From positions 128,755 through 192,754 of the forward strand of contig NZ_BSFI01000007.1 of NCBI RefSeq assembly GCF_027922265.1: a stretch of 64,000 bases of DNA. The letters run 5' to 3'. The position numbers were made by a program, and so were the translations under genes. The stretch is from Hansschlegelia plantiphila. GTDB taxonomy: Bacteria > Pseudomonadota > Alphaproteobacteria > Rhizobiales > Methylopilaceae. Positions 1-64,000 of this stretch are shown here, in pieces; position 1 is the first letter of the stretch, and every line of letters begins with the position of its first letter. Below the pieces are notes generated by a model, which was not told the DNA's origin, did not search any database, and saw only the letters and a list, made by a program, of their open reading frames with translations.

Positions 1-1
1 C

Positions 2-1924
2 ACGGACGACGCCGGCACAGGCTTCGTGCACACGGCGCCGGGACATGGCCGGGAGGACTTCGACCTCTGGGTCGACAGCAAGGCTGTGCTCGAGGCCCGT
101 GGAATCTCATCGAGAATTCCGTATACGGTCGACGCGGAAGGCTTCCTGACCAAGGACGCGCCAGGCTTCGAAGGCCGCTCCGTCATCACCGACAAGGGCG
201 ACAAGGGCGACGCCAACCAGGCGGTCATCCAGGCGCTGGTCGCGGCCGGCCGGCTCGTGGCGCGCGGCAAGCTGCGGCACCAGTACCCGCATTCCTGGCG
301 GTCCAAGAAGCCCGTCATCTTCCGCAACACGCCGCAGTGGTTCATCCACATGGACCAGGACATCGCAGGTCCCGCCGACACGCTGCGCTCGCGCGCGCTC
401 GCCGCGATCGACGCCACGGCGTTCCATCCGCCGCAGGGGCGCAACCGCCTGCGCGGCATGATCGAGCAGCGGCCGGACTGGGTGGTCTCGCGCCAGCGCG
501 CCTGGGGCGTGCCGATCTGCGTCTTCGTCCACAAGCTGACGGGCGAACTGCTGAGCGACCGCAGCGTGGACACGCGCATCGCCGAGGCCTTCGAGCTCGA
601 AGGCGCCGACGCCTGGTTCGCCGACGACGGCCGCCGCTTCCTCGGCAACGACTATTCGCTCGACGACTACGAGAAGGTCGGCGACATTCTCGACGTCTGG
701 TTCGATTCCGGCTCGACCCACGCCTATGTGCTCGACCGGCGGCCGGACCTCAGCCCGAAGCGCGCGGTCGACGGCGGAGAGGATTTCGTCCTCTATCTCG
801 AAGGCTCCGACCAGCACCGCGGCTGGTTCCATTCCTCGCTGCTGGAGAGCTGCGGAACGCGCGGCCGCGCGCCCTACGACGCGCTGCTGACGCACGGCTT
901 CGTGCTCGACGAGCAGGGGCGGAAGATGTCGAAGTCGCTCGGCAACGTCGTCGCGCCGCAGGACATCATCAAGCAGTCAGGCGCCGACATCCTGCGGCTC
1001 TGGGTGGTGATGGCGGACTATGAGGACGACCTGCGCATCGGCCAGGAGATCCTGAAGACCACCACCGACGCCTACCGCAAGCTGCGCAACACGCTGCGCT
1101 GGATGCTCGGCACGCTCGCCCATTTCCATGAGAGCGACGCCGTCGCCTTCGCCGAGATGCCGGAGCTCGAGCGCTACATGTTGCACCGGCTCGCCGAGGT
1201 CGATCTGGAGATCGGCGCGGCCTACGACGCGTTCGACTTCAAGCGCGGCTTCGCAGGCCTGTTCACCTTCCTCACCAACGACCTTTCGGCCTTCTACTTC
1301 GACGTCCGCAAGGACGCGCTCTATTGCGACCCGGCGTCGTCGCTGACGCGCCGGGCCTGCCTCACCGTCGTCGACCGGCTGTTCCGCACCCTCGTGACGC
1401 GGCTGGCCGCCCTTCTGCCGTTCACGGCGGAGGAGACCTGGCTGTCTCGCTTCCCCTCCGACGAGGGCTCGGTGCATCTCGAGCTGTTCGCGCTCGCCGA
1501 CCCGTCCTGGCGCGACGAGGCGCTCGCGGCGAAGTGGGAGAAGGTGCGGCGCGTCCGGCGCGTGGTGACCGGGGCGCTCGAGATCGAACGCGCCGCGAAG
1601 CGCATCGGCTCGTCGCTCGAAGCTGCGCCCCTGGTCCATGTCACGGACCCGGAGCTTCTCGGCGCGCTCGAGGGCGTCGACCTCGCCGAGGTCGCGATCA
1701 CGAGCGCGGTGCGGCTCGTCTCGGACGAGGGCCCGGACGACGCGTTCCGCTTGGCCGAGATCCCCGGCGTCGCGGTGGTCCCGGCGCGCGCCGAGGGCCG
1801 CAAATGTGCGCGCTCCTGGAAGGTGACGCCGGACGTCGGCGCCGATCCCGAGTATCCCGACATCACCCCGCGCGACGCGCAGGCGATGCGGGAATGGACG
1901 GAAGCGGCGGAGAAGGCGGCGTGA
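2..1924 (+). CDS. ileS: Isoleucyl-tRNA synthetase, C-terminal two thirds (5' end outside window)
   Basis: Charges tRNA-Ile with isoleucine in the cytoplasm. The reading frame is open from the window edge, so the N-terminus with the HIGH motif is missing. Visible parts are the end of the editing (CP1) domain with the TAPGHG segment, the WFDSGST stretch, the class I KMSKS loop (RKMSKSLGN, near base 925) and the helical anticodon-binding domain. The C-terminal tail has a single Cys (KCARSWK) where many bacterial enzymes have a four-Cys zinc site, so zinc binding there is probably lost. I recall this from other rhizobial IleRS, so it is likely lineage-typical. lspA follows after 13 bases, probably in the same transcript. 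Confidence 0.97.
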
Positions 1925-1937
1925 CCGCCCTCGCGGG

Positions 1938-2435
1938 ATGACCCCCCTGGCTCCCCCCGCCCGTCGCGCCTTCCTCGTCGCGCTGCTCGTCTTCGTCCTC
2001 GACCAGGCGATCAAGCTCTGGGCGCTGTTTCCCTTCGACCTCGCGTCGAAGGGACGCGTGCCGGTCCTGCCCGTGTTCGACCTCGTGCTGATCTGGAACA
2101 CCGGCGTCAGCTACGGCCTGCTGCAACAGGACGGCGAGGTCGGGCGCTGGGTGCTGGTCGCCGTGCATATCGTCGCGTCGGTGTTCATCGCGCTGTGGAT
2201 CCGCCGCGAGGAGCAGATGGTCTCCGCGATCGGGCTTGCGCTGATTCTCGGCGGCGCCGTCGGCAATGGCCTTGATCGCGTCGTTTATGGCGCGGTCGTC
2301 GACTACGCCCTTCTGCACTGGGGCGAGGTCACTTGGTACGTGTTCAATCTTGCGGACGCCGCGATCGTTGCGGGGGTTCTGCTGCTTCTGTATGGTGCGC
2401 TCCGCGGCCAGAGGGCTGAGCGCGAGGTAGGCTGA
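1938..2435 (+). CDS. lspA: Lipoprotein signal peptidase (signal peptidase II)
   Basis: Inner-membrane aspartyl protease that removes the signal peptide from diacylglyceryl-modified prolipoproteins. The product is 165 residues, normal for the family, with four hydrophobic segments. The conserved NTGVSYG block is at about residues 54-60. The two catalytic aspartates are visible: D122 in GLDRVVYGAVVDY and D140 in FNLAD. It starts 13 bases after ileS, the usual ileS-lspA order in proteobacteria. Confidence 0.97.
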   Translation: MTPLAPPARRAFLVALLVFVLDQAIKLWALFPFDLASKGRVPVLPVFDLVLIWNTGVSYGLLQQDGEVGRWVLVAVHIVASVFIALWIRREEQMVSAIGLALILGGAVGNGLDRVVYGAVVDYALLHWGEVTWYVFNLADAAIVAGVLLLLYGALRGQRAEREVG

Positions 2436-2481
2436 TCCGCCGCCGCTCGCCGCCGAAGCCGCCGGAAGGAGCATCAAATCC

Positions 2482-3102
2482 ATGCGCCAGATCACAGCAT
2501 GCCTCGCCTCGGCCGCGATCGCCCTCGGGGCGGCGTCCGTCGCGGGTCCGGCCCTCGCCGCCGACGACATGGGGTCGAATCCGATCACGGAGTTCTTCGA
2601 CAGCCTCGGCATGGGCGAGAAGGAAAAGCCGGACATCGACTACAAGGAGCGCGCCCCGCTCGTGCCGCCGAGCTCGAATGCGAGCCTCCCGCCGCCTCAG
2701 GCGAAGGGGCCCGGCCGTTCGGACGACGCCTGGCCGAGCGATCCGGACGCGCAGGCCCGCGCCGAGCGCAAGGCCCGCGCCAACGAACTGCCGACCGAAA
2801 CCTATAACGCGCGGATAGACCGGAACTCGCGGCTGAGCCCGGACGAGCTCCAGGGGCGGCGCACCGCCGGCGCCGGCGCCGTGACGGAGACCGGCGGCTC
2901 GACGACCTACGACAACACGATCCAGCGGATGTCGCCCGACGAACTGAAATCCCAGCGGATGAACCGGACCGCGGACGCCGCGCCCGCCGGCTCGCGGTCC
3001 CGGCTCAGCGATCCGCCCCCCGGCTATCTGGTCGGAAACGGCGTAAGCGCGCAGGTCAAGCCCGAAGCGAAGCCCTGGTACGGACGGCTGTTCGGAAACT
3101 GA
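2482..3102 (+). CDS. Secreted Pro/Ala-rich protein of unknown function (DUF3035-like context)
   Basis: 206 residues with a clear Sec signal peptide (residues 1-26, cleavage after GPALA). The mature part is polar, low in complexity and has no enzyme motif. A segment near residues 50-70 (KPDIDYKERAPLVPPSS followed by LPPP) resembles the short conserved core I remember from DUF3035 proteins, which often follow lspA in alphaproteobacteria. That assignment is inference. The SPDEL motif occurs twice (about residues 117 and 153), suggesting a small internal duplication. No lipobox Cys was found, so it is more likely periplasmic than a lipoprotein. It lies between lspA and the M16 protease pair. Confidence 0.8.
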   Translation: MRQITACLASAAIALGAASVAGPALAADDMGSNPITEFFDSLGMGEKEKPDIDYKERAPLVPPSSNASLPPPQAKGPGRSDDAWPSDPDAQARAERKARANELPTETYNARIDRNSRLSPDELQGRRTAGAGAVTETGGSTTYDNTIQRMSPDELKSQRMNRTADAAPAGSRSRLSDPPPGYLVGNGVSAQVKPEAKPWYGRLFGN

Positions 3103-3248
3103 GGCCGCGGCTTGCGCCGCGCGCGTCCAGTCACGACTTGAATGTGTAACTGGTCCGTCGGCCACCGCCGGCGGACCGTTCGCCTTAATCAGCGCCATGC
3201 GCGCCTGACGCCTTATCTCCAGGCGACGCCGGAAGGATCCAGAAGCTG

Positions 3249-4601
3249 ATGGCTGAAGCCACGCCGGCCGGCGCGCCCGGCCTGAAGCCAGCGGAGATCG
3301 TCGGGACCGGCCGCAGTGCGGGACCAGAGGTCACGACCTTCACCCTCGCCAACGGGCTGCAGGTCGTGGTCATCCCCGACAGGCGCGCGCCGGTCGTGAC
3401 CCACATGATCTGGTACAAGGTGGGCTCGGCCGACGAGTCGCGCGGGGAATCTGGCATCGCCCATTTCCTCGAGCACCTGATGTTCAAGGGCACGGAGAAG
3501 AACCCCGCCGGCGCCTTCAGCCATGCGGTGGCGGAGCTGGGCGGCCAGGAAAACGCCTTCACCTCCTACGACTACACCTCCTATTTCCAGCGCGTGGCCC
3601 GTGAGCATCTGAAGACGGTGATGGCCTTCGAGGCCGACCGCATGGAGGGGCTTCAGCTGACCGATGACGTCGTCGATCCTGAGCGCGACGTGATCCTCGA
3701 GGAGCGCCGCTCGCGGGTCGAAGGCGATCCGGGCGCGCAGCTCGGCGAGGCGGTCGCCGCCGCGCTGTTCGTGAACCATCCCTATGGCGCGCCGATCATC
3801 GGCTGGGAGCACGAGATCGAGAAGCTCGACCGGCGCCACGCGATCGCGTTCTACGATCGCTTCTACACGCCGAACAACGCGATCCTCGTCGTGGCGGGAG
3901 ACGTCGGGGCCGATGAAGTCCGAGCCCTCGCCGAGGAGACCTACGGCAAAGTCGCCCGCCGCGCCGAGACCGGCGCGAGGCTTCGGCCGCGCGAGCCCGA
4001 GCCGCGCGCGGCGCGCCGCGTCCAGCTCTCGGATCCGCGCGTCACCCAGCCGTCGATCCAGCGCAACTATCTCGCCCCGTCCTACGAGACGGCGGAGGGC
4101 GATCGCGCCTATGCGCTTGATCTGCTCTCCCAGATTATGGGCGGCGGCACGACGGCGCGGGTCTATCGCGCGCTCGTGGTCGACAAGGCGATCGCGGCCA
4201 ACGCCGGCGCCTGGTATCACGGCGACGCGTTGGACGACGGCCGCTTCGCGATCTACGCCGTGCCACGCGACGGACGGGCTCTGATCGAGCTCGAGGCTGC
4301 GATCGACGAGGAGATCGCGAAGATCGCCGCCGACGGGCCGACCGCCTCCGAACTGGAGCGGGCCAAGACGCGGCTCGTCGCCGACACGATCTACGCGCAG
4401 GACAGCCAGGCGACGCTCGCCCGCATCTACGGCGCGTCGCTCGCGACCGGCGGCACGATCGAGGACGTCCGCGAATGGCCGTCGCGCATCCGCGCGGTCA
4501 GCGCCGAGTCGGTCCGCGACGCCGCTCGCGAGGTGCTCGACAAGCGTCGCTCCGTGACGGGCGAACTGGTCGCGGCGCCCGCGGCCGCGTCGCGCCCTTA
4601 A
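3249..4601 (+). CDS. M16 family zinc metalloprotease (catalytic partner)
   Basis: Pitrilysin/insulinase-family (M16B) peptidase of 450 residues. The inverted zinc motif HxxEH is intact (HFLEH, residues 72-76), with the further glutamate ligand expected in the EERRSRVEGD region about 75 residues later. A second M16 fold half follows. The gene after it encodes a homologue without the zinc motif, so the two probably form a heterodimer in which this subunit cuts and the other shapes the chamber. No signal peptide is evident with this ATG, and a stop codon lies in frame 63 bases upstream with no other good start, so location in the cell is uncertain. Substrate unknown. Confidence 0.93.
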   Translation: MAEATPAGAPGLKPAEIVGTGRSAGPEVTTFTLANGLQVVVIPDRRAPVVTHMIWYKVGSADESRGESGIAHFLEHLMFKGTEKNPAGAFSHAVAELGGQENAFTSYDYTSYFQRVAREHLKTVMAFEADRMEGLQLTDDVVDPERDVILEERRSRVEGDPGAQLGEAVAAALFVNHPYGAPIIGWEHEIEKLDRRHAIAFYDRFYTPNNAILVVAGDVGADEVRALAEETYGKVARRAETGARLRPREPEPRAARRVQLSDPRVTQPSIQRNYLAPSYETAEGDRAYALDLLSQIMGGGTTARVYRALVVDKAIAANAGAWYHGDALDDGRFAIYAVPRDGRALIELEAAIDEEIAKIAADGPTASELERAKTRLVADTIYAQDSQATLARIYGASLATGGTIEDVREWPSRIRAVSAESVRDAAREVLDKRRSVTGELVAAPAAASRP

Positions 4602-4643
4602 AGCTCAGCGCCGGCGGCCTCGGCCGCCGCGTCGCCCCTCAGG

Positions 4644-6005
4644 ATGTTCGACGCAACCATGTCCGCAGCCCCGACGCTCGCCGCCCAGACGCCCGCCCGT
4701 GCGACCGACATCCAGCGGGTGAAGACCCCCGGCGGCGCCGAGGCCTGGCTTGTCGAGGAGAACACCGTTCCGGTGATCTCGGTCGAGATCGCGTTCCGGG
4801 GAGGCGCAGCGCAGGACCCCGAGGGCAAGGCCGGCCTCGTCAGCCTGATGACGACGCTGCTCGATGAAGGCGCAGGCGACATGCCCGCCGACGTCTTCCA
4901 GGAGACGCTTGAGGAAAAGGCGATCGAGCTGTCCTTCTCGTCGAATCGAGACGCGGTGACGGCGAGCCTGCGGACGCTGCCTGAAAATCTCGACGAGGCC
5001 TTCCGGCTGCTGACCGAGGCTCTTGCATCGCCGCGCTTCGACGAGGACGCGGTCGAGCGCATGTGCGGGCAGCTTTCCGCCCAGCTTCGGCGCGACGCGC
5101 TGGATCCCGACGATCTCGCCGGCCGCGTCTTCTTCGCCGAGGCGTTCCCGGGCCACCCCTATGGCCGCCCGACGCGAGGCGCGATCGACAGCCTCGAGTC
5201 GATCTCCCGCGCGGATCTGGTGAGCGTCCATCGCAAGGTGATCGCGCGCGACAACGTCGTGATCGGCGCGGTCGGAGCGATCCAGCCGGAGCGTCTCGCC
5301 ACGCTCGTCGATCATCTGCTGGCTGGGCTGCCAGAGACGGCGGAGCTCGTCACGGTGCCGACCGTGGCGCCCCAGGGCGTCGGCAGCACCGTCGTCGTGA
5401 CGCTCGACGTTCCCCAGAGCTCGATCGTCTTCGGACGGCCGGGACCGCTGCGCAACGACGAGAGCTTCATTCCAGCCTATGTGGTGAACCACATTCTGGG
5501 CGGCGGCTCGTTCTCGTCGCGGTTGTTCACCGAAGTCCGCGAGAAGCGCGGTCTCGCCTATTCGGTCTACAGCTACCTGTCGCCCTACGACCATTCCGGC
5601 CTGTTGCTCGGCGGCGTCGCGACGCGCAACGACAGGGCCGGGCAGTCGATCGATCTCATCCGTTCCGAAATCGTCCGGATCGCGGATGAGGGGCCGACTT
5701 CGAAGGAGCTCGAGAGCGCCAAGAAGTTCCTCATCGGCTCCTACGCTCTGCGGTTCGACACCTCGGCCAAGATCGCGAACCAGCTCGTTCAGCTGCAGCT
5801 CGACCATCTCGGCGCCGACTACATTTCGAAGCGCAACTCGATGGTTGCGGCGGTGACCGAGGCGGAGATCAGGGCGGCCGCCAAGTCGCTGTTCGGCGAG
5901 GGCGATCTGTTCGTCGTGGCGGTCGGCAAGCCGACGGGGCTGCCCGGCGCGGTCGTGCGGGCCGCGCCCGGCGCAGGCGGATCGAAGGCCGACGCGGCCG
6001 TCTGA
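4644..6005 (+). CDS. M16 family peptidase homologue, non-catalytic partner
   Basis: 453 residues with the M16 fold. Where the zinc site should be, the sequence reads GLVSLMTTLLDEG, without HxxEH, so it should not bind catalytic zinc. The C-terminal half keeps the family's glycine-rich HILGGGSFSSRLF and REKRGLAYSVYS blocks, which shape the substrate cleft. Forty-two bases separate it from the catalytic gene. Paired active/inactive M16B subunits are known in bacteria and parallel the alpha/beta mitochondrial processing peptidase. ATG at 4644 or 4659 could be the start. Confidence 0.92.
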   Translation: MFDATMSAAPTLAAQTPARATDIQRVKTPGGAEAWLVEENTVPVISVEIAFRGGAAQDPEGKAGLVSLMTTLLDEGAGDMPADVFQETLEEKAIELSFSSNRDAVTASLRTLPENLDEAFRLLTEALASPRFDEDAVERMCGQLSAQLRRDALDPDDLAGRVFFAEAFPGHPYGRPTRGAIDSLESISRADLVSVHRKVIARDNVVIGAVGAIQPERLATLVDHLLAGLPETAELVTVPTVAPQGVGSTVVVTLDVPQSSIVFGRPGPLRNDESFIPAYVVNHILGGGSFSSRLFTEVREKRGLAYSVYSYLSPYDHSGLLLGGVATRNDRAGQSIDLIRSEIVRIADEGPTSKELESAKKFLIGSYALRFDTSAKIANQLVQLQLDHLGADYISKRNSMVAAVTEAEIRAAAKSLFGEGDLFVVAVGKPTGLPGAVVRAAPGAGGSKADAAV

Positions 6006-6025
6006 GCAGGAAGCAGAGACCCTCC

Positions 6026-6250
6026 TCAGAGGAGCGGCAGATCGGGCGCTGATTTGGCCGCCAGCCGTTCCTCGATTTCTTTCCGGCCAAGGGCAGTAAT
6101 CTGCCAGCCGGTCTCTTGCGCCTTGATCATCCCCAAGGCGGCCAGCTTGGAAACCGACTGTCCGTCGACCATCAAAATTTCGTCTTTCAAAAATAACTGC
6201 TGAAGAATTTCAATATCTGACGCGCTCAATGCGTGCGGATCGCGGGACAT
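6026..6250 (-). CDS. Small putative winged-helix protein of unknown function
   Basis: 74 residues with a good ribosome binding site (GGAG eight bases before ATG). The predicted pattern is helix (SASDIEILQQLF), a short helix containing SVSKLAALGMIKAQE, then a strand-turn-strand (GWQITALGRKEIEERL). This resembles a compact winged-helix DNA-binding or partner domain. The ITALGRKEI end is reminiscent of C-terminal wings in small transcriptional regulators. Its codons are AT-richer than all neighbours. It stands alone, convergent with the M16 pair, and two dyads lie immediately upstream, which would suit autoregulation. DNA binding is inference. Confidence 0.72.
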   Translation of the reverse strand: MSRDPHALSASDIEILQQLFLKDEILMVDGQSVSKLAALGMIKAQETGWQITALGRKEIEERLAAKSAPDLPLL

Positions 6251-6253
6251 TTA

Positions 6254-6293
6254 TTTGGTCTCCAAAGAATTCCAACGTGGATTTGGAGAATTC
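6254..6293. promoter_or_regulatory. Overlapping dyads upstream of the small winged-helix gene
   Basis: A perfect dyad TTTGG-TCT-CCAAA at 6254-6266 covers the ribosome binding site of the small minus-strand gene. A second, interrupted dyad pairs GAATTCCAA (6267-6275) with TTGGAGAATTC (6283-6293). The motif TTTGGAGA therefore appears once on each strand. The whole stretch is AT-rich. It could be an operator for the adjacent putative DNA-binding protein or an RNA hairpin that hides its ribosome binding site. Confidence 0.4.
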
Positions 6294-6410
6294 GTTCCAG
6301 ATTTTGCTCGACAGAAATCTTTCGAGTCCTATGAAAGAGCGTCGCCGGATCCGGCGACGATCGAGCGTCGGCTGAAGGCTGCTGGCCGGTGGTCGCGACC
6401 GATAGGGCTG

Positions 6411-7799
6411 TCAGAACAGAACGAAGACCAGGCCCGCCAGCGCAAACCCCATCACGCTGATCAGCGTCTCCAGCACCGTCCACGTCTTCAGCGTGGTCTT
6501 CAGGTCCATGTCGAAGAACCGGCCGACCAGCCAGAAGCCGGAATCGTTGACATGGCTCGCGATCACCGATCCGGCTCCGAGCGCGACCACGATCGCGGCG
6601 CGCTCCAGTCCCTGGTAGCCCGCCGCCTCGACGGCCGGCTGGACCAGCCCCGCCGCCGTAATGAGCGCGACCGTCGCCGATCCCTGCGCGATCCGCAGCG
6701 CGGCTGCGATGACGTAGCCAGCGATGAAGATGTGAAGTCCCATCCCGTCGAGCACATGCGCAAGCGCGTCGCCGATGCCGCTCGCGCGCAGCACGCCGCC
6801 GAACATGCCGCCCGCGCCGGTGATCAGCGTGATCGCGCAGATCGGACCGAGCGAGCTATCGAGCAGCTTTTCGATCGCAGCGCGGCTCTTTCCGCGCCTC
6901 ACGCCGAGCACATAGGAGCCGACCAGCACCGCGACGAGCAGCGCGACCGGCGTCGCGCCGAGCCCGCGCGCGACCAGGAACCATCCCGCCTTGCGGTCGA
7001 CCACGCCGAGCGCCCCCAGCGTGTCGAGCCCGGTGTTCACGAAGATGATCGCCAGCGGCAGCAGCAGAAGCAGCACGACGGTCGAGGATTTCGGAGGATT
7101 CAGGTCGCGCTCGGCCATCGGGCCGCCGCTGAGCAACTCCGGCACCTTCACGTCGATGCGCTTGCCGATCCACAGGCCGAACAGATAGCTCGTGAGGTAC
7201 CAGGTCGGGATGGCGATCGCGACGCCGAGCAGGGTGACGAGGCCGATGTCGGCCTTGATCAACTCTGTCGCGGCCACCGGCCCCGGATGCGGCGGCGCGA
7301 AGACATGCATGCACGAGAATGCGCCGGCGGCTGGAATGCCGTAGCGCAGCAGCCCGCCGCCGAGCCTGCGCGCGACCGTGAAGATGATCGGCAGCATCAC
7401 CACCAGCCCGGCGTCGAAGAAGATCGGGAAGCCGAAGATCAGAGAGGCCACCCCGAGCGCGAGCGGCGCCCGTTTCTCGCCGAAGAAGCCGATCAGGTCG
7501 TCGGCGAGCGCCTGCGCGCCGCCGGACACCTCGACAAGCCTGCCGAGCATCGCGCCGAGGCCGACCAGCAGCGCGACGCTGGCGAGGGTCGTTCCGAAAC
7601 CGCTGAGCAGCGTAGGCACCACCTTTTCCGGCGCGATCCCGGCGGCGAAGGCCGTCAGCAGGCTCACCAGAACCAGCGCCAGAAAGGCGTGGATCCTGAA
7701 GCGCATGATGAGGACGAGCAGCGCGAGGATCGCGACCGCCGCGATCAGCAGCAGCGGGCCGGTGGCGAGCGCGGGGGCCGGACTGGCGGCGGCGTTCAT
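6411..7799 (-). CDS. gntP: Gluconate:H+ symporter, GntP family
   Basis: Inner-membrane permease of 462 residues, the usual GntP length, with about 12-14 hydrophobic segments across its length. Family features include the glycine-rich GAGGMFGGVLRASGIG segment near two thirds of the way in and HVNDSGFWLVGRFF near the C-terminus, the classic GntP signature. ATG at 7799 is preferred: reading further upstream gives a basic, non-membrane extension that overlaps the gluconokinase gene. It lies 52 bases after gntK on the same strand, so uptake and phosphorylation of gluconate are probably co-expressed. No GntR-type regulator gene is adjacent. Confidence 0.95.
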   Translation of the reverse strand: MNAAASPAPALATGPLLLIAAVAILALLVLIMRFRIHAFLALVLVSLLTAFAAGIAPEKVVPTLLSGFGTTLASVALLVGLGAMLGRLVEVSGGAQALADDLIGFFGEKRAPLALGVASLIFGFPIFFDAGLVVMLPIIFTVARRLGGGLLRYGIPAAGAFSCMHVFAPPHPGPVAATELIKADIGLVTLLGVAIAIPTWYLTSYLFGLWIGKRIDVKVPELLSGGPMAERDLNPPKSSTVVLLLLLPLAIIFVNTGLDTLGALGVVDRKAGWFLVARGLGATPVALLVAVLVGSYVLGVRRGKSRAAIEKLLDSSLGPICAITLITGAGGMFGGVLRASGIGDALAHVLDGMGLHIFIAGYVIAAALRIAQGSATVALITAAGLVQPAVEAAGYQGLERAAIVVALGAGSVIASHVNDSGFWLVGRFFDMDLKTTLKTWTVLETLISVMGFALAGLVFVLF

Positions 7800-7851
7800 G
7801 GGATTCGCCCTTCGTGCTCTTAAGGCGTTGCGGCGTGACCGGAACGCGCCT

Positions 7852-8430
7852 TTACGTGCGGGACGCGGTCTTCGCGACGACCGGGGATCGCGCGGCGTCG
7901 GCGATCCCGAGCGCTGCGAGCGCGTCGCGGACGATCGCCTCGGGCGGCGGCCCGACATCGACCGCGACGCCGTCCTCGTCATCCTCGAGCGGTTCGAGGG
8001 CTGCGAACTGCGAGGCGAGCAGCGAGGCCGGCATGTAGTGGCCTGTGCGACTGGCGAGCCGGGCCTCGATCAAAGCGGGCTCCGCGGCGAGCGCCAGGAA
8101 CCGGACATGCGCGACGGCCTCGCGGAGCACGTCGCGGTAGCGCCGTTTCAGCGCTGAGCAGGTGACCACCGTGTCGCGGCCGTGAAGCGCCTCGTCGCCG
8201 ATCCAGTCGCGGATCAACGCGAGCCAGGGCGCGCGGTCATCGTCGTCGAGCGGAATCCCCGCCGACATCTTCTCGATATTGGCCTTGGGATGAAATTCGT
8301 CGGCTTCGGCGAAGGTCCAGCCGAGCCGCTCGGCGAGCATTCGGGCGATGGTGGTTTTGCCGACGCCGGACGGACCCATCACGACGACGCAGACGCGGCC
8401 ATGAGCCGCTGGCTTCCCGGACTCCGCCAT
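7852..8430 (-). CDS. gntK: Gluconokinase (ATP:gluconate 6-phosphotransferase)
   Basis: Phosphorylates gluconate to 6-phosphogluconate for the Entner-Doudoroff or pentose phosphate route. 192 residues of the shikimate-kinase-like P-loop fold: Walker A GPSGVGKT (residues 19-26), then the FAEADEFHP substrate motif, CSALKRRYRDVLR and the lid region SRTGHYMP, all typical of GntK/IdnK. A strong GGAG ribosome binding site precedes ATG at 8430. gntP follows directly. The C-terminal 15 residues are extra and unconserved. Confidence 0.95.
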   Translation of the reverse strand: MAESGKPAAHGRVCVVVMGPSGVGKTTIARMLAERLGWTFAEADEFHPKANIEKMSAGIPLDDDDRAPWLALIRDWIGDEALHGRDTVVTCSALKRRYRDVLREAVAHVRFLALAAEPALIEARLASRTGHYMPASLLASQFAALEPLEDDEDGVAVDVGPPPEAIVRDALAALGIADAARSPVVAKTASRT

Positions 8431-8647
8431 TTGCGCGCTCCCTTTGCGCAGCCTTGACGGCTGCGGCGCTCTGGTCTTGGCCGCCCGGAAAGGCGGCTAA
8501 GCGCTAGGCATAACATGGCTCGGCGCGTTCCAAAGCCCGCGTTCGACGCCTGCGCTTCGCGGAAGCGCATGACGTGGGAGCGACGCCCCTCTATCCTTGG
8601 GCGACAGACCGCCGGCGACGCCCGCGGCGGCGTAGCGCGTTCGGCAG

Positions 8648-10084
8648 ATGCAGGTTCACGAGCTTCCGACGACAGACATGCCCATGCTGGCCGAACGGCT
8701 CGCGGGACTGCCGCATCTCGTCTTTCTCGACAGCGCGATGCCGCACGCGACCCTCGGCCGCTTTTCGTATCTCACGGCCGACCCCTACGCCGTGCTCGAC
8801 GTGCGCGGGGCGACCGCGACGCTCGGCGGCCGGGCCGTGGAGGGCGACCCGCTCGCGGCGCTCGGTCAGGCCCTCTCGGAGCCCCGGATCTCTTCTCATC
8901 CCGACCTGCCGCCGTTCCAGGGCGGCGCGGCGGGCTTCATCTCCTACGAATACGGCCGCAGGCTCGAGCGGCTTCCGACGCCCGACGTCGACGATCTTGG
9001 CATCCCGGACGCGGTGCTACCGCTTTACGACTGGGTGGTCGCCTGCGATCACGCGGCCGACAGAGCCTGGCTGATCTCGACCGGCGCTCCCGAAGCGGAC
9101 ACGGCGGCCCGCGAGGCGCGCTCGGCGGCTCGGGCCGAGGCGGCGCTCGCGCTGCTGTCGCGTCCGGCGACCCGGTCCGCGCCGGTGGTCGCGCCGGCGC
9201 CGCTGCTGTTCTCCTCGAATTTCGACCGGGCCGCCTATGTCGACGCGATAGCGCGCGTCGTTGAATACGTGCTGGCCGGCGACATCTTCCAGGCGAACGT
9301 CGCGCAGCGTTTCCTCGCCGATCTTCCCGAGGCCTTCGACCCCTGGGCGTTCTATCGCCGTCTTCGCACCCGCAACGCCGCGCCGTTCGCCGCCTATCTC
9401 GATTTTGGCGACGTGGTGGTGGCGTCGAGTTCTCCGGAGCGCTTCGTGCGGGTCGAGGGCGACCGGGTCGAGGCCCGGCCGATCAAGGGCACGGCGAAGC
9501 GCTGGGCCGACCCGATCGCCGACGGCTCCTCCTCGCGCGCGCTGCTCGGCTCCGAGAAGGACCGGGCGGAGAACGTGATGATCGTCGACCTCTTGCGGAA
9601 CGACCTGTCGCGGGTCTGCCGTCCCGGCACCGTCGAGGTCCCGACGCTCTGCGGTCTCGAGACCTACGCCTCGGTCCACCACCTCGTGTCGGTCGTCACA
9701 GGACGGCTGCGCGAGGGGCTCGGCGTCATGGATCTGCTGCGCGCGAGCTTCCCCGGCGGGTCGATCACCGGCGCGCCCAAGCTCCGCGCGATGGAGATCA
9801 TCACCGAGATCGAGCGCCATGCCCGCGGCGTGTATTGCGGCTCGATCGGCTGGCTCGGTTTCTCGGGCGACGCGGATTTCAACATCGCGATCCGCACAGC
9901 TACGATCTCCGGCGGCAAGGTAGTGTTCCAGGCCGGCGGGGGGATCACGGCGCTCTCCGATCCCGCGGCCGAATTCGACGAGACGCTGACCAAGGCGCGC
10001 GCGGTGTTCGAGGCGTTCGGCGGCGCCCTCGCCGACGGGGCTTCCGGCGCGTCGCCGCGCGCGGTCGCGGGAGGGTTGAGATGA
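8648..10084 (+). CDS. pabB: Aminodeoxychorismate synthase component I
   Basis: Converts chorismate with ammonia to 4-amino-4-deoxychorismate for folate synthesis. 478 residues with the chorismate-binding domain in the C-terminal half: SSSPERF, PIKGTAKR (the PabB-type threonine), DLLRNDLSRVC and FPGGSITGAPK. The N-terminal half holds the GGAAGFISYEYGR block. Its stop codon overlaps the ATG of the glutaminase gene (ATGA), and an aminodeoxychorismate lyase-like gene follows. This three-gene order supports PabB over the related anthranilate synthase TrpE, though the family boundary is soft. Confidence 0.93.
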   Translation: MQVHELPTTDMPMLAERLAGLPHLVFLDSAMPHATLGRFSYLTADPYAVLDVRGATATLGGRAVEGDPLAALGQALSEPRISSHPDLPPFQGGAAGFISYEYGRRLERLPTPDVDDLGIPDAVLPLYDWVVACDHAADRAWLISTGAPEADTAAREARSAARAEAALALLSRPATRSAPVVAPAPLLFSSNFDRAAYVDAIARVVEYVLAGDIFQANVAQRFLADLPEAFDPWAFYRRLRTRNAAPFAAYLDFGDVVVASSSPERFVRVEGDRVEARPIKGTAKRWADPIADGSSSRALLGSEKDRAENVMIVDLLRNDLSRVCRPGTVEVPTLCGLETYASVHHLVSVVTGRLREGLGVMDLLRASFPGGSITGAPKLRAMEIITEIERHARGVYCGSIGWLGFSGDADFNIAIRTATISGGKVVFQAGGGITALSDPAAEFDETLTKARAVFEAFGGALADGASGASPRAVAGGLR

Positions 10085-10674
10085 TCCTGCTGCTCGATAA
10101 TTACGACAGCTTCGTCTTCAATCTGGCCCGCTATTTCGAGGAGCTCGGCGAGACGACCGAGGTCGTCCGGAACGACGCGGCGACCGTCGACGACGTCGTG
10201 CGGCTTGCCCCGGATTCGATCGTGATTTCTCCGGGCCCCTGCACGCCGAACGAAGCAGGGATCTCGCTAGACCTGATCCGCAGGCTCTCGGGCGTGACGC
10301 CGATCCTCGGCGTGTGCCTCGGCCATCAGGCGATCGGAGCGGTCTTCGGCGGCCGGGTCGAGCGCGCCCACCGGCCGCTCCACGGCCGCGCCTCGCGGGT
10401 GGAGCATGACGGGACAGGCCTGTTCGAAGGGTTGCCGAACCCGGTTTCGGTCGCGCGCTATCACTCGCTGATCGTGGAGTTCGACGAGGGCTACGCTGGT
10501 CCGCTCAAGGTGACCGGGCGCTCGGAGGAAGGCGAGGCGATGGCGCTCGCCCATGACCGGCATCCGACCTTCGGCGTGCAGTTCCATCCGGAATCGATCC
10601 TGACGGAGGGCGGCCACAGGCTGTTGCAGAACTTTCTCGCGATAGCCGGACAGTGGACGCCATGCATCGCCTGA
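10081..10674 (+). CDS. pabA: Aminodeoxychorismate/anthranilate synthase component II (glutamine amidotransferase)
   Basis: Class I glutamine amidotransferase that feeds ammonia to PabB. 197 residues. The opening LLLDNYDSFVFNL block, nucleophile C79 in GVCLGHQAIG, and H168/E170 in VQFHPES complete the catalytic triad. The start overlaps pabB's stop by four bases (ATGA), and its own stop overlaps the next gene, indicating translational coupling. It may also serve TrpE if no dedicated TrpG exists elsewhere. Confidence 0.95.
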   Translation: MILLLDNYDSFVFNLARYFEELGETTEVVRNDAATVDDVVRLAPDSIVISPGPCTPNEAGISLDLIRRLSGVTPILGVCLGHQAIGAVFGGRVERAHRPLHGRASRVEHDGTGLFEGLPNPVSVARYHSLIVEFDEGYAGPLKVTGRSEEGEAMALAHDRHPTFGVQFHPESILTEGGHRLLQNFLAIAGQWTPCIA

Positions 10675-11501
10675 ATGGCGTGATCCAGAACCCGTCCGCG
10701 GCCGCGTTCGACCTAGGGGATCGCGGGCTGACGCTGGGCGACGGGCTGTTCGAAACGATCGCAGTGTTCGGCGGTAAGCCGGCGCTGCTCGACCGCCATC
10801 TCGACCGCATGATCGCGGCGGCCGCAGAAATCCGCCTGCCGGTCAACCGCGGCCTGCTCGAGCGGGAGGTCGCGGCGCTTGCAGGCGCGGGCGGCGACCT
10901 CGTGATCCGGCTGACCGTCACGAGGGGCGCCGGCGCGCGCGGGCTGGCCATTCCGGAAGGCGGCTCAACGACGGTGATCGCCTCGTCTTCGCCCTATCCG
11001 AGTTCGGCGATGTTCACGCCCGTGAGCCTCGTGACCGCCTTGGTCCGACGCAATCCAAGCTCCTTCGCGTCCCGCGCCAAGACCCTGAGCTATCTCGACA
11101 ACGTGCTCGCCTATGACGCTGCGCGCTCGGCGGGCGCGAATGACGCGCTGATGCTGAACGTCAGCGGACGCGTCGCATGCACGTCGATGGCGAACCTCTT
11201 CATGGTTAACAAAAATTTGATCGTGACCCCGCCGATCGGAGAAGGCGTGCTCCCCGGCGTGGTTCGGGCGCTCGTTCTGGAGTTGGCGCCGAGCGTTGGC
11301 CTTCATCCGTCAGAGCGCGCGATGACGCCCGAAGAATTCGCCGACGCCGACGCGGCGTTCGCAACCAACAGCGTACGGCTGCTGACGCCGGTGAACGCCA
11401 TCGACGGAGAGAAGAAGACAGGTCGCGGCCTCGGCGAGGCCGTCATCCAGCGCGTCGCGGCGGCGGTCGCGGAGGCTTGCGGCGCTACGCTCCAGCGCTA
11501 A
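10662..11501 (+). CDS. pabC: Class IV PLP aminotransferase, probable aminodeoxychorismate lyase
   Basis: Probably splits aminodeoxychorismate into p-aminobenzoate and pyruvate. The product is 279 residues from ATG 10662; a GTG nine bases earlier is less likely. Class IV features are GLTLGDGLFETI near residues 22-33, the Schiff-base lysine K140 in SRAKTLSYLDN, and the cofactor-binding segment NVSGRVACTSMANLF in place of the usual ExxxSN. The start lies inside the end of pabA. By sequence alone D-amino acid or branched-chain aminotransferase remains possible; context decides for PabC. Confidence 0.87.
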   Translation: MHRLNGVIQNPSAAAFDLGDRGLTLGDGLFETIAVFGGKPALLDRHLDRMIAAAAEIRLPVNRGLLEREVAALAGAGGDLVIRLTVTRGAGARGLAIPEGGSTTVIASSSPYPSSAMFTPVSLVTALVRRNPSSFASRAKTLSYLDNVLAYDAARSAGANDALMLNVSGRVACTSMANLFMVNKNLIVTPPIGEGVLPGVVRALVLELAPSVGLHPSERAMTPEEFADADAAFATNSVRLLTPVNAIDGEKKTGRGLGEAVIQRVAAAVAEACGATLQR

Positions 11502-11512
11502 CGGGGCTCGGC

Positions 11513-12016
11513 TCAGGGCAGCGCGTCGAAGCCCGGGCCGAAGCCGTTGAGCGACACGGGCACGCCGATGCCTTCTTCGGGCGTCTGGAAGATGATGAAG
11601 GTCGCCTGCTTGCCGGTCTTCAGCTGGTTCACAAGCGTATCCTCGAGCACGACCTCGGCGACGCAGCCGTTCGGCAGACAGCGCACGAAGCCGGCCCGAC
11701 CCACCTCCACCTGATCGATTCGCAGTCCAAGCCCCGAGGGCAGCAGCACGCCGAGCGGCGCCAGCACGCGCAGCAGCCTGCTCTTCTTGTCGGCTGTCTT
11801 CAGCACGATGACGGTGAGGCCGACGTTCGGCCGGTCCTCGGCCGTGACGCTCTGGACGAGCGCGCACTGCTCGCCCTGCGCCCCAGGCGGCGTGTCGCAG
11901 CGCATCTGCCAGTCGCCGTGCGTCGCCTTGACTGCGCCCTGGGCCGATGCTGCGACCGGCGAGAGCACGAACAGCGCCGCGGCGAGAGCGAAAGCCGATT
12001 TGCGGAAGGTTGGCAC
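11513..12016 (-). CDS. Invasion-associated locus B (IalB) family secreted protein
   Basis: 167 residues with a Sec signal peptide (about residues 1-25, ending VAASAQ). The mature protein begins KATHGDWQMRCDTPPG, the hallmark of the IalB family, with paired cysteines and the later RCLPNGCVAEV block. IalB was first linked to red-cell invasion in Bartonella, but homologues are common in free-living Rhizobiales and their role is unknown. GTG at 12016 with GGAG upstream is the preferred start. It is transcribed away from the cytochrome oxidase operon and ends 12 bases from pabC, converging on it. Confidence 0.9.
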   Translation of the reverse strand: MPTFRKSAFALAAALFVLSPVAASAQGAVKATHGDWQMRCDTPPGAQGEQCALVQSVTAEDRPNVGLTVIVLKTADKKSRLLRVLAPLGVLLPSGLGLRIDQVEVGRAGFVRCLPNGCVAEVVLEDTLVNQLKTGKQATFIIFQTPEEGIGVPVSLNGFGPGFDALP

Positions 12017-12378
12017 GGTCGGCGGTCTCCGGATCAATCGGCGAAACAGGGGGGTAACAGAGCCCGATGCGGTGTCAAGCAAGGTGGCGCGACGGACGAA
12101 CCCTCTGAGGCGTCGCGGGCTTTTGCCTTTTTCGCGCCCAAATGCCGCATGAACACCCACAAATCGTCACATTGAGCTTTTGGAACGCTTATGGTTTCAA
12201 CGTTCCGCTGATAAGTAAGGCGCCTGAAGGCGACGCTGGATTCGTCGCTACGGACATCTTACCGGTGACGCCAAAACGCGGCGCGGTCGACCGGGCACTT
12301 GCTCCGACGAGCCCGCCGCATGACAACGAGGGGCCTTCGACAAGGTCTCAGGGAAGCGACGAAGAGGCTCGCACGCAC
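12017..12378. promoter_or_regulatory. Divergent intergenic region between the IalB gene and the aa3 oxidase operon
   Basis: 362 bases without a convincing gene; a reading frame in phase with ctaC runs through most of it but lacks family similarity. It must hold promoters for both directions. On the minus strand a perfect TTGACA lies at 12078-12073, with only poor -10 candidates about 16 bases on (TACCCC). A dyad GGAACG-N13-CGTTCC spans 12182-12206 and could be an operator for ctaC. Bases 12130-12260 are noticeably less GC-rich than the genes. No terminator hairpin was seen. Confidence 0.4.
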
Positions 12379-13242
12379 ATGCTCCGAACCGGACGTCAGA
12401 CGACGCTATCGATCGCGGCCCTCGCAGCCTCGCTCGCGACCGCCGCCCCGGCCTATGCGGGCGTCGGGCAGCCGTCTCCCTGGGAAATCGGCTTGCAGGA
12501 CGCCGTCACGCCGGTGTTCCGCCAGGCGCACGAGTTCCACAGCTTCATCGTCGTCATCATGGCGGCGGTGGTGCTGTTCGTGCTGGCGCTGCTCGTCATC
12601 GTCGTCGTCCGGTTCCGCGAGTCGAAGAACCCGGTTCCCTCGAAGACGACGCATCACACCCTGCTTGAGGTCGCTTGGACGATCATACCGGTGCTGATCC
12701 TGGTGGTGATCGCCGTTCCGTCGTTCCGCCTGCTCTACGCGCAGTACTCGCCGCCGCCGGCCGACCTCACCATCAAGGTCATTGGCCGCCAGTGGAACTG
12801 GGACGTCATCTATCCGGACGCCGGCGGCCTGACGATGACCCAGATCATGCTCCAGCCCGACGAGCTTCAGCCGGGACAGCCCAACAAGCTCGCCACCGAT
12901 TACAAGGCGGTGGTGCCGGTGAACAAGGTCGTGCGCGTCGAGGTGACGGCGTCCGACGTGATCCACTCGTTCACGATCCCGTCCTTCGGCGTGAAGGTCG
13001 ACGCCGTTCCTGGCCGTCTGAACGAGACCTGGTTCAAGGCGGAGAGGGAGGGTCTCTATTACGGCCAGTGCTCCGAGCTCTGCGGCCTGCAGCATTCGGG
13101 CATGCCGATCACGATCCAGGTCGTCGCCCAGGACGTCTATGACAAGTGGCTCGCGGCCGCGAAGACCGATCTTGACGGCGCCGACAAGCTCCTGGAGCAG
13201 GCGGACGCCGGCTCCGCCAACACGTCGGTCGCGTCGCGCTAA
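12379..13242 (+). CDS. ctaC: Cytochrome c oxidase subunit II (CuA subunit)
   Basis: Accepts electrons from cytochrome c at its binuclear CuA centre on the periplasmic side. 287 residues: signal peptide (ending TAAPAYA, about residue 27), two membrane helices near residues 55-80 and 95-115, then the cupredoxin domain. The copper site is complete: [12 protein letters not shown] near the C-terminus plus the upstream [11 protein letters not shown] histidine. ATG at 12379 is chosen because it gives the signal peptide directly. First gene of the aa3 oxidase operon; ctaD follows after 34 bases. Confidence 0.97.
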
Positions 13243-13276
13243 CGGGCGCCTAGAAAATACGGAGGAGACGACCGTC

Positions 13277-14887
13277 ATGGCGACAGCTACGGCGCACGGC
13301 CACACCCCCGCCGGTCATGCCCACCCAACGGGCTGGCGCAGGTACGTCTATTCGACGAACCACAAAGACATCGGCACGATGTACCTGATCTTCGCGATCT
13401 GCGCCGGCATTCTCGGCGGGGCGCTGTCGGTCGGCATCCGCATGGAGCTGCAGAGCCCCGGCATGCAGATCTTCGGCAACGAGAACGTCTTCAACGCCTT
13501 CGTCACCTCGCACGGCCTGATCATGATCTTCTTCATGGTGATGCCGGCGATGATCGGCGGCTTCGGGAACTGGTTCGTCCCGCTGATGATCGGCGCGCCG
13601 GACATGGCGTTCCCGCGCATGAACAACATCTCTTTCTGGCTGCTGCCGCCTGCGATCGGCCTGCTGATCATCTCGCTGTTCGTGCCCGGCGCGCCCGGCT
13701 CCCACGGCGTGACCGGCGGCTGGACGATCTATCCGCCATACTCCTCCAAGCAGGGCCAGCCGGGCCCCGCGATGGACTACGCGATCCTGGCTCTCCATAT
13801 CGCGGGCGCGTCGTCGATCCTCGGCGCGATCAACTTCATCACCACGATCTTCAACATGCGCGCGCCGGGCATGACGCTGCACAAGATGCCGCTGTTCGCC
13901 TGGTCCGTGCTGGTGACCGCCTTCCTGTTGCTGCTGTCGCTGCCGGTTCTCGCCGGCGCGATCACGATGCTGCTGACGGACCGCAACTTCGGCACGACCT
14001 TCTTCGACCCGAAGGGCGGCGGCGACCCGATCCTGTTCCAGCATCTGTTTTGGTTTTTCGGCCACCCGGAAGTCTATATCCTGATCCTGCCGGGCTTCGG
14101 CATCATCAGCCATGTGATCTCGACTTTCTCGAAGAAGCCGATCTTCGGCTATCTCGGCATGGCCTACGCGATGGTCGCGATCGGCGTCGTCGGCTTCGTG
14201 GTGTGGGCGCACCACATGTACACGACCGGCATTTCGGTTAACACGCAGGCCTATTTCGTGTTCGCCACGATGGTGATCGCGGTGCCGACGGGCGTGAAGA
14301 TCTTCTCCTGGATCGCGACGATGTGGGGCGGCTCGATCTCGCTCCGCACCCCGATGATCTGGGCGATCGGCTTCATCTTCCTGTTCACGCTCGGCGGCGT
14401 CACCGGCGTCGTGCTGTCGAACGCCGGCATCGACCGTTCGCTGCAGGACACCTATTACGTCGTGGCGCACTTCCACTACGTGCTGTCGCTCGGCGCCGTG
14501 TTCGCCATCTTCTCGGGCTGGTACTACTGGTTCCCGAAGATGTTCGGCTACATGTACAACGAGACCATTGGCAAGGCGCACTTCTGGGTGACCTTCGTCG
14601 GCGTCAACCTGGTGTTCTTCCCGCAGCACTTCCTTGGTCTGGCCGGTATGCCGCGCCGCTACGCCGACTATCCGGAGGCGTATCACGGCTGGAACATGAT
14701 CTCGTCGATCGGCTCCTACATCTCGGCCTTCGGCGTGCTCATCTTCCTCTATGGCGTGTTCGAGGCGTTCGCGAAGAAGCGGATCGCCGGCGACAATCCG
14801 TGGGGCGAGGGCGCGACGACGCTGGAATGGACGCTGTCGTCGCCGCCGCCGTTCCACCAGTTCGAGACGCTGCCGCAGATCAAGTGA
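13277..14887 (+). CDS. ctaD: Cytochrome c oxidase subunit I (heme a/a3-CuB subunit)
   Basis: Catalytic core of the aa3 terminal oxidase: reduces O2 and pumps protons. 536 residues with 12 membrane helices. Heme-copper signatures are present, including the CuB region [17 protein letters not shown] with the cross-linked His-Tyr pair, the HH pair in [10 protein letters not shown], and the heme ligands in [11 protein letters not shown] strong GGAGGAGA ribosome binding site sits seven bases before ATG 13277. The long histidine-rich N-terminus precedes the conserved [15 protein letters not shown] start. Confidence 0.98.
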
Positions 14888-15040
14888 CGATCCGGGAGGC
14901 GGGCGCTTAATCGCTCGCCTCCCGCCCGATGGGCGGACGAATGAAGGGGCGCCGCCGGCGCATCGTTCGTCGTCGAAGCATCACAGCATCCGGCCCGGCC
15001 GCTTCGGCCGGTCCGCCGCGTAAAGGTCGTTCGTCGTCTC

Positions 15041-16000
15041 ATGTCGCTGATCGAAAAAGACCACATCGAAGCGGGAGCGTTGCCCGGACCGAGCCTTGCC
15101 GGCGTCGGCGACTATCTCGCGCTGCTGAAGCCGCGGGTGATGTCGCTCGTGGTCTTTACGGCGCTGACCGGCATCGTCGCTGCCCCCCACGGCCTGCATC
15201 CCGTCCTTGCTGCGATATCCCTGTTCTGCATCGCGATTGGCGCGGGGGCCTCGGGCGCGCTCAACATGTGGTGGGACGCCGACATCGACGCGGTGATGAC
15301 CCGCACCGTCAACCGTCCCGTGCCGTCGGGCCGCGTCACGCCGGGCGAGGCGCTCGCGTTCGGGATGACGCTGTCGGTCGGCTCGGTGCTGATGCTCGGC
15401 CTGACGGCCAACTGGCTGGCGGCCGGCCTGCTCGCCTTCACGATCTTCTTCTATGTCGTGATCTACACGATGTGGCTGAAGCGCTGGACGCCGCAGAACA
15501 TCGTCATCGGCGGCCTCGCCGGCGCCATGCCGCCGATGGTCGGCTGGGCCGCCGCCGCCGGCTCCGTCGGCCTCGAGGCCGCGGTGATGGTCGCGATCAT
15601 CTTCATGTGGACGCCGCCGCACTTCTGGGCGCTCGCGCTCATCAAGTCGGACGACTACGCCCGCGCGGGCGTGCCGATGCTGCCCGTCGTCGCCGGCCCC
15701 GACGAGACCCGTCGCCAGATCCTGCTCTATGCGCTTGCGCTCGCGCCGCTCGGCGTCGTTCCGGCCTTCATCGGGCTCGGAGGTCTGGTCTATCTGATCG
15801 TTTCGATCATCGTCGGCGCGATCTTCGTGCAGCGCGCCTGGATGGTTTACCGGCTTCGCGAGGGCGAGTCCGCGAGGCGGGCGGCGGGACAGCTGTTCGG
15901 CTTCTCGTTGATCCACCTGTCCGCGCTGTTCTTCGTGCTGCTCGCCGAGAAGGCCGCCGGCGCGCCGGCGTTCACCGCGCCGTTCCACGGCTGGATGTGA
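15041..16000 (+). CDS. ctaB: Protoheme IX farnesyltransferase (heme O synthase)
   Basis: Adds a farnesyl group to heme B, giving heme O for the aa3 oxidase. UbiA-type membrane prenyltransferase, 319 residues and about nine helices. The first Asp-rich prenyl-diphosphate site is [15 protein letters not shown] (about residues 85-100), and the second conserved loop is [11 protein letters not shown]. It stands between ctaD and the assembly factors, the normal alphaproteobacterial order. The 153 bases before it hold no gene I can support. Confidence 0.97.
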
Positions 16001-16003
16001 GCG

Positions 16004-16168
16004 ATGGCCGGCGAGGAGCATAAGGGGATCGTCCTCACCGAAGAGCAGAAGCGTCGCCGCAATGCGCGTAGCGTTGCGATCGCGGTCGCGCTCGCGGTTC
16101 TCGTAGCGCTGTTCTATCTCGTGACCATCTTCAAGATGGGCGGGAACGTCGCCAACCGGCCGCTGTAA
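16004..16168 (+). CDS. Small single-helix cytochrome oxidase operon protein (CoxF-like)
   Basis: 54-residue protein starting three bases after ctaB stops (ATG 16004, TAA 16166-16168). It has a charged N-terminus (EEQKRRRNARS), one membrane helix (about residues 24-43) and a short tail (MGGNVANRPL). Small proteins of this shape between ctaB and ctaG in Rhizobiales are annotated as CoxF or hypothetical; a role in oxidase assembly is inferred from position. Easily missed because of its length. Confidence 0.85.
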   Translation: MAGEEHKGIVLTEEQKRRRNARSVAIAVALAVLVALFYLVTIFKMGGNVANRPL

Positions 16169-16184
16169 GCGTGGGAGAACGACC

Positions 16185-16790
16185 ATGACCGACCCCCGCG
16201 ATCCACGCCCGTCGCCATCGGGTTCGAACCGCCGCCACGCCGCCGTCGGCGTCGCCTGCGCCGCCCTCGTCGCGGCCATGGTCGGCGCGTCCTACGCAGC
16301 CGTCCCGCTGTATAATATGTTCTGCCGGGCGACAGGGTACGGCGGCACGACGCAGGTCGCGGAACAGGCTCCGAAGGCCGTACTCGACCGCGTGATCACG
16401 GTGCGCTTCGACGGCAACGTCTCTCCGGGCCTGCCGTGGAAGTTCGGGCCTGAGGCGAACGAGGTGAAGGTCAAGATCGGCGAGACCAAATTGGCGCTGT
16501 TCAAGGCGACGAACGTCTCGGATCGGGTCGTCACGGGGACCGCGAGCTACAATGTGACGCCCGACCAGATGGGCGCGTATTTCTCGAAGATCCAGTGCTT
16601 CTGCTTCACGCAGCAGACGCTCCAGCCCGGCGAGTCGATCGACATGCCGGTGGTGTTCTTCGTCTACCCGTCGATCGCCGACGACCCTCAGCTGGACAAG
16701 CTGACCCAGCTGACGCTGTCCTACACCTTCTATCCGGACAAGGGGCCCAAGTCCGCCTCCGCCGCCGGGCCGGAACGACCGAAGACATAA
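16185..16790 (+). CDS. ctaG: Cytochrome c oxidase assembly protein CtaG/Cox11 (CuB delivery)
   Basis: Delivers copper to the CuB site of subunit I on the periplasmic face. 201 residues: one N-terminal membrane helix (residues 21-45) ending in the conserved [15 protein letters not shown], then an immunoglobulin-like domain. The copper-binding pair is CFCF (in [10 protein letters not shown]), with the family block MPVVFFVYP downstream. The stretch after it is the usual Pro/Ala tail. Confidence 0.97.
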
Positions 16791-16857
16791 TGCGCCGCCT
16801 CTGCGACGGCCGCTTCGACGGGACGCGCGGAGGATGAGAAAATCGAAGGGGAGCACG

Positions 16858-17691
16858 ATGGCCGACGCCCACGCCAAGCATCACGACTACCACCTCGTCG
16901 ACCCAAGCCCCTGGCCGTTCGTCGGCGCGGTCTCGGCCTTCGTGCTCGCGGTCGGCGCGGTGCACTGGTTCAAGGGCGCGCCGCCTTACGTCGCGCTCGC
17001 GGGCTTCGCCGGCGTGCTCCTGACGATGGTCGCCTGGTGGCGCGACGTCATCCATGAGGCGAACACCGGGCTGCACACCCGCGTCGTTCAGCTCCATCTG
17101 CGCTACGGGATGATGTTGTTCATCGCCTCCGAGGTGATGTTCTTCGTCGCCTGGTTCTGGGCCTATTTCGACGTCGCGCTGTTCCCGAACGAGGCGCATC
17201 AGTTCCAGCGCACCGCGCTTACCGGCGGCGTCTGGCCGCCGAACGGGATCGAGACCTTCGACCCCTGGCACCTGCCGCTGCTCAACACGCTGATCCTGCT
17301 GACCTCCGGCACCACCGTCACTTGGGCGCATCACGCGCTCATCCATGGCGACCGCAGGGGCCTGAAGCTCGGCCTCCTGCTGACGATCGTGCTCGGCCTG
17401 CTGTTCACGACCTGCCAGGCGATCGAGTATTCCGACGCGGCGTTCAACTTCAAGGGCCACATCTACGGCTCGACCTTCTTCATGGCGACCGGCTTCCACG
17501 GCTTCCACGTCATCGTCGGCACGATCTTCCTGATCGTCTGCCTGTTCCGCGCGATGGCCGGCCAGTTCACGCCGAAGCAGCATTTCGGCTTCGAGGCGGC
17601 GGCCTGGTACTGGCACTTCGTCGACGTGGTCTGGCTGTTCCTGTTCGCCACCATCTACGTCTGGGGCCACGGCGCCTCGCACGCGGGCTGA
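16858..17691 (+). CDS. ctaE: Cytochrome c oxidase subunit III
   Basis: Non-catalytic core subunit with seven membrane helices. 277 residues from ATG 16858, chosen over the ATG 24 bases earlier because AAGGGGAG sits five bases before it. Family blocks: [45 protein letters not shown], and [14 protein letters not shown] at the C-terminus. It completes the three core subunits encoded by the operon. Confidence 0.97.
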
Positions 17692-17773
17692 ACGTAGGGT
17701 TCCGGCGCAAACCGCGTCTGGCGTGAGGGGCCGTCGGCGTCGAGCCGGCGGCCCCAAGCTTTTGGAGAGCGGC

Positions 17774-18154
17774 ATGGACCGAGCACCCACCGCGCTGACG
17801 CCCGGCGGCGCTGCGCTCGCCGGCGTGTGCGGGCGTTGCCCGGCCTGCGGGCGGGGCAAGCTGTTCACCGGCTACATCAAGGTCCGTCCGGCTTGCGACG
17901 TCTGCGGCCAGGACTTCGCGTTCGCCGATTCCGGCGATGGGCCGGCCGTCTTCGTCATGCTGATCGCCGGCTTCATGGCGATGGGCTTCGTGCTGTGGTT
18001 CGAGTTCACCTACGAGCCGCCGTTCTGGGTGCATCTCGTGGTGTCTCTTCCCGTGGTTCTGCTGGTCTGCCTCGCGCTGCTTCGGATCTTCAAGGGACTG
18101 CTCATCGCGCTCCAGCATCGCAATGACGCCGCCGAGGGGCGGCTGGACGTCTAG
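17774..18154 (+). CDS. DUF983 family small membrane protein
   Basis: 126 residues. The N-terminal zinc-ribbon-like pair CGRCPACGRGKLF and later CDVCGQDF carry five conserved cysteines, followed by two membrane helices (about residues 53-73 and 80-102). DUF983 genes commonly lie between oxidase subunit III and SURF1 in alphaproteobacteria, so a role in oxidase biogenesis is likely but unproven. ATG at 17774 has GGAGAG upstream. SURF1 begins four bases after its stop. Confidence 0.92.
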   Translation: MDRAPTALTPGGAALAGVCGRCPACGRGKLFTGYIKVRPACDVCGQDFAFADSGDGPAVFVMLIAGFMAMGFVLWFEFTYEPPFWVHLVVSLPVVLLVCLALLRIFKGLLIALQHRNDAAEGRLDV

Positions 18155-18158
18155 TCCG

Positions 18159-18905
18159 ATGGCCTTTGCGAAAGCGCGCCTGCTCCGCGCGGGCCTCGCC
18201 TCGGCGATCGGCGTGGCGATCCTCGTCGGTCTCGGAACGTGGCAGCTCGAGCGCCTCGCTTGGAAGAACGGTCTGATCGCGCTCGTCTCCGAGCGCATGT
18301 CGGAGCCTCCGGCGCCCCTGCCTCCGAAGGCCGAATGGACGAAACTCGACATCGAGGGCTGGAGCTACCGGCGCGTCTCGGCGACCGGCGTGTTCGACGG
18401 CGCGAGGGAATCCCGGGTCTACACCGTCCTGTCCGACCAGAAGGGCCGGTTCGGGGGCCCCGGCTACTGGATCATGACGCCGCTTGCGCTTCGCGATGGC
18501 GGCGTGGTGATCGTCAATCGGGGCTTCGTGCCGGAAGGGCTCGGCCGTCCCGAAGCGGAGGGGCGCGGCGACCCGAAGGGCGAGGTGACCGTCGTCGGTC
18601 TGCTGCGCGGTCCCGAAGGCCGCAACGCTTTCACGCCGAACGATTCGGCCGACGAACGCCTGTTCTTCGCGCGTGATCCGGCGCCGATAGCGGCCGGGCT
18701 CGGCATTTCGGACGCCGCGCCGTTCACCATCGACGCCGACGCCACGCCGAACCCCGGCGGCCTGCCGCAGGGCGGCGAGACGCGGATCGCGTTTCCCAAC
18801 CGGCATCTCGAATATGCGCTGACATGGTATGGACTTGCGGGCGCGCTGGTCGCCGTGTTCATCGCCTTCGCGCTCAAGGCTCGGAAGGACGAGCCGGCGT
18901 CGTGA
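18159..18905 (+). CDS. SURF1 family cytochrome oxidase assembly protein
   Basis: Helps insert heme a into subunit I. 248 residues with the family's two terminal membrane helices (about 12-30 and 222-242) around a periplasmic domain. Conserved blocks visible: GTWQLERLAWK, YRRVSATGVFD, GPGYWIMTPL, VIVNRGFVPEG and the C-terminal HLEYALTWYGLA. It ends the aa3 oxidase operon; thrC follows after 92 bases. Confidence 0.95.
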   Translation: MAFAKARLLRAGLASAIGVAILVGLGTWQLERLAWKNGLIALVSERMSEPPAPLPPKAEWTKLDIEGWSYRRVSATGVFDGARESRVYTVLSDQKGRFGGPGYWIMTPLALRDGGVVIVNRGFVPEGLGRPEAEGRGDPKGEVTVVGLLRGPEGRNAFTPNDSADERLFFARDPAPIAAGLGISDAAPFTIDADATPNPGGLPQGGETRIAFPNRHLEYALTWYGLAGALVAVFIAFALKARKDEPAS

Positions 18906-18997
18906 GGGGCAGGCCCCCCGCCCGGTCGCTTGCGGCGAAACCCCTGCGCGCCTAGGTTGGCGACCTCATTTCGCACTCAGGAAAGACCGTCCGGACC

Positions 18998-20416
18998 ATG
19001 CCTGTCGCCTATGTCTCGACCCGCGGAGAGGCGCCCGTTCTCGGCTTCGCAGACGCGTTGCTGGCCGGGCTAGCCCGCGACGGCGGCCTCTATGTCCCGG
19101 ACGCCTGGCCGACGCTGTCGCACGAGCAAATCGCTGATCTCGCTGGCAAATCCTACGCCGAGGCCGCCGAGGCCGTGATCGCGCCGTTCGTCGGCGATTC
19201 GATCGCTCCGGATAAACTCAGGGCGATGATCGAGGAGGCCTACGCGACGTTCCGGCATCCGGCGGTGTCGCCGCTGGTCCAGACCGGCTCCAATCGCTTC
19301 GTGCTGGAGTTGTTCCATGGTCCGACGCTCGCCTTCAAAGACGTCGCGATGCAACTTCTCGCGCGGATGATGGATCACGTGCTCGCTGAGCGCGGGCTGC
19401 GGACGACTATAGTCGGCGCGACATCGGGAGATACCGGCGGCGCCGCGATCGACGCTTTCAGAGGCCGCGACAGGGCCGATGTCTTCATCCTGATGCCGCA
19501 CGGCAAGGTGAGCGAAGTCCAGCGCCGGCAGATGACGACTGCGGTCGAGGACAACGTCCATGCGATTGCGATCGACGGTTCGTTCGACGACGCCCAAGCG
19601 CTCGTTAAGGCGCTGTTCAACCACCATAATTTCCGCGACCGGCTGGCGCTCGGCGGCGTCAACTCGATCAACTGGGCGAGGGTGCTGGCGCAGGCGGTGT
19701 ATTATTTCGTCGCGGCGGTCGCGCTCGGGGCGCCGGCGCGCGGAGTTAATTTCGTGGTGCCGACAGGTAACTTTGGGGATATTTTCGCAGGATATGTCGC
19801 GAAGCGGATGGGCCTGCCGATCAACCGGCTGGTGATCGCCACCAACGTCAACGACATCCTCGCCCGCACGCTCGAGACCGGACGCTACGAGGTCCGCGGA
19901 GTCGAGCCGACGACCTCGCCTTCGATGGACATCCAGGTCTCCTCCAACTTCGAGCGGCTGCTGTTCGACGCAGGCGGGCGCGACCCGGAGACGGTGCGGC
20001 GGGCTATGTCCTCGCTCGCGCAGTCCGGCGCGTTCGAGCTCGATGCGGCGACGCTCGCCAACATCCGGACGGACTTCGACGCCGGCCGCGCCGACGAGGC
20101 GGCGGTCGCCGAGACCATCGACCGGGTGCGGCGCGAGACCGGCTACCTGCTCGATCCCCACACGGCCGTGGCCTACGCCGTCGCCGAGAGGGCGGATCTC
20201 GACCCCGCGACGCCGACGGTCGTGCTGTCGACCGCCCACCCCGCCAAGTTTCCGGACGCCGTAGAGGCGGCGTCGGGGGTGCGGCCGGAGCTGCCGCCGC
20301 ATCTCGCGGAGCTCCTGGAGAAGCCCGAAAAGCTGGTGCGGCTGCCGGGCGAGCTCGGCGCGATCGAGAGCTTCGTCGAGAGCCACGCCCGCGTCGCCCG
20401 CGGGGCCGCGGCGTGA
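18998..20416 (+). CDS. thrC: Threonine synthase
   Basis: PLP enzyme that turns O-phosphohomoserine into threonine. 472 residues, matching the longer fungal/proteobacterial type. Signatures: N-terminal STRGEAPVLGF, the PLP lysine in GPTLAFKDVAMQ, SGDTGGAAIDAFRGR for phosphate binding, and PTGNFGDIFAGY. Its stop codon overlaps the start of the next gene, an M16 peptidase, so the two are probably translationally coupled; thrC-M16-GNAT order is common in Rhizobiales. Confidence 0.97.
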   Translation: MPVAYVSTRGEAPVLGFADALLAGLARDGGLYVPDAWPTLSHEQIADLAGKSYAEAAEAVIAPFVGDSIAPDKLRAMIEEAYATFRHPAVSPLVQTGSNRFVLELFHGPTLAFKDVAMQLLARMMDHVLAERGLRTTIVGATSGDTGGAAIDAFRGRDRADVFILMPHGKVSEVQRRQMTTAVEDNVHAIAIDGSFDDAQALVKALFNHHNFRDRLALGGVNSINWARVLAQAVYYFVAAVALGAPARGVNFVVPTGNFGDIFAGYVAKRMGLPINRLVIATNVNDILARTLETGRYEVRGVEPTTSPSMDIQVSSNFERLLFDAGGRDPETVRRAMSSLAQSGAFELDAATLANIRTDFDAGRADEAAVAETIDRVRRETGYLLDPHTAVAYAVAERADLDPATPTVVLSTAHPAKFPDAVEAASGVRPELPPHLAELLEKPEKLVRLPGELGAIESFVESHARVARGAAA

Positions 20417-21687
20417 GCGCGCGAGTCACGATCCTGCCGTCGGGCCTCGCCGTCGTGACCGACGCGATGCCCGAACTCGGCACCGCGGCGATCGGCGTCA
20501 CCTTCGGCGCCGGCTCGCGGTCGGAGGCCTCCGACGAGCACGGCCTCGCCCATCTGCTCGAGCACATGGCCTTCAAGGGCACGCGACGCCGCTCGGCGCG
20601 GGCGATCGCCGAGGAGATCGAACAGGTCGGCGGCGACCTCAACGCCGCGACCGGCGTGGAGCAGACCGGCTACTCCGCCCGGGTGCTGTCGGCGGACATC
20701 GGGCTCGCGCTCGACATCCTGTCGGACATCGTGGTGGAGCCCGCCTTCGACGAGGTCGAGCTCGCCCGTGAGAAGAACGTCATCGTGCAGGAGATCGGCG
20801 CGGTCGAGGACACCCCCGACGATCTGGTGTTCGACTGGCTGCAGGACGCGGCCTTCCCCGGCCAGTCGCTCGGCCGCTCGATCCTCGGGACCGAGACGAG
20901 CGTGAATGCGCTGGACAGCGCTGCGCTCAGCCGGTTCCGCGACCGCGGATACCGCACGCGCGACGCCGTGGTGGTGGCGGCGGGCGCGGTGGACCACGAC
21001 CGGGTCGTCGAGGAGACCATGCGCCGTTTCGCAGGGCTCAACGAGGGGGAGGGCCCTGCGCTCACTCCCGCCCGCTATGTCGGCGGCGACCGGCGCGAGA
21101 AGCGCGACCTCGAGCAGCTCCACGTCACGCTCGCCTTCGAGGGCCGGCCGTTCGACGCGCCGGACGCCTATGCGGCGCAGGTGTTCGCCAACCTCGTCGG
21201 CGGGGGGATGTCCTCGCGGCTGTTCCAGGAGGTCCGCGAGGAGCGGGGCCTCGCTTATTCCGTCCACGCCTTCCACTGGGGCTATGCGGACGCCGGGCTG
21301 TTCGGCGCCTACGCCGGAACCAGTCCGAAGGACGCGGCCGATATCCTGCCGGTGATGCTCGACGTGCTGATGGAGGCCGCGGACAACGCCGACGAACGGG
21401 AGGCGCAGCGCGCCAAGGCGCAGATGAAGGCCGGCCTGCTGATGTCGCTGGAGCAGCCCTCGGCGCGCGCCGACCAGCACGCCCGCCACCAGCTCGCCTA
21501 TGGCCGTCCGCTCGACGCCGCCGAGATCATCGCGAAGATCGACGCGGTCTCGGTCGAGGACGCGCGCCGCGCCGGCCGCGCGATGCTGGCGTCGCGCCCG
21601 ACGCTCGCCGCCATCGGCCCGATCCGGAGGCTGACCCCGCCGGAACGCCTCGCGGAGCGCCTCGGCGTCCGCGCCTCCGCCGCCTGA
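20413..21687 (+). CDS. M16 family peptidase, mitochondrial processing peptidase-like
   Basis: 424-residue zinc protease starting at GTG 20413 inside the end of thrC. The HxxEH motif is intact (HLLEH, residues 47-51, followed by MAFKGT), and the downstream glutamate lies in EKNVIVQEIG. The glycine-rich NLVGGGMSSRLFQEVREERGLAYS stretch of the second half is well conserved. Unlike the pair at 3.2-6.0 kb, it is a single gene and the closest bacterial type to beta-MPP. Cytoplasmic by lack of a signal peptide. Confidence 0.94.
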   Translation: MSARVTILPSGLAVVTDAMPELGTAAIGVTFGAGSRSEASDEHGLAHLLEHMAFKGTRRRSARAIAEEIEQVGGDLNAATGVEQTGYSARVLSADIGLALDILSDIVVEPAFDEVELAREKNVIVQEIGAVEDTPDDLVFDWLQDAAFPGQSLGRSILGTETSVNALDSAALSRFRDRGYRTRDAVVVAAGAVDHDRVVEETMRRFAGLNEGEGPALTPARYVGGDRREKRDLEQLHVTLAFEGRPFDAPDAYAAQVFANLVGGGMSSRLFQEVREERGLAYSVHAFHWGYADAGLFGAYAGTSPKDAADILPVMLDVLMEAADNADEREAQRAKAQMKAGLLMSLEQPSARADQHARHQLAYGRPLDAAEIIAKIDAVSVEDARRAGRAMLASRPTLAAIGPIRRLTPPERLAERLGVRASAA

Positions 21688-21694
21688 AACGGGA

Positions 21695-22279
21695 ATGGCG
21701 TTCTTCCGCACGCTCGCTGCGGCCGAGACGATCCCGACGCTGGCCGGCGACGGCGTCACGCTGCGCGTGCCGGCGATGGCCGATTTCCCGCGCTGGAGCG
21801 CCTTGCGCGAGGAGAGCCGCGCGTTCCTGCAGCCGTGGGAGCCGACCTGGCCGGCGGACGACGTCTCGCGTCTCGCCTTCCGCAAGCGTCTGAAGCGCTA
21901 CATGCGGGAGATCGAGCAGGACCAGGCCTACCCGTTCTTTGTGGTCCGGAAGGACGGCGTTCTGGTCGGCGGCGTCACGGTGAGCCAGATCCGGCGCGGC
22001 GTCGCGCAGACCTGCTCGATCGGCTACTGGATGGGCGCTCGCTACGCCGGCCGCGGGCACATGACGGCGGCCGTCAACGCGCTCACGCCCTTCGTGTTCG
22101 ACACCCTGAAGCTGAGGCGCATCGAGGCCGCGTGCCTGCCGCGGAACGCCGCGTCGATCCGTCTCCTCGAAAAGACCGGATTTCAACGCGAAGGCTACGC
22201 CCGCGAATATCTCTGCATCGCCGGAGTTTGGCAGGACCACCTGCTCTATGCGCTTCTGCGCGGCGACGTGCTGGGATAA
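21695..22279 (+). CDS. GNAT family acetyltransferase, RimJ/RimL type
   Basis: 194 residues. Blocks typical of ribosomal-protein N-acetyltransferases: TLRVPAMADFPRWSALREES at the start, SIGYWMGARYAGRGHMTAA for acetyl-CoA binding, and LRRIEAACLPRNAASIRLLEKTGF with the LEKTGF end motif followed by EGYAREYL. It probably acetylates a protein N-terminus; the substrate is unknown. It lies seven bases after the M16 gene. Confidence 0.92.
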   Translation: MAFFRTLAAAETIPTLAGDGVTLRVPAMADFPRWSALREESRAFLQPWEPTWPADDVSRLAFRKRLKRYMREIEQDQAYPFFVVRKDGVLVGGVTVSQIRRGVAQTCSIGYWMGARYAGRGHMTAAVNALTPFVFDTLKLRRIEAACLPRNAASIRLLEKTGFQREGYAREYLCIAGVWQDHLLYALLRGDVLG

Positions 22280-22384
22280 CGTGCAGCCGGTTCGCGCCGT
22301 TCGGGCGCAAGACATTACGACGCCGGGAGTTCTCCCGACGACCACGGATCGCTCCGGTCCGGTATTTCAGGGAGAGCTGAGGCG

Positions 22385-25303
22385 TTGCGTTTTCTCCGCG
22401 CCCTCCTTCAGGCGTTCGTCGTCGCGACCGCCCTCGCCGGGGCCGTAGGGCCTGCGGCCGCGCTGCAGCCGCTTTCGCTCCAGCCGGACGATCAGGCCGT
22501 CGACCTGACGGGCGTGGTCGAGCGGCCGATGGGCCAGCCCGACCGCATCCAGGTCGCGACCCTCCCTGGCGCCGACGGCATCGTCCGGCAGATCGAGGTC
22601 CGCTCCGAACGTCATGGCGACGGCCGGCAATGGGCGGTGTTCGCGCTCAAGAACGAGGGCGACGAGCAGATCGACCGTCTGCTGGTCTCGCCGCATTACC
22701 GATTCGTCGGCTCCGGCGCGCTATGGCCGGATCTCGGCGAGCAGCGCATCCAGAACGTTACCGCGAGCCAGGGCATCCGGCCGGACCGGCAGGACGCCGA
22801 CGATTCCGACACCTATGTGCTGACGATCGACCCCGGCGCGACCGTGACCTACGTCGTCGAGCTGTCGTCGCCGCGGCTGCTCCAGCTGACGCTCTGGGAT
22901 CCCGACGCCTACAAGGACAAGGTCAACTCCTTCACGCTCTATCGCGGCATCCTGCTCGGAATCGGCGGTCTGCTCGCGCTCATCCTGACCATCGTGTTCG
23001 TGGTGAAGGGCTCCGTGATGTTTCCGGCCGCCGCGGCGCTCGCCTGGGCGGTGCTGTTCTATCTCGGCGTCGATTTCGGCTTCTGGCGGAAGGTCTTCGA
23101 CCTGGCGCCGGAGACCGAACAGATCCTGCGCGCCGGCAGCGAGGCGGCGTTCGCGGCGACGCTGCTCGTGTTCCTGTTCGCCTATCTCAACCTCAACCGC
23201 TGGCACGTCCGCTACGCCCACATCATGGGAGCGTGGCTGGTGTTCCTGGTCGCGCTGGTGTGGCTTGCGGCCTATGACGCGCCGGTCGCGGCCGGCATCG
23301 CGCGGCTGTCGCTGCTCGGCGTCGCCGCCGCCGGCTTCGGCGTGATCGTCTGGCTGGTGACAAAGGGCTACGACCGCGCCGTAATGCTGGCGCCGACATG
23401 GCTGCTGCTGCTCGCATGGGTCGGCGCCGCGGGCGCGGCGGTCGCCGGAGCCCTCTCGAACGAACTTGTCGCGCCGGCGCTGGTCGGCGGCCTCGTGCTG
23501 ATCGTCCTGCTGATCGGCTTCACCGTGATGCAGCACGCCTTCGCCGGCGGCGCGGTGCTGCACGGCGCGGTCTCCGACATCGAACGTCGGGCGCTCGCGA
23601 TCACCGGCGCCGGCGACTTCGTCTGGGACTGGGACGTCGGCGGCGACCGCATCCACACCAGCCCGGAGCTCGAACAGGCGCTCGGTCTGAAGCGGGGCGC
23701 GCTGGAGGCCTCGCCCGCCGACTGGCTCGAGGTCGTGCATGTGAGCGACCGCGACCGCTTCCGCGCGGCGCTCGACGCGCTGCTCGACGAACGCCGCGGG
23801 CGGCTGACGGAGACCTTCCGTCTGCGCGGCTCGGACGGGCGCTATGTCTGGCACCAGCTCCGGGCGCGGCCGGTGGTCGGGGCCGACGGAGAGGTGGTGC
23901 GCTGCGTCGGCACGCTGCTCGACGTCAACGCCGGCAAGACCACCGAGGAGCGCCTGCTCCAGAACGCTGTGCACGACAACCTGACCGGGCTTCCGAACCG
24001 CGAGCTGTTCCTCGATCGCCTGGAGGCCGCGCTTGCCTTCTCGCGCGAGAATCCGGGCTTTCGTCCGACCGTGATGGTCGTCGACATCGACCGCTACAAG
24101 AAGATCAACGACGCCGTGGGCGTCGCGACCGGCGACACGATCCTGATCACTGTGGTGCGCCGGCTGTCGCGGCTGCTGAAGCCGCAGGACACGCTGGCCC
24201 GGCTGAGCGGCGACCAGTTCGGCGTGCTGCTGATGTCGGAGCGCGACGCGGCGGCGATCCCGGTCTTCGCGGAGACCCTGAAGCGCACGCTGCGTTCGCC
24301 GATCGCCTTCGGCGGCAAGGAGATCTTCCTGACCGGCTCGATCGGCCTCGTCACGGGCGAAGCCGGCCCGGACGTCTCGGGCGAGGAGCTGATCAAGAAC
24401 GCCGAAGTCGCGATGTATCACGCCAAGCGCTTCGGCGGCGACCACATCGAGATCTTCCGGCCCTCGATGCGGGCGGCGACCACCGACAGGCTGCTGATCG
24501 CGGGCGAGCTCAACCGCGCGCTCGAACGCAACGAGATCAAGGTGTTCTACCAGCCGATCGTGCGGCTGGACGACCGCTCGATCGCGGGCTTCGAGGCGCT
24601 GCTGCGCTGGGACCACCCGCGCTACGGGCGGCGCCCGACGTCCGAGTTCATCGCGATCGCCGAGGAGAGCGGGCTGATCGTCGACATCGGCCTGTTCGTG
24701 CTGGACGAGGCGGCGCGCCAGCTCGCCCGCTGGCAGGCGCAGGTGCCGGGCGAGCCGCCGCTGTTCATGTCGGTCAACGTCTCCAGCCGCCAGTTCCTGC
24801 GGCAGGACCTGGTGCAGGACATCCGCAACGTGCTGACGCGCGCGGCGCTGCCGGAAGGCTCGCTGAAGATCGAGCTGACCGAGAGCCTGGTGATGCAGAA
24901 TCCCGAGCACGCCGCGCAGATGCTGACGCGGCTGAGGGAGCTCGGGGCCGGGCTCTCGCTCGACGATTTCGGCACCGGTCATTCGAGCCTCGCCTATCTC
25001 CAGCGCTTCCCGTTCGACGTGCTGAAGATCGACAAGTCGTTCGTGCGGCCGGTCGGCGGCGGCCAGCGTCCGATCCTGCTCTCCTCGATCGTGCGGCTCG
25101 CCCAGGATCTCGGGATGGAGGTCGTGGCGGAAGGCGTCGAGACCGACTCCGACGCGGTCGAGCTGTTTCACTTGGGCTGTGAATACGCGCAGGGCTTCGC
25201 CTTCGGCGAGGCGATGGCCGCCGACGCCTGCGACCGCATGCTGGGGCTCGCCGCCCCCGGCGTCGCGCGCCGCATGATGCAGGGCGCGCTTCGGCGGGGC
25301 TGA
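22385..25303 (+). CDS. Membrane-anchored PAS-GGDEF-EAL protein (probable c-di-GMP phosphodiesterase)
   Basis: 972 residues. In order: signal peptide (1-25), a periplasmic domain (to about 180), a seven-helix-like membrane block (about 190-400), a PAS/PAC domain (about 405-515), GGDEF (about 530-690) and EAL (about 705-955). The GGDEF signature is degenerate: SGDQF at about residue 608, so cyclase activity is doubtful. The EAL domain is complete: EALLRW (about 738), the ENxxxR-like LTESLVMQN region, DDFGTGHSSLAYL and IDKSFV. It most likely hydrolyses c-di-GMP in response to an envelope signal. TTG 22385, with GGAGAG upstream, is the likely start. Confidence 0.93.
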   Translation: MRFLRALLQAFVVATALAGAVGPAAALQPLSLQPDDQAVDLTGVVERPMGQPDRIQVATLPGADGIVRQIEVRSERHGDGRQWAVFALKNEGDEQIDRLLVSPHYRFVGSGALWPDLGEQRIQNVTASQGIRPDRQDADDSDTYVLTIDPGATVTYVVELSSPRLLQLTLWDPDAYKDKVNSFTLYRGILLGIGGLLALILTIVFVVKGSVMFPAAAALAWAVLFYLGVDFGFWRKVFDLAPETEQILRAGSEAAFAATLLVFLFAYLNLNRWHVRYAHIMGAWLVFLVALVWLAAYDAPVAAGIARLSLLGVAAAGFGVIVWLVTKGYDRAVMLAPTWLLLLAWVGAAGAAVAGALSNELVAPALVGGLVLIVLLIGFTVMQHAFAGGAVLHGAVSDIERRALAITGAGDFVWDWDVGGDRIHTSPELEQALGLKRGALEASPADWLEVVHVSDRDRFRAALDALLDERRGRLTETFRLRGSDGRYVWHQLRARPVVGADGEVVRCVGTLLDVNAGKTTEERLLQNAVHDNLTGLPNRELFLDRLEAALAFSRENPGFRPTVMVVDIDRYKKINDAVGVATGDTILITVVRRLSRLLKPQDTLARLSGDQFGVLLMSERDAAAIPVFAETLKRTLRSPIAFGGKEIFLTGSIGLVTGEAGPDVSGEELIKNAEVAMYHAKRFGGDHIEIFRPSMRAATTDRLLIAGELNRALERNEIKVFYQPIVRLDDRSIAGFEALLRWDHPRYGRRPTSEFIAIAEESGLIVDIGLFVLDEAARQLARWQAQVPGEPPLFMSVNVSSRQFLRQDLVQDIRNVLTRAALPEGSLKIELTESLVMQNPEHAAQMLTRLRELGAGLSLDDFGTGHSSLAYLQRFPFDVLKIDKSFVRPVGGGQRPILLSSIVRLAQDLGMEVVAEGVETDSDAVELFHLGCEYAQGFAFGEAMAADACDRMLGLAAPGVARRMMQGALRRG

Positions 25304-25331
25304 GGCTCAAATCAGTGAAGGCCGGGGCCGG

Positions 25332-25466
25332 TCCCTCCTCGCCTTAGCGGGGAGGGGTGCGACGCCGGCCGGGCGCGGGACCGGCGGGACGGGGCTCGGC
25401 GTCGGCTCCAGACGGCACGATCCCCCGCTCGGCCAAGGCCATCCTCCCCGCTGAGGCGAGGAGGGA
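25332..25466. repeat. Long inverted repeat between converging genes
   Basis: 24-base arms at 25332-25355 (TCCCTCCTCGCC...) and 25443-25466 are complementary except for one base (TTA versus TCA in the middle). The 87-base spacer is very GC-rich. It lies in the 174-base gap where the EAL gene and pyk converge. It could act as a large hairpin terminator for both, or be a member of a dispersed intergenic palindrome family. Confidence 0.8.
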
Positions 25467-25477
25467 CCCGGAAGCGG

Positions 25478-26908
25478 TCAGCTCTTGAAGCCGCCCTCGA
25501 TCACCGCGATGCGGAGCATATTCGTCGCGCCGGGGGTGCGCAGGGGCACGCCCGCCGAGATGATCACGCGATCACCGTCGATCGCGAAGCCTTCATCATG
25601 CGAGAACGCGCAGGCGCGGTCGACCATGTCGTCGAGATCGTGGGCGTCGGGCGCGAGAATCGAGTGCACGCCCCAGACCAGCGTCAGCCGGCGGCTGGTG
25701 TCGACGTTCGGGGTCAGCGCGATGATCGGCGTCTTCGGCCGCTCGCGCGCCGCGCGCCGGCCGGTGGTGCCGCCCGAGGTCCAGCAGATGATCGCGGCGA
25801 GGTCGAGCGTCTCGGCGACCTGGCGGGCGGCGGCGGAGATCGCGTCGGCCGGCGTCGATTCGGGCTCGGCGCGCTGGGCGTCGAGGATGGAGCGGTAATA
25901 GGGGTCGCTTTCAACGCTGCGGGCGATCGAATCCATCATCGCGACGGCTTCGGTCGGATAGGCGCCGGCTGCGGACTCCGCCGAGAGCATGATCGCGTCG
26001 GCGCCCTCGAACACCGCGGTCGCGACGTCGGAGGTCTCGGCGCGGGTCGGCGTCGGCTGGGTGATCATCGACTCCAGCATCTGGGTCGCGACGATCACCG
26101 GCTTGCCGGCCCTGCGGCAGGCGCGGGTCATCTGCTTCTGCAGGCCCGGCACCTTCTCGATCGGCATCTCGACGCCGAGGTCGCCGCGGGCGACCATCAG
26201 CGCGTCGGACAGGGCGATGATCTCGGCCAGCCGGTCGATCGCCTGCGGCTTCTCGATCTTGGTCATCACCGCGGCGCGGCCCTGGATGATGTCAGTGGCC
26301 TCGGTGATGTCCTCCGGACGCTGCACGAAGGACAGCGCGATCCACTCGCAGCCGGTCTCGAGGGCGGCGGCCAGATCGGCGTGATCCTTCGCGGTCATCG
26401 CGGAGGTCGCGATCAGCGTGTCCGGCAGGCTGACGCCCTTGCGGTCGGAGAGCCTGCCGCCGACCACGACTTCCGTCACAGTCTGGGTCGGCGTCGAGGA
26501 GATCGCGAGCAGCTTCACCTTGCCGTCGTCGAGCAGCAGATGATGGCCCGGCTCGAGCGCCTCGAGAATCTCGGGGTGGGGAAGGTGGACGCGGGTCTTG
26601 TCGCCCGGCGTCGGATCGGCGTCGAGGATGAACCTCTGGCCCTTCTCGACCATCACGGCGCCGTCCGCGAAGCGGCCGAGCCGGAGCTTCGGCCCCTGCA
26701 GGTCGACGAGGATGCCGATCGGGCGGCCGACCTCCTTCTCGATCCCGCGGATCGACGCGACCAGCTCGCGCATCCGGTCGTGGCTCGTGTGGCTCATGTT
26801 GATGCGGAAGACGTCGGCGCCGGCGTTGAACAGGCGCGTCATCATCTCGGGGCTCGAGGACGACGGTCCGAGCGTGGCGACGATCTTGACCTTGCGAAGG
26901 CGTCTCAT
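25478..26908 (-). CDS. pyk: Pyruvate kinase
   Basis: Converts phosphoenolpyruvate and ADP to pyruvate and ATP. 476 residues from ATG 26908; the frame continues upstream but without family similarity. Markers: KIVATLGPSSSS start, FRINMSHTSHD, the catalytic-lysine region MTKIEKPQAIDRL, and ARGDLGVEMP with the metal-binding acids. The C-terminal domain is present. Its ATG overlaps the stop of the DUF1036 gene by four bases. Confidence 0.97.
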   Translation of the reverse strand: MRRLRKVKIVATLGPSSSSPEMMTRLFNAGADVFRINMSHTSHDRMRELVASIRGIEKEVGRPIGILVDLQGPKLRLGRFADGAVMVEKGQRFILDADPTPGDKTRVHLPHPEILEALEPGHHLLLDDGKVKLLAISSTPTQTVTEVVVGGRLSDRKGVSLPDTLIATSAMTAKDHADLAAALETGCEWIALSFVQRPEDITEATDIIQGRAAVMTKIEKPQAIDRLAEIIALSDALMVARGDLGVEMPIEKVPGLQKQMTRACRRAGKPVIVATQMLESMITQPTPTRAETSDVATAVFEGADAIMLSAESAAGAYPTEAVAMMDSIARSVESDPYYRSILDAQRAEPESTPADAISAAARQVAETLDLAAIICWTSGGTTGRRAARERPKTPIIALTPNVDTSRRLTLVWGVHSILAPDAHDLDDMVDRACAFSHDEGFAIDGDRVIISAGVPLRTPGATNMLRIAVIEGGFKS

Positions 26909-27441
26909 TGGACCGCCGCTCCGGGTTCGAGGCCGGCGCTGTGGGCCGGGGCTGGCGTGGTCGCGGGAAAACGGATCGATCCGGACACGGCGGGCTTCGC
27001 CGTCGGCTCGGTGAGCTGCACCGTCCAGCTCTTCTGCTCGCCGGTGTCGATCTCGAAGAAGCCCGAGCGCTCGAAGCCGCGCGCGAGACAATCCTCGATC
27101 CCCTTGATCGTGAATTCCTTATCGCGAGTGCACATGTAGGCCTTACCGTTCCACTCGCCGCCGCGGTCGTAGTCGATCGCGTACACATAATAGAAGCGCG
27201 CCGACAGCGGCCCGCGGAGCAACGTTTCGCACGAATTCGCGCCGACGTTCCACCATCCCTCGGTCGACCACGTCTCCAGGTCCTTGTAACCGATCGAGAC
27301 GCCGACCCGGCTCTCGGTCTTGTTGCAAAGCCGGAAGTCGGCGCGGGCCGGATCCGAGAGCCCCGCAAACGCCGTCGCCAGCGCGAGGCAGGAGCCGAGC
27401 CGGATCAGGGCGCGGAGTGAAACGGTCATTCGAATCATCAT
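26905..27441 (-). CDS. DUF1036 family secreted protein
   Basis: 178 residues: signal peptide (about 1-34, ending PARA) followed by the DUF1036 core FRLCNKTESRVGVSIGYKD, then WSTEGWWNV and a Cys-rich middle. The C-terminus is an Ala/Pro-rich extension. Function unknown. It is coupled to pyk by a four-base overlap; in Rhizobiales DUF1036 genes are frequently found beside pyk. Periplasmic by signal peptide. Confidence 0.92.
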   Translation of the reverse strand: MMIRMTVSLRALIRLGSCLALATAFAGLSDPARADFRLCNKTESRVGVSIGYKDLETWSTEGWWNVGANSCETLLRGPLSARFYYVYAIDYDRGGEWNGKAYMCTRDKEFTIKGIEDCLARGFERSGFFEIDTGEQKSWTVQLTEPTAKPAVSGSIRFPATTPAPAHSAGLEPGAAVQ

Positions 27442-27470
27442 GTTGACGGGGGCCGGTTGGCTGAACCCTG

Positions 27471-28790
27471 TCAGCCCGGTTTGTGCTGCGAGGCGCCGGC
27501 GCTGTCAACGAGCACGATGCGCAGATCGTTGACGTTCGTGCAGGTCGGTCCGGTCTTCAGCACGTCGCCGGTCTCCTCGAAGAACCCCGTGCTGTCGTTG
27601 TTGGCGAGGAACGTGGCGGCGTCGAGGCCTTTGGCGCGCGCGCGCTCGCTCGTGCCCGGATCGACGACGGCGCCGGCGGGGTCCTCGGGCGAGCCGCCGC
27701 CGCCGTCCGCGCCGTCGGTGTCGCCTGCGAGCGCCGCCCAGTTCTCGAAGCCCGCGAGGTCGCGCACCAGCGCCAGCGCGTATTCCTGATTCGGGCCGCC
27801 GCGGCCGCCTTCGCCGACAATCGTGACGGTCAGCTCTCCGCCCGAGATCAGCGCGACGGGCCTTGCGACCGCCCCCAGCCCGCGAGCGATGCCTGCGTGC
27901 TCCGCCGCGACGTCGCGCGCCTCGCCTTCGAGGTCGGCGCCCACGACATGGACCTCGACGCCTGCGTCCTCCAGCGTCTTGATCGCGGCCGCCAGCGCGT
28001 CGGCGGGTCGCGAGACCACGGTGAAGCTGGTGTTCGCGAACGCCTCGTCGCCGGGCTTCGGGCTCTCGTTGGCGGGATCGCTCAGCGCCTTCGCGACGTC
28101 GGCGTGCGGCGTCACCTTATACCGCTCGAGCGCCGCGCGGGCGTCCGCGAGCGTCGACGGATCGGGCACGGTCGGACCCGACGCGATGACCGAGGGGTCG
28201 TCGCGCGGCACGTCGGAGATCGCAAGCGCGACCACGCGGGCGGGGTAGGCGGCGCGGGCCAGCCTGCCGCCCTTGATCTTCGACAGGTGCTTGCGGACCG
28301 TGTTGATGGCGTCGATCGGCGCTCCGGAGCGCAGCAGCGCCTTGGTCGTCGCCTGCTTGACCGAGAGGTCGAGGCCGTCCGCAGGCGACACCCAGTTCGC
28401 CGAGCCGCCGCCGGTGATGAGGGCGACCACGAGGTCGTCGGGGCCGGCTTCTTCGGCGAGCCTCAGGCTGTCGGCCGCGCCCTTGAGGCCTGCGGCGTCC
28501 GGCACAGGGTGGCCCGCTTCGATCACGGTGACGAACTCGGTCGGCCGGCTGTGGCCGTGGCGGGTGACGGCGAGGCCGGTCAGCCGGTCGGGGCCCAGGC
28601 CGTATGTCTCGCGGTAGAACTTCTCCGCCACCTCCGCGCAGGCGCCCGCGCCCTTGCCGGCGGCGAGCACGATGACCCGGCCCTTCGGCGGGGCGGGCAG
28701 GTGAGGCGGGATGCAGATCGCCGGATGCGCCGCGGCGACCCCTGCGTCGAACGCCCGGCGGAGGAGCGTGCGGCGTTCTTCGGGGCTCAT
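27471..28790 (-). CDS. Glycerate 2-kinase (MOFRL family)
   Basis: Phosphorylates D-glycerate to 2-phosphoglycerate. 439 residues of the GckA/TtuD family: VIVLAAGKGAGACAEVAEKF near the start, GHPVPDAAG, LITGGGSANWVSPADG and INTVRKHLSKIKGG, with the MOFRL end domain GGRGGPNQEYALALV and LAGDTDGADGGGG. Older annotations call this hydroxypyruvate reductase (TtuD); the domain content supports the kinase. It precedes DUF1036 and pyk, giving a route from glycerate toward pyruvate once enolase acts. In methylotrophs the same step closes the serine cycle. Confidence 0.93.
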   Translation of the reverse strand: MSPEERRTLLRRAFDAGVAAAHPAICIPPHLPAPPKGRVIVLAAGKGAGACAEVAEKFYRETYGLGPDRLTGLAVTRHGHSRPTEFVTVIEAGHPVPDAAGLKGAADSLRLAEEAGPDDLVVALITGGGSANWVSPADGLDLSVKQATTKALLRSGAPIDAINTVRKHLSKIKGGRLARAAYPARVVALAISDVPRDDPSVIASGPTVPDPSTLADARAALERYKVTPHADVAKALSDPANESPKPGDEAFANTSFTVVSRPADALAAAIKTLEDAGVEVHVVGADLEGEARDVAAEHAGIARGLGAVARPVALISGGELTVTIVGEGGRGGPNQEYALALVRDLAGFENWAALAGDTDGADGGGGSPEDPAGAVVDPGTSERARAKGLDAATFLANNDSTGFFEETGDVLKTGPTCTNVNDLRIVLVDSAGASQHKPG

Positions 28791-28899
28791 GGGCGCTGCT
28801 CCAGGAAGAGGTCAGGCGCGCCGGAAAGGCGCAGGGTGGGGCCAAGGGCGGCCCTTCCTATGGCATCAACGGGCCGGCGTCACTATTGTGCGGAAGGCC

Positions 28900-29721
28900 A
28901 TGACCCGCGACGCATTTTCGCCCACGACCAAAGACGGAGGCGCGCCCTTTGAGATGGTCGAGGGCCGCGGCCGGCTGCTGCTGCTCTGCGACCACGCCTC
29001 GAACCGCGTGCCCGAAGACCTCGGAAGCCTCGGCCTGCCGGCGGCGCAGTTCGAGCGGCACATAGCCTACGACATCGGCATGCGCGGCGTGACGCTCGCG
29101 CTCGCGCGGATGCTCGGCGCGCCGGCCGTGCTCTCGCGATTCTCCCGGCTTGTGATCGACCCCAACCGCGGGCCGGACGATCCGACGCTGCTGATGCGGC
29201 TTTCCGACGGGGCGATCGTGCCTGGCAACGCCAAGGCCGACGCCGCCGAGATCGAACGCCGCACGGCGCTGTTCCACCGCCCCTACCACGATGCGGTGTC
29301 GACCGCGCTCGACGCCATCGTCGAGCGCGGCGAGACGCCGGTCATCGTGTCGATGCACAGCTTCACGCCCGCCTGGAAGGGCGTTCCCCGGCCGTGGCAT
29401 GTCGGTCTGCTGTGGGACGTCGACGATCGGCTGGCGACGCCTCTGCTCGCCTCTCTGACGGACGAAGGCGACATCGTGGTCGGCGACAACGAGCCCTATG
29501 ACGGCGCTCTGGTGGGCGACACCATGCACCGCCACGGCACCGGCCGGGGCTTCCCGCACGTGCTCGTCGAGATCCGCCAGGATCTGGTCGCGGACGTCGA
29601 GGGTCAGGAGGCCTGGGCGCGCCGATTCGCGCGGCTGCTCCCGCCGCTTCTCGACCGGCCCGAGATGAGCCGCATCGTCCATTACGGCTCGCGCGCCGAG
29701 ATCAGGAGACCGCAGCAATGA
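28900..29721 (+). CDS. N-formylglutamate amidohydrolase family protein
   Basis: 273 residues from ATG 28900; GTG 28888 in the same frame is an alternative. Family features: LLLCDHASNRVP near residue 29, IAYDIGMRGVTLALAR, SRLVIDPNR, SMHSFTPAWKG and a C-terminal HVLVEIRQDLV. The family deformylates N-formylglutamate at the end of histidine degradation, but many Rhizobiales homologues lie outside hut operons, as here, so the substrate is uncertain. It is coupled by four bases to the DUF1244 gene. Confidence 0.9.
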   Translation: MTRDAFSPTTKDGGAPFEMVEGRGRLLLLCDHASNRVPEDLGSLGLPAAQFERHIAYDIGMRGVTLALARMLGAPAVLSRFSRLVIDPNRGPDDPTLLMRLSDGAIVPGNAKADAAEIERRTALFHRPYHDAVSTALDAIVERGETPVIVSMHSFTPAWKGVPRPWHVGLLWDVDDRLATPLLASLTDEGDIVVGDNEPYDGALVGDTMHRHGTGRGFPHVLVEIRQDLVADVEGQEAWARRFARLLPPLLDRPEMSRIVHYGSRAEIRRPQQ

Positions 29722-30032
29722 CCGAACTGCCGGGCGTCGACGACCAGACCCGCGACGCGCTGGAGGCCGAGGTGTTCCGCCGGCTCGTCCAGCACCTGCG
29801 CGACCGACCGGACGTGCAGAACATCGACCTGATGAACCTCGCCGACTTCTGCCGGAACTGCCTGTCGAACTGGCTGAAGGACGCCGCCGACGCGCGCGGG
29901 CTGCCGCTCACCAAGGAGCAGTCGCGCGAGGCGGTCTACGGCATGCCCTACGAGGAGTGGAAGGCGCGCCACCAGAAGGACGCCTCGCCCGAGCAGCAGG
30001 CGGCGTTCGCCGCGGCTCAGGCGAAGCACTGA
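29718..30032 (+). CDS. DUF1244 family protein
   Basis: 104 residues, all helical, with the conserved core FRRLVQHLRDRPDVQNIDLM and the two-cysteine motif NLADFCRNCLSNW, then YGMPYEEWKARHQ. Structures of the family show a small helical fold; the function is unknown. The start overlaps the preceding amidohydrolase gene by four bases. This protein is widespread in alpha- and gammaproteobacteria. Confidence 0.93.
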   Translation: MTELPGVDDQTRDALEAEVFRRLVQHLRDRPDVQNIDLMNLADFCRNCLSNWLKDAADARGLPLTKEQSREAVYGMPYEEWKARHQKDASPEQQAAFAAAQAKH

Positions 30033-30049
30033 GCTTTTTCGGCGAGTAG

Positions 30050-30136
30050 AGAACCCCTCGCTCGGAGGGCTGGCTTCCTCCGACATCGCCCCGTCGGAGA
30101 GAAGTCGTGAGCGAAGCGAGTGGGTGAGGGGGCGTC
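30050..30136. repeat. Intergenic palindromic repeat (REP-like)
   Basis: Within the 251-base gap before gapR. It contains a perfect CTCCGAC-N8-GTCGGAG hairpin (30078-30099) and the segment GTGAGCGAAGCGAGTGGGTG, which has the AGCGAAGCGAGTGGG motif I associate with dispersed intergenic repeats in rhizobial genomes. The rest of the gap (30137-30283) must hold the gapR promoter, but I see no confident -35/-10 pair. Confidence 0.55.
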
Positions 30137-30283
30137 GCGCCGAAGATTGCTCCATCCGGGCATTTCGACGTGGACTGCGAGGACAACCTCGGTCCGCGCC
30201 TTGACGCGGCGGCGCTGGTCTGCGACCCCGACCGCCTCACGAGCCCGCTTTTGCCTACCTCGACACTTGGTCAGGATCCGACG

Positions 30284-30556
30284 ATGAACGCACGCCCCGA
30301 TCCGAACGCCGACATCGCCTCCACGGGCGTGGCCGGCGAAGAGCTGAAGCAGTTCATCGAGCGCATCGAGCGTCTCGAGGAGGAGAAGGCCGGCATTGCG
30401 GACGACATCAAGGAGGTGTTCGGCGAGCTCAAGGGCCGCGGCTTCGACACCAAGATCGTCCGCAAGATCGTCGCCCTCCGCAAGCAGGACGCCAACGAGC
30501 GCCAGGAGCAGGAGGCGATCCTCGAGCTTTATATGCAGGCTCTGGGAATGCAGTGA
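30284..30556 (+). CDS. gapR: DUF2312 family nucleoid-associated protein GapR
   Basis: 90 residues from ATG 30284. Core: [29 protein letters not shown], then [16 protein letters not shown] and [17 protein letters not shown], all coiled-coil helices. In Caulobacter this protein binds overtwisted, AT-rich DNA ahead of replication forks and influences cell-cycle regulation. It stands alone with its own terminator. ctrA and ccrM are also in this window. Confidence 0.93.
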
Positions 30557-30646
30557 GGGGCCTGACCCCGAACCGAGCCTGATTGGCTCGGTCGCCTCCC
30601 GTGTCCGGCCTCGGCTGGAGCCCCAGAGCCAGACGCCCGAGAAACG

Positions 30647-30676
30647 AAAAAGCCCCGGTCCGAGCCGGGGCTTTTT
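30647..30676. terminator. Bidirectional rho-independent terminator
   Basis: AAAAAGCCCCGG-N6-CCGGGGCTTTTT hairpin: a perfect stem flanked by A and T runs on both sides. It ends gapR on the plus strand and the DUF882 gene on the minus strand. Confidence 0.92.
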
Positions 30677-30697
30677 GCATCTGTGTTCCGCTGAGCG

Positions 30698-32629
30698 TCA
30701 GCCGTGGGAAGACGCCGACGCGTAGGCCGCGGCCGGCATGAAGGACTGCGTCCGCAGCAGCATGACCGAGGAGCCCGAGAAGCGGTCGGTGCGGGCGCCG
30801 TGGGTGGGGTCGCCGTTGAAGCCGCCGACGAGCGCCGCGTTCGGGGCGACCATCAGCGAGGCGACATGGAACTGGTCGGGATGGACCATCACCGCCTGGC
30901 GGGCGGCCGGCACCGGGCTTGCGGCGGCGCGGAGCGTCGTCGTGTCCATACGGGCCGTCACCATGCCCTCGGGCGCCGAGAGCGTCGCCCGACGCTTCTG
31001 CGGCGCGGCGGCGGCGGCGTAGACCGCAGCCGGCGTCGCATAAGGCGACAGGACGCGGACGTTCGGGTCGGTCGGCGCGGTCGCCGAGACGCGCGTCTGC
31101 GGCGCTACGGCGGGACGGGTCGACGCCGGCGAGGTCGACGGCAGCTCGATCTGCGGATCCGCGTAGGCCATTCTCATCTCGCCGGCCGACGCGCTCTTCT
31201 TGGAGGTGAAGGCGTCCGGCAGGCGCGGGAAGGTCCCGGCCTCGGCCTGATAGGCGCTGGCGACCTGCGGATCGATCTTGCGCAGCCTGGAGGACGAGCC
31301 CTCGGCGCTCGAGGGCGCCGGCAGCGCGGCGAGGACCGCGACGGCGCTTTCCGTCGGCCGCGGCCGCGGCGTGGGAACGTTGGAGGCGGCGGCGAGGCCG
31401 GCGCTGGTCGGATTCTGGCCGACCGGCTGAGCTCCGGCCTGCCAGACCATGTCGGGGCCGGCGTCCGCGGCCGGCGGAGTCTCGATCGAGGCGAGCTCGT
31501 AGGCCGGCGCGGACGGCGGCAGCGGCACAGGCTTGGCCGCGACCACGGCCGGCGCGACCGGCGGCAGCGGGATGTTGGCGGCGGCGACCTGCATCGGCGC
31601 CTCGACGGCGGCGCGGGCGGGGCCCACGGGCGGCAGCGGGATCGACGCCGCGGCGACCGCGACCTCGGCCGGAGCGCTGCGAATCATGTCGGACGGACGC
31701 GCCATCGGCACCGGAACGCGAATCGTCGCGACCTTGGTGGCGGGGATCGCGGCGGTCGATTCCTCGTCGTCGCCGCCACGAGACGGGGCGGAGGAGGCTG
31801 CGGCGCGGGCGGGGGCCGCGGAGGCCACCACGGTCTCGGCGTCGTCGCCCTCGTCGCCGCCGCCGAAGAGACGTGCGAAGAAGCCCTTGCCGGTGCTGCG
31901 CGAGGCGTAGGCGTCCTGGACCGAGACGGAGCCGCGCGCCTTCAGCTCGGCCATCGCCACCTGGTAGCCGGGCAGCGGCTTGCCGTCGGCCGGCACATGG
32001 ACGGTCTTGCCGTCCGGGAACAGTTTGACGAGCTGGGTGCGCGTCATCCGCGGCCAGGCTCGGACGTTGCCGGCGTCGAGATGCACGAAGGGACGGCCGG
32101 AGGTCGGATAGAAGCCGACGCCGCCGCGCTGCAGCCGCATCCCGGCCTCGCGCACCGCCGATACCGGCACGCCGGTGATGTAGAAGTCCATCGCGCGGCC
32201 GAGCATGTGCTGGCTGAACTTCGCGACGCCCTGGGAATGCGAGCGGAGATAGGCGTTCGTCTCGGGGGAGCGATAGGACGAGACGATGTTGATCATCCCG
32301 CCGCGGCCGACCTGACGGTGGACCTCCCAGACGATGTCGAACAGCCGCGGCTCCATCCGCGTCTGCTTGTCGTTGCGCCAGTCGCGCAGGAAATAGCTGA
32401 GTTGTTTCAGACCTTCGGCGTCGTAACGGCCGTCACGCTTGAAGGTGATGGTCGTCGTGTCGCCGCGGTGCGTGTGGTACAGCGTCAGGCTGCGGGTGTC
32501 GCCGTTCGCCTGAGCGTTCTCGGTGGCCTCGGAACCCACGAAGACTGCGAGGGTTCCCAGGAGGACTGCCCCAGCGCGGCGAGAGAAGAAACGCGCGGCG
32601 GGACGTCGTGACGAGCGGGTTTCGAACAA
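30698..32629 (-). CDS. DUF882/M15-type peptidoglycan peptidase with long Pro/Ala-rich tail
   Basis: 643 residues. After a signal anchor (about 1-42) comes the DUF882 domain, related to M15 D-Ala-metallopeptidases: LTLYHTHRGDTTTITF, YDAEGLKQLSYFLRDWR, SSYRSPETNAYLR, HMLGRAMDFYI and PFVHLDAGN, with the His and Asp ligands expected for zinc. From about residue 245 the protein is low-complexity and rich in Ala, Pro and Val, with repeated IPLPPV-type units (about residues 325-375). The domain suggests peptidoglycan editing in the periplasm. TTG 32629 is the only usable start I see, which makes the N-terminus tentative. The 246 bases upstream to ldt hold no supported gene. Confidence 0.85.
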   Translation of the reverse strand: MFETRSSRRPAARFFSRRAGAVLLGTLAVFVGSEATENAQANGDTRSLTLYHTHRGDTTTITFKRDGRYDAEGLKQLSYFLRDWRNDKQTRMEPRLFDIVWEVHRQVGRGGMINIVSSYRSPETNAYLRSHSQGVAKFSQHMLGRAMDFYITGVPVSAVREAGMRLQRGGVGFYPTSGRPFVHLDAGNVRAWPRMTRTQLVKLFPDGKTVHVPADGKPLPGYQVAMAELKARGSVSVQDAYASRSTGKGFFARLFGGGDEGDDAETVVASAAPARAAASSAPSRGGDDEESTAAIPATKVATIRVPVPMARPSDMIRSAPAEVAVAAASIPLPPVGPARAAVEAPMQVAAANIPLPPVAPAVVAAKPVPLPPSAPAYELASIETPPAADAGPDMVWQAGAQPVGQNPTSAGLAAASNVPTPRPRPTESAVAVLAALPAPSSAEGSSSRLRKIDPQVASAYQAEAGTFPRLPDAFTSKKSASAGEMRMAYADPQIELPSTSPASTRPAVAPQTRVSATAPTDPNVRVLSPYATPAAVYAAAAAPQKRRATLSAPEGMVTARMDTTTLRAAASPVPAARQAVMVHPDQFHVASLMVAPNAALVGGFNGDPTHGARTDRFSGSSVMLLRTQSFMPAAAYASASSHG

Positions 32630-32875
32630 TGATCCGTCCTGACGCTTAGAAGACCACCGGCCTCCGTCGCCGCGTGAGCGCGACGACTTGACGATTGATC
32701 AACAAAGTCTCAGCGAGGGTGGTTAACATGCGGTGACTAACCGCGAAGAAACAACCCCCGATCCCCCGAACCGTGACTTGGTAGCCGTGGGAGACGGAAA
32801 ACGCCAGCGCGAAATTGTCGTGTTGAGGCAAAAAGGCGATAGCGTTCTTTTTATCGCCGCAATTGCTCCAGGGCC

Positions 32876-34858
32876 TCAATAGCGGGAATCACCGAAGATC
32901 CGCGCCAGCCAGTTGGCCGGGCCGGGCCGTTGCTGCACCGGGGGAGGCGGCGCCGCGGTCGCCGTCTGGGCGCCGGGGGCCGGCTTCGGGCGGGGCTTCG
33001 CCGCGATGCGCGGCAACGCCTCGACGGGGATCGGAGGCAGCGGTTCGCCGCGGAGCGCCGCGTTCAGCCGTCCGTCGATGCCGTAGAGGTCGTTGCGCGC
33101 CTGCAGCTTGCCGCCGTCGTCGACCCATCCCGTGAAATAGGTGAGATAAACCGGAATCGTCGTCGAGAGCGGAACGCCCCGCTCCTTGCCGCCGATCATC
33201 GTCTTCAGCTTGTCGCCGCTCCAGCCCTGGTCGCCCGACAGCGCGTCGGCGAATTCAAGCGGCTTGTCGACGCGGACGCAGCCATGGCTCATCGCGCGGT
33301 CCGACCTCGCGAACAGGCTGCGCGACGGGGTGTCGTGCAGGTAGACCGCGTGGCTGTTCGGGAACAGGAACTTGATATGACCGAGCGCGTTGCGCTCGCC
33401 CGGCGCCTGGCGGATCCGCATCTTGCCGGCGCGCACGCTCTCCCAGTCGATCGAGCCTGCGTCCACGACCTTGCCGCGGCTGTCGACGACTTCGAAGCCG
33501 CGCAGCGAGCCCTGGCTGAGCTCCTTGATCGCGATCGAGACAGGCACGTTCCAGTAGGGGTTCACGACGATCTGGTTGATCGCGCTCGACAGCAGCGGCG
33601 TCTGGTTGCTCGCCTTGCCGATGATGACGCGGGTGTCGTAGGTCGAACGCCCGTCCTGCATCACGTGGAGCTCGAAGGCCGGCAGGTCGACGAACACATA
33701 TTTCGCGCCGAGCTCGCGCGGCATCCAGCGCCAGCGCTCCATGTTCGCGACGATCAGCGTGGTGTCGTCCTGCGGACGGGCGTTGGCGTTCAGCGCGCGC
33801 ACCGTCTGGCGATTGACGAGGCCCGAGGCGCCGATCTTGGCGCCTTTCTGGAAGGCGATGACGGCGTCGGCGAGCTCGGTGTCGTAATAGAAGTCGTCCT
33901 CGCCGCCGGTGAGGCCGAGCCGGGTTCTCAGCGTGGGAACGCGCGGATCCTCGTCGCCGGGCTGCAGCAGCTTGCCGAAGCCGATCTGCGGATGCTCGAC
34001 GCGGTCGCCGCGTGAGGCGCGCGCCTCGACCAGCAGCTTGCGCAGCGCCTGGAACTGGGGGTGCTGCGGGTTGAAGCCGTCGAGCGTCGCGGCGACGTCG
34101 TTCGCGCCGTCGAGCGAGGCGAGCGCGGCGGTCGCGTCGAAGGCGTCGGGGCGCGAGGAGATCGAGGGGCTGACGGAGCCCGGCGCGACGCGTCCGCCCC
34201 ACGCCTCGCGGGCGTAAGCCAGGGCTGCGGCGGAGAGCTGGATCTCGGCGCGCGCGGCGCCGGCTGCGTCCTCGGGGTTCGAGGGGACGTCGGGAAGCCT
34301 GAAGCGGCCGGCGTCCAGTCCGTCGTCCGCGGCGGCGGCGATCCGCGCCTTGGCGGCCTCGGCCTTCGGGGTGAAGCGGCCGTCGGCGACCCACAGCGGC
34401 GCGCCCTGGCGCGCGACGTAGAAGGCCTGCAGCGTCGCGCGGTCGGCGGGCGACAGCTTGAGACCGCTGGCGGCGCCCGGCGCGGCGAACAGATCGGCGA
34501 TCGCGGCCGGAACCGGCCCCGCGGCCTTCATGGCGTCGATCGGGGCGGCCTCGGCCGAGCCGGGCGCCGGCGCAGGCGCCTGCTGGGCCGCAGGCGCGGC
34601 CGGTTCTGTCGTCGGCGGGGTCTCGGCGTCGATCGAGCCGGTCGCGTCCCGTCCGCCCGGCGATATGTTGAAGTCGCGGTCGCCGACCTGCGGCAGCGCG
34701 ATGTCGGGGACGGGAATCGCGGTCTCGGCTTCGCCGGACGCGGCGCGGCCCGCGCCGCCGGCCGCGGCCGCCAGCGCGACCCCGAGCACGATTGCGGACG
34801 CCGAGCGGCGGAGCCCTGCGCGCCGGCTCAGCGGGCGCGCCATCGCAATGTTCGACAT
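32876..34858 (-). CDS. L,D-transpeptidase, YcbB/LdtD type, with peptidoglycan-binding domain
   Basis: Makes 3-3 cross-links or attaches proteins to peptidoglycan. 660 residues from ATG 34858: N-terminal signal sequence (about 17-40), a Pro/Ala-rich linker, a YcbB scaffold region, a peptidoglycan-binding helical segment (LADAVIAFQKGAKIGASGLV) and the YkuD catalytic domain. The nucleophile motif is SHGCVRVDKP, near residue 522. The downstream neighbour is the DUF882 peptidase; together they look like a peptidoglycan-remodelling pair. Confidence 0.93.
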   Translation of the reverse strand: MSNIAMARPLSRRAGLRRSASAIVLGVALAAAAGGAGRAASGEAETAIPVPDIALPQVGDRDFNISPGGRDATGSIDAETPPTTEPAAPAAQQAPAPAPGSAEAAPIDAMKAAGPVPAAIADLFAAPGAASGLKLSPADRATLQAFYVARQGAPLWVADGRFTPKAEAAKARIAAAADDGLDAGRFRLPDVPSNPEDAAGAARAEIQLSAAALAYAREAWGGRVAPGSVSPSISSRPDAFDATAALASLDGANDVAATLDGFNPQHPQFQALRKLLVEARASRGDRVEHPQIGFGKLLQPGDEDPRVPTLRTRLGLTGGEDDFYYDTELADAVIAFQKGAKIGASGLVNRQTVRALNANARPQDDTTLIVANMERWRWMPRELGAKYVFVDLPAFELHVMQDGRSTYDTRVIIGKASNQTPLLSSAINQIVVNPYWNVPVSIAIKELSQGSLRGFEVVDSRGKVVDAGSIDWESVRAGKMRIRQAPGERNALGHIKFLFPNSHAVYLHDTPSRSLFARSDRAMSHGCVRVDKPLEFADALSGDQGWSGDKLKTMIGGKERGVPLSTTIPVYLTYFTGWVDDGGKLQARNDLYGIDGRLNAALRGEPLPPIPVEALPRIAAKPRPKPAPGAQTATAAPPPPVQQRPGPANWLARIFGDSRY

Positions 34859-34937
34859 GGGCTCCAGTCCCTCTTCCAGCGTATGACGATGTGGCCGGCG
34901 GCCGCGCGATTCAACTACGGCGCCGAACACGATTCAT

Positions 34938-36428
34938 TTATGCGACGGCTTCGTCAGGCTTCGTGTCTCTGCCGCCACATTCCTCATCGAGACCGAGTTC
35001 TTTCAGGCGGCGGTAGAGCGTCGACCGGCCGATGCCGAGTCGCCGCGCGACCTCCGTCATCTGCCCGCCGAGATGGCGTATGGCGTAGCGGATCGCGTCC
35101 GCCTCGAGCTGCTCGAGCGGGCGGATCTGGCCGTCGCTCGCGAACAGCGGCAGCGCCGGCACGTCGAGCCGCCGCTCAAGCTCGGGCTCTTCGAGATCGC
35201 GGGCGAGCGAGGGCAGGGGCTCGTCCTCGAAAGCGTCGGGCTCCTCGCCCATCAGCGCTGCGATATGCGGGAAATCGGCGGGCCGTAGCTCCGGCCGCTC
35301 GGCGAGCACCACGGCGCGGAACACGGCGTTTTCGAGCTGACGGACGTTGCCCGGCCAGTCGAAGCGCTCGAGCAGCGCGATCGCAGCCGGCGAAAGGCCT
35401 GTGACGGTGCGCCTCTCCTCCGCGGCGAAGCGGGTCAGGAAGCGGCGTGCAAGGTCGTTGACGTCGGCGCGGCGGGCGCGCAGCGGGGGCACCTTCACCG
35501 GAAAGACGCTCAGCCGATAGTACAGGTCCTCGCGGAAGGCTCCCTCGCGCACGCGCTGGAACAGGTCGCGGTTGGTGGCGGAGATGATGCGCAGGTCGAC
35601 GCGAACGGGCCGCTTGGCGCCGACCGGATCGACTTCGCCCTCCTGCAGCGCCCGCAGCAGCTTCACCTGCGTGTCCTGGGGCAGTTCGCCGACCTCGTCG
35701 AGGAACAGCGTGCCGCCGTCGGCCTCCACGAATTTGCCGACATGGCGGTCGGTCGCGCCGGTGAAGGCGCCGCGCTCGTGCCCGAACAGGATGGACTCGA
35801 CGAGGTTCTGCGGGATCGCCCCGCAATTGACGGTCACGAACGGCTTGCCGCCGCGCTCGCCGGAGCCCGCGATGGCGCGGGCGAACAGCTCCTTGCCCAC
35901 GCCCGATTCGCCCTCGATCAGCACGGGGATGTTGGAGCCGGCGGCGCGCTCGCCCAATCGCACCGCCTCCGCCATCGCCGGCGCGCGGGTCGGCATGTCG
36001 CGGAAGGACAGGGTGCCCGCCTCGCGGCGGCCGATGCGGCGGATCTCGCCCTGCAGCGCATCCGTGCGCAGCGCGTTGCGGATCGAGACCTGCAGCCGCT
36101 CCGGTCCGACCGGCTTCACCACGAAGTCTGCGGCGCCCGCGCGCATCGCGCCGATCACGGCCTCGATGGAGCCGTTTGCGGTCTGCACGATGACGGGGGT
36201 TTCAAGGTTCAGCTCGCGCATCCGGGCGAGCACGCCGAGCCCGCCGAGCTCCGGCATCACGAGATCGAGGAACACGAGATCGTAGGCCGCGTCCGGCGCG
36301 GTCAGCGCCTCGATCGCGCCGACGCCGTCCTCGGCGGTGCGCGCCTCGTAGCCGAACCGGCGCAGCTGCGACTCGAGCAGGCGCCGTTGCACCGGATCGT
36401 CGTCGACGATGAGGATAACGGCGCTCAT
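34938..36428 (-). CDS. Sigma-54-dependent response regulator, NtrC family
   Basis: 496 residues. Receiver domain (1-120) with the acid pair D10/D11 and acceptor D55 in [12 protein letters not shown]+ domain (about 145-385) with Walker A GESGVGKE, the sigma-54 contact loop GAFTGA, Walker [12 protein letters not shown] and the second motif ISATNRD; Fis-type helix-turn-helix at the end ([20 protein letters not shown]). No sensor kinase gene is adjacent, so its partner is elsewhere. It is divergent from the M3 peptidase gene and upstream of ldt on the same strand with a 79-base gap. Confidence 0.95.
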
Positions 36429-36678
36429 TCGGGACTTTCACTGGAGGCGCTGAACTCGGCCACCATCGCCCCGACACGGTAAACGGCGGTTTAAGTCGCC
36501 CGCGCATTTCCGCAGGGCTCCGTTGCAAGCCGCGTCGTCGCGGGGCGGCGTCCTCGGCCCTCTTCTCGCCAGGACGTTCAGCCCCGCTGTTGAACCTCCG
36601 GTGCGGCCTTGCGATAGGTTGGCGGCTGACCATCTCCGGTGGCGCAACCCCGCCGCCAAACAAGAAGAGCACGCCCCG

Positions 36679-38463
36679 TTGTCCCAAACCGCCGCCCTCG
36701 GAAACCTTCCTGTCTGGAACCTCGCCGATCTCTATTCCGGCGTCGACGCGCCGGAGATCGCGGCGGACCTCGCGCGCGCGGACGCCGACGCGCGCGCCTT
36801 CGAGGAGCGCTACAAGGGAAAGCTCGGCGAACTCGCGGCCTCCGGCGGCCTGATCTCAGCGGTCGAGGATTTCGAGGCGCTCGACGACCTGACCGGCCGG
36901 ATCGCCTCGTTCGCCAGCCTGATCTATTCGCAGAACACCACAGATCCGACGGGCTCGAAGTTCTACGGCGACGTTCAGGAGAAGCTGACCGACGTCTGGT
37001 CGCACCTGCTGTTCTTCAGCCTGGAGATCAATCGGCTCGACGACGCGCTGATCGAGACGGCGATGGCCGAGCCGAAGCTCGGGCGCTACCGGCCGTTCCT
37101 CGAGGACGTCCGCAAGGAGCGGCCGCATCAGCTCGAAGACCGCGTCGAACTGCTGTTCCACGAGAAGTCGGTGACCGGCCGCGGCGCCTGGAACAGGCTT
37201 TATGACGAGACGCTGGCTGCGCTGCGCTTCGACGTCGACGGCGAGGCGATGACGCTTGAGCCGACGCTCAACATGCTCTCGGACCCCGACACCAAGGTCC
37301 GCGAGAAGGGCGCTCATGCGCTGGCGAAGACCTTCAAGGAGAACGTGCGGACCTTCGCGCTCGTCACCAACGTGCTCGCCAAGGACAAGGAGATCTCCGA
37401 CCGCTGGCGGCATTTCGAGGACGTCGCGGACTCGCGCCATCTCGCCAACCGCGTCGAGCGCGAGGTGGTGGACGCGCTGGTCTCGGCGGTGCGCGACGCC
37501 TATCCGCGGCTGTCGCATCGCTATTACAAGCTGAAGGCCAAGTGGTTCGGCGTCGAGGCGCTGGACTTCTGGGACCGCAACGCGCCGCTGCCGACCGCGC
37601 CGACCCGCATCATCAGCTGGGACGAGGCCAAGGCCACGGTGCTCGGCGCCTATGGCGGCTTCGCGCCGGAGATGGCCGACATCGCGCGGCGGTTCTTCGA
37701 CGAGAAGTGGATCGACGCGCCGTCGAGGCCGGGCAAGGCGCCGGGCGCCTTCGCGCACCCGACGGTGCCGTCGGCGCATCCGTATGTCCTGTTGAACTAC
37801 CTGGGTCGCCCCCGCGATGTGATGACGCTCGCCCACGAACTCGGCCACGGCGTGCATCAGGTGCTCGCCGCCCCGAACGGCGCGCTGATGGCGCCGACGC
37901 CGCTGACGCTGGCCGAAACGGCGTCGGTGTTCGGCGAGATGCTGACCTTCCGCGCGTTGCTGAAGGGCACGACCGATCCCGTCCAGCGCAAGGCGATGCT
38001 CGCCTCCAAGGTCGAGGACATGCTGAACACGGTCGTCAGGCAGATCGCGTTCTACACCTTCGAGCGCCGGGTCCACGAGGAGCGCCGCAAGGGCGAAATC
38101 CCGGCCGACCGCCTGAACGAGATCTGGCTTGGCGTGCAGGGCGAGAGCCTCGGACCGTCGATCAGGCTGAACGACGGCTACGAGGTGTTCTGGACCTACA
38201 TCCCGCACTTCATCCACTCGCCGTTCTACGTCTATGCCTACGCGTTCGGCGACTGCCTCGTGAACTCGCTCTATGCGGTCTACGAGGGCGCGGCGGACGG
38301 CTTCGCGGAGCGCTATTTCGCGCTGCTCTCGGCCGGCGGCACGAAGCACCACTCCGATCTGCTCGCGCCGTTCGGGCTCGACGCCGCCGATCCGGCCTTC
38401 TGGCAGACCGGTCTCGGCCTCATCGAGCGGATGATCTCCGAGCTCGAGGCGTTGGAGCAGTAA
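36679..38463 (+). CDS. pepF: M3 family oligoendopeptidase (PepF-type)
   Basis: Cytoplasmic zinc peptidase that cleaves short peptides. 594 residues from TTG 36679, chosen because the text from LSQTAALGNLPVWNLADLY on matches the family start, while the sequence upstream is GC-noise without an ATG. The zinc motif HEXXH is HELGH (residues about 385-389) followed by GVHQ, and the third ligand lies in LAETASVFGEML. Length fits PepF. A terminator hairpin follows. Confidence 0.93.
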   Translation: MSQTAALGNLPVWNLADLYSGVDAPEIAADLARADADARAFEERYKGKLGELAASGGLISAVEDFEALDDLTGRIASFASLIYSQNTTDPTGSKFYGDVQEKLTDVWSHLLFFSLEINRLDDALIETAMAEPKLGRYRPFLEDVRKERPHQLEDRVELLFHEKSVTGRGAWNRLYDETLAALRFDVDGEAMTLEPTLNMLSDPDTKVREKGAHALAKTFKENVRTFALVTNVLAKDKEISDRWRHFEDVADSRHLANRVEREVVDALVSAVRDAYPRLSHRYYKLKAKWFGVEALDFWDRNAPLPTAPTRIISWDEAKATVLGAYGGFAPEMADIARRFFDEKWIDAPSRPGKAPGAFAHPTVPSAHPYVLLNYLGRPRDVMTLAHELGHGVHQVLAAPNGALMAPTPLTLAETASVFGEMLTFRALLKGTTDPVQRKAMLASKVEDMLNTVVRQIAFYTFERRVHEERRKGEIPADRLNEIWLGVQGESLGPSIRLNDGYEVFWTYIPHFIHSPFYVYAYAFGDCLVNSLYAVYEGAADGFAERYFALLSAGGTKHHSDLLAPFGLDAADPAFWQTGLGLIERMISELEALEQ

Positions 38464-38473
38464 CCGGCAACCC

Positions 38474-38513
38474 ACGACGCGGCCTGTCCGAAGCGGACGA
38501 GCCGCGTCGTTTT
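38474..38513 (+). terminator. Rho-independent terminator after the M3 peptidase gene
   Basis: A perfect ten-base stem, ACGACGCGGC with GCCGCGTCGT, encloses an inner TGTCCG/CGGACG stem and is followed by TTTT. It lies eleven bases after the stop codon. Confidence 0.75.
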
Positions 38514-38631
38514 GGCGATCCCATGGATGGCGCCGCTCTCTTGACTTCGGGCCAGTTTCGCAATTTGGCCTGATTCGTTGTCAAAGAGTAAAGACGAGGG
38601 TGCGACCCCGTCGTCGTGAGGCCTGAAGTCC

Positions 38632-39507
38632 ATGTCCATCAATCACCGCGCGAGCGCTCTGCTCGGCGTGGCGGCGTCGGTTCTCGGCGGCGCCGCCTTC
38701 GCCGTCGCCGCTCCCGCGGACGTCCCCAGCGCGCCAGGCGCCGAACAGGCGACGGCGCTGGTGTCCGACGGCGTGCAGCCGAAGGCCGAGAGCGATCCGA
38801 CCTGCCCGAAGATCGTGGTCGAACCGGACGGCGGCGTGTTTCCGCGCCGCGACGACGCCTACAAGGCGACAGTCGAGGGAATCGCTCGCGACTGCGCCGA
38901 TCTCGGCGCCGAAACGATCCTCAAGGTCGCTGTGGTCGGGGAGGGGGAGCGCGACTCGAAGGACGGGCCGAGCTGGTTCAACGCGCCGCTTCGCCTCGCG
39001 GTAAAGGACGCCGAGGGCAAGCCGGTCGAGACCCGCAAGATGAAGGTCAGGGTGCAGTTGCCGACCGGCGTGCAGAAGGTGTCGTTCAACCACCTCGAGG
39101 AGAACGTCTCGCTGCCCCCGGTCGAGGGCGGCTACGCCAACTGGACGGTCGTGGTCGGCTTCGATCCCTCAGGCGGCGGCGCCGAACGCCCGGCGAAGGC
39201 GGTCCGGCGACAGGCGCCGCGCCGCGCCGCCGCGCGCGTGCGCGCTCCGGCCCCGCTGCCGCCGGTCGCGACCGGTGCGGCCGCGGTCATTAGGCCGGCG
39301 GCCGAGCCCGTCGCATCGACGACGATGTTCCAGAAACTCGCAGCCGACAGGACCGCCCGCCAGATCCGCGCGCGCGAGGCCCAGTCCCAGAAGGCGCGCC
39401 AGCAGCAGCTCGCCGCTCGCGTCCCGCAGGCGAGGCCCGCTGTGGCGCCGCGCCCGCAGTCCGCGTCGCCGCAGCCGCCGGCCCGGGTTCGCACCGCTTC
39501 GGAGTAA
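38632..39507 (+). CDS. Secreted protein of unknown function
   Basis: 291 residues: signal peptide (about 1-27), then a compact domain (about 55-180) with two cysteines (PTCPKIVV and ARDCADLG), beta-rich character and WTVVVGFDPSG at its end. The C-terminal third is a basic Ala/Pro/Arg-rich tail. The domain reminds me of hypothetical rhizobial proteins whose Cys-bearing IVVEPDGG core recurs, but I cannot name a family. It stands alone between the peptidase gene and the atp terminator. Confidence 0.78.
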   Translation: MSINHRASALLGVAASVLGGAAFAVAAPADVPSAPGAEQATALVSDGVQPKAESDPTCPKIVVEPDGGVFPRRDDAYKATVEGIARDCADLGAETILKVAVVGEGERDSKDGPSWFNAPLRLAVKDAEGKPVETRKMKVRVQLPTGVQKVSFNHLEENVSLPPVEGGYANWTVVVGFDPSGGGAERPAKAVRRQAPRRAAARVRAPAPLPPVATGAAAVIRPAAEPVASTTMFQKLAADRTARQIRAREAQSQKARQQQLAARVPQARPAVAPRPQSASPQPPARVRTASE

Positions 39508-39573
39508 GGCGGCGTCCGGCGGCCGGAAATCTCCAGCCGCCCCGGTCGTTGCGCGGCTCTCCAACCACCGACG

Positions 39574-39600
39574 AAAAAGGCCGCCCGGAGGCGGCCTGAT
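39574..39600 (-). terminator. Terminator of the atp F0 operon
   Basis: On the minus strand, AGGCCGCC-N4-GGCGGCCTTTTTC forms an eight-base stem followed by five Ts, 27 bases beyond atpF's stop. The stem could also stop plus-strand transcripts, but there the T tract is missing. Confidence 0.85.
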
Positions 39601-39626
39601 ATCACGTCGTGACGCGCCGGCGGCGA

Positions 39627-40109
39627 TCAGTTCAACTTGGCGCGGACCTCGCTTACGCCGCGCTCGAACAGCGAGTCGCCGAGCCCGTCCTTGACCTGGG
39701 CGCTCAGCACCCGCTCCGCGGCGGCGACGGCTGCGTCCGCCGCGGCTGCGCGGACTTCGGCGATCGCCTGGCTCTCGGCGAGCGCGATCTTCTGCTCGGC
39801 CGCCTTCGTGCGGCGCGCGACGAACTCCTCGGCCTTCGCCTTGGCGGCGAGGGCGAAGCCGGCGGCGTCCTTCCTGGCGTTCTCGACGATGACCTTGGCG
39901 TCCTGCTCGGCCTCTTCGCGCTTGCGCTTGTATTCGGCGAGCAGCTTCTGCGCCTCTTCACGCAGCGCGCGGGCGTGGTCGAGCTCGGCCTTGATCCTGG
40001 CCGCGCGCTGGTCGAGCGCTCCCGTGATCTTCTTGGGCACGCCGACATAGACGACGATGCCGAGGAAGATCACGAAGGCGACGGCGACCCAGAGTTCTGC
40101 GCTTCCCAT
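39627..40109 (-). CDS. atpF: ATP synthase F0 subunit b
   Basis: Stalk subunit that ties F1 to the membrane. 160 residues: one N-terminal membrane helix (about 5-25, ELWVAVAFVIFLGIVVYVGV) and then a long charged coiled coil rich in Ala, Glu and Lys. Last gene of the F0 operon, 14 bases after b'. Confidence 0.96.
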   Translation of the reverse strand: MGSAELWVAVAFVIFLGIVVYVGVPKKITGALDQRAARIKAELDHARALREEAQKLLAEYKRKREEAEQDAKVIVENARKDAAGFALAAKAKAEEFVARRTKAAEQKIALAESQAIAEVRAAAADAAVAAAERVLSAQVKDGLGDSLFERGVSEVRAKLN

Positions 40110-40123
40110 CCCACGTCTCTCCG

Positions 40124-40738
40124 TCAGGCCGCGAGCGAGGCGTCGACCGCCTGCTCGATCTCGGGCGCCGCGGGCGCCTTGCCGGTCAGCCGCTCGACGA
40201 TCGCCGAGCCGGCCTCGATCGCGATGCCGCGCACATTGCCGAGCGCGGCGGTCTTGGCCGCCGCGATCTGAGCGTCGGCCGTCTCGAGCTTGGCGTTGAG
40301 CTCGGCCTCGAGCTTGCGGCGCGCCTCGCCGGCTTCCGCGGTCGAGCGCTCATGCATCGCGGTCGCGATCGATTGAGCTTCGGCGCGGGCGTCCGCGAGC
40401 TCCTTCTCGTAGGCCTGGATCGCCGCGTCCGTCTCCTTCTTCAGCCGGTTGGCCTCGGAGATGTCGGCGGAGATCTTCTCCATCCGGCCTTCGATGATGT
40501 TCTGGACGCGCGGCAGCGCGACCGTCTTCATCAGCCAGTAGAGCGCCCCGAAGAAGATCGCGAGCCACAGCAGCTGGCCCGCGAAGGTCGAGGAGTTGAA
40601 CGGCGGGAACGGCGCGCCGTGGCCCGCTCCATGCCCGCCGCCCGGCGCTTCCGTGCCGGCGGCGTGCGTCTCCGCAGGCGCGTGGTCCGCCTGGGCGAGC
40701 ATGAAGGTCTGGCCGGCCGGGCCGACGCTCTCGGTCAT
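40124..40738 (-). CDS. atpG: ATP synthase F0 subunit b'
   Basis: Second stalk subunit, as in photosynthetic bacteria and most Rhizobiales. 204 residues: a His/Gly-rich N-terminus, the FPPFNSSTFAGQLLWL membrane helix (about 50-75), then a coiled coil to the end. ATG 40738 is preferred because GGAG lies six bases upstream; an in-frame ATG at 40750 sits on that ribosome binding site. The gene name atpG is used by several annotators for b', but elsewhere it means the gamma subunit. Confidence 0.94.
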   Translation of the reverse strand: MTESVGPAGQTFMLAQADHAPAETHAAGTEAPGGGHGAGHGAPFPPFNSSTFAGQLLWLAIFFGALYWLMKTVALPRVQNIIEGRMEKISADISEANRLKKETDAAIQAYEKELADARAEAQSIATAMHERSTAEAGEARRKLEAELNAKLETADAQIAAAKTAALGNVRGIAIEAGSAIVERLTGKAPAAPEIEQAVDASLAA

Positions 40739-40799
40739 CGCGATCTCCATGCGCTCGCGCGGGGCTCAGCGGAGCCCTGCGCAAGTCCTTTCGGGCTGA

Positions 40800-41024
40800 T
40801 CAGACGGCGAACAGCAGGAGGAGCGCGACGAGCAGCGAGAAGATGCCGAGCGCTTCCGTCACCGCGAAGCCGAAGATCAGACGGGCGAACTGGCCGTCGG
40901 CGGCCGACGGGTTGCGCAGCGCGCCCGCGAGGTAGGCCGCGAAGATCTGGCCGACGCCGATGCCGGCGCCGGCGAGGCCGATGGTCGCGAGACCAGCGCC
41001 GATGTACTTGCCCATCTCTTCCAT
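40800..41024 (-). CDS. atpE: ATP synthase F0 subunit c
   Basis: Proteolipid ring subunit, 74 residues, two membrane helices joined by the polar loop ALRNPSA. The proton-binding carboxylate is E57 in [13 protein letters not shown]. No sodium-type residues are apparent, so this is a proton ring. GGAG precedes the start. Confidence 0.97.
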
Positions 41025-41102
41025 GGTGATGCTCCTTGAGACTTCTGTTCGTTCGTCGAAAAGGGTGAAGGCGTCCGCCTGGCCGGGACGGCTCGAGACC
41101 GT

Positions 41103-41849
41103 TCAGTGGCCGGGGTGAAGGGCGTCGTTGAGGTAGATGCAGGTCAGGATCGTGAACACGTAGGCCTGCAGGAAGGCGACGAGAAACTCGAGAGCCGTGA
41201 TCGCGACCGCCATGAACAGCGGCAGGACGCCGACCGCGAGCCCGAGCGCGCCGAGGCTCGCCGACAGCATGGTCACGAAGCCCGCGAACACCTTCAGCGT
41301 GATGTGCCCGGCCAGCATGTTGGCGAACAGACGGACGCTGAGGCTGATCGGGCGCGACACGAAGGAGATCACCTCGATCAGCACCACGAGCGGCAGGATG
41401 TAGACCGGGATCCCGTGAGGCACGAACAGCTTCAGGAAGCCCACGCCGTTCTTCATGAAGCCGTAAATGATGACGGTGAGGATCACCGCCATCGCCAGCG
41501 CGAAGGTGACGATCAGGTGGCTCGCGACCGTGAAGGTGTACGGCACCAGCCCGATCAGGTTCGACACCAGGATGAACATGAACAGCGAGAACACGAAGGG
41601 GAAGAACCGCATCCCCTCGCGTCCGGTCGTCTGGTGCATGGTGTGCGAGACGAACTCGTAGGACATCTCGGCGAGCGACTGCCAGCGTCCCGGCACCAGC
41701 GTGCGCGCGGAGGTCGCGAGCAGCAGGAAGCCGGTCACCACGGCGACCGTCAGGCCCATATAGAAGGCGGAGTTCGTGAAGGCGAAGGTCCCGTCCCCGA
41801 TCAGGGGGACGATCTGGAACTGGTGGATCGGATCGGTGTCGCCGGCCAT
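41103..41849 (-). CDS. atpB: ATP synthase F0 subunit a
   Basis: Proton channel subunit that works against the c ring. 248 residues from ATG 41849, five or six helices. The essential arginine is in [13 protein letters not shown], and the C-terminal helix contains the conserved [16 protein letters not shown] stretch. A frame upstream of this ATG exists but is basic and not family-like. Confidence 0.97.
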
Positions 41850-41936
41850 CGTTCCCTTGGATCCTGTCTCGGCGCGCGCCATCCGGCGGCGCCGCCCTTG
41901 CTGCACAAACCCTGCGGATCGTTCGATCCGCCGGGA

Positions 41937-42293
41937 TCAGTCACTTCCCGGCCCGGCCGACAGGCCCGCCGAGCGCATCACGTTCAGCACGCCGGCCGCA
42001 AAGCCGATCATCAGGAAGACGATGAGCCCCCACGGCTTCGTCCCCAGCACGTAGTCGAAGGCCCAGCCCACGAGCGCGCCGGCGACGACGCCGGCGACGA
42101 ACTCCGAACTCAGCCTGAGCGCACGCGCAAGACCCGCGGCGTCGGATCGCGTTTTCCGCTCTCCGGCGTCTTGGGCCGCGCCTGCATCCGAGCGCTGCGT
42201 CAGCTCACGGCCGAGGCGGTCGAGCCGCCCCGAGAGATCGCCTTCGCCTTCCGGCGCCGGGCCTCCCGAATGTCCGTCTGAGCCTTGCGTCAT
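41937..42293 (-). CDS. atpI: AtpI family F0 assembly protein
   Basis: 118 residues: a long polar N-terminus and two membrane helices at about 65-85 and 90-110 (GVVAGALVGWAFDYVLGTKPWGLIV), the AtpI/Wza-like pattern. AtpI helps c-ring assembly and magnesium handling. First gene of the operon; atpB follows after 87 bases. The F1 genes must lie elsewhere, as is normal in this group. Confidence 0.93.
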   Translation of the reverse strand: MTQGSDGHSGGPAPEGEGDLSGRLDRLGRELTQRSDAGAAQDAGERKTRSDAAGLARALRLSSEFVAGVVAGALVGWAFDYVLGTKPWGLIVFLMIGFAAGVLNVMRSAGLSAGPGSD

Positions 42294-42348
42294 GTCGCGT
42301 CAGCCTTCCGGACCTCCGGAGCCGCCGACGCCCCCTGAAACCGCGGGC

Positions 42349-42377
42349 ACCCTATTTTTTGCGTCCGGGCCTGTCAA
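42349..42377 (-). promoter_or_regulatory. Housekeeping promoter of the atp F0 operon
   Basis: Read on the minus strand: TTGACA (42377-42372), a 17-base spacer and TAGGGT (42354-42349), 56 bases before atpI's ATG. The -35 is a perfect consensus; the -10 is moderate and the spacer includes an A6 run next to it. This is the cleanest promoter in the window. Confidence 0.75.
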
Positions 42378-42509
42378 GGTTCCGCCGCAAAGTAGTAAGT
42401 CCTTGATAAGAAAGACAAATCTGCCGTGATTTGGGCGTTTCGAGGATGCGCCCGCTCACGATGTCGTCGATCGTGGCTCAAACGGCCGGGAATCGCGGCC
42501 GCCCCGCCT

Positions 42510-45500
42510 CTATACCGCCTCGGCAAGCCGCTCGGCGGTCTGGAGGTCGACCGACACGAGCTGGCTGACGCCGCGCTCCACCATGGTGACGCCGAGCAGG
42601 CGATCCATTCGCGCCATCGTGATCGGGTTGTGCGTGATCGTGAGGAAGCGCGTGGTCGTGGTCCGCGCCATCTCGGCGAGCAAGGCGCAGAATCGCTCGA
42701 CATTGGCGTCGTCGAGCGGCGCGTCGACCTCGTCGAGCACGCAGACCGGCGCGGGATTGGTGAGGAACACCGCGAAGACCAGAGCGAGCGCTGCAAGCGC
42801 CTGCTCGCCGCCCGAGAGAAGGGAGAGCGTCTGGGGCTTCTTGCCCGGGGGCTTGGCGATGATCTCGAGCCCGGCCTCGAGCGGATCGTCGGACTCGACC
42901 AGCTCCAGCCGCGCCTCTCCGCCCTCGAAGAGGGTCTCGAACAGGCGGCGGAAATGTCCGTCGACCACCTCGAAGGCGGCGAGCAGGCGGTTGCGGCCCT
43001 CCTGGTTGAGCGAGCGGACGGCCGCGCGCAGCCGGGCGATCGCCTCAGTCAGGTCCTCGCGCTCGGCGATCAGCGTGTTCCGGCTGGTCTCGGCCTCCTC
43101 CAGATCCTGCTCGGCGCGCAGGTTGACGGGCCCAAGCCGCTCGCGCGCGGCGATCGCGCGCGCGAGCCGCTCCTCGACCGCCTCGACCGGCTGGCGGGGA
43201 ACGTCGGCGAGCTGACCCGCGAGTTCGGCGGGCGTCAGGCCCCGCGCCTCCATGATGCGCTCCGCCGATTCCGCGGACCTTTCACGGGCCGCCTCCAGCC
43301 TCGCGCCGGCGCGGGCGGTCTCCTCGCGGGTTTCGCTCAAGCGATCGAGCGCCGCACGGCCGGCCTTGCCGTCCTCGCGATGCGCAGCTTCCGCAACCGC
43401 GAGGGCGTCGGCGGCTGCGCGCGACTTCGTCTCGGCTTCGCCGAGCGCGCCCTTCAGCAGCCGGCGCTTCTCGGCGAGTTCGTCCGGCCGCTCGCTCAGC
43501 GCCTCGCGCTCGTCCGTCACCTCGATGCGGCGGGCGGAAAGGTCGGCGAGCCGGGCCGCCGCCCCTTCCTTGCGGCGCGTCCAGGAGGCGACGCCGCCGG
43601 CGAGCTCCTCGCGCCGCGCGACGCGGCGTCGGGCTTCCGCCGCCATGGCCTCGACCTCGGCGCGCCGCGCCGCGGCCTCGCGCCGGGCGTCGGCGACCGC
43701 GGCCTTGAGCGCTGCGAACGCCGCCTCGTCCTGCGGGGCGGGGAGGCGGGCGATCGCGTCTCGCGCAGCTTCGGCTGTGGTCTTTGCGGCGACGCGCTGA
43801 GCGGCGACGCGGTTCGCCGCCTCCTCGACCGCCGAGCGGCGCGCCGCGACTTTCGCCCCTGCGCGCTCGGCCGCCGCGTGAGCCTCGCGAGAGGCGTCCG
43901 CCGCCTGACGAGCGGCCTTCGCAGCGTCTCGCGCGGACTTTTCGGCGGCGGCCGCCACCGTCGCCCGGCTGCGCGCGGCGTCGACGATCTCGCGCAGCCG
44001 CAACGCCTCGCCGCGGGCCTCCAGCGCCTCGCGCTCGACCGCCCCCAGCCGGTTCTTCTCGGTCAGCCTTCGGGCGGCCGGCGTCGGCGCGTCGGCCGCG
44101 AGCGTCAGGCCGTCCCAGCGCCAGAGATCGCCCTCGCGGCTGACCAGCCGCTGTCCTGGCGCGAGAGACGCGCGCAGCCGTTCACCGTCAGCGCGCTCGA
44201 CGACGCCGATCTGCTCGAGCCTCCGCTTCAGTTCGGGCGGAGCGACGACATGCGCGCTCAAAGGCCGCGCGCCGTCAGGCAACGCGGTATCGGACGCGCC
44301 GGGGACCACGGTCCAGCGGGCGGACGAGCGCGGATCGATCGCGGCGTCGAGATCGTCGCCGAGCGCGGCGCCGAGGGCGGTCTCGAAGCCGGGATCGACC
44401 AGCAACAGGTCGACAACCGGCGGATAGACCCGCGCGCCGTCCGTGGCGAGCAGCTTGGAGAGCGTCCGCGCCTCGGTGGTGAGCCGTTCGGCGAGGGCGT
44501 TGGATTGGGCCGCCGGCGCGCGGGCCGCCTGCTCGGCGTTGCGTGCGGCGGCATGGGCCGCCTCCGCCTCTTCCGCCGCGCGCTCGGCCTCCGCGAGCCG
44601 CGCCCGGTCGGCTTCCGCGCGCCGGCCGAGTTCGGCGACATCGCCCTCGCGGGCGGCTTCGGCCTCCAGCCGGCGCGCTTCGGTCTCGATCTCGCGGGTC
44701 TCGCGTTCGAGCGAGGCGACGAGGCGCGAGGCCTCGTCCAGCCGGCGCTCGAGGTCGCGGCGTTCGGCCGTGCGGGCGGCCTGCGCCTCGTTCGCCCTCG
44801 CAAGCTCGGCTTCGGCCGCGGCAGTCGCCGCCTCGGCGGCCGCAAGCCGCGCCGCGGCCTCTGCGCCATCGCCGACGTCTTGCTCGGGCTGGAGCGCCGT
44901 AAGCTCGCGCTCCAGCGCGTCGAGCGTGGTCGCGGCGTCGGCCGCCAGGGCCTGCTCGCGGGCGAAGTCGCCGTCGATCTGGACGAGCCGGTCGGCAAGC
45001 TCCTTCAGCCGGGCGCGGGCGCGGGTCTCCTCGCCCTCGAGCGCGCCGGCCTCCTGAACCAGACGGCGAAGGCCGGCCTCCGCCTCGGTCGCGGCGAGGC
45101 GCGCCTGCTCCAGCACATGGGCGGCGACCGCCGCCGCGCGCGCCGCCTCGCCCTGAACGCGCATGGCTTCGGCGACGGACGCCAGCGCCGCCGCTTCCGC
45201 CTGTTCCGCCGCCAGCACGCCGGAGGCCGCGGTTTCGTGGCGCATCAGCAGGGAGAGGCCTTCCGCCGCGCGGATCTCGTCGCTCAAGCTCCGGTAGCGC
45301 TCGGCGCCGCGCGCCTGTTTGCGCAGCGTGTCGGCGCGGTCGGCGAGCTGCCCGAGCACATCCTCGACGCGAGTGAGGTTCTGCTCGGCGCCGGTGAGGC
45401 GCATCTCCGCCTCGCGCCGGCGGGCGTGCAGCCCGGCGACGCCCGCCGCCTCCTCCAGGATGCGGCGGCGCTGCTCGGGCTTGGCGTTGATGATCTCGCC

Positions 45501-45947
45501 GACGCGGCCCTGGCCGACCAGCGCCGGCGAACGCGGCCCGGAGGAGGCGTCGGCGAACAGCAGCTGCACGTCGCGGGCGCGGGCCTCGCGGCCGTTGATG
45601 CGGTAGAGCGAGCCGAGCCCGCGCGAGATCTTGCGGCTGACCTCGATCTCCGGCGAATCGTTGAAGGCTTCCGGCGCGGTGCGCGCGGAATTGTCGAGGG
45701 TGAGCGAGACTTCGGCGTGGTTGCGGGCGGGGCGGCCGCCGGAGCCGCCGAAGATGACGTCGTCCATGCCGGAGGCGCGCAGGCTCTTGAACGAGCTCTC
45801 GCCCATCACCCAGCGCAGCGCCTCGACGAGGTTCGACTTGCCGCAGCCGTTCGGGCCGACGATGCCGGTCAGCCCGGGCTCGATCGGCGCCTCAGTGGCG
45901 TCGACGAAGGTCTTGAAGCCGGAGAGACGGAGCCGGGTGAAGTTCAC
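42510..45947 (-). CDS. smc: Chromosome partition ATPase SMC
   Basis: Condenses and organises newly replicated chromosomes with ScpA/ScpB. 1145 residues. N-terminal head with Walker A GPNGCGKSN (about 31-39) and Q-loop; two long Ala/Glu/Arg-rich coiled coils; a hinge near residues 500-640 (GARVYPPVVDLLLVDPGFE); C-terminal head with signature LLSGGEQALAALAL and Walker B VCVLDEVDAPLDD. The DsbA-like gene lies directly upstream, as is usual in Rhizobiales. Because of the extreme GC skew of its coiled coil, long open frames also occur antisense. Confidence 0.97.
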   Translation of the reverse strand: MNFTRLRLSGFKTFVDATEAPIEPGLTGIVGPNGCGKSNLVEALRWVMGESSFKSLRASGMDDVIFGGSGGRPARNHAEVSLTLDNSARTAPEAFNDSPEIEVSRKISRGLGSLYRINGREARARDVQLLFADASSGPRSPALVGQGRVGEIINAKPEQRRRILEEAAGVAGLHARRREAEMRLTGAEQNLTRVEDVLGQLADRADTLRKQARGAERYRSLSDEIRAAEGLSLLMRHETAASGVLAAEQAEAAALASVAEAMRVQGEAARAAAVAAHVLEQARLAATEAEAGLRRLVQEAGALEGEETRARARLKELADRLVQIDGDFAREQALAADAATTLDALERELTALQPEQDVGDGAEAAARLAAAEAATAAAEAELARANEAQAARTAERRDLERRLDEASRLVASLERETREIETEARRLEAEAAREGDVAELGRRAEADRARLAEAERAAEEAEAAHAAARNAEQAARAPAAQSNALAERLTTEARTLSKLLATDGARVYPPVVDLLLVDPGFETALGAALGDDLDAAIDPRSSARWTVVPGASDTALPDGARPLSAHVVAPPELKRRLEQIGVVERADGERLRASLAPGQRLVSREGDLWRWDGLTLAADAPTPAARRLTEKNRLGAVEREALEARGEALRLREIVDAARSRATVAAAAEKSARDAAKAARQAADASREAHAAAERAGAKVAARRSAVEEAANRVAAQRVAAKTTAEAARDAIARLPAPQDEAAFAALKAAVADARREAAARRAEVEAMAAEARRRVARREELAGGVASWTRRKEGAAARLADLSARRIEVTDEREALSERPDELAEKRRLLKGALGEAETKSRAAADALAVAEAAHREDGKAGRAALDRLSETREETARAGARLEAARERSAESAERIMEARGLTPAELAGQLADVPRQPVEAVEERLARAIAARERLGPVNLRAEQDLEEAETSRNTLIAEREDLTEAIARLRAAVRSLNQEGRNRLLAAFEVVDGHFRRLFETLFEGGEARLELVESDDPLEAGLEIIAKPPGKKPQTLSLLSGGEQALAALALVFAVFLTNPAPVCVLDEVDAPLDDANVERFCALLAEMARTTTTRFLTITHNPITMARMDRLLGVTMVERGVSQLVSVDLQTAERLAEAV

Positions 45948-46049
45948 GGGCTGGCCCCCGTCCCGGCGCTTCGCGTCGCTACCGTTGCGGCGCGGCGGGC
46001 ATGGCCGCCGCCCGACGCGGCGCAGGCAGGCTCAAGGCCTGCGAAGATC

Positions 46050-46715
46050 TCAGGCCTTTTCGAGCAGCGGCTGCAGGATCTTCTCGAGGTCGGCAAATTC
46101 GATGGCCCCCCGGTAGATCTTCCCGTTGATGAAGAAGGTCGGCGTCGAATTCACCCCGAACTTCTCGACTGCGCGCTCACGCACTGCGTTCACACCGTCG
46201 AGCAGCTCCTGATTCGTCAAGCAGGCCTGAAAGCTCTCCTGTGTGAAACCCATCTGCTTGGCGAGCGCCTGAAGGCCCTCGACCGGCTTGTCGGCGTAGG
46301 CCCACTGCTTCTGTTCCTTGAACAGCAGGTCGACGACCGGGAAGAATTTGTCGTCCCCCGCGCAGCGGGCGATCATGAAGCCGGCGGCGGCGAGCGGATC
46401 GAGCGGGAACTCGCGCAGGATGAATTTCACCTTGCCGGCGTCGATGTACTGCTCCTTCAGCTTCGGGAAGGTGTCGGCGGCAAAATGGGCGCAGTGCCCG
46501 CAAGTCATCGAGGCGTATTCGATGATCGTGACCGGCGCGTCGGCCTTGCCCTCGACCTTGTCGCCGAGAGGGCCGGCGACCGCGAGCTCCTGCGGATCGG
46601 GCGCCTGGGCGGAGGCCTCGGAGACGAAGCCGAACGGACGCAGCAGCGACATCGCCGCAAAGCCCGCGGCGGACAAAGCGGCGGTTTCCAGAAGACGGCG
46701 GCGGGTCAGCGTCAC
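46050..46715 (-). CDS. DsbA family thiol:disulfide oxidoreductase
   Basis: 221 residues from GTG 46715 (GAGGAA seven bases upstream). The N-terminus TLTRRRLLETAALSAAGF has arginines before a hydrophobic stretch, fitting a Tat-like or Sec signal. The thioredoxin fold follows, with active site CGHC (in SMTCGHCAHFAADTFP) and the cis-proline loop NSTPTFFINGK. DsbG/DsbA-like and periplasmic. It lies between the DUF721 gene and smc, all on one strand. Confidence 0.94.
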   Translation of the reverse strand: MTLTRRRLLETAALSAAGFAAMSLLRPFGFVSEASAQAPDPQELAVAGPLGDKVEGKADAPVTIIEYASMTCGHCAHFAADTFPKLKEQYIDAGKVKFILREFPLDPLAAAGFMIARCAGDDKFFPVVDLLFKEQKQWAYADKPVEGLQALAKQMGFTQESFQACLTNQELLDGVNAVRERAVEKFGVNSTPTFFINGKIYRGAIEFADLEKILQPLLEKA

Positions 46716-46845
46716 GGGCGGTTCCTCAGGCGTCGCGGGCCGCGTGTGCGCGGCCTCGTGAGAAGGCGGCCGCAAACCTCGCGGCATCCGCCTCTATTCG
46801 CAAGCGGATTGTGGCGTCAAAAAGTTGCAGGCCCGGTCGAGCCGA

Positions 46846-47358
46846 TCACGGCCGCTCCATCCGACCCTTGGCGAGCGCCGCCTGTCCAAGCCGCTCGAGC
46901 GCGGACGCCAGCCCTTCCTCCTCTACGGACGCGGTGGCCGCGCGGACCCTGCGGGTCTCCTCGTCCGTCGCGGGAGGAGGCGGCTTCGGACCGGTCCGGG
47001 CGGCGCGATAGGACGCGGCCCCGCCCTGCCTGAGCTTCACCACGCCGACGCAGCGCCAGCCGAGATGGGCGTTGACGCGCTCCACAATCTCCGGCGCGCG
47101 GTGCTGGATCTCCAGCGCGAAAGCGCCCTCGACCCGCAGCGTCAGCGTCGAAAGCGGCGGCGGCTGGTCGGTTTCAGGGCCCTGGGGGCGGGGCGCCGCG
47201 AGCTTCACGGGCGCGGCGCACGCCGCGATCTCCGGGCCGACGATCGTCTCCCAGCGCGACACGATCTCGGCGCCGGCGAAGCCCTGGCGAGCGGCGGCCG
47301 GCCCGAGCGCCGCGGGCAACAGATCGGACAGGCGTTTGGCGCGTGACGGCTTGAGCAT
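46846..47358 (-). CDS. DUF721 (DciA-like) protein
   Basis: 170 residues. DUF721 features: KRLSDLLPAALGPAAARQGF at the start, SRWETIVGPEIAACAAPVKL, and LTLRVEGAFALEIQHRAPEIVERVNAHLG. In bacteria without DnaC/DnaI loaders, DciA recruits the replicative helicase DnaB; that role here is inference from the family. The start overlaps the divergent mutY start codon (see the mutY entry). The C-terminus adds an unconserved tail. Confidence 0.87.
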   Translation of the reverse strand: MLKPSRAKRLSDLLPAALGPAAARQGFAGAEIVSRWETIVGPEIAACAAPVKLAAPRPQGPETDQPPPLSTLTLRVEGAFALEIQHRAPEIVERVNAHLGWRCVGVVKLRQGGAASYRAARTGPKPPPPATDEETRRVRAATASVEEEGLASALERLGQAALAKGRMERP

Positions 47359-48528
47359 GGCGCTCCGGCGCTCGATATGGCGTACACGACCGGCGACGCC
47401 CGTCGCCTCTCTTCCAGGATTTCGAGTCTATCGCTTGGCCGCCGCCGCCGAAACCCTTCCAGACCCCGCCGCCCTTCTCGCCTGGTACGACCGCAACCGG
47501 CGGACGCTGCCGTGGCGGGCGTCTGCGGGCGAGGCCGCCGATCCCTATCGCGTCTGGCTGTCGGAAATCATGCTGCAGCAGACCACCGTGAAGGCGGCGG
47601 GGCCTTACTTCCTGCGCTTCCTGAAGAGCTTCCCGGACGTCGCGAAGCTCGCCGCCGCGCCGCTTGAGGACGTGCTGAAGCTCTGGGCGGGCCTCGGCTA
47701 TTACTCCCGCGCGCGCAACCTGCACGCCTGCGCCAAGGCGGTGGCGGAGCGTTACCGCGGCCGATTTCCGGAGAGCGAGGGCGAGCTGCTCTCGCTGCCG
47801 GGGATCGGCGCCTATACGGCCGCCGCGATCTCCGCGATCGCCTTCGGCCGCAAGGCGACGGTGGTCGACGGAAACGTCGAGCGCGTCGTCTCGCGCCTGT
47901 TCGCGGTCGAGGCGCCGACGCCGGGCGCAAAGCCGCTGATCCGCAGGCTCGCGGCGTCGCTGTCGCCGCCCGGCCGTTGGGGCGACTTCGCGCAAGCGAT
48001 GATGGATCTCGGCGCGACGATCTGCACGCCGCGGCGCCCGGCCTGCGCGCTCTGCCCGTGGTCAGGCCCTTGCGCGGCCCGCAAGGCCGGGACGCAGGAG
48101 CTCTATCCCCGCAAGGCGCCGAAGGCGGTCCGTCCCACGCGGCGCGGCGTCGCCTTCTGGGTCGAGCGCGAGGACGGGATGGCGCTGGTCCGCACCCGGC
48201 CCGAAAAGGGCCTGCTCGGCGGAATGACCGAAATTCCGACCGGGCGTTGGGCCGAAGACGTCGATCTCGACGCCACGCCCGCCGCGCTCGAGGCCGAGGC
48301 TCCGCTCGCGGCGCGCTGGAGCAGGGCGTCGGGCCTCGCGACCCATGTGTTCACGCATTTCGCGCTGGAGCTCGCGGTTCTGACGACGCGCGTTCCCGCG
48401 GCGACGGCTGCGCCCGACGGCGCGCGCTGGGTCCCGATCGCGACGCTCGACGGCGAGGCGATCCCCTCCGCCTTCCGCAAGGTCGTCATCCACGCCATCG
48501 GCGCCGCGCGCAGCGCCCCGCAGGCGCG

Positions 48529-48532
<4 letters not shown>
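47357..48532 (+). CDS. mutY: A/G-specific adenine DNA glycosylase
   Basis: Removes adenine mispaired with 8-oxoguanine. Helix-hairpin-helix LPGIGAYTAAAI with the catalytic aspartate in VDGNVERVVSRLF, LSEIMLQQTTV with the catalytic glutamate, and the iron-sulphur cluster motif C-x6-C-x2-C-x5-C (CTPRRPACALCPWSGPC). A MutT-like C-terminal domain completes the protein. The upstream-most ATG, 47357, gives 391 residues but its codon overlaps the ATG of the divergent DUF721 gene; TTG 47435 is an alternative that leaves room for a promoter. The stop overlaps the next gene (ATGA). Confidence 0.95.
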
Positions 48533-50858
<2,326 letters not shown>

Positions 50859-50908
50859 TTGGTTCGGTAACGTAAAGTCGGGGTTAGGAAACGCGGTTAA
50901 CGGAACGC

Positions 50909-51550
50909 TTACGCCGCAAGCAGCGCTGCGATCGGGGCGAACTTCCGCCGGTGGTGGGAGCAGGGGCCGACCGCGGCGAGCGCCGCGAGATGCTCCGGCG
51001 TGCCGTAACCCATGTGCCGCTCGAAGCCATAGGCCGGAAAGCATTCGCCGAGCCGCGCCATCATCCGGTCGCGCACGACCTTGGCGACGATGGAGGCGGC
51101 CGCGATCGACTGCACCAGCGCGTCGCCCCCGATCACGGGCTCGGCCCGGCAGGCGAGGCCGGGCGGCGCGTCGCGGCCGTCGACCAGCACGAGATCAGGC
51201 CGCACGCCGAGGCTCGCGACCGCGCGCGCCATCGCCCAGAGCGTCGCGCCGCGGATGTTGATGCGCTCGATCCGGTCGGTCGAGGCCGCGGTGAAGGCGA
51301 CTGCTGAGGTCGCCATGATCTCGATGAACAGCTCCTCGCGGCGAACGGCGCTGAGCATCTTTGAGTCTGCGAGGCCCTTCGGGACGTGGCGTGGGTCCAA
51401 GACGACCGCCGCCGCCACCACTGGCCCTGCAAGCGGGCCGCGGCCGGCCTCGTCGACGCCCGCGACGCAACGCGCGCCGGCCTTCATCGCGTCGCGTTCG
51501 CGCTTGAAGCTCGCGACGGGCTTGGGCGGTGCGACGGGTTTCGAGACCAT
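50909..51550 (-). CDS. rnhB: Ribonuclease HII
   Basis: Removes RNA from RNA-DNA hybrids, including single misincorporated ribonucleotides. 213 residues: catalytic DEAGRG (D33, E34 in [15 protein letters not shown]), [27 protein letters not shown] with a further catalytic Asp, and [15 protein letters not shown]. The C-terminal [13 protein letters not shown] block is typical. ccrM follows after 93 bases. Confidence 0.96.
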
Positions 51551-51589
51551 CGGCCGATCATCGATGATTCGGCGGAAGACGTCTCCCCG

Positions 51590-52021
51590 TCAGTCCGGCA
51601 GGCGAAGCCTTCCCTCGTCGTCGAACGGGAAGAACGGGTTGTGCGCGATCTCCCAGAGATGGCCGTCAGGATCCTCCGCATAGCCTGCGTAGCCGCCCCA
51701 GAATGTCCTGTGCGGCGGCTTCACCAGCGAGCCGCCGGCCGCCACTATCCGCACCACCGCCTTGTCCACCTCGGTGGGCGAGCCGAGGTTCCAGGCGAGC
51801 GACTGGCCCCTGAACCCCGAGCCGTCGGCGCTTACGCCCGCATCCGCCGCCAACGCTTCACGACCGAAGAGAGCCAGGGCGACGCCGCCGCTTTCGAAGA
51901 ACGAGACGTCCGCGTTGCTGGCGCTGGACCGCTTGAGTCCGAGCGCCTCATAGAATGCGGTGGAGCGCGCGACATCGGCGACGCCGAGAGTGAGCAAAGT
52001 CAAACGAAGGGGCGGCTGCAC
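51590..52021 (-). CDS. VOC superfamily (glyoxalase-like) protein
   Basis: 143 residues of two beta-alpha-beta-beta-beta units: LTLLTLGVADVARSTAFYEALGLKRS at the start and GGYAGYAEDPDGHLWEIAHNPFFP at the end. The metal ligands of true glyoxalase I are only partly present (Glu in LWEIAHNP). Substrate unknown. It starts 30 bases downstream of the radical SAM gene on the same strand and ends 40 bases before rnhB's start. Confidence 0.9.
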   Translation of the reverse strand: MQPPLRLTLLTLGVADVARSTAFYEALGLKRSSASNADVSFFESGGVALALFGREALAADAGVSADGSGFRGQSLAWNLGSPTEVDKAVVRIVAAGGSLVKPPHRTFWGGYAGYAEDPDGHLWEIAHNPFFPFDDEGRLRLPD

Positions 52022-52051
52022 GGCGAACCTTGAATCCAGCGAGGCGTCGTC

Positions 52052-53176
52052 TCAGAACAGCGACAGCTGGGACGATCTCTCGCCGCGTCCCTCCCGAACC
52101 GGAGGCGTGAACAGGTCGGTCCGGAGCTTCAGGTGGCGCCGGTCGAGGCCAAGGCGCCGCGAGGCGATCTCGAAGCGGCGGCCGATCGTCCAGGCGATCA
52201 CGCCCTCGCCGGTCTGCCGCTTGCCCCAGCCGGCGTCGTAGAGCTTGCCGCCGCGGGTCTGGCGCACCAGCGACAGGATGCGCCGCATCTTGTCCGGATG
52301 ATGCTCGAGCAGCCACTCCTGCACCAGATCCTTGATCTCGTCGGGGAGCCTCAGCAGCACGTAGCCGGCCTCGCTCGCGCCGGCCGCCGCGGCAGACTCC
52401 AGCAGCCGGTCGATCTCCTGATCGTTGAGCGCGGGAATGATCGGGGCCGTCAGCACGGCGACGGGCACGCCCGCCTCCTTGAGCGCTGCGATCGTCGCCA
52501 GCCGGCGGGCCGGCGTCGGCGCGCGCGGCTCCATCTGGCGGGCGAGCTCAGGATCGAGCGTCGTCACCGAGATCGCGACCTTGGCGAGCCCCTGCGCCGC
52601 CATCCGCGACAGGATGTCGAGGTCGCGCAGCACCAGCGCCGACTTCGTCACGATACCGACGGGGTGACGCGTCTCCTCCAGCACTTCGAGGATCTTGCGG
52701 GTCAGCCGGTAGGTCTTCTCGATCGGCTGGTACGGGTCGGTGTTGGTCCCGAGCGCGATGGTGCGCGGTTTGTAGCCCGGCGCCGAAAGCTCTCGCCGCA
52801 GCAGCTCCGCGACATTCGGCTTCGCCGTCAGCCTGCTCTCGAAATCGAGCCCGGGCGACAGACCGAGATAGGCGTGCGTCGGCCGTGCGAAGCAATAGAC
52901 GCAGCCGTGCTCGCAGCCGCGGTAGGGGTTGATCGAGCGGTCGAAGGCGATATCCGGCGACTGGTTGCGGGTGATCGCGGTCCGCGCAGTCTCGATCGCG
53001 ACTTCGGTGCGGAACGGCGGACGGTCGCCGAGCCCCTCCCAGCCGTCGTCTTCCTCGATGCGCGACAGCGGCTCGAAACGGCCGCTGGCGTTGCTGACGG
53101 CCCCGCGGCCGCGACGGCGCCCGCCGCCAATCGCGGCGGCCTCGGGATCGGGAAATGAGCGTGCGGGTTGCGACAT
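52052..53176 (-). CDS. Radical SAM protein, PA0069 family (spore photoproduct lyase-like)
   Basis: 374 residues from ATG 53176. The cluster motif C-x3-C-x2-C is C88-C92-C95 in YRGCEHGCVYCFARPTH. Further SPL-like blocks: LGTNTDPYQPIEKTYRLTR, VTKSALVLRDLDIL and ISVTTLDPELARQMEPRAP. True spore photoproduct lyase repairs DNA with a C-x3-C-x2-C cluster of this kind; the PA0069 family is uncharacterised to my knowledge. A GAAC-N7-GAAC box lies 26 bases upstream of ATG, supporting a link to DNA damage. Confidence 0.9.
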   Translation of the reverse strand: MSQPARSFPDPEAAAIGGGRRRGRGAVSNASGRFEPLSRIEEDDGWEGLGDRPPFRTEVAIETARTAITRNQSPDIAFDRSINPYRGCEHGCVYCFARPTHAYLGLSPGLDFESRLTAKPNVAELLRRELSAPGYKPRTIALGTNTDPYQPIEKTYRLTRKILEVLEETRHPVGIVTKSALVLRDLDILSRMAAQGLAKVAISVTTLDPELARQMEPRAPTPARRLATIAALKEAGVPVAVLTAPIIPALNDQEIDRLLESAAAAGASEAGYVLLRLPDEIKDLVQEWLLEHHPDKMRRILSLVRQTRGGKLYDAGWGKRQTGEGVIAWTIGRRFEIASRRLGLDRRHLKLRTDLFTPPVREGRGERSSQLSLF

Positions 53177-53201
53177 GACCTTGAAGCTAGGTCTCGCAAT
53201 C

Positions 53202-53216
53202 GAACAAATCAAGAAC
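53202..53216. promoter_or_regulatory. Putative alphaproteobacterial LexA (SOS) box
   Basis: GAAC-AAATCAA-GAAC, the direct-repeat form recognised by LexA in alphaproteobacteria (GTTC-N7-GTTC on the other strand). It lies between the divergent radical SAM and glycosyltransferase starts, 26 bases from the former. Confidence 0.6.
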
Positions 53217-53300
53217 ATCAGCTGAAATCGCGTATTTTTGCGGTCGAAGCGGGCCCAAACGCCACGGACTCCGCGGTTTTCCCATGCTAGGCAGCTTGTT

Positions 53301-53984
53301 ATGCTGAGCGTGGTGATCCCCACCCGAAACCACGAGCGCTCGCTCGTGACGACGCTCGCGGCCCTCGTGCCGGGCGCCGCGGACGGCGTCGTGCGCGACG
53401 TCACGATCGCCGATGGCGGCTCGACGGACGCGACCCTCGAAGTCGCCGATCTCGCGGGCTGCAACGCGCTGAAGGGCGGTCTCGCCCGCGGCGACCGGCT
53501 CGACGCCGCGGCGCGTCGCGCCAAGGGGCCCTGGCTGCTGTTTCTCGATCCCGACGTGACGCTGGAGGAGGGCTGGCACCGCGAGGTGCGCTCGCTGATC
53601 GACGCGTTGGAACGCACGGGCGAGGCGGATCGGCGGGCGGCGGTGTTCGGCTATGGCGTCGACGGCTTCGGCGGGCGCGATCGGCTGGCGGAACGGCTCG
53701 CGGGGCTGGCCGGGCTGCTCACGGGATTGCCGCGTCCGGAACAGGGACTGCTGATCCACAAGAGCTTTTATGAACGGCTGGGCGGCTTCCGCCCCTTGCC
53801 GGCGATGGCGGACGCGGACCTCATCCGCCGCATCGGCCGCGGACGCATCGTGCGGCTTCGCGCCCGGGCGCTCGCCCCGGCGCCCCGGGCCGAAGCGTGG
53901 CGGGCCGGGCCGAAAGCGGCGCTCGGCGCCGGTCTCCTGATGTTGCGCGTCCCGCCTCGGCTGGTGGCGCGCCTTTACGGCTGA
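53301..53984 (+). CDS. Family 2 glycosyltransferase
   Basis: 227 residues. N-terminal GT-A fold: SVVIPTRNHERSL, IADGGSTDATLEVA with the first Asp, and the metal-binding Asp motif LLFLDPDVTLEEGW. The C-terminal part (GLLIHKSFYERLGGFRPLPAMADADLIRRIGRG) is the acceptor region of TIGR04283-like transferases. Acceptor unknown. It is divergent from the radical SAM gene, a pairing common in Rhizobiales. Confidence 0.91.
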   Translation: MLSVVIPTRNHERSLVTTLAALVPGAADGVVRDVTIADGGSTDATLEVADLAGCNALKGGLARGDRLDAAARRAKGPWLLFLDPDVTLEEGWHREVRSLIDALERTGEADRRAAVFGYGVDGFGGRDRLAERLAGLAGLLTGLPRPEQGLLIHKSFYERLGGFRPLPAMADADLIRRIGRGRIVRLRARALAPAPRAEAWRAGPKAALGAGLLMLRVPPRLVARLYG

Positions 53985-53988
53985 GTCG

Positions 53989-54195
53989 TCAGAAGGCGTC
54001 CTTGCGAAGGGTGATCAGCCCCTCCGCGACGACGCGCTCATGGTTTTCCGTCCGGCTCTTCACCCGGTATTGCGGCTCCAGATCCTCGCGGGTCGCCGGC
54101 ATCAGCCGGAGAATCTCGAACGCGCCCGACGCGCGGGCGGACCCGCTGGCGGCGAGCGTGACATGCTGGCCGATCGTGAATTTATGGTCCGACAT
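53989..54195 (-). CDS. Small conserved protein of unknown function
   Basis: 68 residues, HKFTIGQHVTLAASG at the start and QYRVKSRTENHERVVAEG near the end. The pattern of short strands fits a small SH3-like barrel, and similar short proteins are widespread in Rhizobiales as hypothetical. It converges on the glycosyltransferase gene with four bases between stops, and is divergent from cspA across a 318-base gap. Confidence 0.8.
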   Translation of the reverse strand: MSDHKFTIGQHVTLAASGSARASGAFEILRLMPATREDLEPQYRVKSRTENHERVVAEGLITLRKDAF

Positions 54196-54370
54196 GTGAA
54201 AGCCGTTCTGTTTCGGAGGTGGACGCCCTCGCGCGACTCGCCGCGCGATCGCGAGGCGCTATATCGATACGAGGGAGAATGCGGCCCCTGGCGTGCGACG
54301 CCTGGGCGCGTTGCATTAGACGCTCTTTTCGGCGGGGCTAACAGAGATTTCTCGCGGAATTTTATTCCCG

Positions 54371-54513
54371 TTGTATTTCCCGGTAAGATCTCTAGATAAG
54401 GAGACGCTCAGGCAAAAATAATCCGATCCTGCGTTCGGCTGTGAATTCGAACTCTGGGTTGTGATTGCTCCACCAATTCCGCCTGGGCGCAGATCACTAG
54501 AGGTTTTTCTAAA
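54371..54513 (+). promoter_or_regulatory. Putative cspA promoter and long leader
   Basis: TTGTAT (54371-54376), a 16-base spacer and TAGATA (54393-54398) could be a promoter giving a leader of about 105 bases. The region 54330-54513 is unusually AT-rich for the window. Long structured leaders are typical of cold-shock genes, where they control translation. The remainder of the gap back to 54196 shows nothing I can name. Confidence 0.4.
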
Positions 54514-54723
54514 ATGGCGACTGGTACGGTTAAATGGTTCAACGCCCAGAAGGGCTTCGGCTTCATCGCGCCGGATGAAGGCGGCGCCGACGCGTTCGTC
54601 CACATCAGCGCCGTTGAGCGTTCGGGTCTGAGCGAGCTCCGCGAAGGTCAGAAGGTCAGCTACGAGATCGTTCGCGATCAGCGCAGCGGCAAGAGCTCGG
54701 CCGAGCGTCTCGCTCTGCAGTGA
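54514..54723 (+). CDS. cspA: Cold-shock protein
   Basis: 69 residues, a complete cold-shock domain: [13 protein letters not shown] (RNP1 KGFGFI) and DAFVHIS (RNP2), ending SAERLALQ. Binds single-stranded RNA and DNA as an RNA chaperone. The ribosome binding site AGAGG lies nine bases before ATG. Confidence 0.95.
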
Positions 54724-54824
54724 AGCTTTGAACGCCGGCGACGCTTCATGATCCGCGGCCAGTCGCGGGTGACGGTGAAGCGTCGCGTGGCGCTTTCGGA
54801 GATTCTCGAGAGGAGCACGGGACT

Positions 54825-55160
54825 ATGCGCTATCTGGGCTCTCTCACGTGTTCCGGAATTCTCGAAATGGACGGCGAACGCGCTCCGGCCAGGTTCGAGT
54901 TCGAATGCTACCTCGCCAAGATGGGGAGCGTAGCCGCTTCCGGCGAACTGACGACCAGCCCCTCGGCGCTTAAAAAGATGCACGGGGTGCGGGACGTCGA
55001 TTTCCTCGCCGACACGGGTCATCACCTCAAGCTGACCCTGTCGGACAAGAAGGCGACCCCGACCGGGGCCTCCGCCGACGTCGTCGCGGCCGGCGATCTA
55101 CCGGTCTTCAAGGATGGCGTTCTGCAATGGCTTGAGCCCGCGGACGCCCGGGCGGCCTGA
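54825..55160 (+). CDS. Conserved protein of unknown function between cspA and rpsU
   Basis: 111 residues with a good AGGAG ribosome binding site. Beta-rich sequence: RYLGSLTCSGILEMDGERAPARFEFECYL in parts, then ALKKMHGVRDVDFLADTGHHLKLTL. No known motif recognised; the spacing of short strands suggests a small beta barrel. Its position between a cold-shock gene and ribosomal S21 hints at a role in the cold or translation response, but that is inference. Confidence 0.75.
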   Translation: MRYLGSLTCSGILEMDGERAPARFEFECYLAKMGSVAASGELTTSPSALKKMHGVRDVDFLADTGHHLKLTLSDKKATPTGASADVVAAGDLPVFKDGVLQWLEPADARAA

Positions 55161-55252
55161 AAATTCGTGCGGGTGGTCGGCTCTCTTCGTGAGGGCGGGC
55201 GTCCGGCGTTCATGTCGCTCTTGGATCCAAACTCATTCGATTAGGAGACGTT

Positions 55253-55519
55253 TTGCTAGTCGTCGTTCGAGACAATAACGTTGATCAGGCTCTCAAGGCT
55301 CTCAAGCGCAAGATGCAGCGCGAGGGCGTGTTCCGCGAGATGCGCCAGCGCCGGGCTTACGAGAAGCCTTCGGAACGCCGCAACCGCGAGAAGGGCGAGG
55401 CCGTGCGCCGCGCGCGCAAGGCTGCGCGCAAGGCCGCTCAGCGCGAGGGCCTCATTCCCGGTCCGAAGAAGAAGGTCCTGGCTCGTCCAGGCATGCCGGT
55501 CCGCTCGACCGGCGCCTGA
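55253..55519 (+). CDS. rpsU: 30S ribosomal protein S21
   Basis: 88 residues from TTG 55253 with GGAG five to nine bases upstream. Family core: [25 protein letters not shown] and the KPSERR segment, then a strongly basic tail ending [16 protein letters not shown]21 often has a non-ATG start in this group. Confidence 0.95.
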
Positions 55520-55604
55520 CGCCGGCCTTTGCGCCGACTGATTTTCAACCGAACTGATCGTCAGCCCACGCCGCGCCTCGTTGCGCGTCGCGGGCTGATC
55601 GCGT

Positions 55605-56003
55605 TCAGGGCCGCGGCGTCACGCCCAGCAGGCGATTGACCCGCTCCCGCTCGCTTTCGGGAAAGACGACCTCGAGCTGGTGGGGGTCGTCGTCGTCCCA
55701 CCACCGCACGGCGTCTCGCAGCGTCGCGAGGTAGGCCTTGAGCTCCACGTCGGAGAGCTTCGGCAGCCGCTCGTGGACCAGCACGATCTTGCGGTCCGTC
55801 ATCCAGCCGAAATCGCAGAGGCAGGCGAACAGGCCTTCCCAGCCGGACTGGAAATCCCGCGGCAGCCACAGCGCCTTTGCGAAGGCGGAGAACAATTCGC
55901 CGGCGTGGACGATGTCCGGCGGCAGCCGCCAGTGGAACGAGGCGCCGTTGATCCGGCCGGTGAGGTCGGCTGCGAACATGAAAGTCCCGGTCCGCTGGCC
56001 CAC
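55605..56003 (-). CDS. Barstar-like ribonuclease inhibitor family protein
   Basis: 132 residues. The middle (ELFSAFAKALWLPRDF, then GWEGLFACLCDFGWM and KIVLVHERLP) follows the barstar pattern of helix, conserved Trp/Leu-rich helix and strand. Barstar inhibits the RNase barnase in Bacillus; genome-wide, barstar-like proteins are often without a linked nuclease, as here. GTG 56003 has GGAG seven bases upstream; ATG 55979 is an alternative. It follows moaB by 16 bases. Confidence 0.8.
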   Translation of the reverse strand: MGQRTGTFMFAADLTGRINGASFHWRLPPDIVHAGELFSAFAKALWLPRDFQSGWEGLFACLCDFGWMTDRKIVLVHERLPKLSDVELKAYLATLRDAVRWWDDDDPHQLEVVFPESERERVNRLLGVTPRP

Positions 56004-56019
56004 CGCCGGTCTCCAGCTC

Positions 56020-56580
56020 TCAGGCGCCGGCGCGCAGCTTGCCGCGCTTCAGGTGCTCGTCGAGGCGCGGCAGGATCTCGACGAAGTTGCATGGGCGGTG
56101 GCGGTAGTCGAGCTGGGCCCTCAGCACGCCGTCCCAGGCGTCGCGGCAGGCGCCGGTCGAGCCCGGCAGCACGAAGACGAAGGTCTTGCCCGCGACCCCC
56201 GCGGTGGCGCGCGACTGCAGCGTGGACGTGCCGATCGTACCGTTCGAATAGGCGTGGAACAGGTTCGAGAAGCCGTCCATACGGCGCTCGAACATCGGCT
56301 CCAGCGCGTCGGGACTGACGTCGCGGCCCGTGAAGCCGGTGCCTCCGGTGGTCAGCACGACGTCGACCGAAGGATCGGCCACGAAGGCGCCGACCGCGGC
56401 GCGCAGCGCCTCGCGCTCGTCGCGCACGATCACGCGGCCCGCAACGTGGTGGCCAGCCTCGGCGATGCGGTCTGCGAGGACGTCGCCGGACTTGTCTTCG
56501 GCGGCGCTGCGCGTGTCCGACACCGTGACGACGGCGATGCCGAGCGGGACGAACGTCCGTCCCTCGTCGAAACGCGACAT
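56020..56580 (-). CDS. moaB: Molybdenum cofactor biosynthesis protein MoaB
   Basis: MogA/MoaB fold that handles molybdopterin adenylylation. 186 residues from ATG 56580 with AAGGAG seven bases upstream. Hallmarks: IAVVTVSDTRS, VVLTTGGTGFTGRDVSPDAL and FVLPGSTGACRDAWD. The C-terminal block HRPCNFVEILPRLDEHLKRG is the usual alphaproteobacterial ending. Divergent from the cyclic-nucleotide-binding gene. Confidence 0.95.
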   Translation of the reverse strand: MSRFDEGRTFVPLGIAVVTVSDTRSAAEDKSGDVLADRIAEAGHHVAGRVIVRDEREALRAAVGAFVADPSVDVVLTTGGTGFTGRDVSPDALEPMFERRMDGFSNLFHAYSNGTIGTSTLQSRATAGVAGKTFVFVLPGSTGACRDAWDGVLRAQLDYRHRPCNFVEILPRLDEHLKRGKLRAGA

Positions 56581-56745
56581 GACAGACTCCTTCCAGCCGA
56601 GACGGCGCAATCATACCAGACCGGCCACGGCCCGGGCGAGGCCGCTCCCGAGGTCGTGACCATCGACCTGGCGGCGGCCGCGACTTGTGGCGATCGCGCC
56701 TTCGACCCATCTTTCACGCGCAGAAACCGCGGATCCGACGCCGGC

Positions 56746-57186
56746 ATGACAATCAAGACGATCGCGCCGCCGTTCGCCGCCGCTCTCGCGCCCGCGACAT
56801 GGGAGCGTCTCCGCGGCGAATCGGAGATTCGCGCCCATAGGGCGGGCGAGACCATTCTCGCCCGGGACCGAACGACGGAGGAATTCTACTTCCTGCTCAG
56901 CGGCCGCTGGACCATGCGGCGTTTCGTGCGCGGCGTTTCGGAGGCGCTGGTCTGGCGCGACGACGCGCCCGGCGCCTGGGTGTCGGGCGTCGCGGCGCTC
57001 GAGGCGATCGCCCCGACCGACGTTTTCGCCGACAGCGACTGCGAGGTGCTGGTCGCGTCCCGCGACCTCGTCCACGGCTTGATCGCCGTGGATCCGGCGC
57101 TCGCGACCCGGCTGCTGCGCGACATCCACCGCTGGAGCGAGCGGCTGGAGGTCCATGCGGCGCTGATGCGCGCAAAGACGCCGTAA
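56746..57186 (+). CDS. Cyclic nucleotide-binding domain protein without DNA-binding domain
   Basis: 146 residues from ATG 56746. A Crp-type beta-barrel domain: IRAHRAGETILARDRTTEEFYFLLSGRWTMRR, then a less conserved phosphate-binding region (GAWVSGVAALEAIAPTDVFADSDCEVLV) lacking the canonical GExALL/RxA cassette. It ends where Crp's helix-turn-helix would begin, so it cannot bind DNA like Crp and may not bind cAMP. Its stop overlaps the ATG of the next gene (TAATG), so the pair is probably translated together. Confidence 0.8.
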   Translation: MTIKTIAPPFAAALAPATWERLRGESEIRAHRAGETILARDRTTEEFYFLLSGRWTMRRFVRGVSEALVWRDDAPGAWVSGVAALEAIAPTDVFADSDCEVLVASRDLVHGLIAVDPALATRLLRDIHRWSERLEVHAALMRAKTP

Positions 57187-58211
57187 TGGGCGCGCGGGCC
57201 GTCCGGGTGATCGACTGGGTCTCGCGCGGAAGCCGGGTCGCGCTCGCGGCGTCGGTCGGCGCGGTGGCGATCGGAGCCGCGTCCGACTTCGGCTTCACCG
57301 TCCCCCTTGAGGTCGCGATCCAGCGTGGTCTGTCGCAGGTAGCGACGCCCGAGGCGCTCGACGCCAGGGCGCAGGCGGCGCTCGACGCCGACGACGTCGC
57401 GCTGGCGCGCGGGCTCGCCGATCTCGGCGCGGAGCTCGGCCGGCCTTTGCCTGCGGAGACCCTCCAGCGGCTGACCGCCGCGGAGGCGCCGGCGGCGGTC
57501 GCGTGGCGCGACGCGCGCGGCCTCGCGCATGGCTTCGCGACCGGAGAGATCGACGGCTCGGCGTCGCTCGTCGGCGCGCTGGCCGCGGACCTGACGCTGG
57601 TCGGCGACGTCCGCGACCTCGCGACCGAGGGATCGAAGATGGCGCGCGGCGAGGACCACAGCAATCTCATCCTGGGTCTCGCCGCGGCCGGCGTCGCGGC
57701 GACCGCCGCGACTTACGCGACGGCGGGCGCGGGCGCGCCGGCGCGTTTCGGCGTCTCCATCCTGAAGGCGGCCCGCAGAACAGGCGTCATGACGGCGGAA
57801 TTCGCCGCCGATCTCGGTCGCCGCATCGCGAAGACCGGAGAGACGTCCGCAATTCGCGCATCGGGCCGCGAGGCCGGCGCCGTCGAGACCCTCCTCGGCG
57901 CTTCGACCGAGCTCCGCGCGGTCGGCGGCGCGGTCGGCTCGGCGGAGACCGTGCGGTTGATGAAATATGTCCGCTCCGTCGGCGAACTTCCCGAGCTTCG
58001 CCGCTTCACCACGCGCTTCGGAACCCGAAGCCGGGCGGTCGCCGAACTCACCGGCAAAGCCAGCCTGCGCGTCTTCCGCACGACGCTGCGGGTGGGCGAG
58101 ATGTTGATGAGGCATCTGCTGGCGGCGCTGATGTGGTTCGGAGGGCTGATGCTTGGCGCGATTTCGAACATCGGCTGGCGTGGGCTGAGGTTCCTTGCCG
58201 CGAAGGTCTGA
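57186..58211 (+). CDS. Membrane-associated protein of unknown function
   Basis: 341 residues, Ala/Arg-rich, with hydrophobic stretches near residues 18-35, 155-175 and a strong one at 308-332 (LMRHLLAALMWFGGLMLGA). No known motif. The central part is alpha-helical and amphipathic. It is coupled by overlap to the Crp-like domain gene, suggesting a sensor-effector pair at the membrane. Homologues exist in Rhizobiales as hypothetical proteins, as far as I recall. Confidence 0.78.
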   Translation: MGARAVRVIDWVSRGSRVALAASVGAVAIGAASDFGFTVPLEVAIQRGLSQVATPEALDARAQAALDADDVALARGLADLGAELGRPLPAETLQRLTAAEAPAAVAWRDARGLAHGFATGEIDGSASLVGALAADLTLVGDVRDLATEGSKMARGEDHSNLILGLAAAGVAATAATYATAGAGAPARFGVSILKAARRTGVMTAEFAADLGRRIAKTGETSAIRASGREAGAVETLLGASTELRAVGGAVGSAETVRLMKYVRSVGELPELRRFTTRFGTRSRAVAELTGKASLRVFRTTLRVGEMLMRHLLAALMWFGGLMLGAISNIGWRGLRFLAAKV

Positions 58212-58317
58212 GCGCAACAATTCGTTGCGCCGGGACGGACGGTTTCAATCATCCGTTATGCTTTATTCCGCATCATTTCCAAGGATGCCCGTCGCGATGC
58301 TCCTTGGGGGACCGACT

Positions 58318-58572
58318 TTGGACGAGCCGCTTCGCGACTTCCCTACCGAGACCGCCGAAAACCCCGATCTCGTCGACGTCGAACGCGTCCACTTCGGGCA
58401 GGAGCCGGCGAACGCCAAGTTCCTCGGCGACATCTTCCGGCTCGTCCACACCATGAAGAGCGCCGTGCGGCGTCTCGGGGACAACGATTTCGGCCTGCCA
58501 GCGGCTCAACCACGTCACCGCCGAGCTGCAGGAAGGGTCATGAAGACCCGGATGCATCGCGGCGTGATGTGA
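58318..58572 (+). pseudogene. cheA: Remnant of chemotaxis kinase gene cheA
   Basis: TTG 58318 opens a reading frame matching the CheA Hpt domain: PLRDFPTETAENPDLVDV and FLGDIFRLVHTMKSA, with the phosphorylated histidine in VHTMK. About 60 codons in, similarity breaks. At 58502-58534 another frame reads RLNHVTAELQE, and at 58539-58556 the first frame reads VMKTRM. Both match the CheA kinase-core segment (LQEGVMKTRMQPIGN in intact homologues) that normally lies hundreds of residues later. The product is therefore an internally deleted, frameshifted CheA. It has no ATP-binding or CheW domain. The 106 bases before it (58212-58317) hold no other gene. Confidence 0.85.
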
Positions 58573-58623
58573 ACGAAGGCGCGCCGCCCCGGGACGGCGC
58601 CGGAATCCGGAGCTTGGGAGTTC

Positions 58624-58989
<366 letters not shown>

Positions 58990-59080
58990 GCCGGCGGCAG
59001 GATCGATCTCGCCGATGATCTCGCCAGCCCGTCCGAGCGCCGCGCTCCCGACCGCACGGTCGCAGGCGTAACCGGCGCGC

Positions 59081-59275
59081 ATTACGCGTTTCGACATCGT
59101 GTTCTGCCGCAACGTGCGGATCTATTTCGACGAGGCGACCAAGGCCGACGTCGTGGCGCGCATCGCCCGGCAGACGGCGCCGGACGCTTCCTGGCGCTTG
59201 GCGCGGCCGAGAGCCTGATCGGGCGCGCGGTTCGCGCCGCATCCCGCGCACCACTTCGTCAATCAGCCCCTCCAG
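59081..59275 (+). pseudogene. cheR: Remnant of chemotaxis methyltransferase gene cheR (C-terminal part)
   Basis: Frame one reads RFDIVFCRNVRIYFDEATKA and DVVARIARQTAPD, the AdoMet-binding core of CheR near its end. The match then shifts frame: the next frame gives GRFLALGAAESLIG, the closing CheR strand. After 59235 a third frame gives HHFVNQP, a possible tail. The first two thirds of cheR and all of cheW and cheB are missing from the 92 bases between the cheY-like stop and this point. The remainder to the ctrA terminator (59276-59341) shows nothing recognisable. Confidence 0.8.
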
Positions 59276-59341
59276 CGTGAGCCGCCGCCGCGCATGACGG
59301 TCGTCGGACGCTGCGTGCGACTTCGGCCGCCCTGAAAAAGC

Positions 59342-59375
59342 AAAAGCCCCGCGCGGCGACCGCGCAGGGCTTTTT
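59342..59375. terminator. Terminator of ctrA (bidirectional)
   Basis: AAAAGCCCCGCGCGG-N4-CGCGCAGGGCTTTTT: two stem blocks (GCCC/GGGC and GCGCG/CGCGC) around one mismatch, with A and T runs on either side. It lies 22 bases beyond ctrA's stop and would also stop transcription from the che remnant. Confidence 0.88.
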
Positions 59376-59396
59376 GTAGAGAGGCTGACGGGGCGA

Positions 59397-60101
59397 TCAG
59401 GCGACTGCGCGGGGGCCGTCGTCCTCGTTGGGCTCGCGCAGCACATAGCCGCGACCCCAGACCGTCTCGATGTAGTTCTTGCCGTTGGTGGCGTTGGCGA
59501 GCTTCTTGCGGAGCTTGCAGATGAAGACGTCGATGATCTTCAGCTCCGGCTCGTCCATGCCGCCATAGAGATGGTTGAGGAACATCTCCTTGGTGAGCGT
59601 CGAGCCCTTCCTGAGGCTCAGAAGCTCGAGCATCTGGTATTCCTTGCCCGTCAGATGCACCCGTGCGCCGCCGACCTCGACGGTCTTAGTGTCGAGATTG
59701 ACGATGAGGTCGCCGGTCGTGATGACCGATTGGGCGTGGCCCTTCGAACGGCGGACGATGGCGTGGATGCGGGCGACGAGCTCGTCCTTGTGGAACGGCT
59801 TCGTCATGTAGTCGTCGGCGCCGACTCCCAGGCCGCGAACCTTGTCCTCGATGCCTGCGAGGCCGGACAGGATCAGGATCGGAGTCTTGATCTTCGCGAC
59901 CCGAAGCGCGCGGAGCACCTCATAGCCGGACATGTCGGGCAGGTTCAGGTCGAGGAGGATGATGTCGTAGTCGTAGAGCTTACCGAGATCGATGCCCTCT
60001 TCTCCGAGTTCCGTCGTATAGACGTTGAAACTCTCGGACTTGAGCATCAATTCGATGCTTTGAGCCGTAGACCTGTCGTCTTCTATGAGAAGAACGCGCA
60101 T
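59397..60101 (-). CDS. ctrA: Cell-cycle response regulator CtrA
   Basis: OmpR-type regulator that controls cell-cycle, division and motility genes in alphaproteobacteria. 234 residues: receiver with D51 ([14 protein letters not shown]), the CtrA-specific [44 protein letters not shown] stretch in parts, and the winged helix with [32 protein letters not shown]. It is nearly identical in these blocks to other rhizobial CtrA proteins from memory. The C-terminal tail ends AVA, loosely like the Ala-rich tails used in ClpXP turnover. The upstream region carries seven GANTC sites. Confidence 0.98.
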
Positions 60102-60103
60102 GC

Positions 60104-60446
60104 GATTCCTCCATCGATGCCCGCGCTACCTGCCCCGGAAGAAGCGGGCAACACGGTGAACCGATCGTTTCCAGTCCGATTCAAGCTTAGTGGCGAAAGG
60201 TTAACAGAATGTGATTCTGCGCCGCAAGCTCGTTCTGATTCATCCGCTCATTTGCCGTAACCGACTGAAATTGGACAGTTTTTCCAAAATCGCGATTTCG
60301 ACTACTTTCTTAAAGAACGAGGCTAACTGACTCTTTCGACTCAAGCTTTGGGTCGCGAGGCGGTTTCCGATCCCTTAAGGCGGCAGTCTCATAATTAAGC
60401 AGAGCGGTAAATGAAGGGTTACCCTCGGGCCGTCCGGTCAGGATTC
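60104..60446. promoter_or_regulatory. ctrA control region with seven GANTC methylation sites
   Basis: GANTC occurs at 60104, 60178, 60213, 60237, 60329, 60338 and 60442: seven in 343 bases, where roughly one is expected at this base composition. This is the CcrM target, and Caulobacter ctrA transcription is known to depend on the methylation state of such a site. The region is AT-rich and also holds CtrA-like half sites (TTAA at 60201, 60310, 60375 and 60395), though no full TTAA-N7-TTAA box. It separates ctrA from the divergent fliI remnant. Confidence 0.8.
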
Positions 60447-60453
60447 GATAAGC

Positions 60454-60745
60454 TTGTTTTCAACGGGCGCGCTGCGCGGCCTGCCGCAGACGGTGGAGGC
60501 CGCCCGCAGTCGCCAAGCGTTCGGCCGTGTCGTCGGGGTGCGCGGCCTGCTGGTCGAGGTGGCGGGCCCGCTCGGCGCGATGGCGGCGCCTATCGCCCGG
60601 GATCGCGCCGGAGGTCGACGAGGCGATCGCGCTCAATCAGCCGTTCGAGCAGTTTCTGACGCAAGGTAAGGAAGAAGCAACACGTCTCAGCGAAGGCTAT
60701 GCGCTGCTTCGTACGATCTTAAGCGTTCCGGCAACCGGACGCTAA
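60454..60745 (+). pseudogene. fliI: Internally deleted flagellar export ATPase gene fliI
   Basis: From TTG 60454 the frame reads RQAFGRVVGVRGLLVEVAGP and LGAMA, the FliI N-terminal barrel. At about 60590-60610 the match jumps frame and goes straight to the FliI C-terminus: EVDEAIALNQPFEQFLTQ followed by KEEATRLSEGYALLRTIL. An intact FliI has about 440 residues; here roughly 45 N-terminal and 45 C-terminal residues remain and the entire P-loop ATPase core is gone. fliJ follows 15 bases later. Confidence 0.85.
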
Positions 60746-60760
60746 CCGGCGTGTGTTTCC

Positions 60761-61186
60761 ATGGCTGACATGAAGTCCCGAGACACCCTCCTTCGCCTCA
60801 AGCGCTTCCAAGTCGACGAGAAGCGCCGCCAGCTCGTCCAGATCGAAACCATGATCGCCGAATTCGAGCGCATGGCGAACGACCTCGACCGCGAAATCCT
60901 GCACGAGCAGGAAAAGGCGGGCATCCACGACATCGCCCATTACGCCTATCCGACCTACGCCAAGGCCGCGATGGCCCGTCGCGACAACCTCAAGCGCTCG
61001 GCCGACGAGCTCGCCGGCCAACTGACCGACGCGCAGGACGCGCTGGCGGAAGCGTTCGAGGAGCTGAAGAAGGTCGAGCTGCTGGAAGAGCGCGACGTCG
61101 CCCGCGAGCGTGTGGCGGACGCCGCCCGCGACCAGGCCGAGATGGACCGCACCGGGCTCTCGCGCACCGAGATGCGGGTGGGCTGA
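60761..61186 (+). CDS. fliJ: Flagellar export chaperone-like protein FliJ
   Basis: 141 residues, fully alpha-helical coiled coil. KSRDTLLRLKRFQVDEKRRQ and HYAYPTYAKAAMARRDNLKRS match alphaproteobacterial FliJ. FliJ normally sits in the FliI hexamer and delivers export chaperones. The frame is intact although fliI directly upstream is destroyed. ATG 60770 is an alternative start and fits homologues better. Confidence 0.88.
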   Translation: MADMKSRDTLLRLKRFQVDEKRRQLVQIETMIAEFERMANDLDREILHEQEKAGIHDIAHYAYPTYAKAAMARRDNLKRSADELAGQLTDAQDALAEAFEELKKVELLEERDVARERVADAARDQAEMDRTGLSRTEMRVG

Positions 61187-61222
61187 TCGAGCTCCGGCCG
61201 ATTCAGGCGAACGACACGCTGT

Positions 61223-61319
61223 CCGTCATGCCCGCGTCTTCGCGGGAATCCGCGCCTTTCCTTCAATCGCCGGCTTGACGATCCAAGTCGTGGATACCCG
61301 GCTGCGCCGGGCATGACGG
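61223..61319. repeat. Dispersed intergenic element with 12-base inverted ends
   Basis: CCGTCATGCCCG (61223-61234) and CGGGCATGACGG (61308-61319) are perfect inverted ends of a 97-base element that also contains smaller hairpins (CCCGCG..CGCGGG at 61231-61246; CCCGGCTGCGCCGGG at 61298-61311). CGTCATGCCCG-ended elements of this sort are recurrent in rhizobial intergenic DNA. It separates fliJ from ychF, which converge. Confidence 0.7.
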
Positions 61320-61361
61320 CTTAGTCGGAAGCGTCGCGCGTTCGGGACATCGGCGTCCCGC

Positions 61362-62459
61362 TCAGTTCGCGAAGCGGAAGTGCAGCACGTCGCCGTCGGC
61401 GACGACGTATTCCTTGCCCTCGAGCCGCATCTTGCCGGCGTCCTTCGCGCCGTTTTCGCCCTTGAGGGCGACATAATCTGCGAAGGCGATCGTTTCCGAG
61501 CGGATGAAGCCCTTCTCGAAATCGGAATGGATGACGCCCGCGGCCGCCGGCGCCTTGGTGCCGCGCTCGATCGTCCAGGCGCGAGCCTCTTTCGGGCCGA
61601 CAGTGAAATAGGTGACCAGCCCGAGCAGCTGGTAGCCGGCGTGGATCAGCCGGTCGAGGCCGGCCTCGCGCAGGCCGAGCGCCTCCAGATATTCGGCGCG
61701 CTCCGCCGTGGGCAGAACGGCGATCTCGCTCTCGATCTTCGCTGAGATCGCGACCGCGACCGCGCCTTCCGCCTTCGCCCGCTCCATCACCTTCGCGGAA
61801 TAGGCGTTGCCCTCGACCGCCGAGCCCTCGTCGACATTCGCGACATAGAGCACGGGCTTCGAGGTCAGCAGGTTCAGCGCGTCGAAGGCGGCGCGCTCGT
61901 CGTCGGCGATCTTCGCCAGCCGCGCCGGCTTGCCGTCGCGCAGCAGCGGCAGGACCCGGTTGACGATCTCGAGCTGCTCCTTGGCTTCCTTGTCGCCGCC
62001 GCGCGCGCGCTTCTCAAGCGCGACGACGCGCTTCTCGAGGCTTTCGAGGTCGGCGATCATCAATTCGGTCTCGACGGTGTCGGCGTCGGAGAGCGGATCG
62101 ACCTTGCCCTCGACATGGGTGACGTCGTCATCCTCGAAGCAGCGCAGCACATAGGCGATGGCGTCGACCTCGCGGATATGCGCGAGGAACTGGTTGCCGA
62201 GACCTTCGCCCTTGGAGGCTCCGCGCACCAGCCCCGCGATGTCCACGAAGGTCAACCGCGTCGGGATGATCTCCTTGGAGCCGGCGATGCCTGCAAGCGT
62301 CTCCAGCCGTGGGTCCGGCACGGCGACCTCGCCGACATTCGGCTCGATCGTGCAGAACGGATAGTTCGCGGCCTGCGCGGCCGCGGTCTGGGTGAGCGCG
62401 TTGAAAAGCGTCGACTTGCCGACGTTCGGCAGGCCGACGATGCCGCATTTGAAGCCCAT
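61362..62459 (-). CDS. ychF: Redox-regulated ATPase YchF
   Basis: Obg-family P-loop protein that prefers ATP. 365 residues: Walker [10 protein letters not shown] (8-16), the substituted G4 motif expected for Ych[39 protein letters not shown] and a C-terminal TGS domain ending [19 protein letters not shown]. It binds ribosomes and influences stress responses. pth lies 60 bases upstream on the same strand. Confidence 0.97.
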
Positions 62460-62519
62460 GGGGAGAGATCGCTCGTCTTGTCAGGTCAGGAGGAGGCGGC
62501 TTCTAGCACGTGGAAGGGA

Positions 62520-63110
62520 TCAAGTACGAGGGTCGCCAAACCCCGCCGCCTCCATCCGGAGGTGCGCCTTGTTCTGGAAGCTGTTGTCTTCGCCGGCCGC
62601 GAGCAGGTCGGCGCCGTCGGCCACGGCCTCGGTGAGCACGTCGACCCACTCCATCTCGCCCTTGCCGAAGTCGTTCAGCACATAGGACAGCACGGCGTCC
62701 CTGCCGGGATGGCCGATCCCCAGCCGCACCCGCTTATAGTCGTTCCCCATATGGGCGGTGATCGAGCGCAGGCCGTTGTGGCCGGCGTTGCCGCCGCCGA
62801 CTTTCACGCGCAGCTTACCCGGCGCGAGGTCGAGTTCGTCGTGCAGCACCGCGATGTCGGGAAGCGCGATCTTGAAGAAGCGGGCGGCCTCGGCGACCGA
62901 CCGGCCGCTCTCGTTCATGTAGGTGCGGGGTTTCAGCAGCAGCGTCTTCACGCCGCCGATCGCGCCTTCCGCGACGTCGCCCTGAAAGCGCGACCGCCAT
63001 GGCGCGAAGCCATGGCGGGACGCGATCCGGTCGACGGCCATGAAGCCGATGTTGTGCCGGTTCTTCTCGTATTTCGGCCCCGGATTCCCGAGGCCGACCA
63101 GGAGCAGCAT
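62520..63110 (-). CDS. pth: Peptidyl-tRNA hydrolase
   Basis: Releases peptides from peptidyl-tRNA that drops off ribosomes. 196 residues: [22 protein letters not shown] with N9 and catalytic H19, [35 protein letters not shown] and VRLGIGHPG. rplY lies 23 bases upstream, the usual rplY-pth-ychF order. Confidence 0.97.
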
Positions 63111-63133
63111 GGAAAGAGCTCCCGCCAGGCCGA

Positions 63134-63880
63134 TCAGTCGTCCTGCGACTTGCGGCTTTCGGACTTCTTGTCCTCGTCCTGCTTGGCGTCGGCGTCTTCC
63201 GCGTCCGTATCCGCAGCCTCGCCCTCGGCGCCCTCTTCGGGCTCCGCAGTCTCGCCACGGTTCTCTGCGGCGGCCTCGGCCTGCTCCTCGGCGATCTCTT
63301 CGGCGACGACGGTCGGCGCCGCGATGGTCGCGATCGTCAGTTCGTCGAGGTCGTCAGCCGCGAAGGTGACGCCCTTCGGCAGCTTCACAGAGTTGGCGTG
63401 GATGATGTCGCCGATCTGAAGACCCTTCAGGTCGACCTCGATCGCGCTCGGGATGTCGTTGACGCCAGCCTTCACATGCACTGCGTGCAGCACGACGTTG
63501 AGCACGCCGCCACGCTTCTTGATGCCGGGGCAGTCGTCTTCGTTGAGGAAGTGCACCGGCACCTCGACGTCGACGACCGAGGAGGCCGAGACGCGGAAGA
63601 AGTCGATGTGCAGCAGCGTGTCCTTGACCGGGTCGCGCTGGTAATCGCGCGGGATCGCCCGCTCCTTGCCGGAGCCGGTGTCGATCTCGAACACGGTGGT
63701 CTTGAAGCCGCCGGCGTGGAGCAGCAGAGTCAGCTCGCGCCGGTCGAGCGAGATGCCGACAGGAGCTTTCTTGCCGCCGTAGATCACAGCGGGAATCTTG
63801 CCTTCACGGCGAAGCGCGCGGGCGGCCCCCTTACCGGCCTTCTCGCGCGCCTCGGCCTTAAGAGCCTTGGTCGCGGACAT
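63134..63880 (-). CDS. rplY: 50S ribosomal protein L25/general stress protein Ctc
   Basis: Binds 5S rRNA. 248 residues from ATG 63880 with GGAGAG upstream. The L25 domain ([29 protein letters not shown]) and the TL5/CTC C-terminal beta domain ([25 protein letters not shown]) are complete. The last 55 residues are a very acidic low-complexity tail (E/A/D-rich), longer than in most homologues. Confidence 0.96.
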
Positions 63881-63899
63881 TATGATCTCTCCGAAATTG

Positions 63900-63996
63900 A
63901 AACGGCCGCCCACCGGGGCGGCCTGCCGCAGCGAACCCCTCCAGGGGTGTGGGACGCCGCGCGCGAGGCAATAGCGGATCGCGCCCGAAAATACAA
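63900..63996 (-). promoter_or_regulatory. Putative promoter and hairpin leader of rplY
   Basis: On the minus strand TTGTAT (63996-63991), 17 bases and TATTGC (63973-63968) may be the promoter. The leader then holds two hairpins: ACCCC-TGG-AGGGGT-like near 63935-63950 and the strong GGCCGCC-N6-GGCGGCC at about 63902-63923, just before the ribosome binding site. The second could be an attenuator or autoregulatory site. Confidence 0.4.
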
Positions 63997-64000
63997 CGGA

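Follow-up and report, generated by a model that had tools for sequence, protein, structure and literature searches.

Why should an intact fliJ stand directly behind a fliI that has been destroyed? The question is raised by a locus of Hansschlegelia plantiphila that lies within a 64,000-nucleotide stretch of DNA, hereafter the window (NCBI RefSeq assembly GCF_027922265.1, contig NZ_BSFI01000007.1, positions 128,755 to 192,754 of the forward strand). Comparison with the intact fliI of Hansschlegelia quercus places the break point of the relic at 60585. An N-terminal piece of about 40 codons (60467..60585, plus strand) aligns to bases 4-123 of the H. quercus gene, and a C-terminal piece of about 52 codons in another frame (60585..60742, plus strand) aligns to bases 1173-1332 with one 1-base gap; the deletion between them amounts to about 1,050 bp and includes the P-loop domain. 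The C-terminal piece still scores 26.7 bits with T3SS_ATPase_C (Pfam cut-off 22.7), and where H. quercus has an ATG close to the beginning of its gene the relic has CTG, this being the one candidate start codon compared. The first-pass annotation had described two fliI pieces in different frames without the P-loop domain, and both this and its coordinates were correct, whereas its figure of about 45 residues per piece was not. The fliJ that follows (60761..61186, plus strand) is, as had been claimed, a clean frame of 141 codons, and it exceeds the cut-offs of both TIGR02473 (59.6 bits; cut-off 50.45) and PF02050 (29.6 bits; cut-off 28.4). Two options had been offered for this state, namely that the decay is recent or that FliJ has another partner.

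Compared with H. quercus, the surroundings of the locus have lost cheW entirely and cheA for the most part, but still carry intact copies of ctrA, fliJ and the CheY-like gene. The ctrA gene (59397..60101, minus strand; NF045991, 422.9 bits) is divergent from fliI and fliJ and has an omega below background. The region between ctrA and the fliI relic (60102..60453) belongs to a block, 59392-60585, with 83.6% identity to H. quercus. Convergent with ctrA lies the intact gene of a CheY-like single receiver protein (58624..58989, plus strand; Response_reg, 101.7 bits). Two plus-strand relics of cheA precede it, an N-terminal one (58316..58479) and an internal one (58463..58556), which align with gaps to bases 4-168 and 760-860 of H. 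quercus cheA, respectively. A cheR-like relic on the same strand (59087..59340) was named by eye from its translation. The DNA from 59087 on matches the cheY-ctrA interval of three other genomes (G002, G012, G007) and not that of H. quercus; the cheR-like match ends at about 59211-59222 in two of the three, and the stretch of G001 stops short of this site. Upstream of the cheA relic, a 341-codon frame (57186-58211) is collinear with a 338-codon frame in H. quercus and has no Pfam or NCBIfam match up to an E value of 1.

The genome itself is 3.82 Mb in size and 100% complete. The genus as sampled includes H. quercus, H. zhihuaiae, Chenggangzhangella methanolivorans, a strain filed as Chelatococcus sambhunathii and a Methylopila MAG. 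Both flhA and fliI exceed their cut-offs in 12 of its 13 sampled genomes, the window genome being the sole exception for either gene. Profile searches of the window genome found no candidate for flhA or fliF and no match to flbT. No second FliI exceeded the cut-off of 587 there; the three matches, all of at most 228 bits, are read as F1 subunits and Rho. An intact flagellar regulon or second FliI elsewhere in the genome, which the first-pass annotation had named as its counter-case, is therefore rejected, as neither was found. Contig C7 is collinear with H. quercus until just before the position of the H. quercus flhA. The main flagellar cluster of H. quercus, whose genes were named by eye from their translations, has been removed block by block from contig C4. 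A dehydrogenase-like gene is retained in the middle of that cluster, with fragments at the cluster's edges (G000:C4:231778-236963, locus L146). Since the 12 other sampled members of the genus all keep flhA and fliI and the scars are still readable, the flagellar loss in the window genome is recent, which bears out the first of the two options as far as timing is concerned. With FlhA, FliF and FliI missing, we infer that a role of FliJ in flagellar protein export is excluded for this genome. Extra matches below the flagellar cut-offs occur elsewhere, FlhA- and FliI-like in G007 (C1:3118447-3127775) and FliI-like in G010 (C93:2162-3397), and perhaps belong to a non-flagellar type III system.

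The second option was followed up across the order in 397 genomes, each at least 90% complete. Profile searches matched FliJ in 378 of them and FlhA in 318 (302 of these FlhA matches over the family cut-off, 16 under). FliJ is present in 68 of the 79 FlhA-less genomes; the 11 that have neither are ten genomes of family f4 and one further genome, G277. Outside f4, FliJ is thus found in 68 of 69 FlhA-less genomes (once as a contig-end fragment), as compared to 310 of 318 FlhA-positive ones. FliJ is equally frequent with and without FlhA, so that in this order it follows lineage rather than flagella. Not one of the same 69 genomes has a FliI over cut-off. FlbT, a flagellar protein of similar size, occurs in only six of the 69, all of one genus, and in eight of eight flagellated controls. 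These six genomes of genus g76 (G108, G135, G216, G262, G319, G385) have FlbT at 85-101 bits but neither an FlhA match nor a FliI over cut-off, and the question arises whether a second flagellar regulator is kept there without flagella. The ten f4 genomes (G020, G069, G101, G130, G155, G176, G196, G213, G229, G245) are all 1.3-1.6 Mb in size, and f4 is the only sampled family in which FlhA and FliJ are absent from every member. Among three FlhA-less FliJ scanned against the Pfam FliJ cut-off of 28.4, one passes (32.4) and two fall below (24.2 and 17.3). No named non-flagellated example was found among 80 named loci, every one of which has a fliI match.

The position of fliJ is also constant. 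Among the 66 FlhA-less loci that were fetched, of which the window is one, 65 have fliJ 325-921 bp from ctrA, and the two genes are divergent in all 65; G259 has no ctrA within the fetched stretch. These counts leave out G363 (a 34-residue match at a contig end), G277 (no match) and G351. A trace of fliI appears in the window alone among the 66 stretches, which extend 1.5 kb to each side in about half of the cases. Among the FlhA-positive loci, fliI adjoins fliJ in 43 of 49 (28/28, 15/20 and 0/1 in the three batches); in the other six (L226, L227, L228, L229, L231, L246) fliJ stands beside ctrA with no fliI there, so the unlinking of fliJ from fliI does not need flagellar loss. In each of families f1, f21, f32, f42 and f49, fliJ is linked to fliI in an FlhA-positive member and unlinked in an FlhA-less one, which we count as at least five separate events. 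Within the 33 long FlhA-less loci, chpT falls inside the fetched stretch in 17, and a CheY-like receiver with at least 38% identity is found around ctrA in seven.

Constraint on the protein was estimated as well. In genus g76 (13 of 13 sampled members FlhA-less), 12 FliJ sequences give an omega of 0.136 (omega = 1 rejected, P = 2e-88), and in genera g34 and g101 of family f32 (12 of 12 sampled members FlhA-less) nine sequences give 0.145 (P = 3e-69). Five further FlhA-less groups, parts of whose trees may have been flagellated, reveal FliJ omegas of 0.09-0.17, as compared to 0.09 and 0.15 in two FlhA-positive sets. In the groups tested, selection on FliJ is strongly purifying. The fits used our own codon likelihood, on gene trees built from short sequences and with relative branch lengths fixed. 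They cover 52 of the 65 non-window FlhA-less FliJ; the 13 left out are thinly sampled families and one duplicate, and the groups exclude G188, G351 and families of one or two sequences. For the C-terminal segment, the f2 and f23 omegas hit the bound of the fit and carry no meaning. All 66 FlhA-less fliJ frames are 109-146 codons long. The retention of FliJ where no FliI exceeds the cut-off, together with this purifying selection, supports the second option, a flagellum-independent role.

At the window itself the matter is less clear. On the window branch, fliJ has an omega of 0.089 vs. 0.091 for the background, and omega = 1 is rejected with P = 1.3e-5. For the relics omega is raised about 2.5-fold (P = 0.02). 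The hypothesis that fliJ is as relaxed as the relics gives P = 0.058, and a single ratio for fliJ and relics together is not rejected (P = 0.14). Small gaps, counted by eye, number seven per 535 aligned bp in the relics and none per 423 bp in fliJ (P = 0.004, or 0.09 when paired gaps are left out). From window data alone, the case for a selected fliJ is weak. It is here that the strongest rival explanation applies, according to which there is nothing but recent decay and the window fliJ is a now functionless gene merely not yet broken. Loss confined to one of 13 sampled genus members, relics that are still readable with an omega only modestly raised, and an intact FliJ tail would all fit such a state. 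However, decay alone leaves unexplained why FliJ is matched in 67 FlhA-less genomes besides this one and why omega is 0.14 in groups with no sampled FlhA-positive member, and the gap contrast also points the other way. We regard this explanation as unlikely, though the most serious of the rivals.

A segment test, read on a structural model, indicates which part of FliJ is kept. The AlphaFold model of the window FliJ (pLDDT 91.8) is a hairpin of two helices, residues 2-53 and 65-140. A fold search with this model returned no match with E ≤0.001; flagellar FliJ (3ajw) appeared at rank 26 with E of 0.51, a TM score of 0.73/0.76 and a probability of 0.99. A PDB sequence search with FliJ profile A1 returned no FliJ and a single match, haemoglobin, with E of 0.59. 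A comparison of raw conservation between flagellated and FlhA-less FliJ was biased because many of the flagellated rows came from one genus, and it was replaced by a segment test with held-out families. The tail model, covering residues 111 to the end, was trained on 36 fliI-linked FliJ, with seven held out (families f21, f32, f42, f49). All 43 FliJ that adjoin fliI score 19.0-53.4 bits (the held-out seven 19.0-29.3), vs. at most 11.6 bits for the 70 FliJ without an adjoining fliI, that is, 65 FlhA-less proteins (≤11.6) and five unlinked FlhA-positive ones (≤4.1). Residues 1-105 score at least 82 bits in all groups. Part of the FliJ divergence seen in unlinked families goes along with the phylogeny. 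To judge from helix lengths in the AlphaFold model, the lost tail may extend past the start of helix 1. In Salmonella, FliJ is described as entering the FliI ring, with its protruding helix-loop-helix end binding FlhA (PMC9114704). If this geometry applies, the loop end lies in the part that is kept, and what is lost belongs to the end that holds the termini. The window FliJ tail, at 37.0 bits, is within the range of fliI-linked proteins, and since fliI is dead while this tail is intact the locus is transitional.

The tail also bears on another candidate partner. FliJ might work with the F1 ATPase, the last rotary ATPase of the family that is left in these genomes, as a rotor-like or inhibitory factor. 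Salmonella FliJ is reported to enter the A3B3 ring of the V1 ATPase and to promote its ATPase activity (PMC3665681), and the best FliI-family matches in the 69 FlhA-less genomes outside f4 have scores like those of F1 subunits. Nevertheless, the segment that goes missing without fliI is the C-terminal end of FliJ, and what enters the ring in F1 is, according to the same source, the coiled coil of the N- and C-termini (PMC3665681). This makes the F1 partner very improbable. Retention of fliJ solely for regulatory DNA of its neighbour ctrA would agree with the constant divergent neighbourhood and the CtrA-like boxes in between, but it has next to no chance, as the idea is largely refuted by constraint at the protein level (omega of 0.09-0.17 in the groups tested) and fliJ starts 315-920 bp from the ctrA match. 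The boxes themselves, scanned with at most one mismatch to what we take to be the CtrA motif, occur in 60 of 65 ctrA-fliJ intergenic regions vs. 7.1 in shuffles that preserve base content only, and they may serve ctrA alone.

Nearly all sampled flagellum-less relatives keep FliJ beside ctrA, so the FliJ of this order probably has a second, flagellum-independent role. We therefore favor an account in which the flagellum was lost recently and fliJ is kept since the ctrA-linked FliJ has two jobs, one of them independent of the flagellum, and we give this account as a whole a probability of roughly three in four. The bacterium, of the Hansschlegelia/Methylopila type, would have shed its flagellum through piecemeal deletions. 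The first job would be that of FliI's partner and would require the C-terminal end of the coiled coil. For the second, non-flagellar one, residues 1 to about 105 would be sufficient, forming the hairpin with an HxAYPT[YF]AKAA turn. Once the flagellum is lost, fliI would be deleted, fliJ would remain beside ctrA next to the ctrA promoter region, and its tail would decay. A single protein with both jobs is the simplest account, though an inferred one. Counting against it are the ten f4 genomes and G277, which live without FliJ, the two FlhA-less FliJ below the Pfam cut-off, and the six FlhA-positive loci in which fliJ is already unlinked from fliI.

The position of the gene, and nothing else, suggests a role near the CtrA pathway. 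The hairpin could act as an adaptor within the CckA-ChpT-CtrA cell-cycle pathway of alphaproteobacteria or close to it, and what the locus has in common with that pathway is the siting of fliJ beside ctrA and, in about half of the long FlhA-less loci, close to chpT; both the adaptor role and its partner are a guess. The bolder proposal, that a bifunctional FliJ is an unrecognised member of the ctrA module, acting as hairpin adaptor of CckA-ChpT-CtrA and in flagellated lineages also as the stalk of the FliI ring, is a speculative one that we would not bet on. If it were true, flagellar export would have a direct physical tie to the cell cycle, and one that outlives the flagellum. In Caulobacter, CtrA is reported to bind flagellar promoter regions including those of fliI and fliJ (PMC6169604), so that fliJ is there a CtrA target, unlike in the present proposal. 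FliJ as a part of the CckA-ChpT-CtrA pathway is named in no paper found by our literature search, and full-text searches of open-licence papers (subscription papers and preprints being outside the scope) revealed no description of a FliJ that stays linked to ctrA after the flagellum is gone.

Compared with flagellar FliJ (TIGR02473, PF02050, 3ajw), the window protein shares the antiparallel two-helix hairpin and scores above both family cut-offs. It differs in that its genome yields neither an FlhA match nor a FliI over cut-off, that its gene adjoins ctrA rather than an intact fliI, and that the C-terminal end is gone in its non-flagellated relatives. Retention of flagellar export genes for another function has been described for the non-flagellated Lysobacter enzymogenes, where the function is twitching (PMC7277350); that bacterium keeps flhA, flhB and fliI, whereas in the present case it is FliJ that stays after the loss of FlhA and FliI. 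HP0256 of Helicobacter pylori is likewise a FliJ homologue, reported as no functional counterpart of FliJ, but it belongs to a flagellated bacterium and is needed for full motility (PMC2864241). Brucella FliH/FliI/FliJ are given as pseudogene in a table of PMC8781033. Annotation calls FliJ a flagellar export protein, and its presence is easily read as a sign of a flagellum. As FliJ persists without one, is strongly selected where tested and stands beside ctrA, this annotation is misleading here. The gene is small, defined and conserved, and thus suitable for testing a new role, and the window catches the switch midway, with fliI freshly destroyed and the FliI-associated tail of FliJ still present.

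The CheY-like receiver across ctrA may belong to the same putative module. The gene that converges on ctrA in S. meliloti, SMc00653 (PMC2780559), has been termed a receiver-domain protein (PMC12542648) and described as a Clr-cNMP target (PMC10127613); by its position it resembles the CheY-like gene of the window. The latter is intact among che relics and similar ones occur near ctrA elsewhere; a function apart from chemotaxis is therefore possible for it as well. Its omega is 0.079 vs. 0.041 for the background, and omega = 1 is rejected with P = 0.0018.
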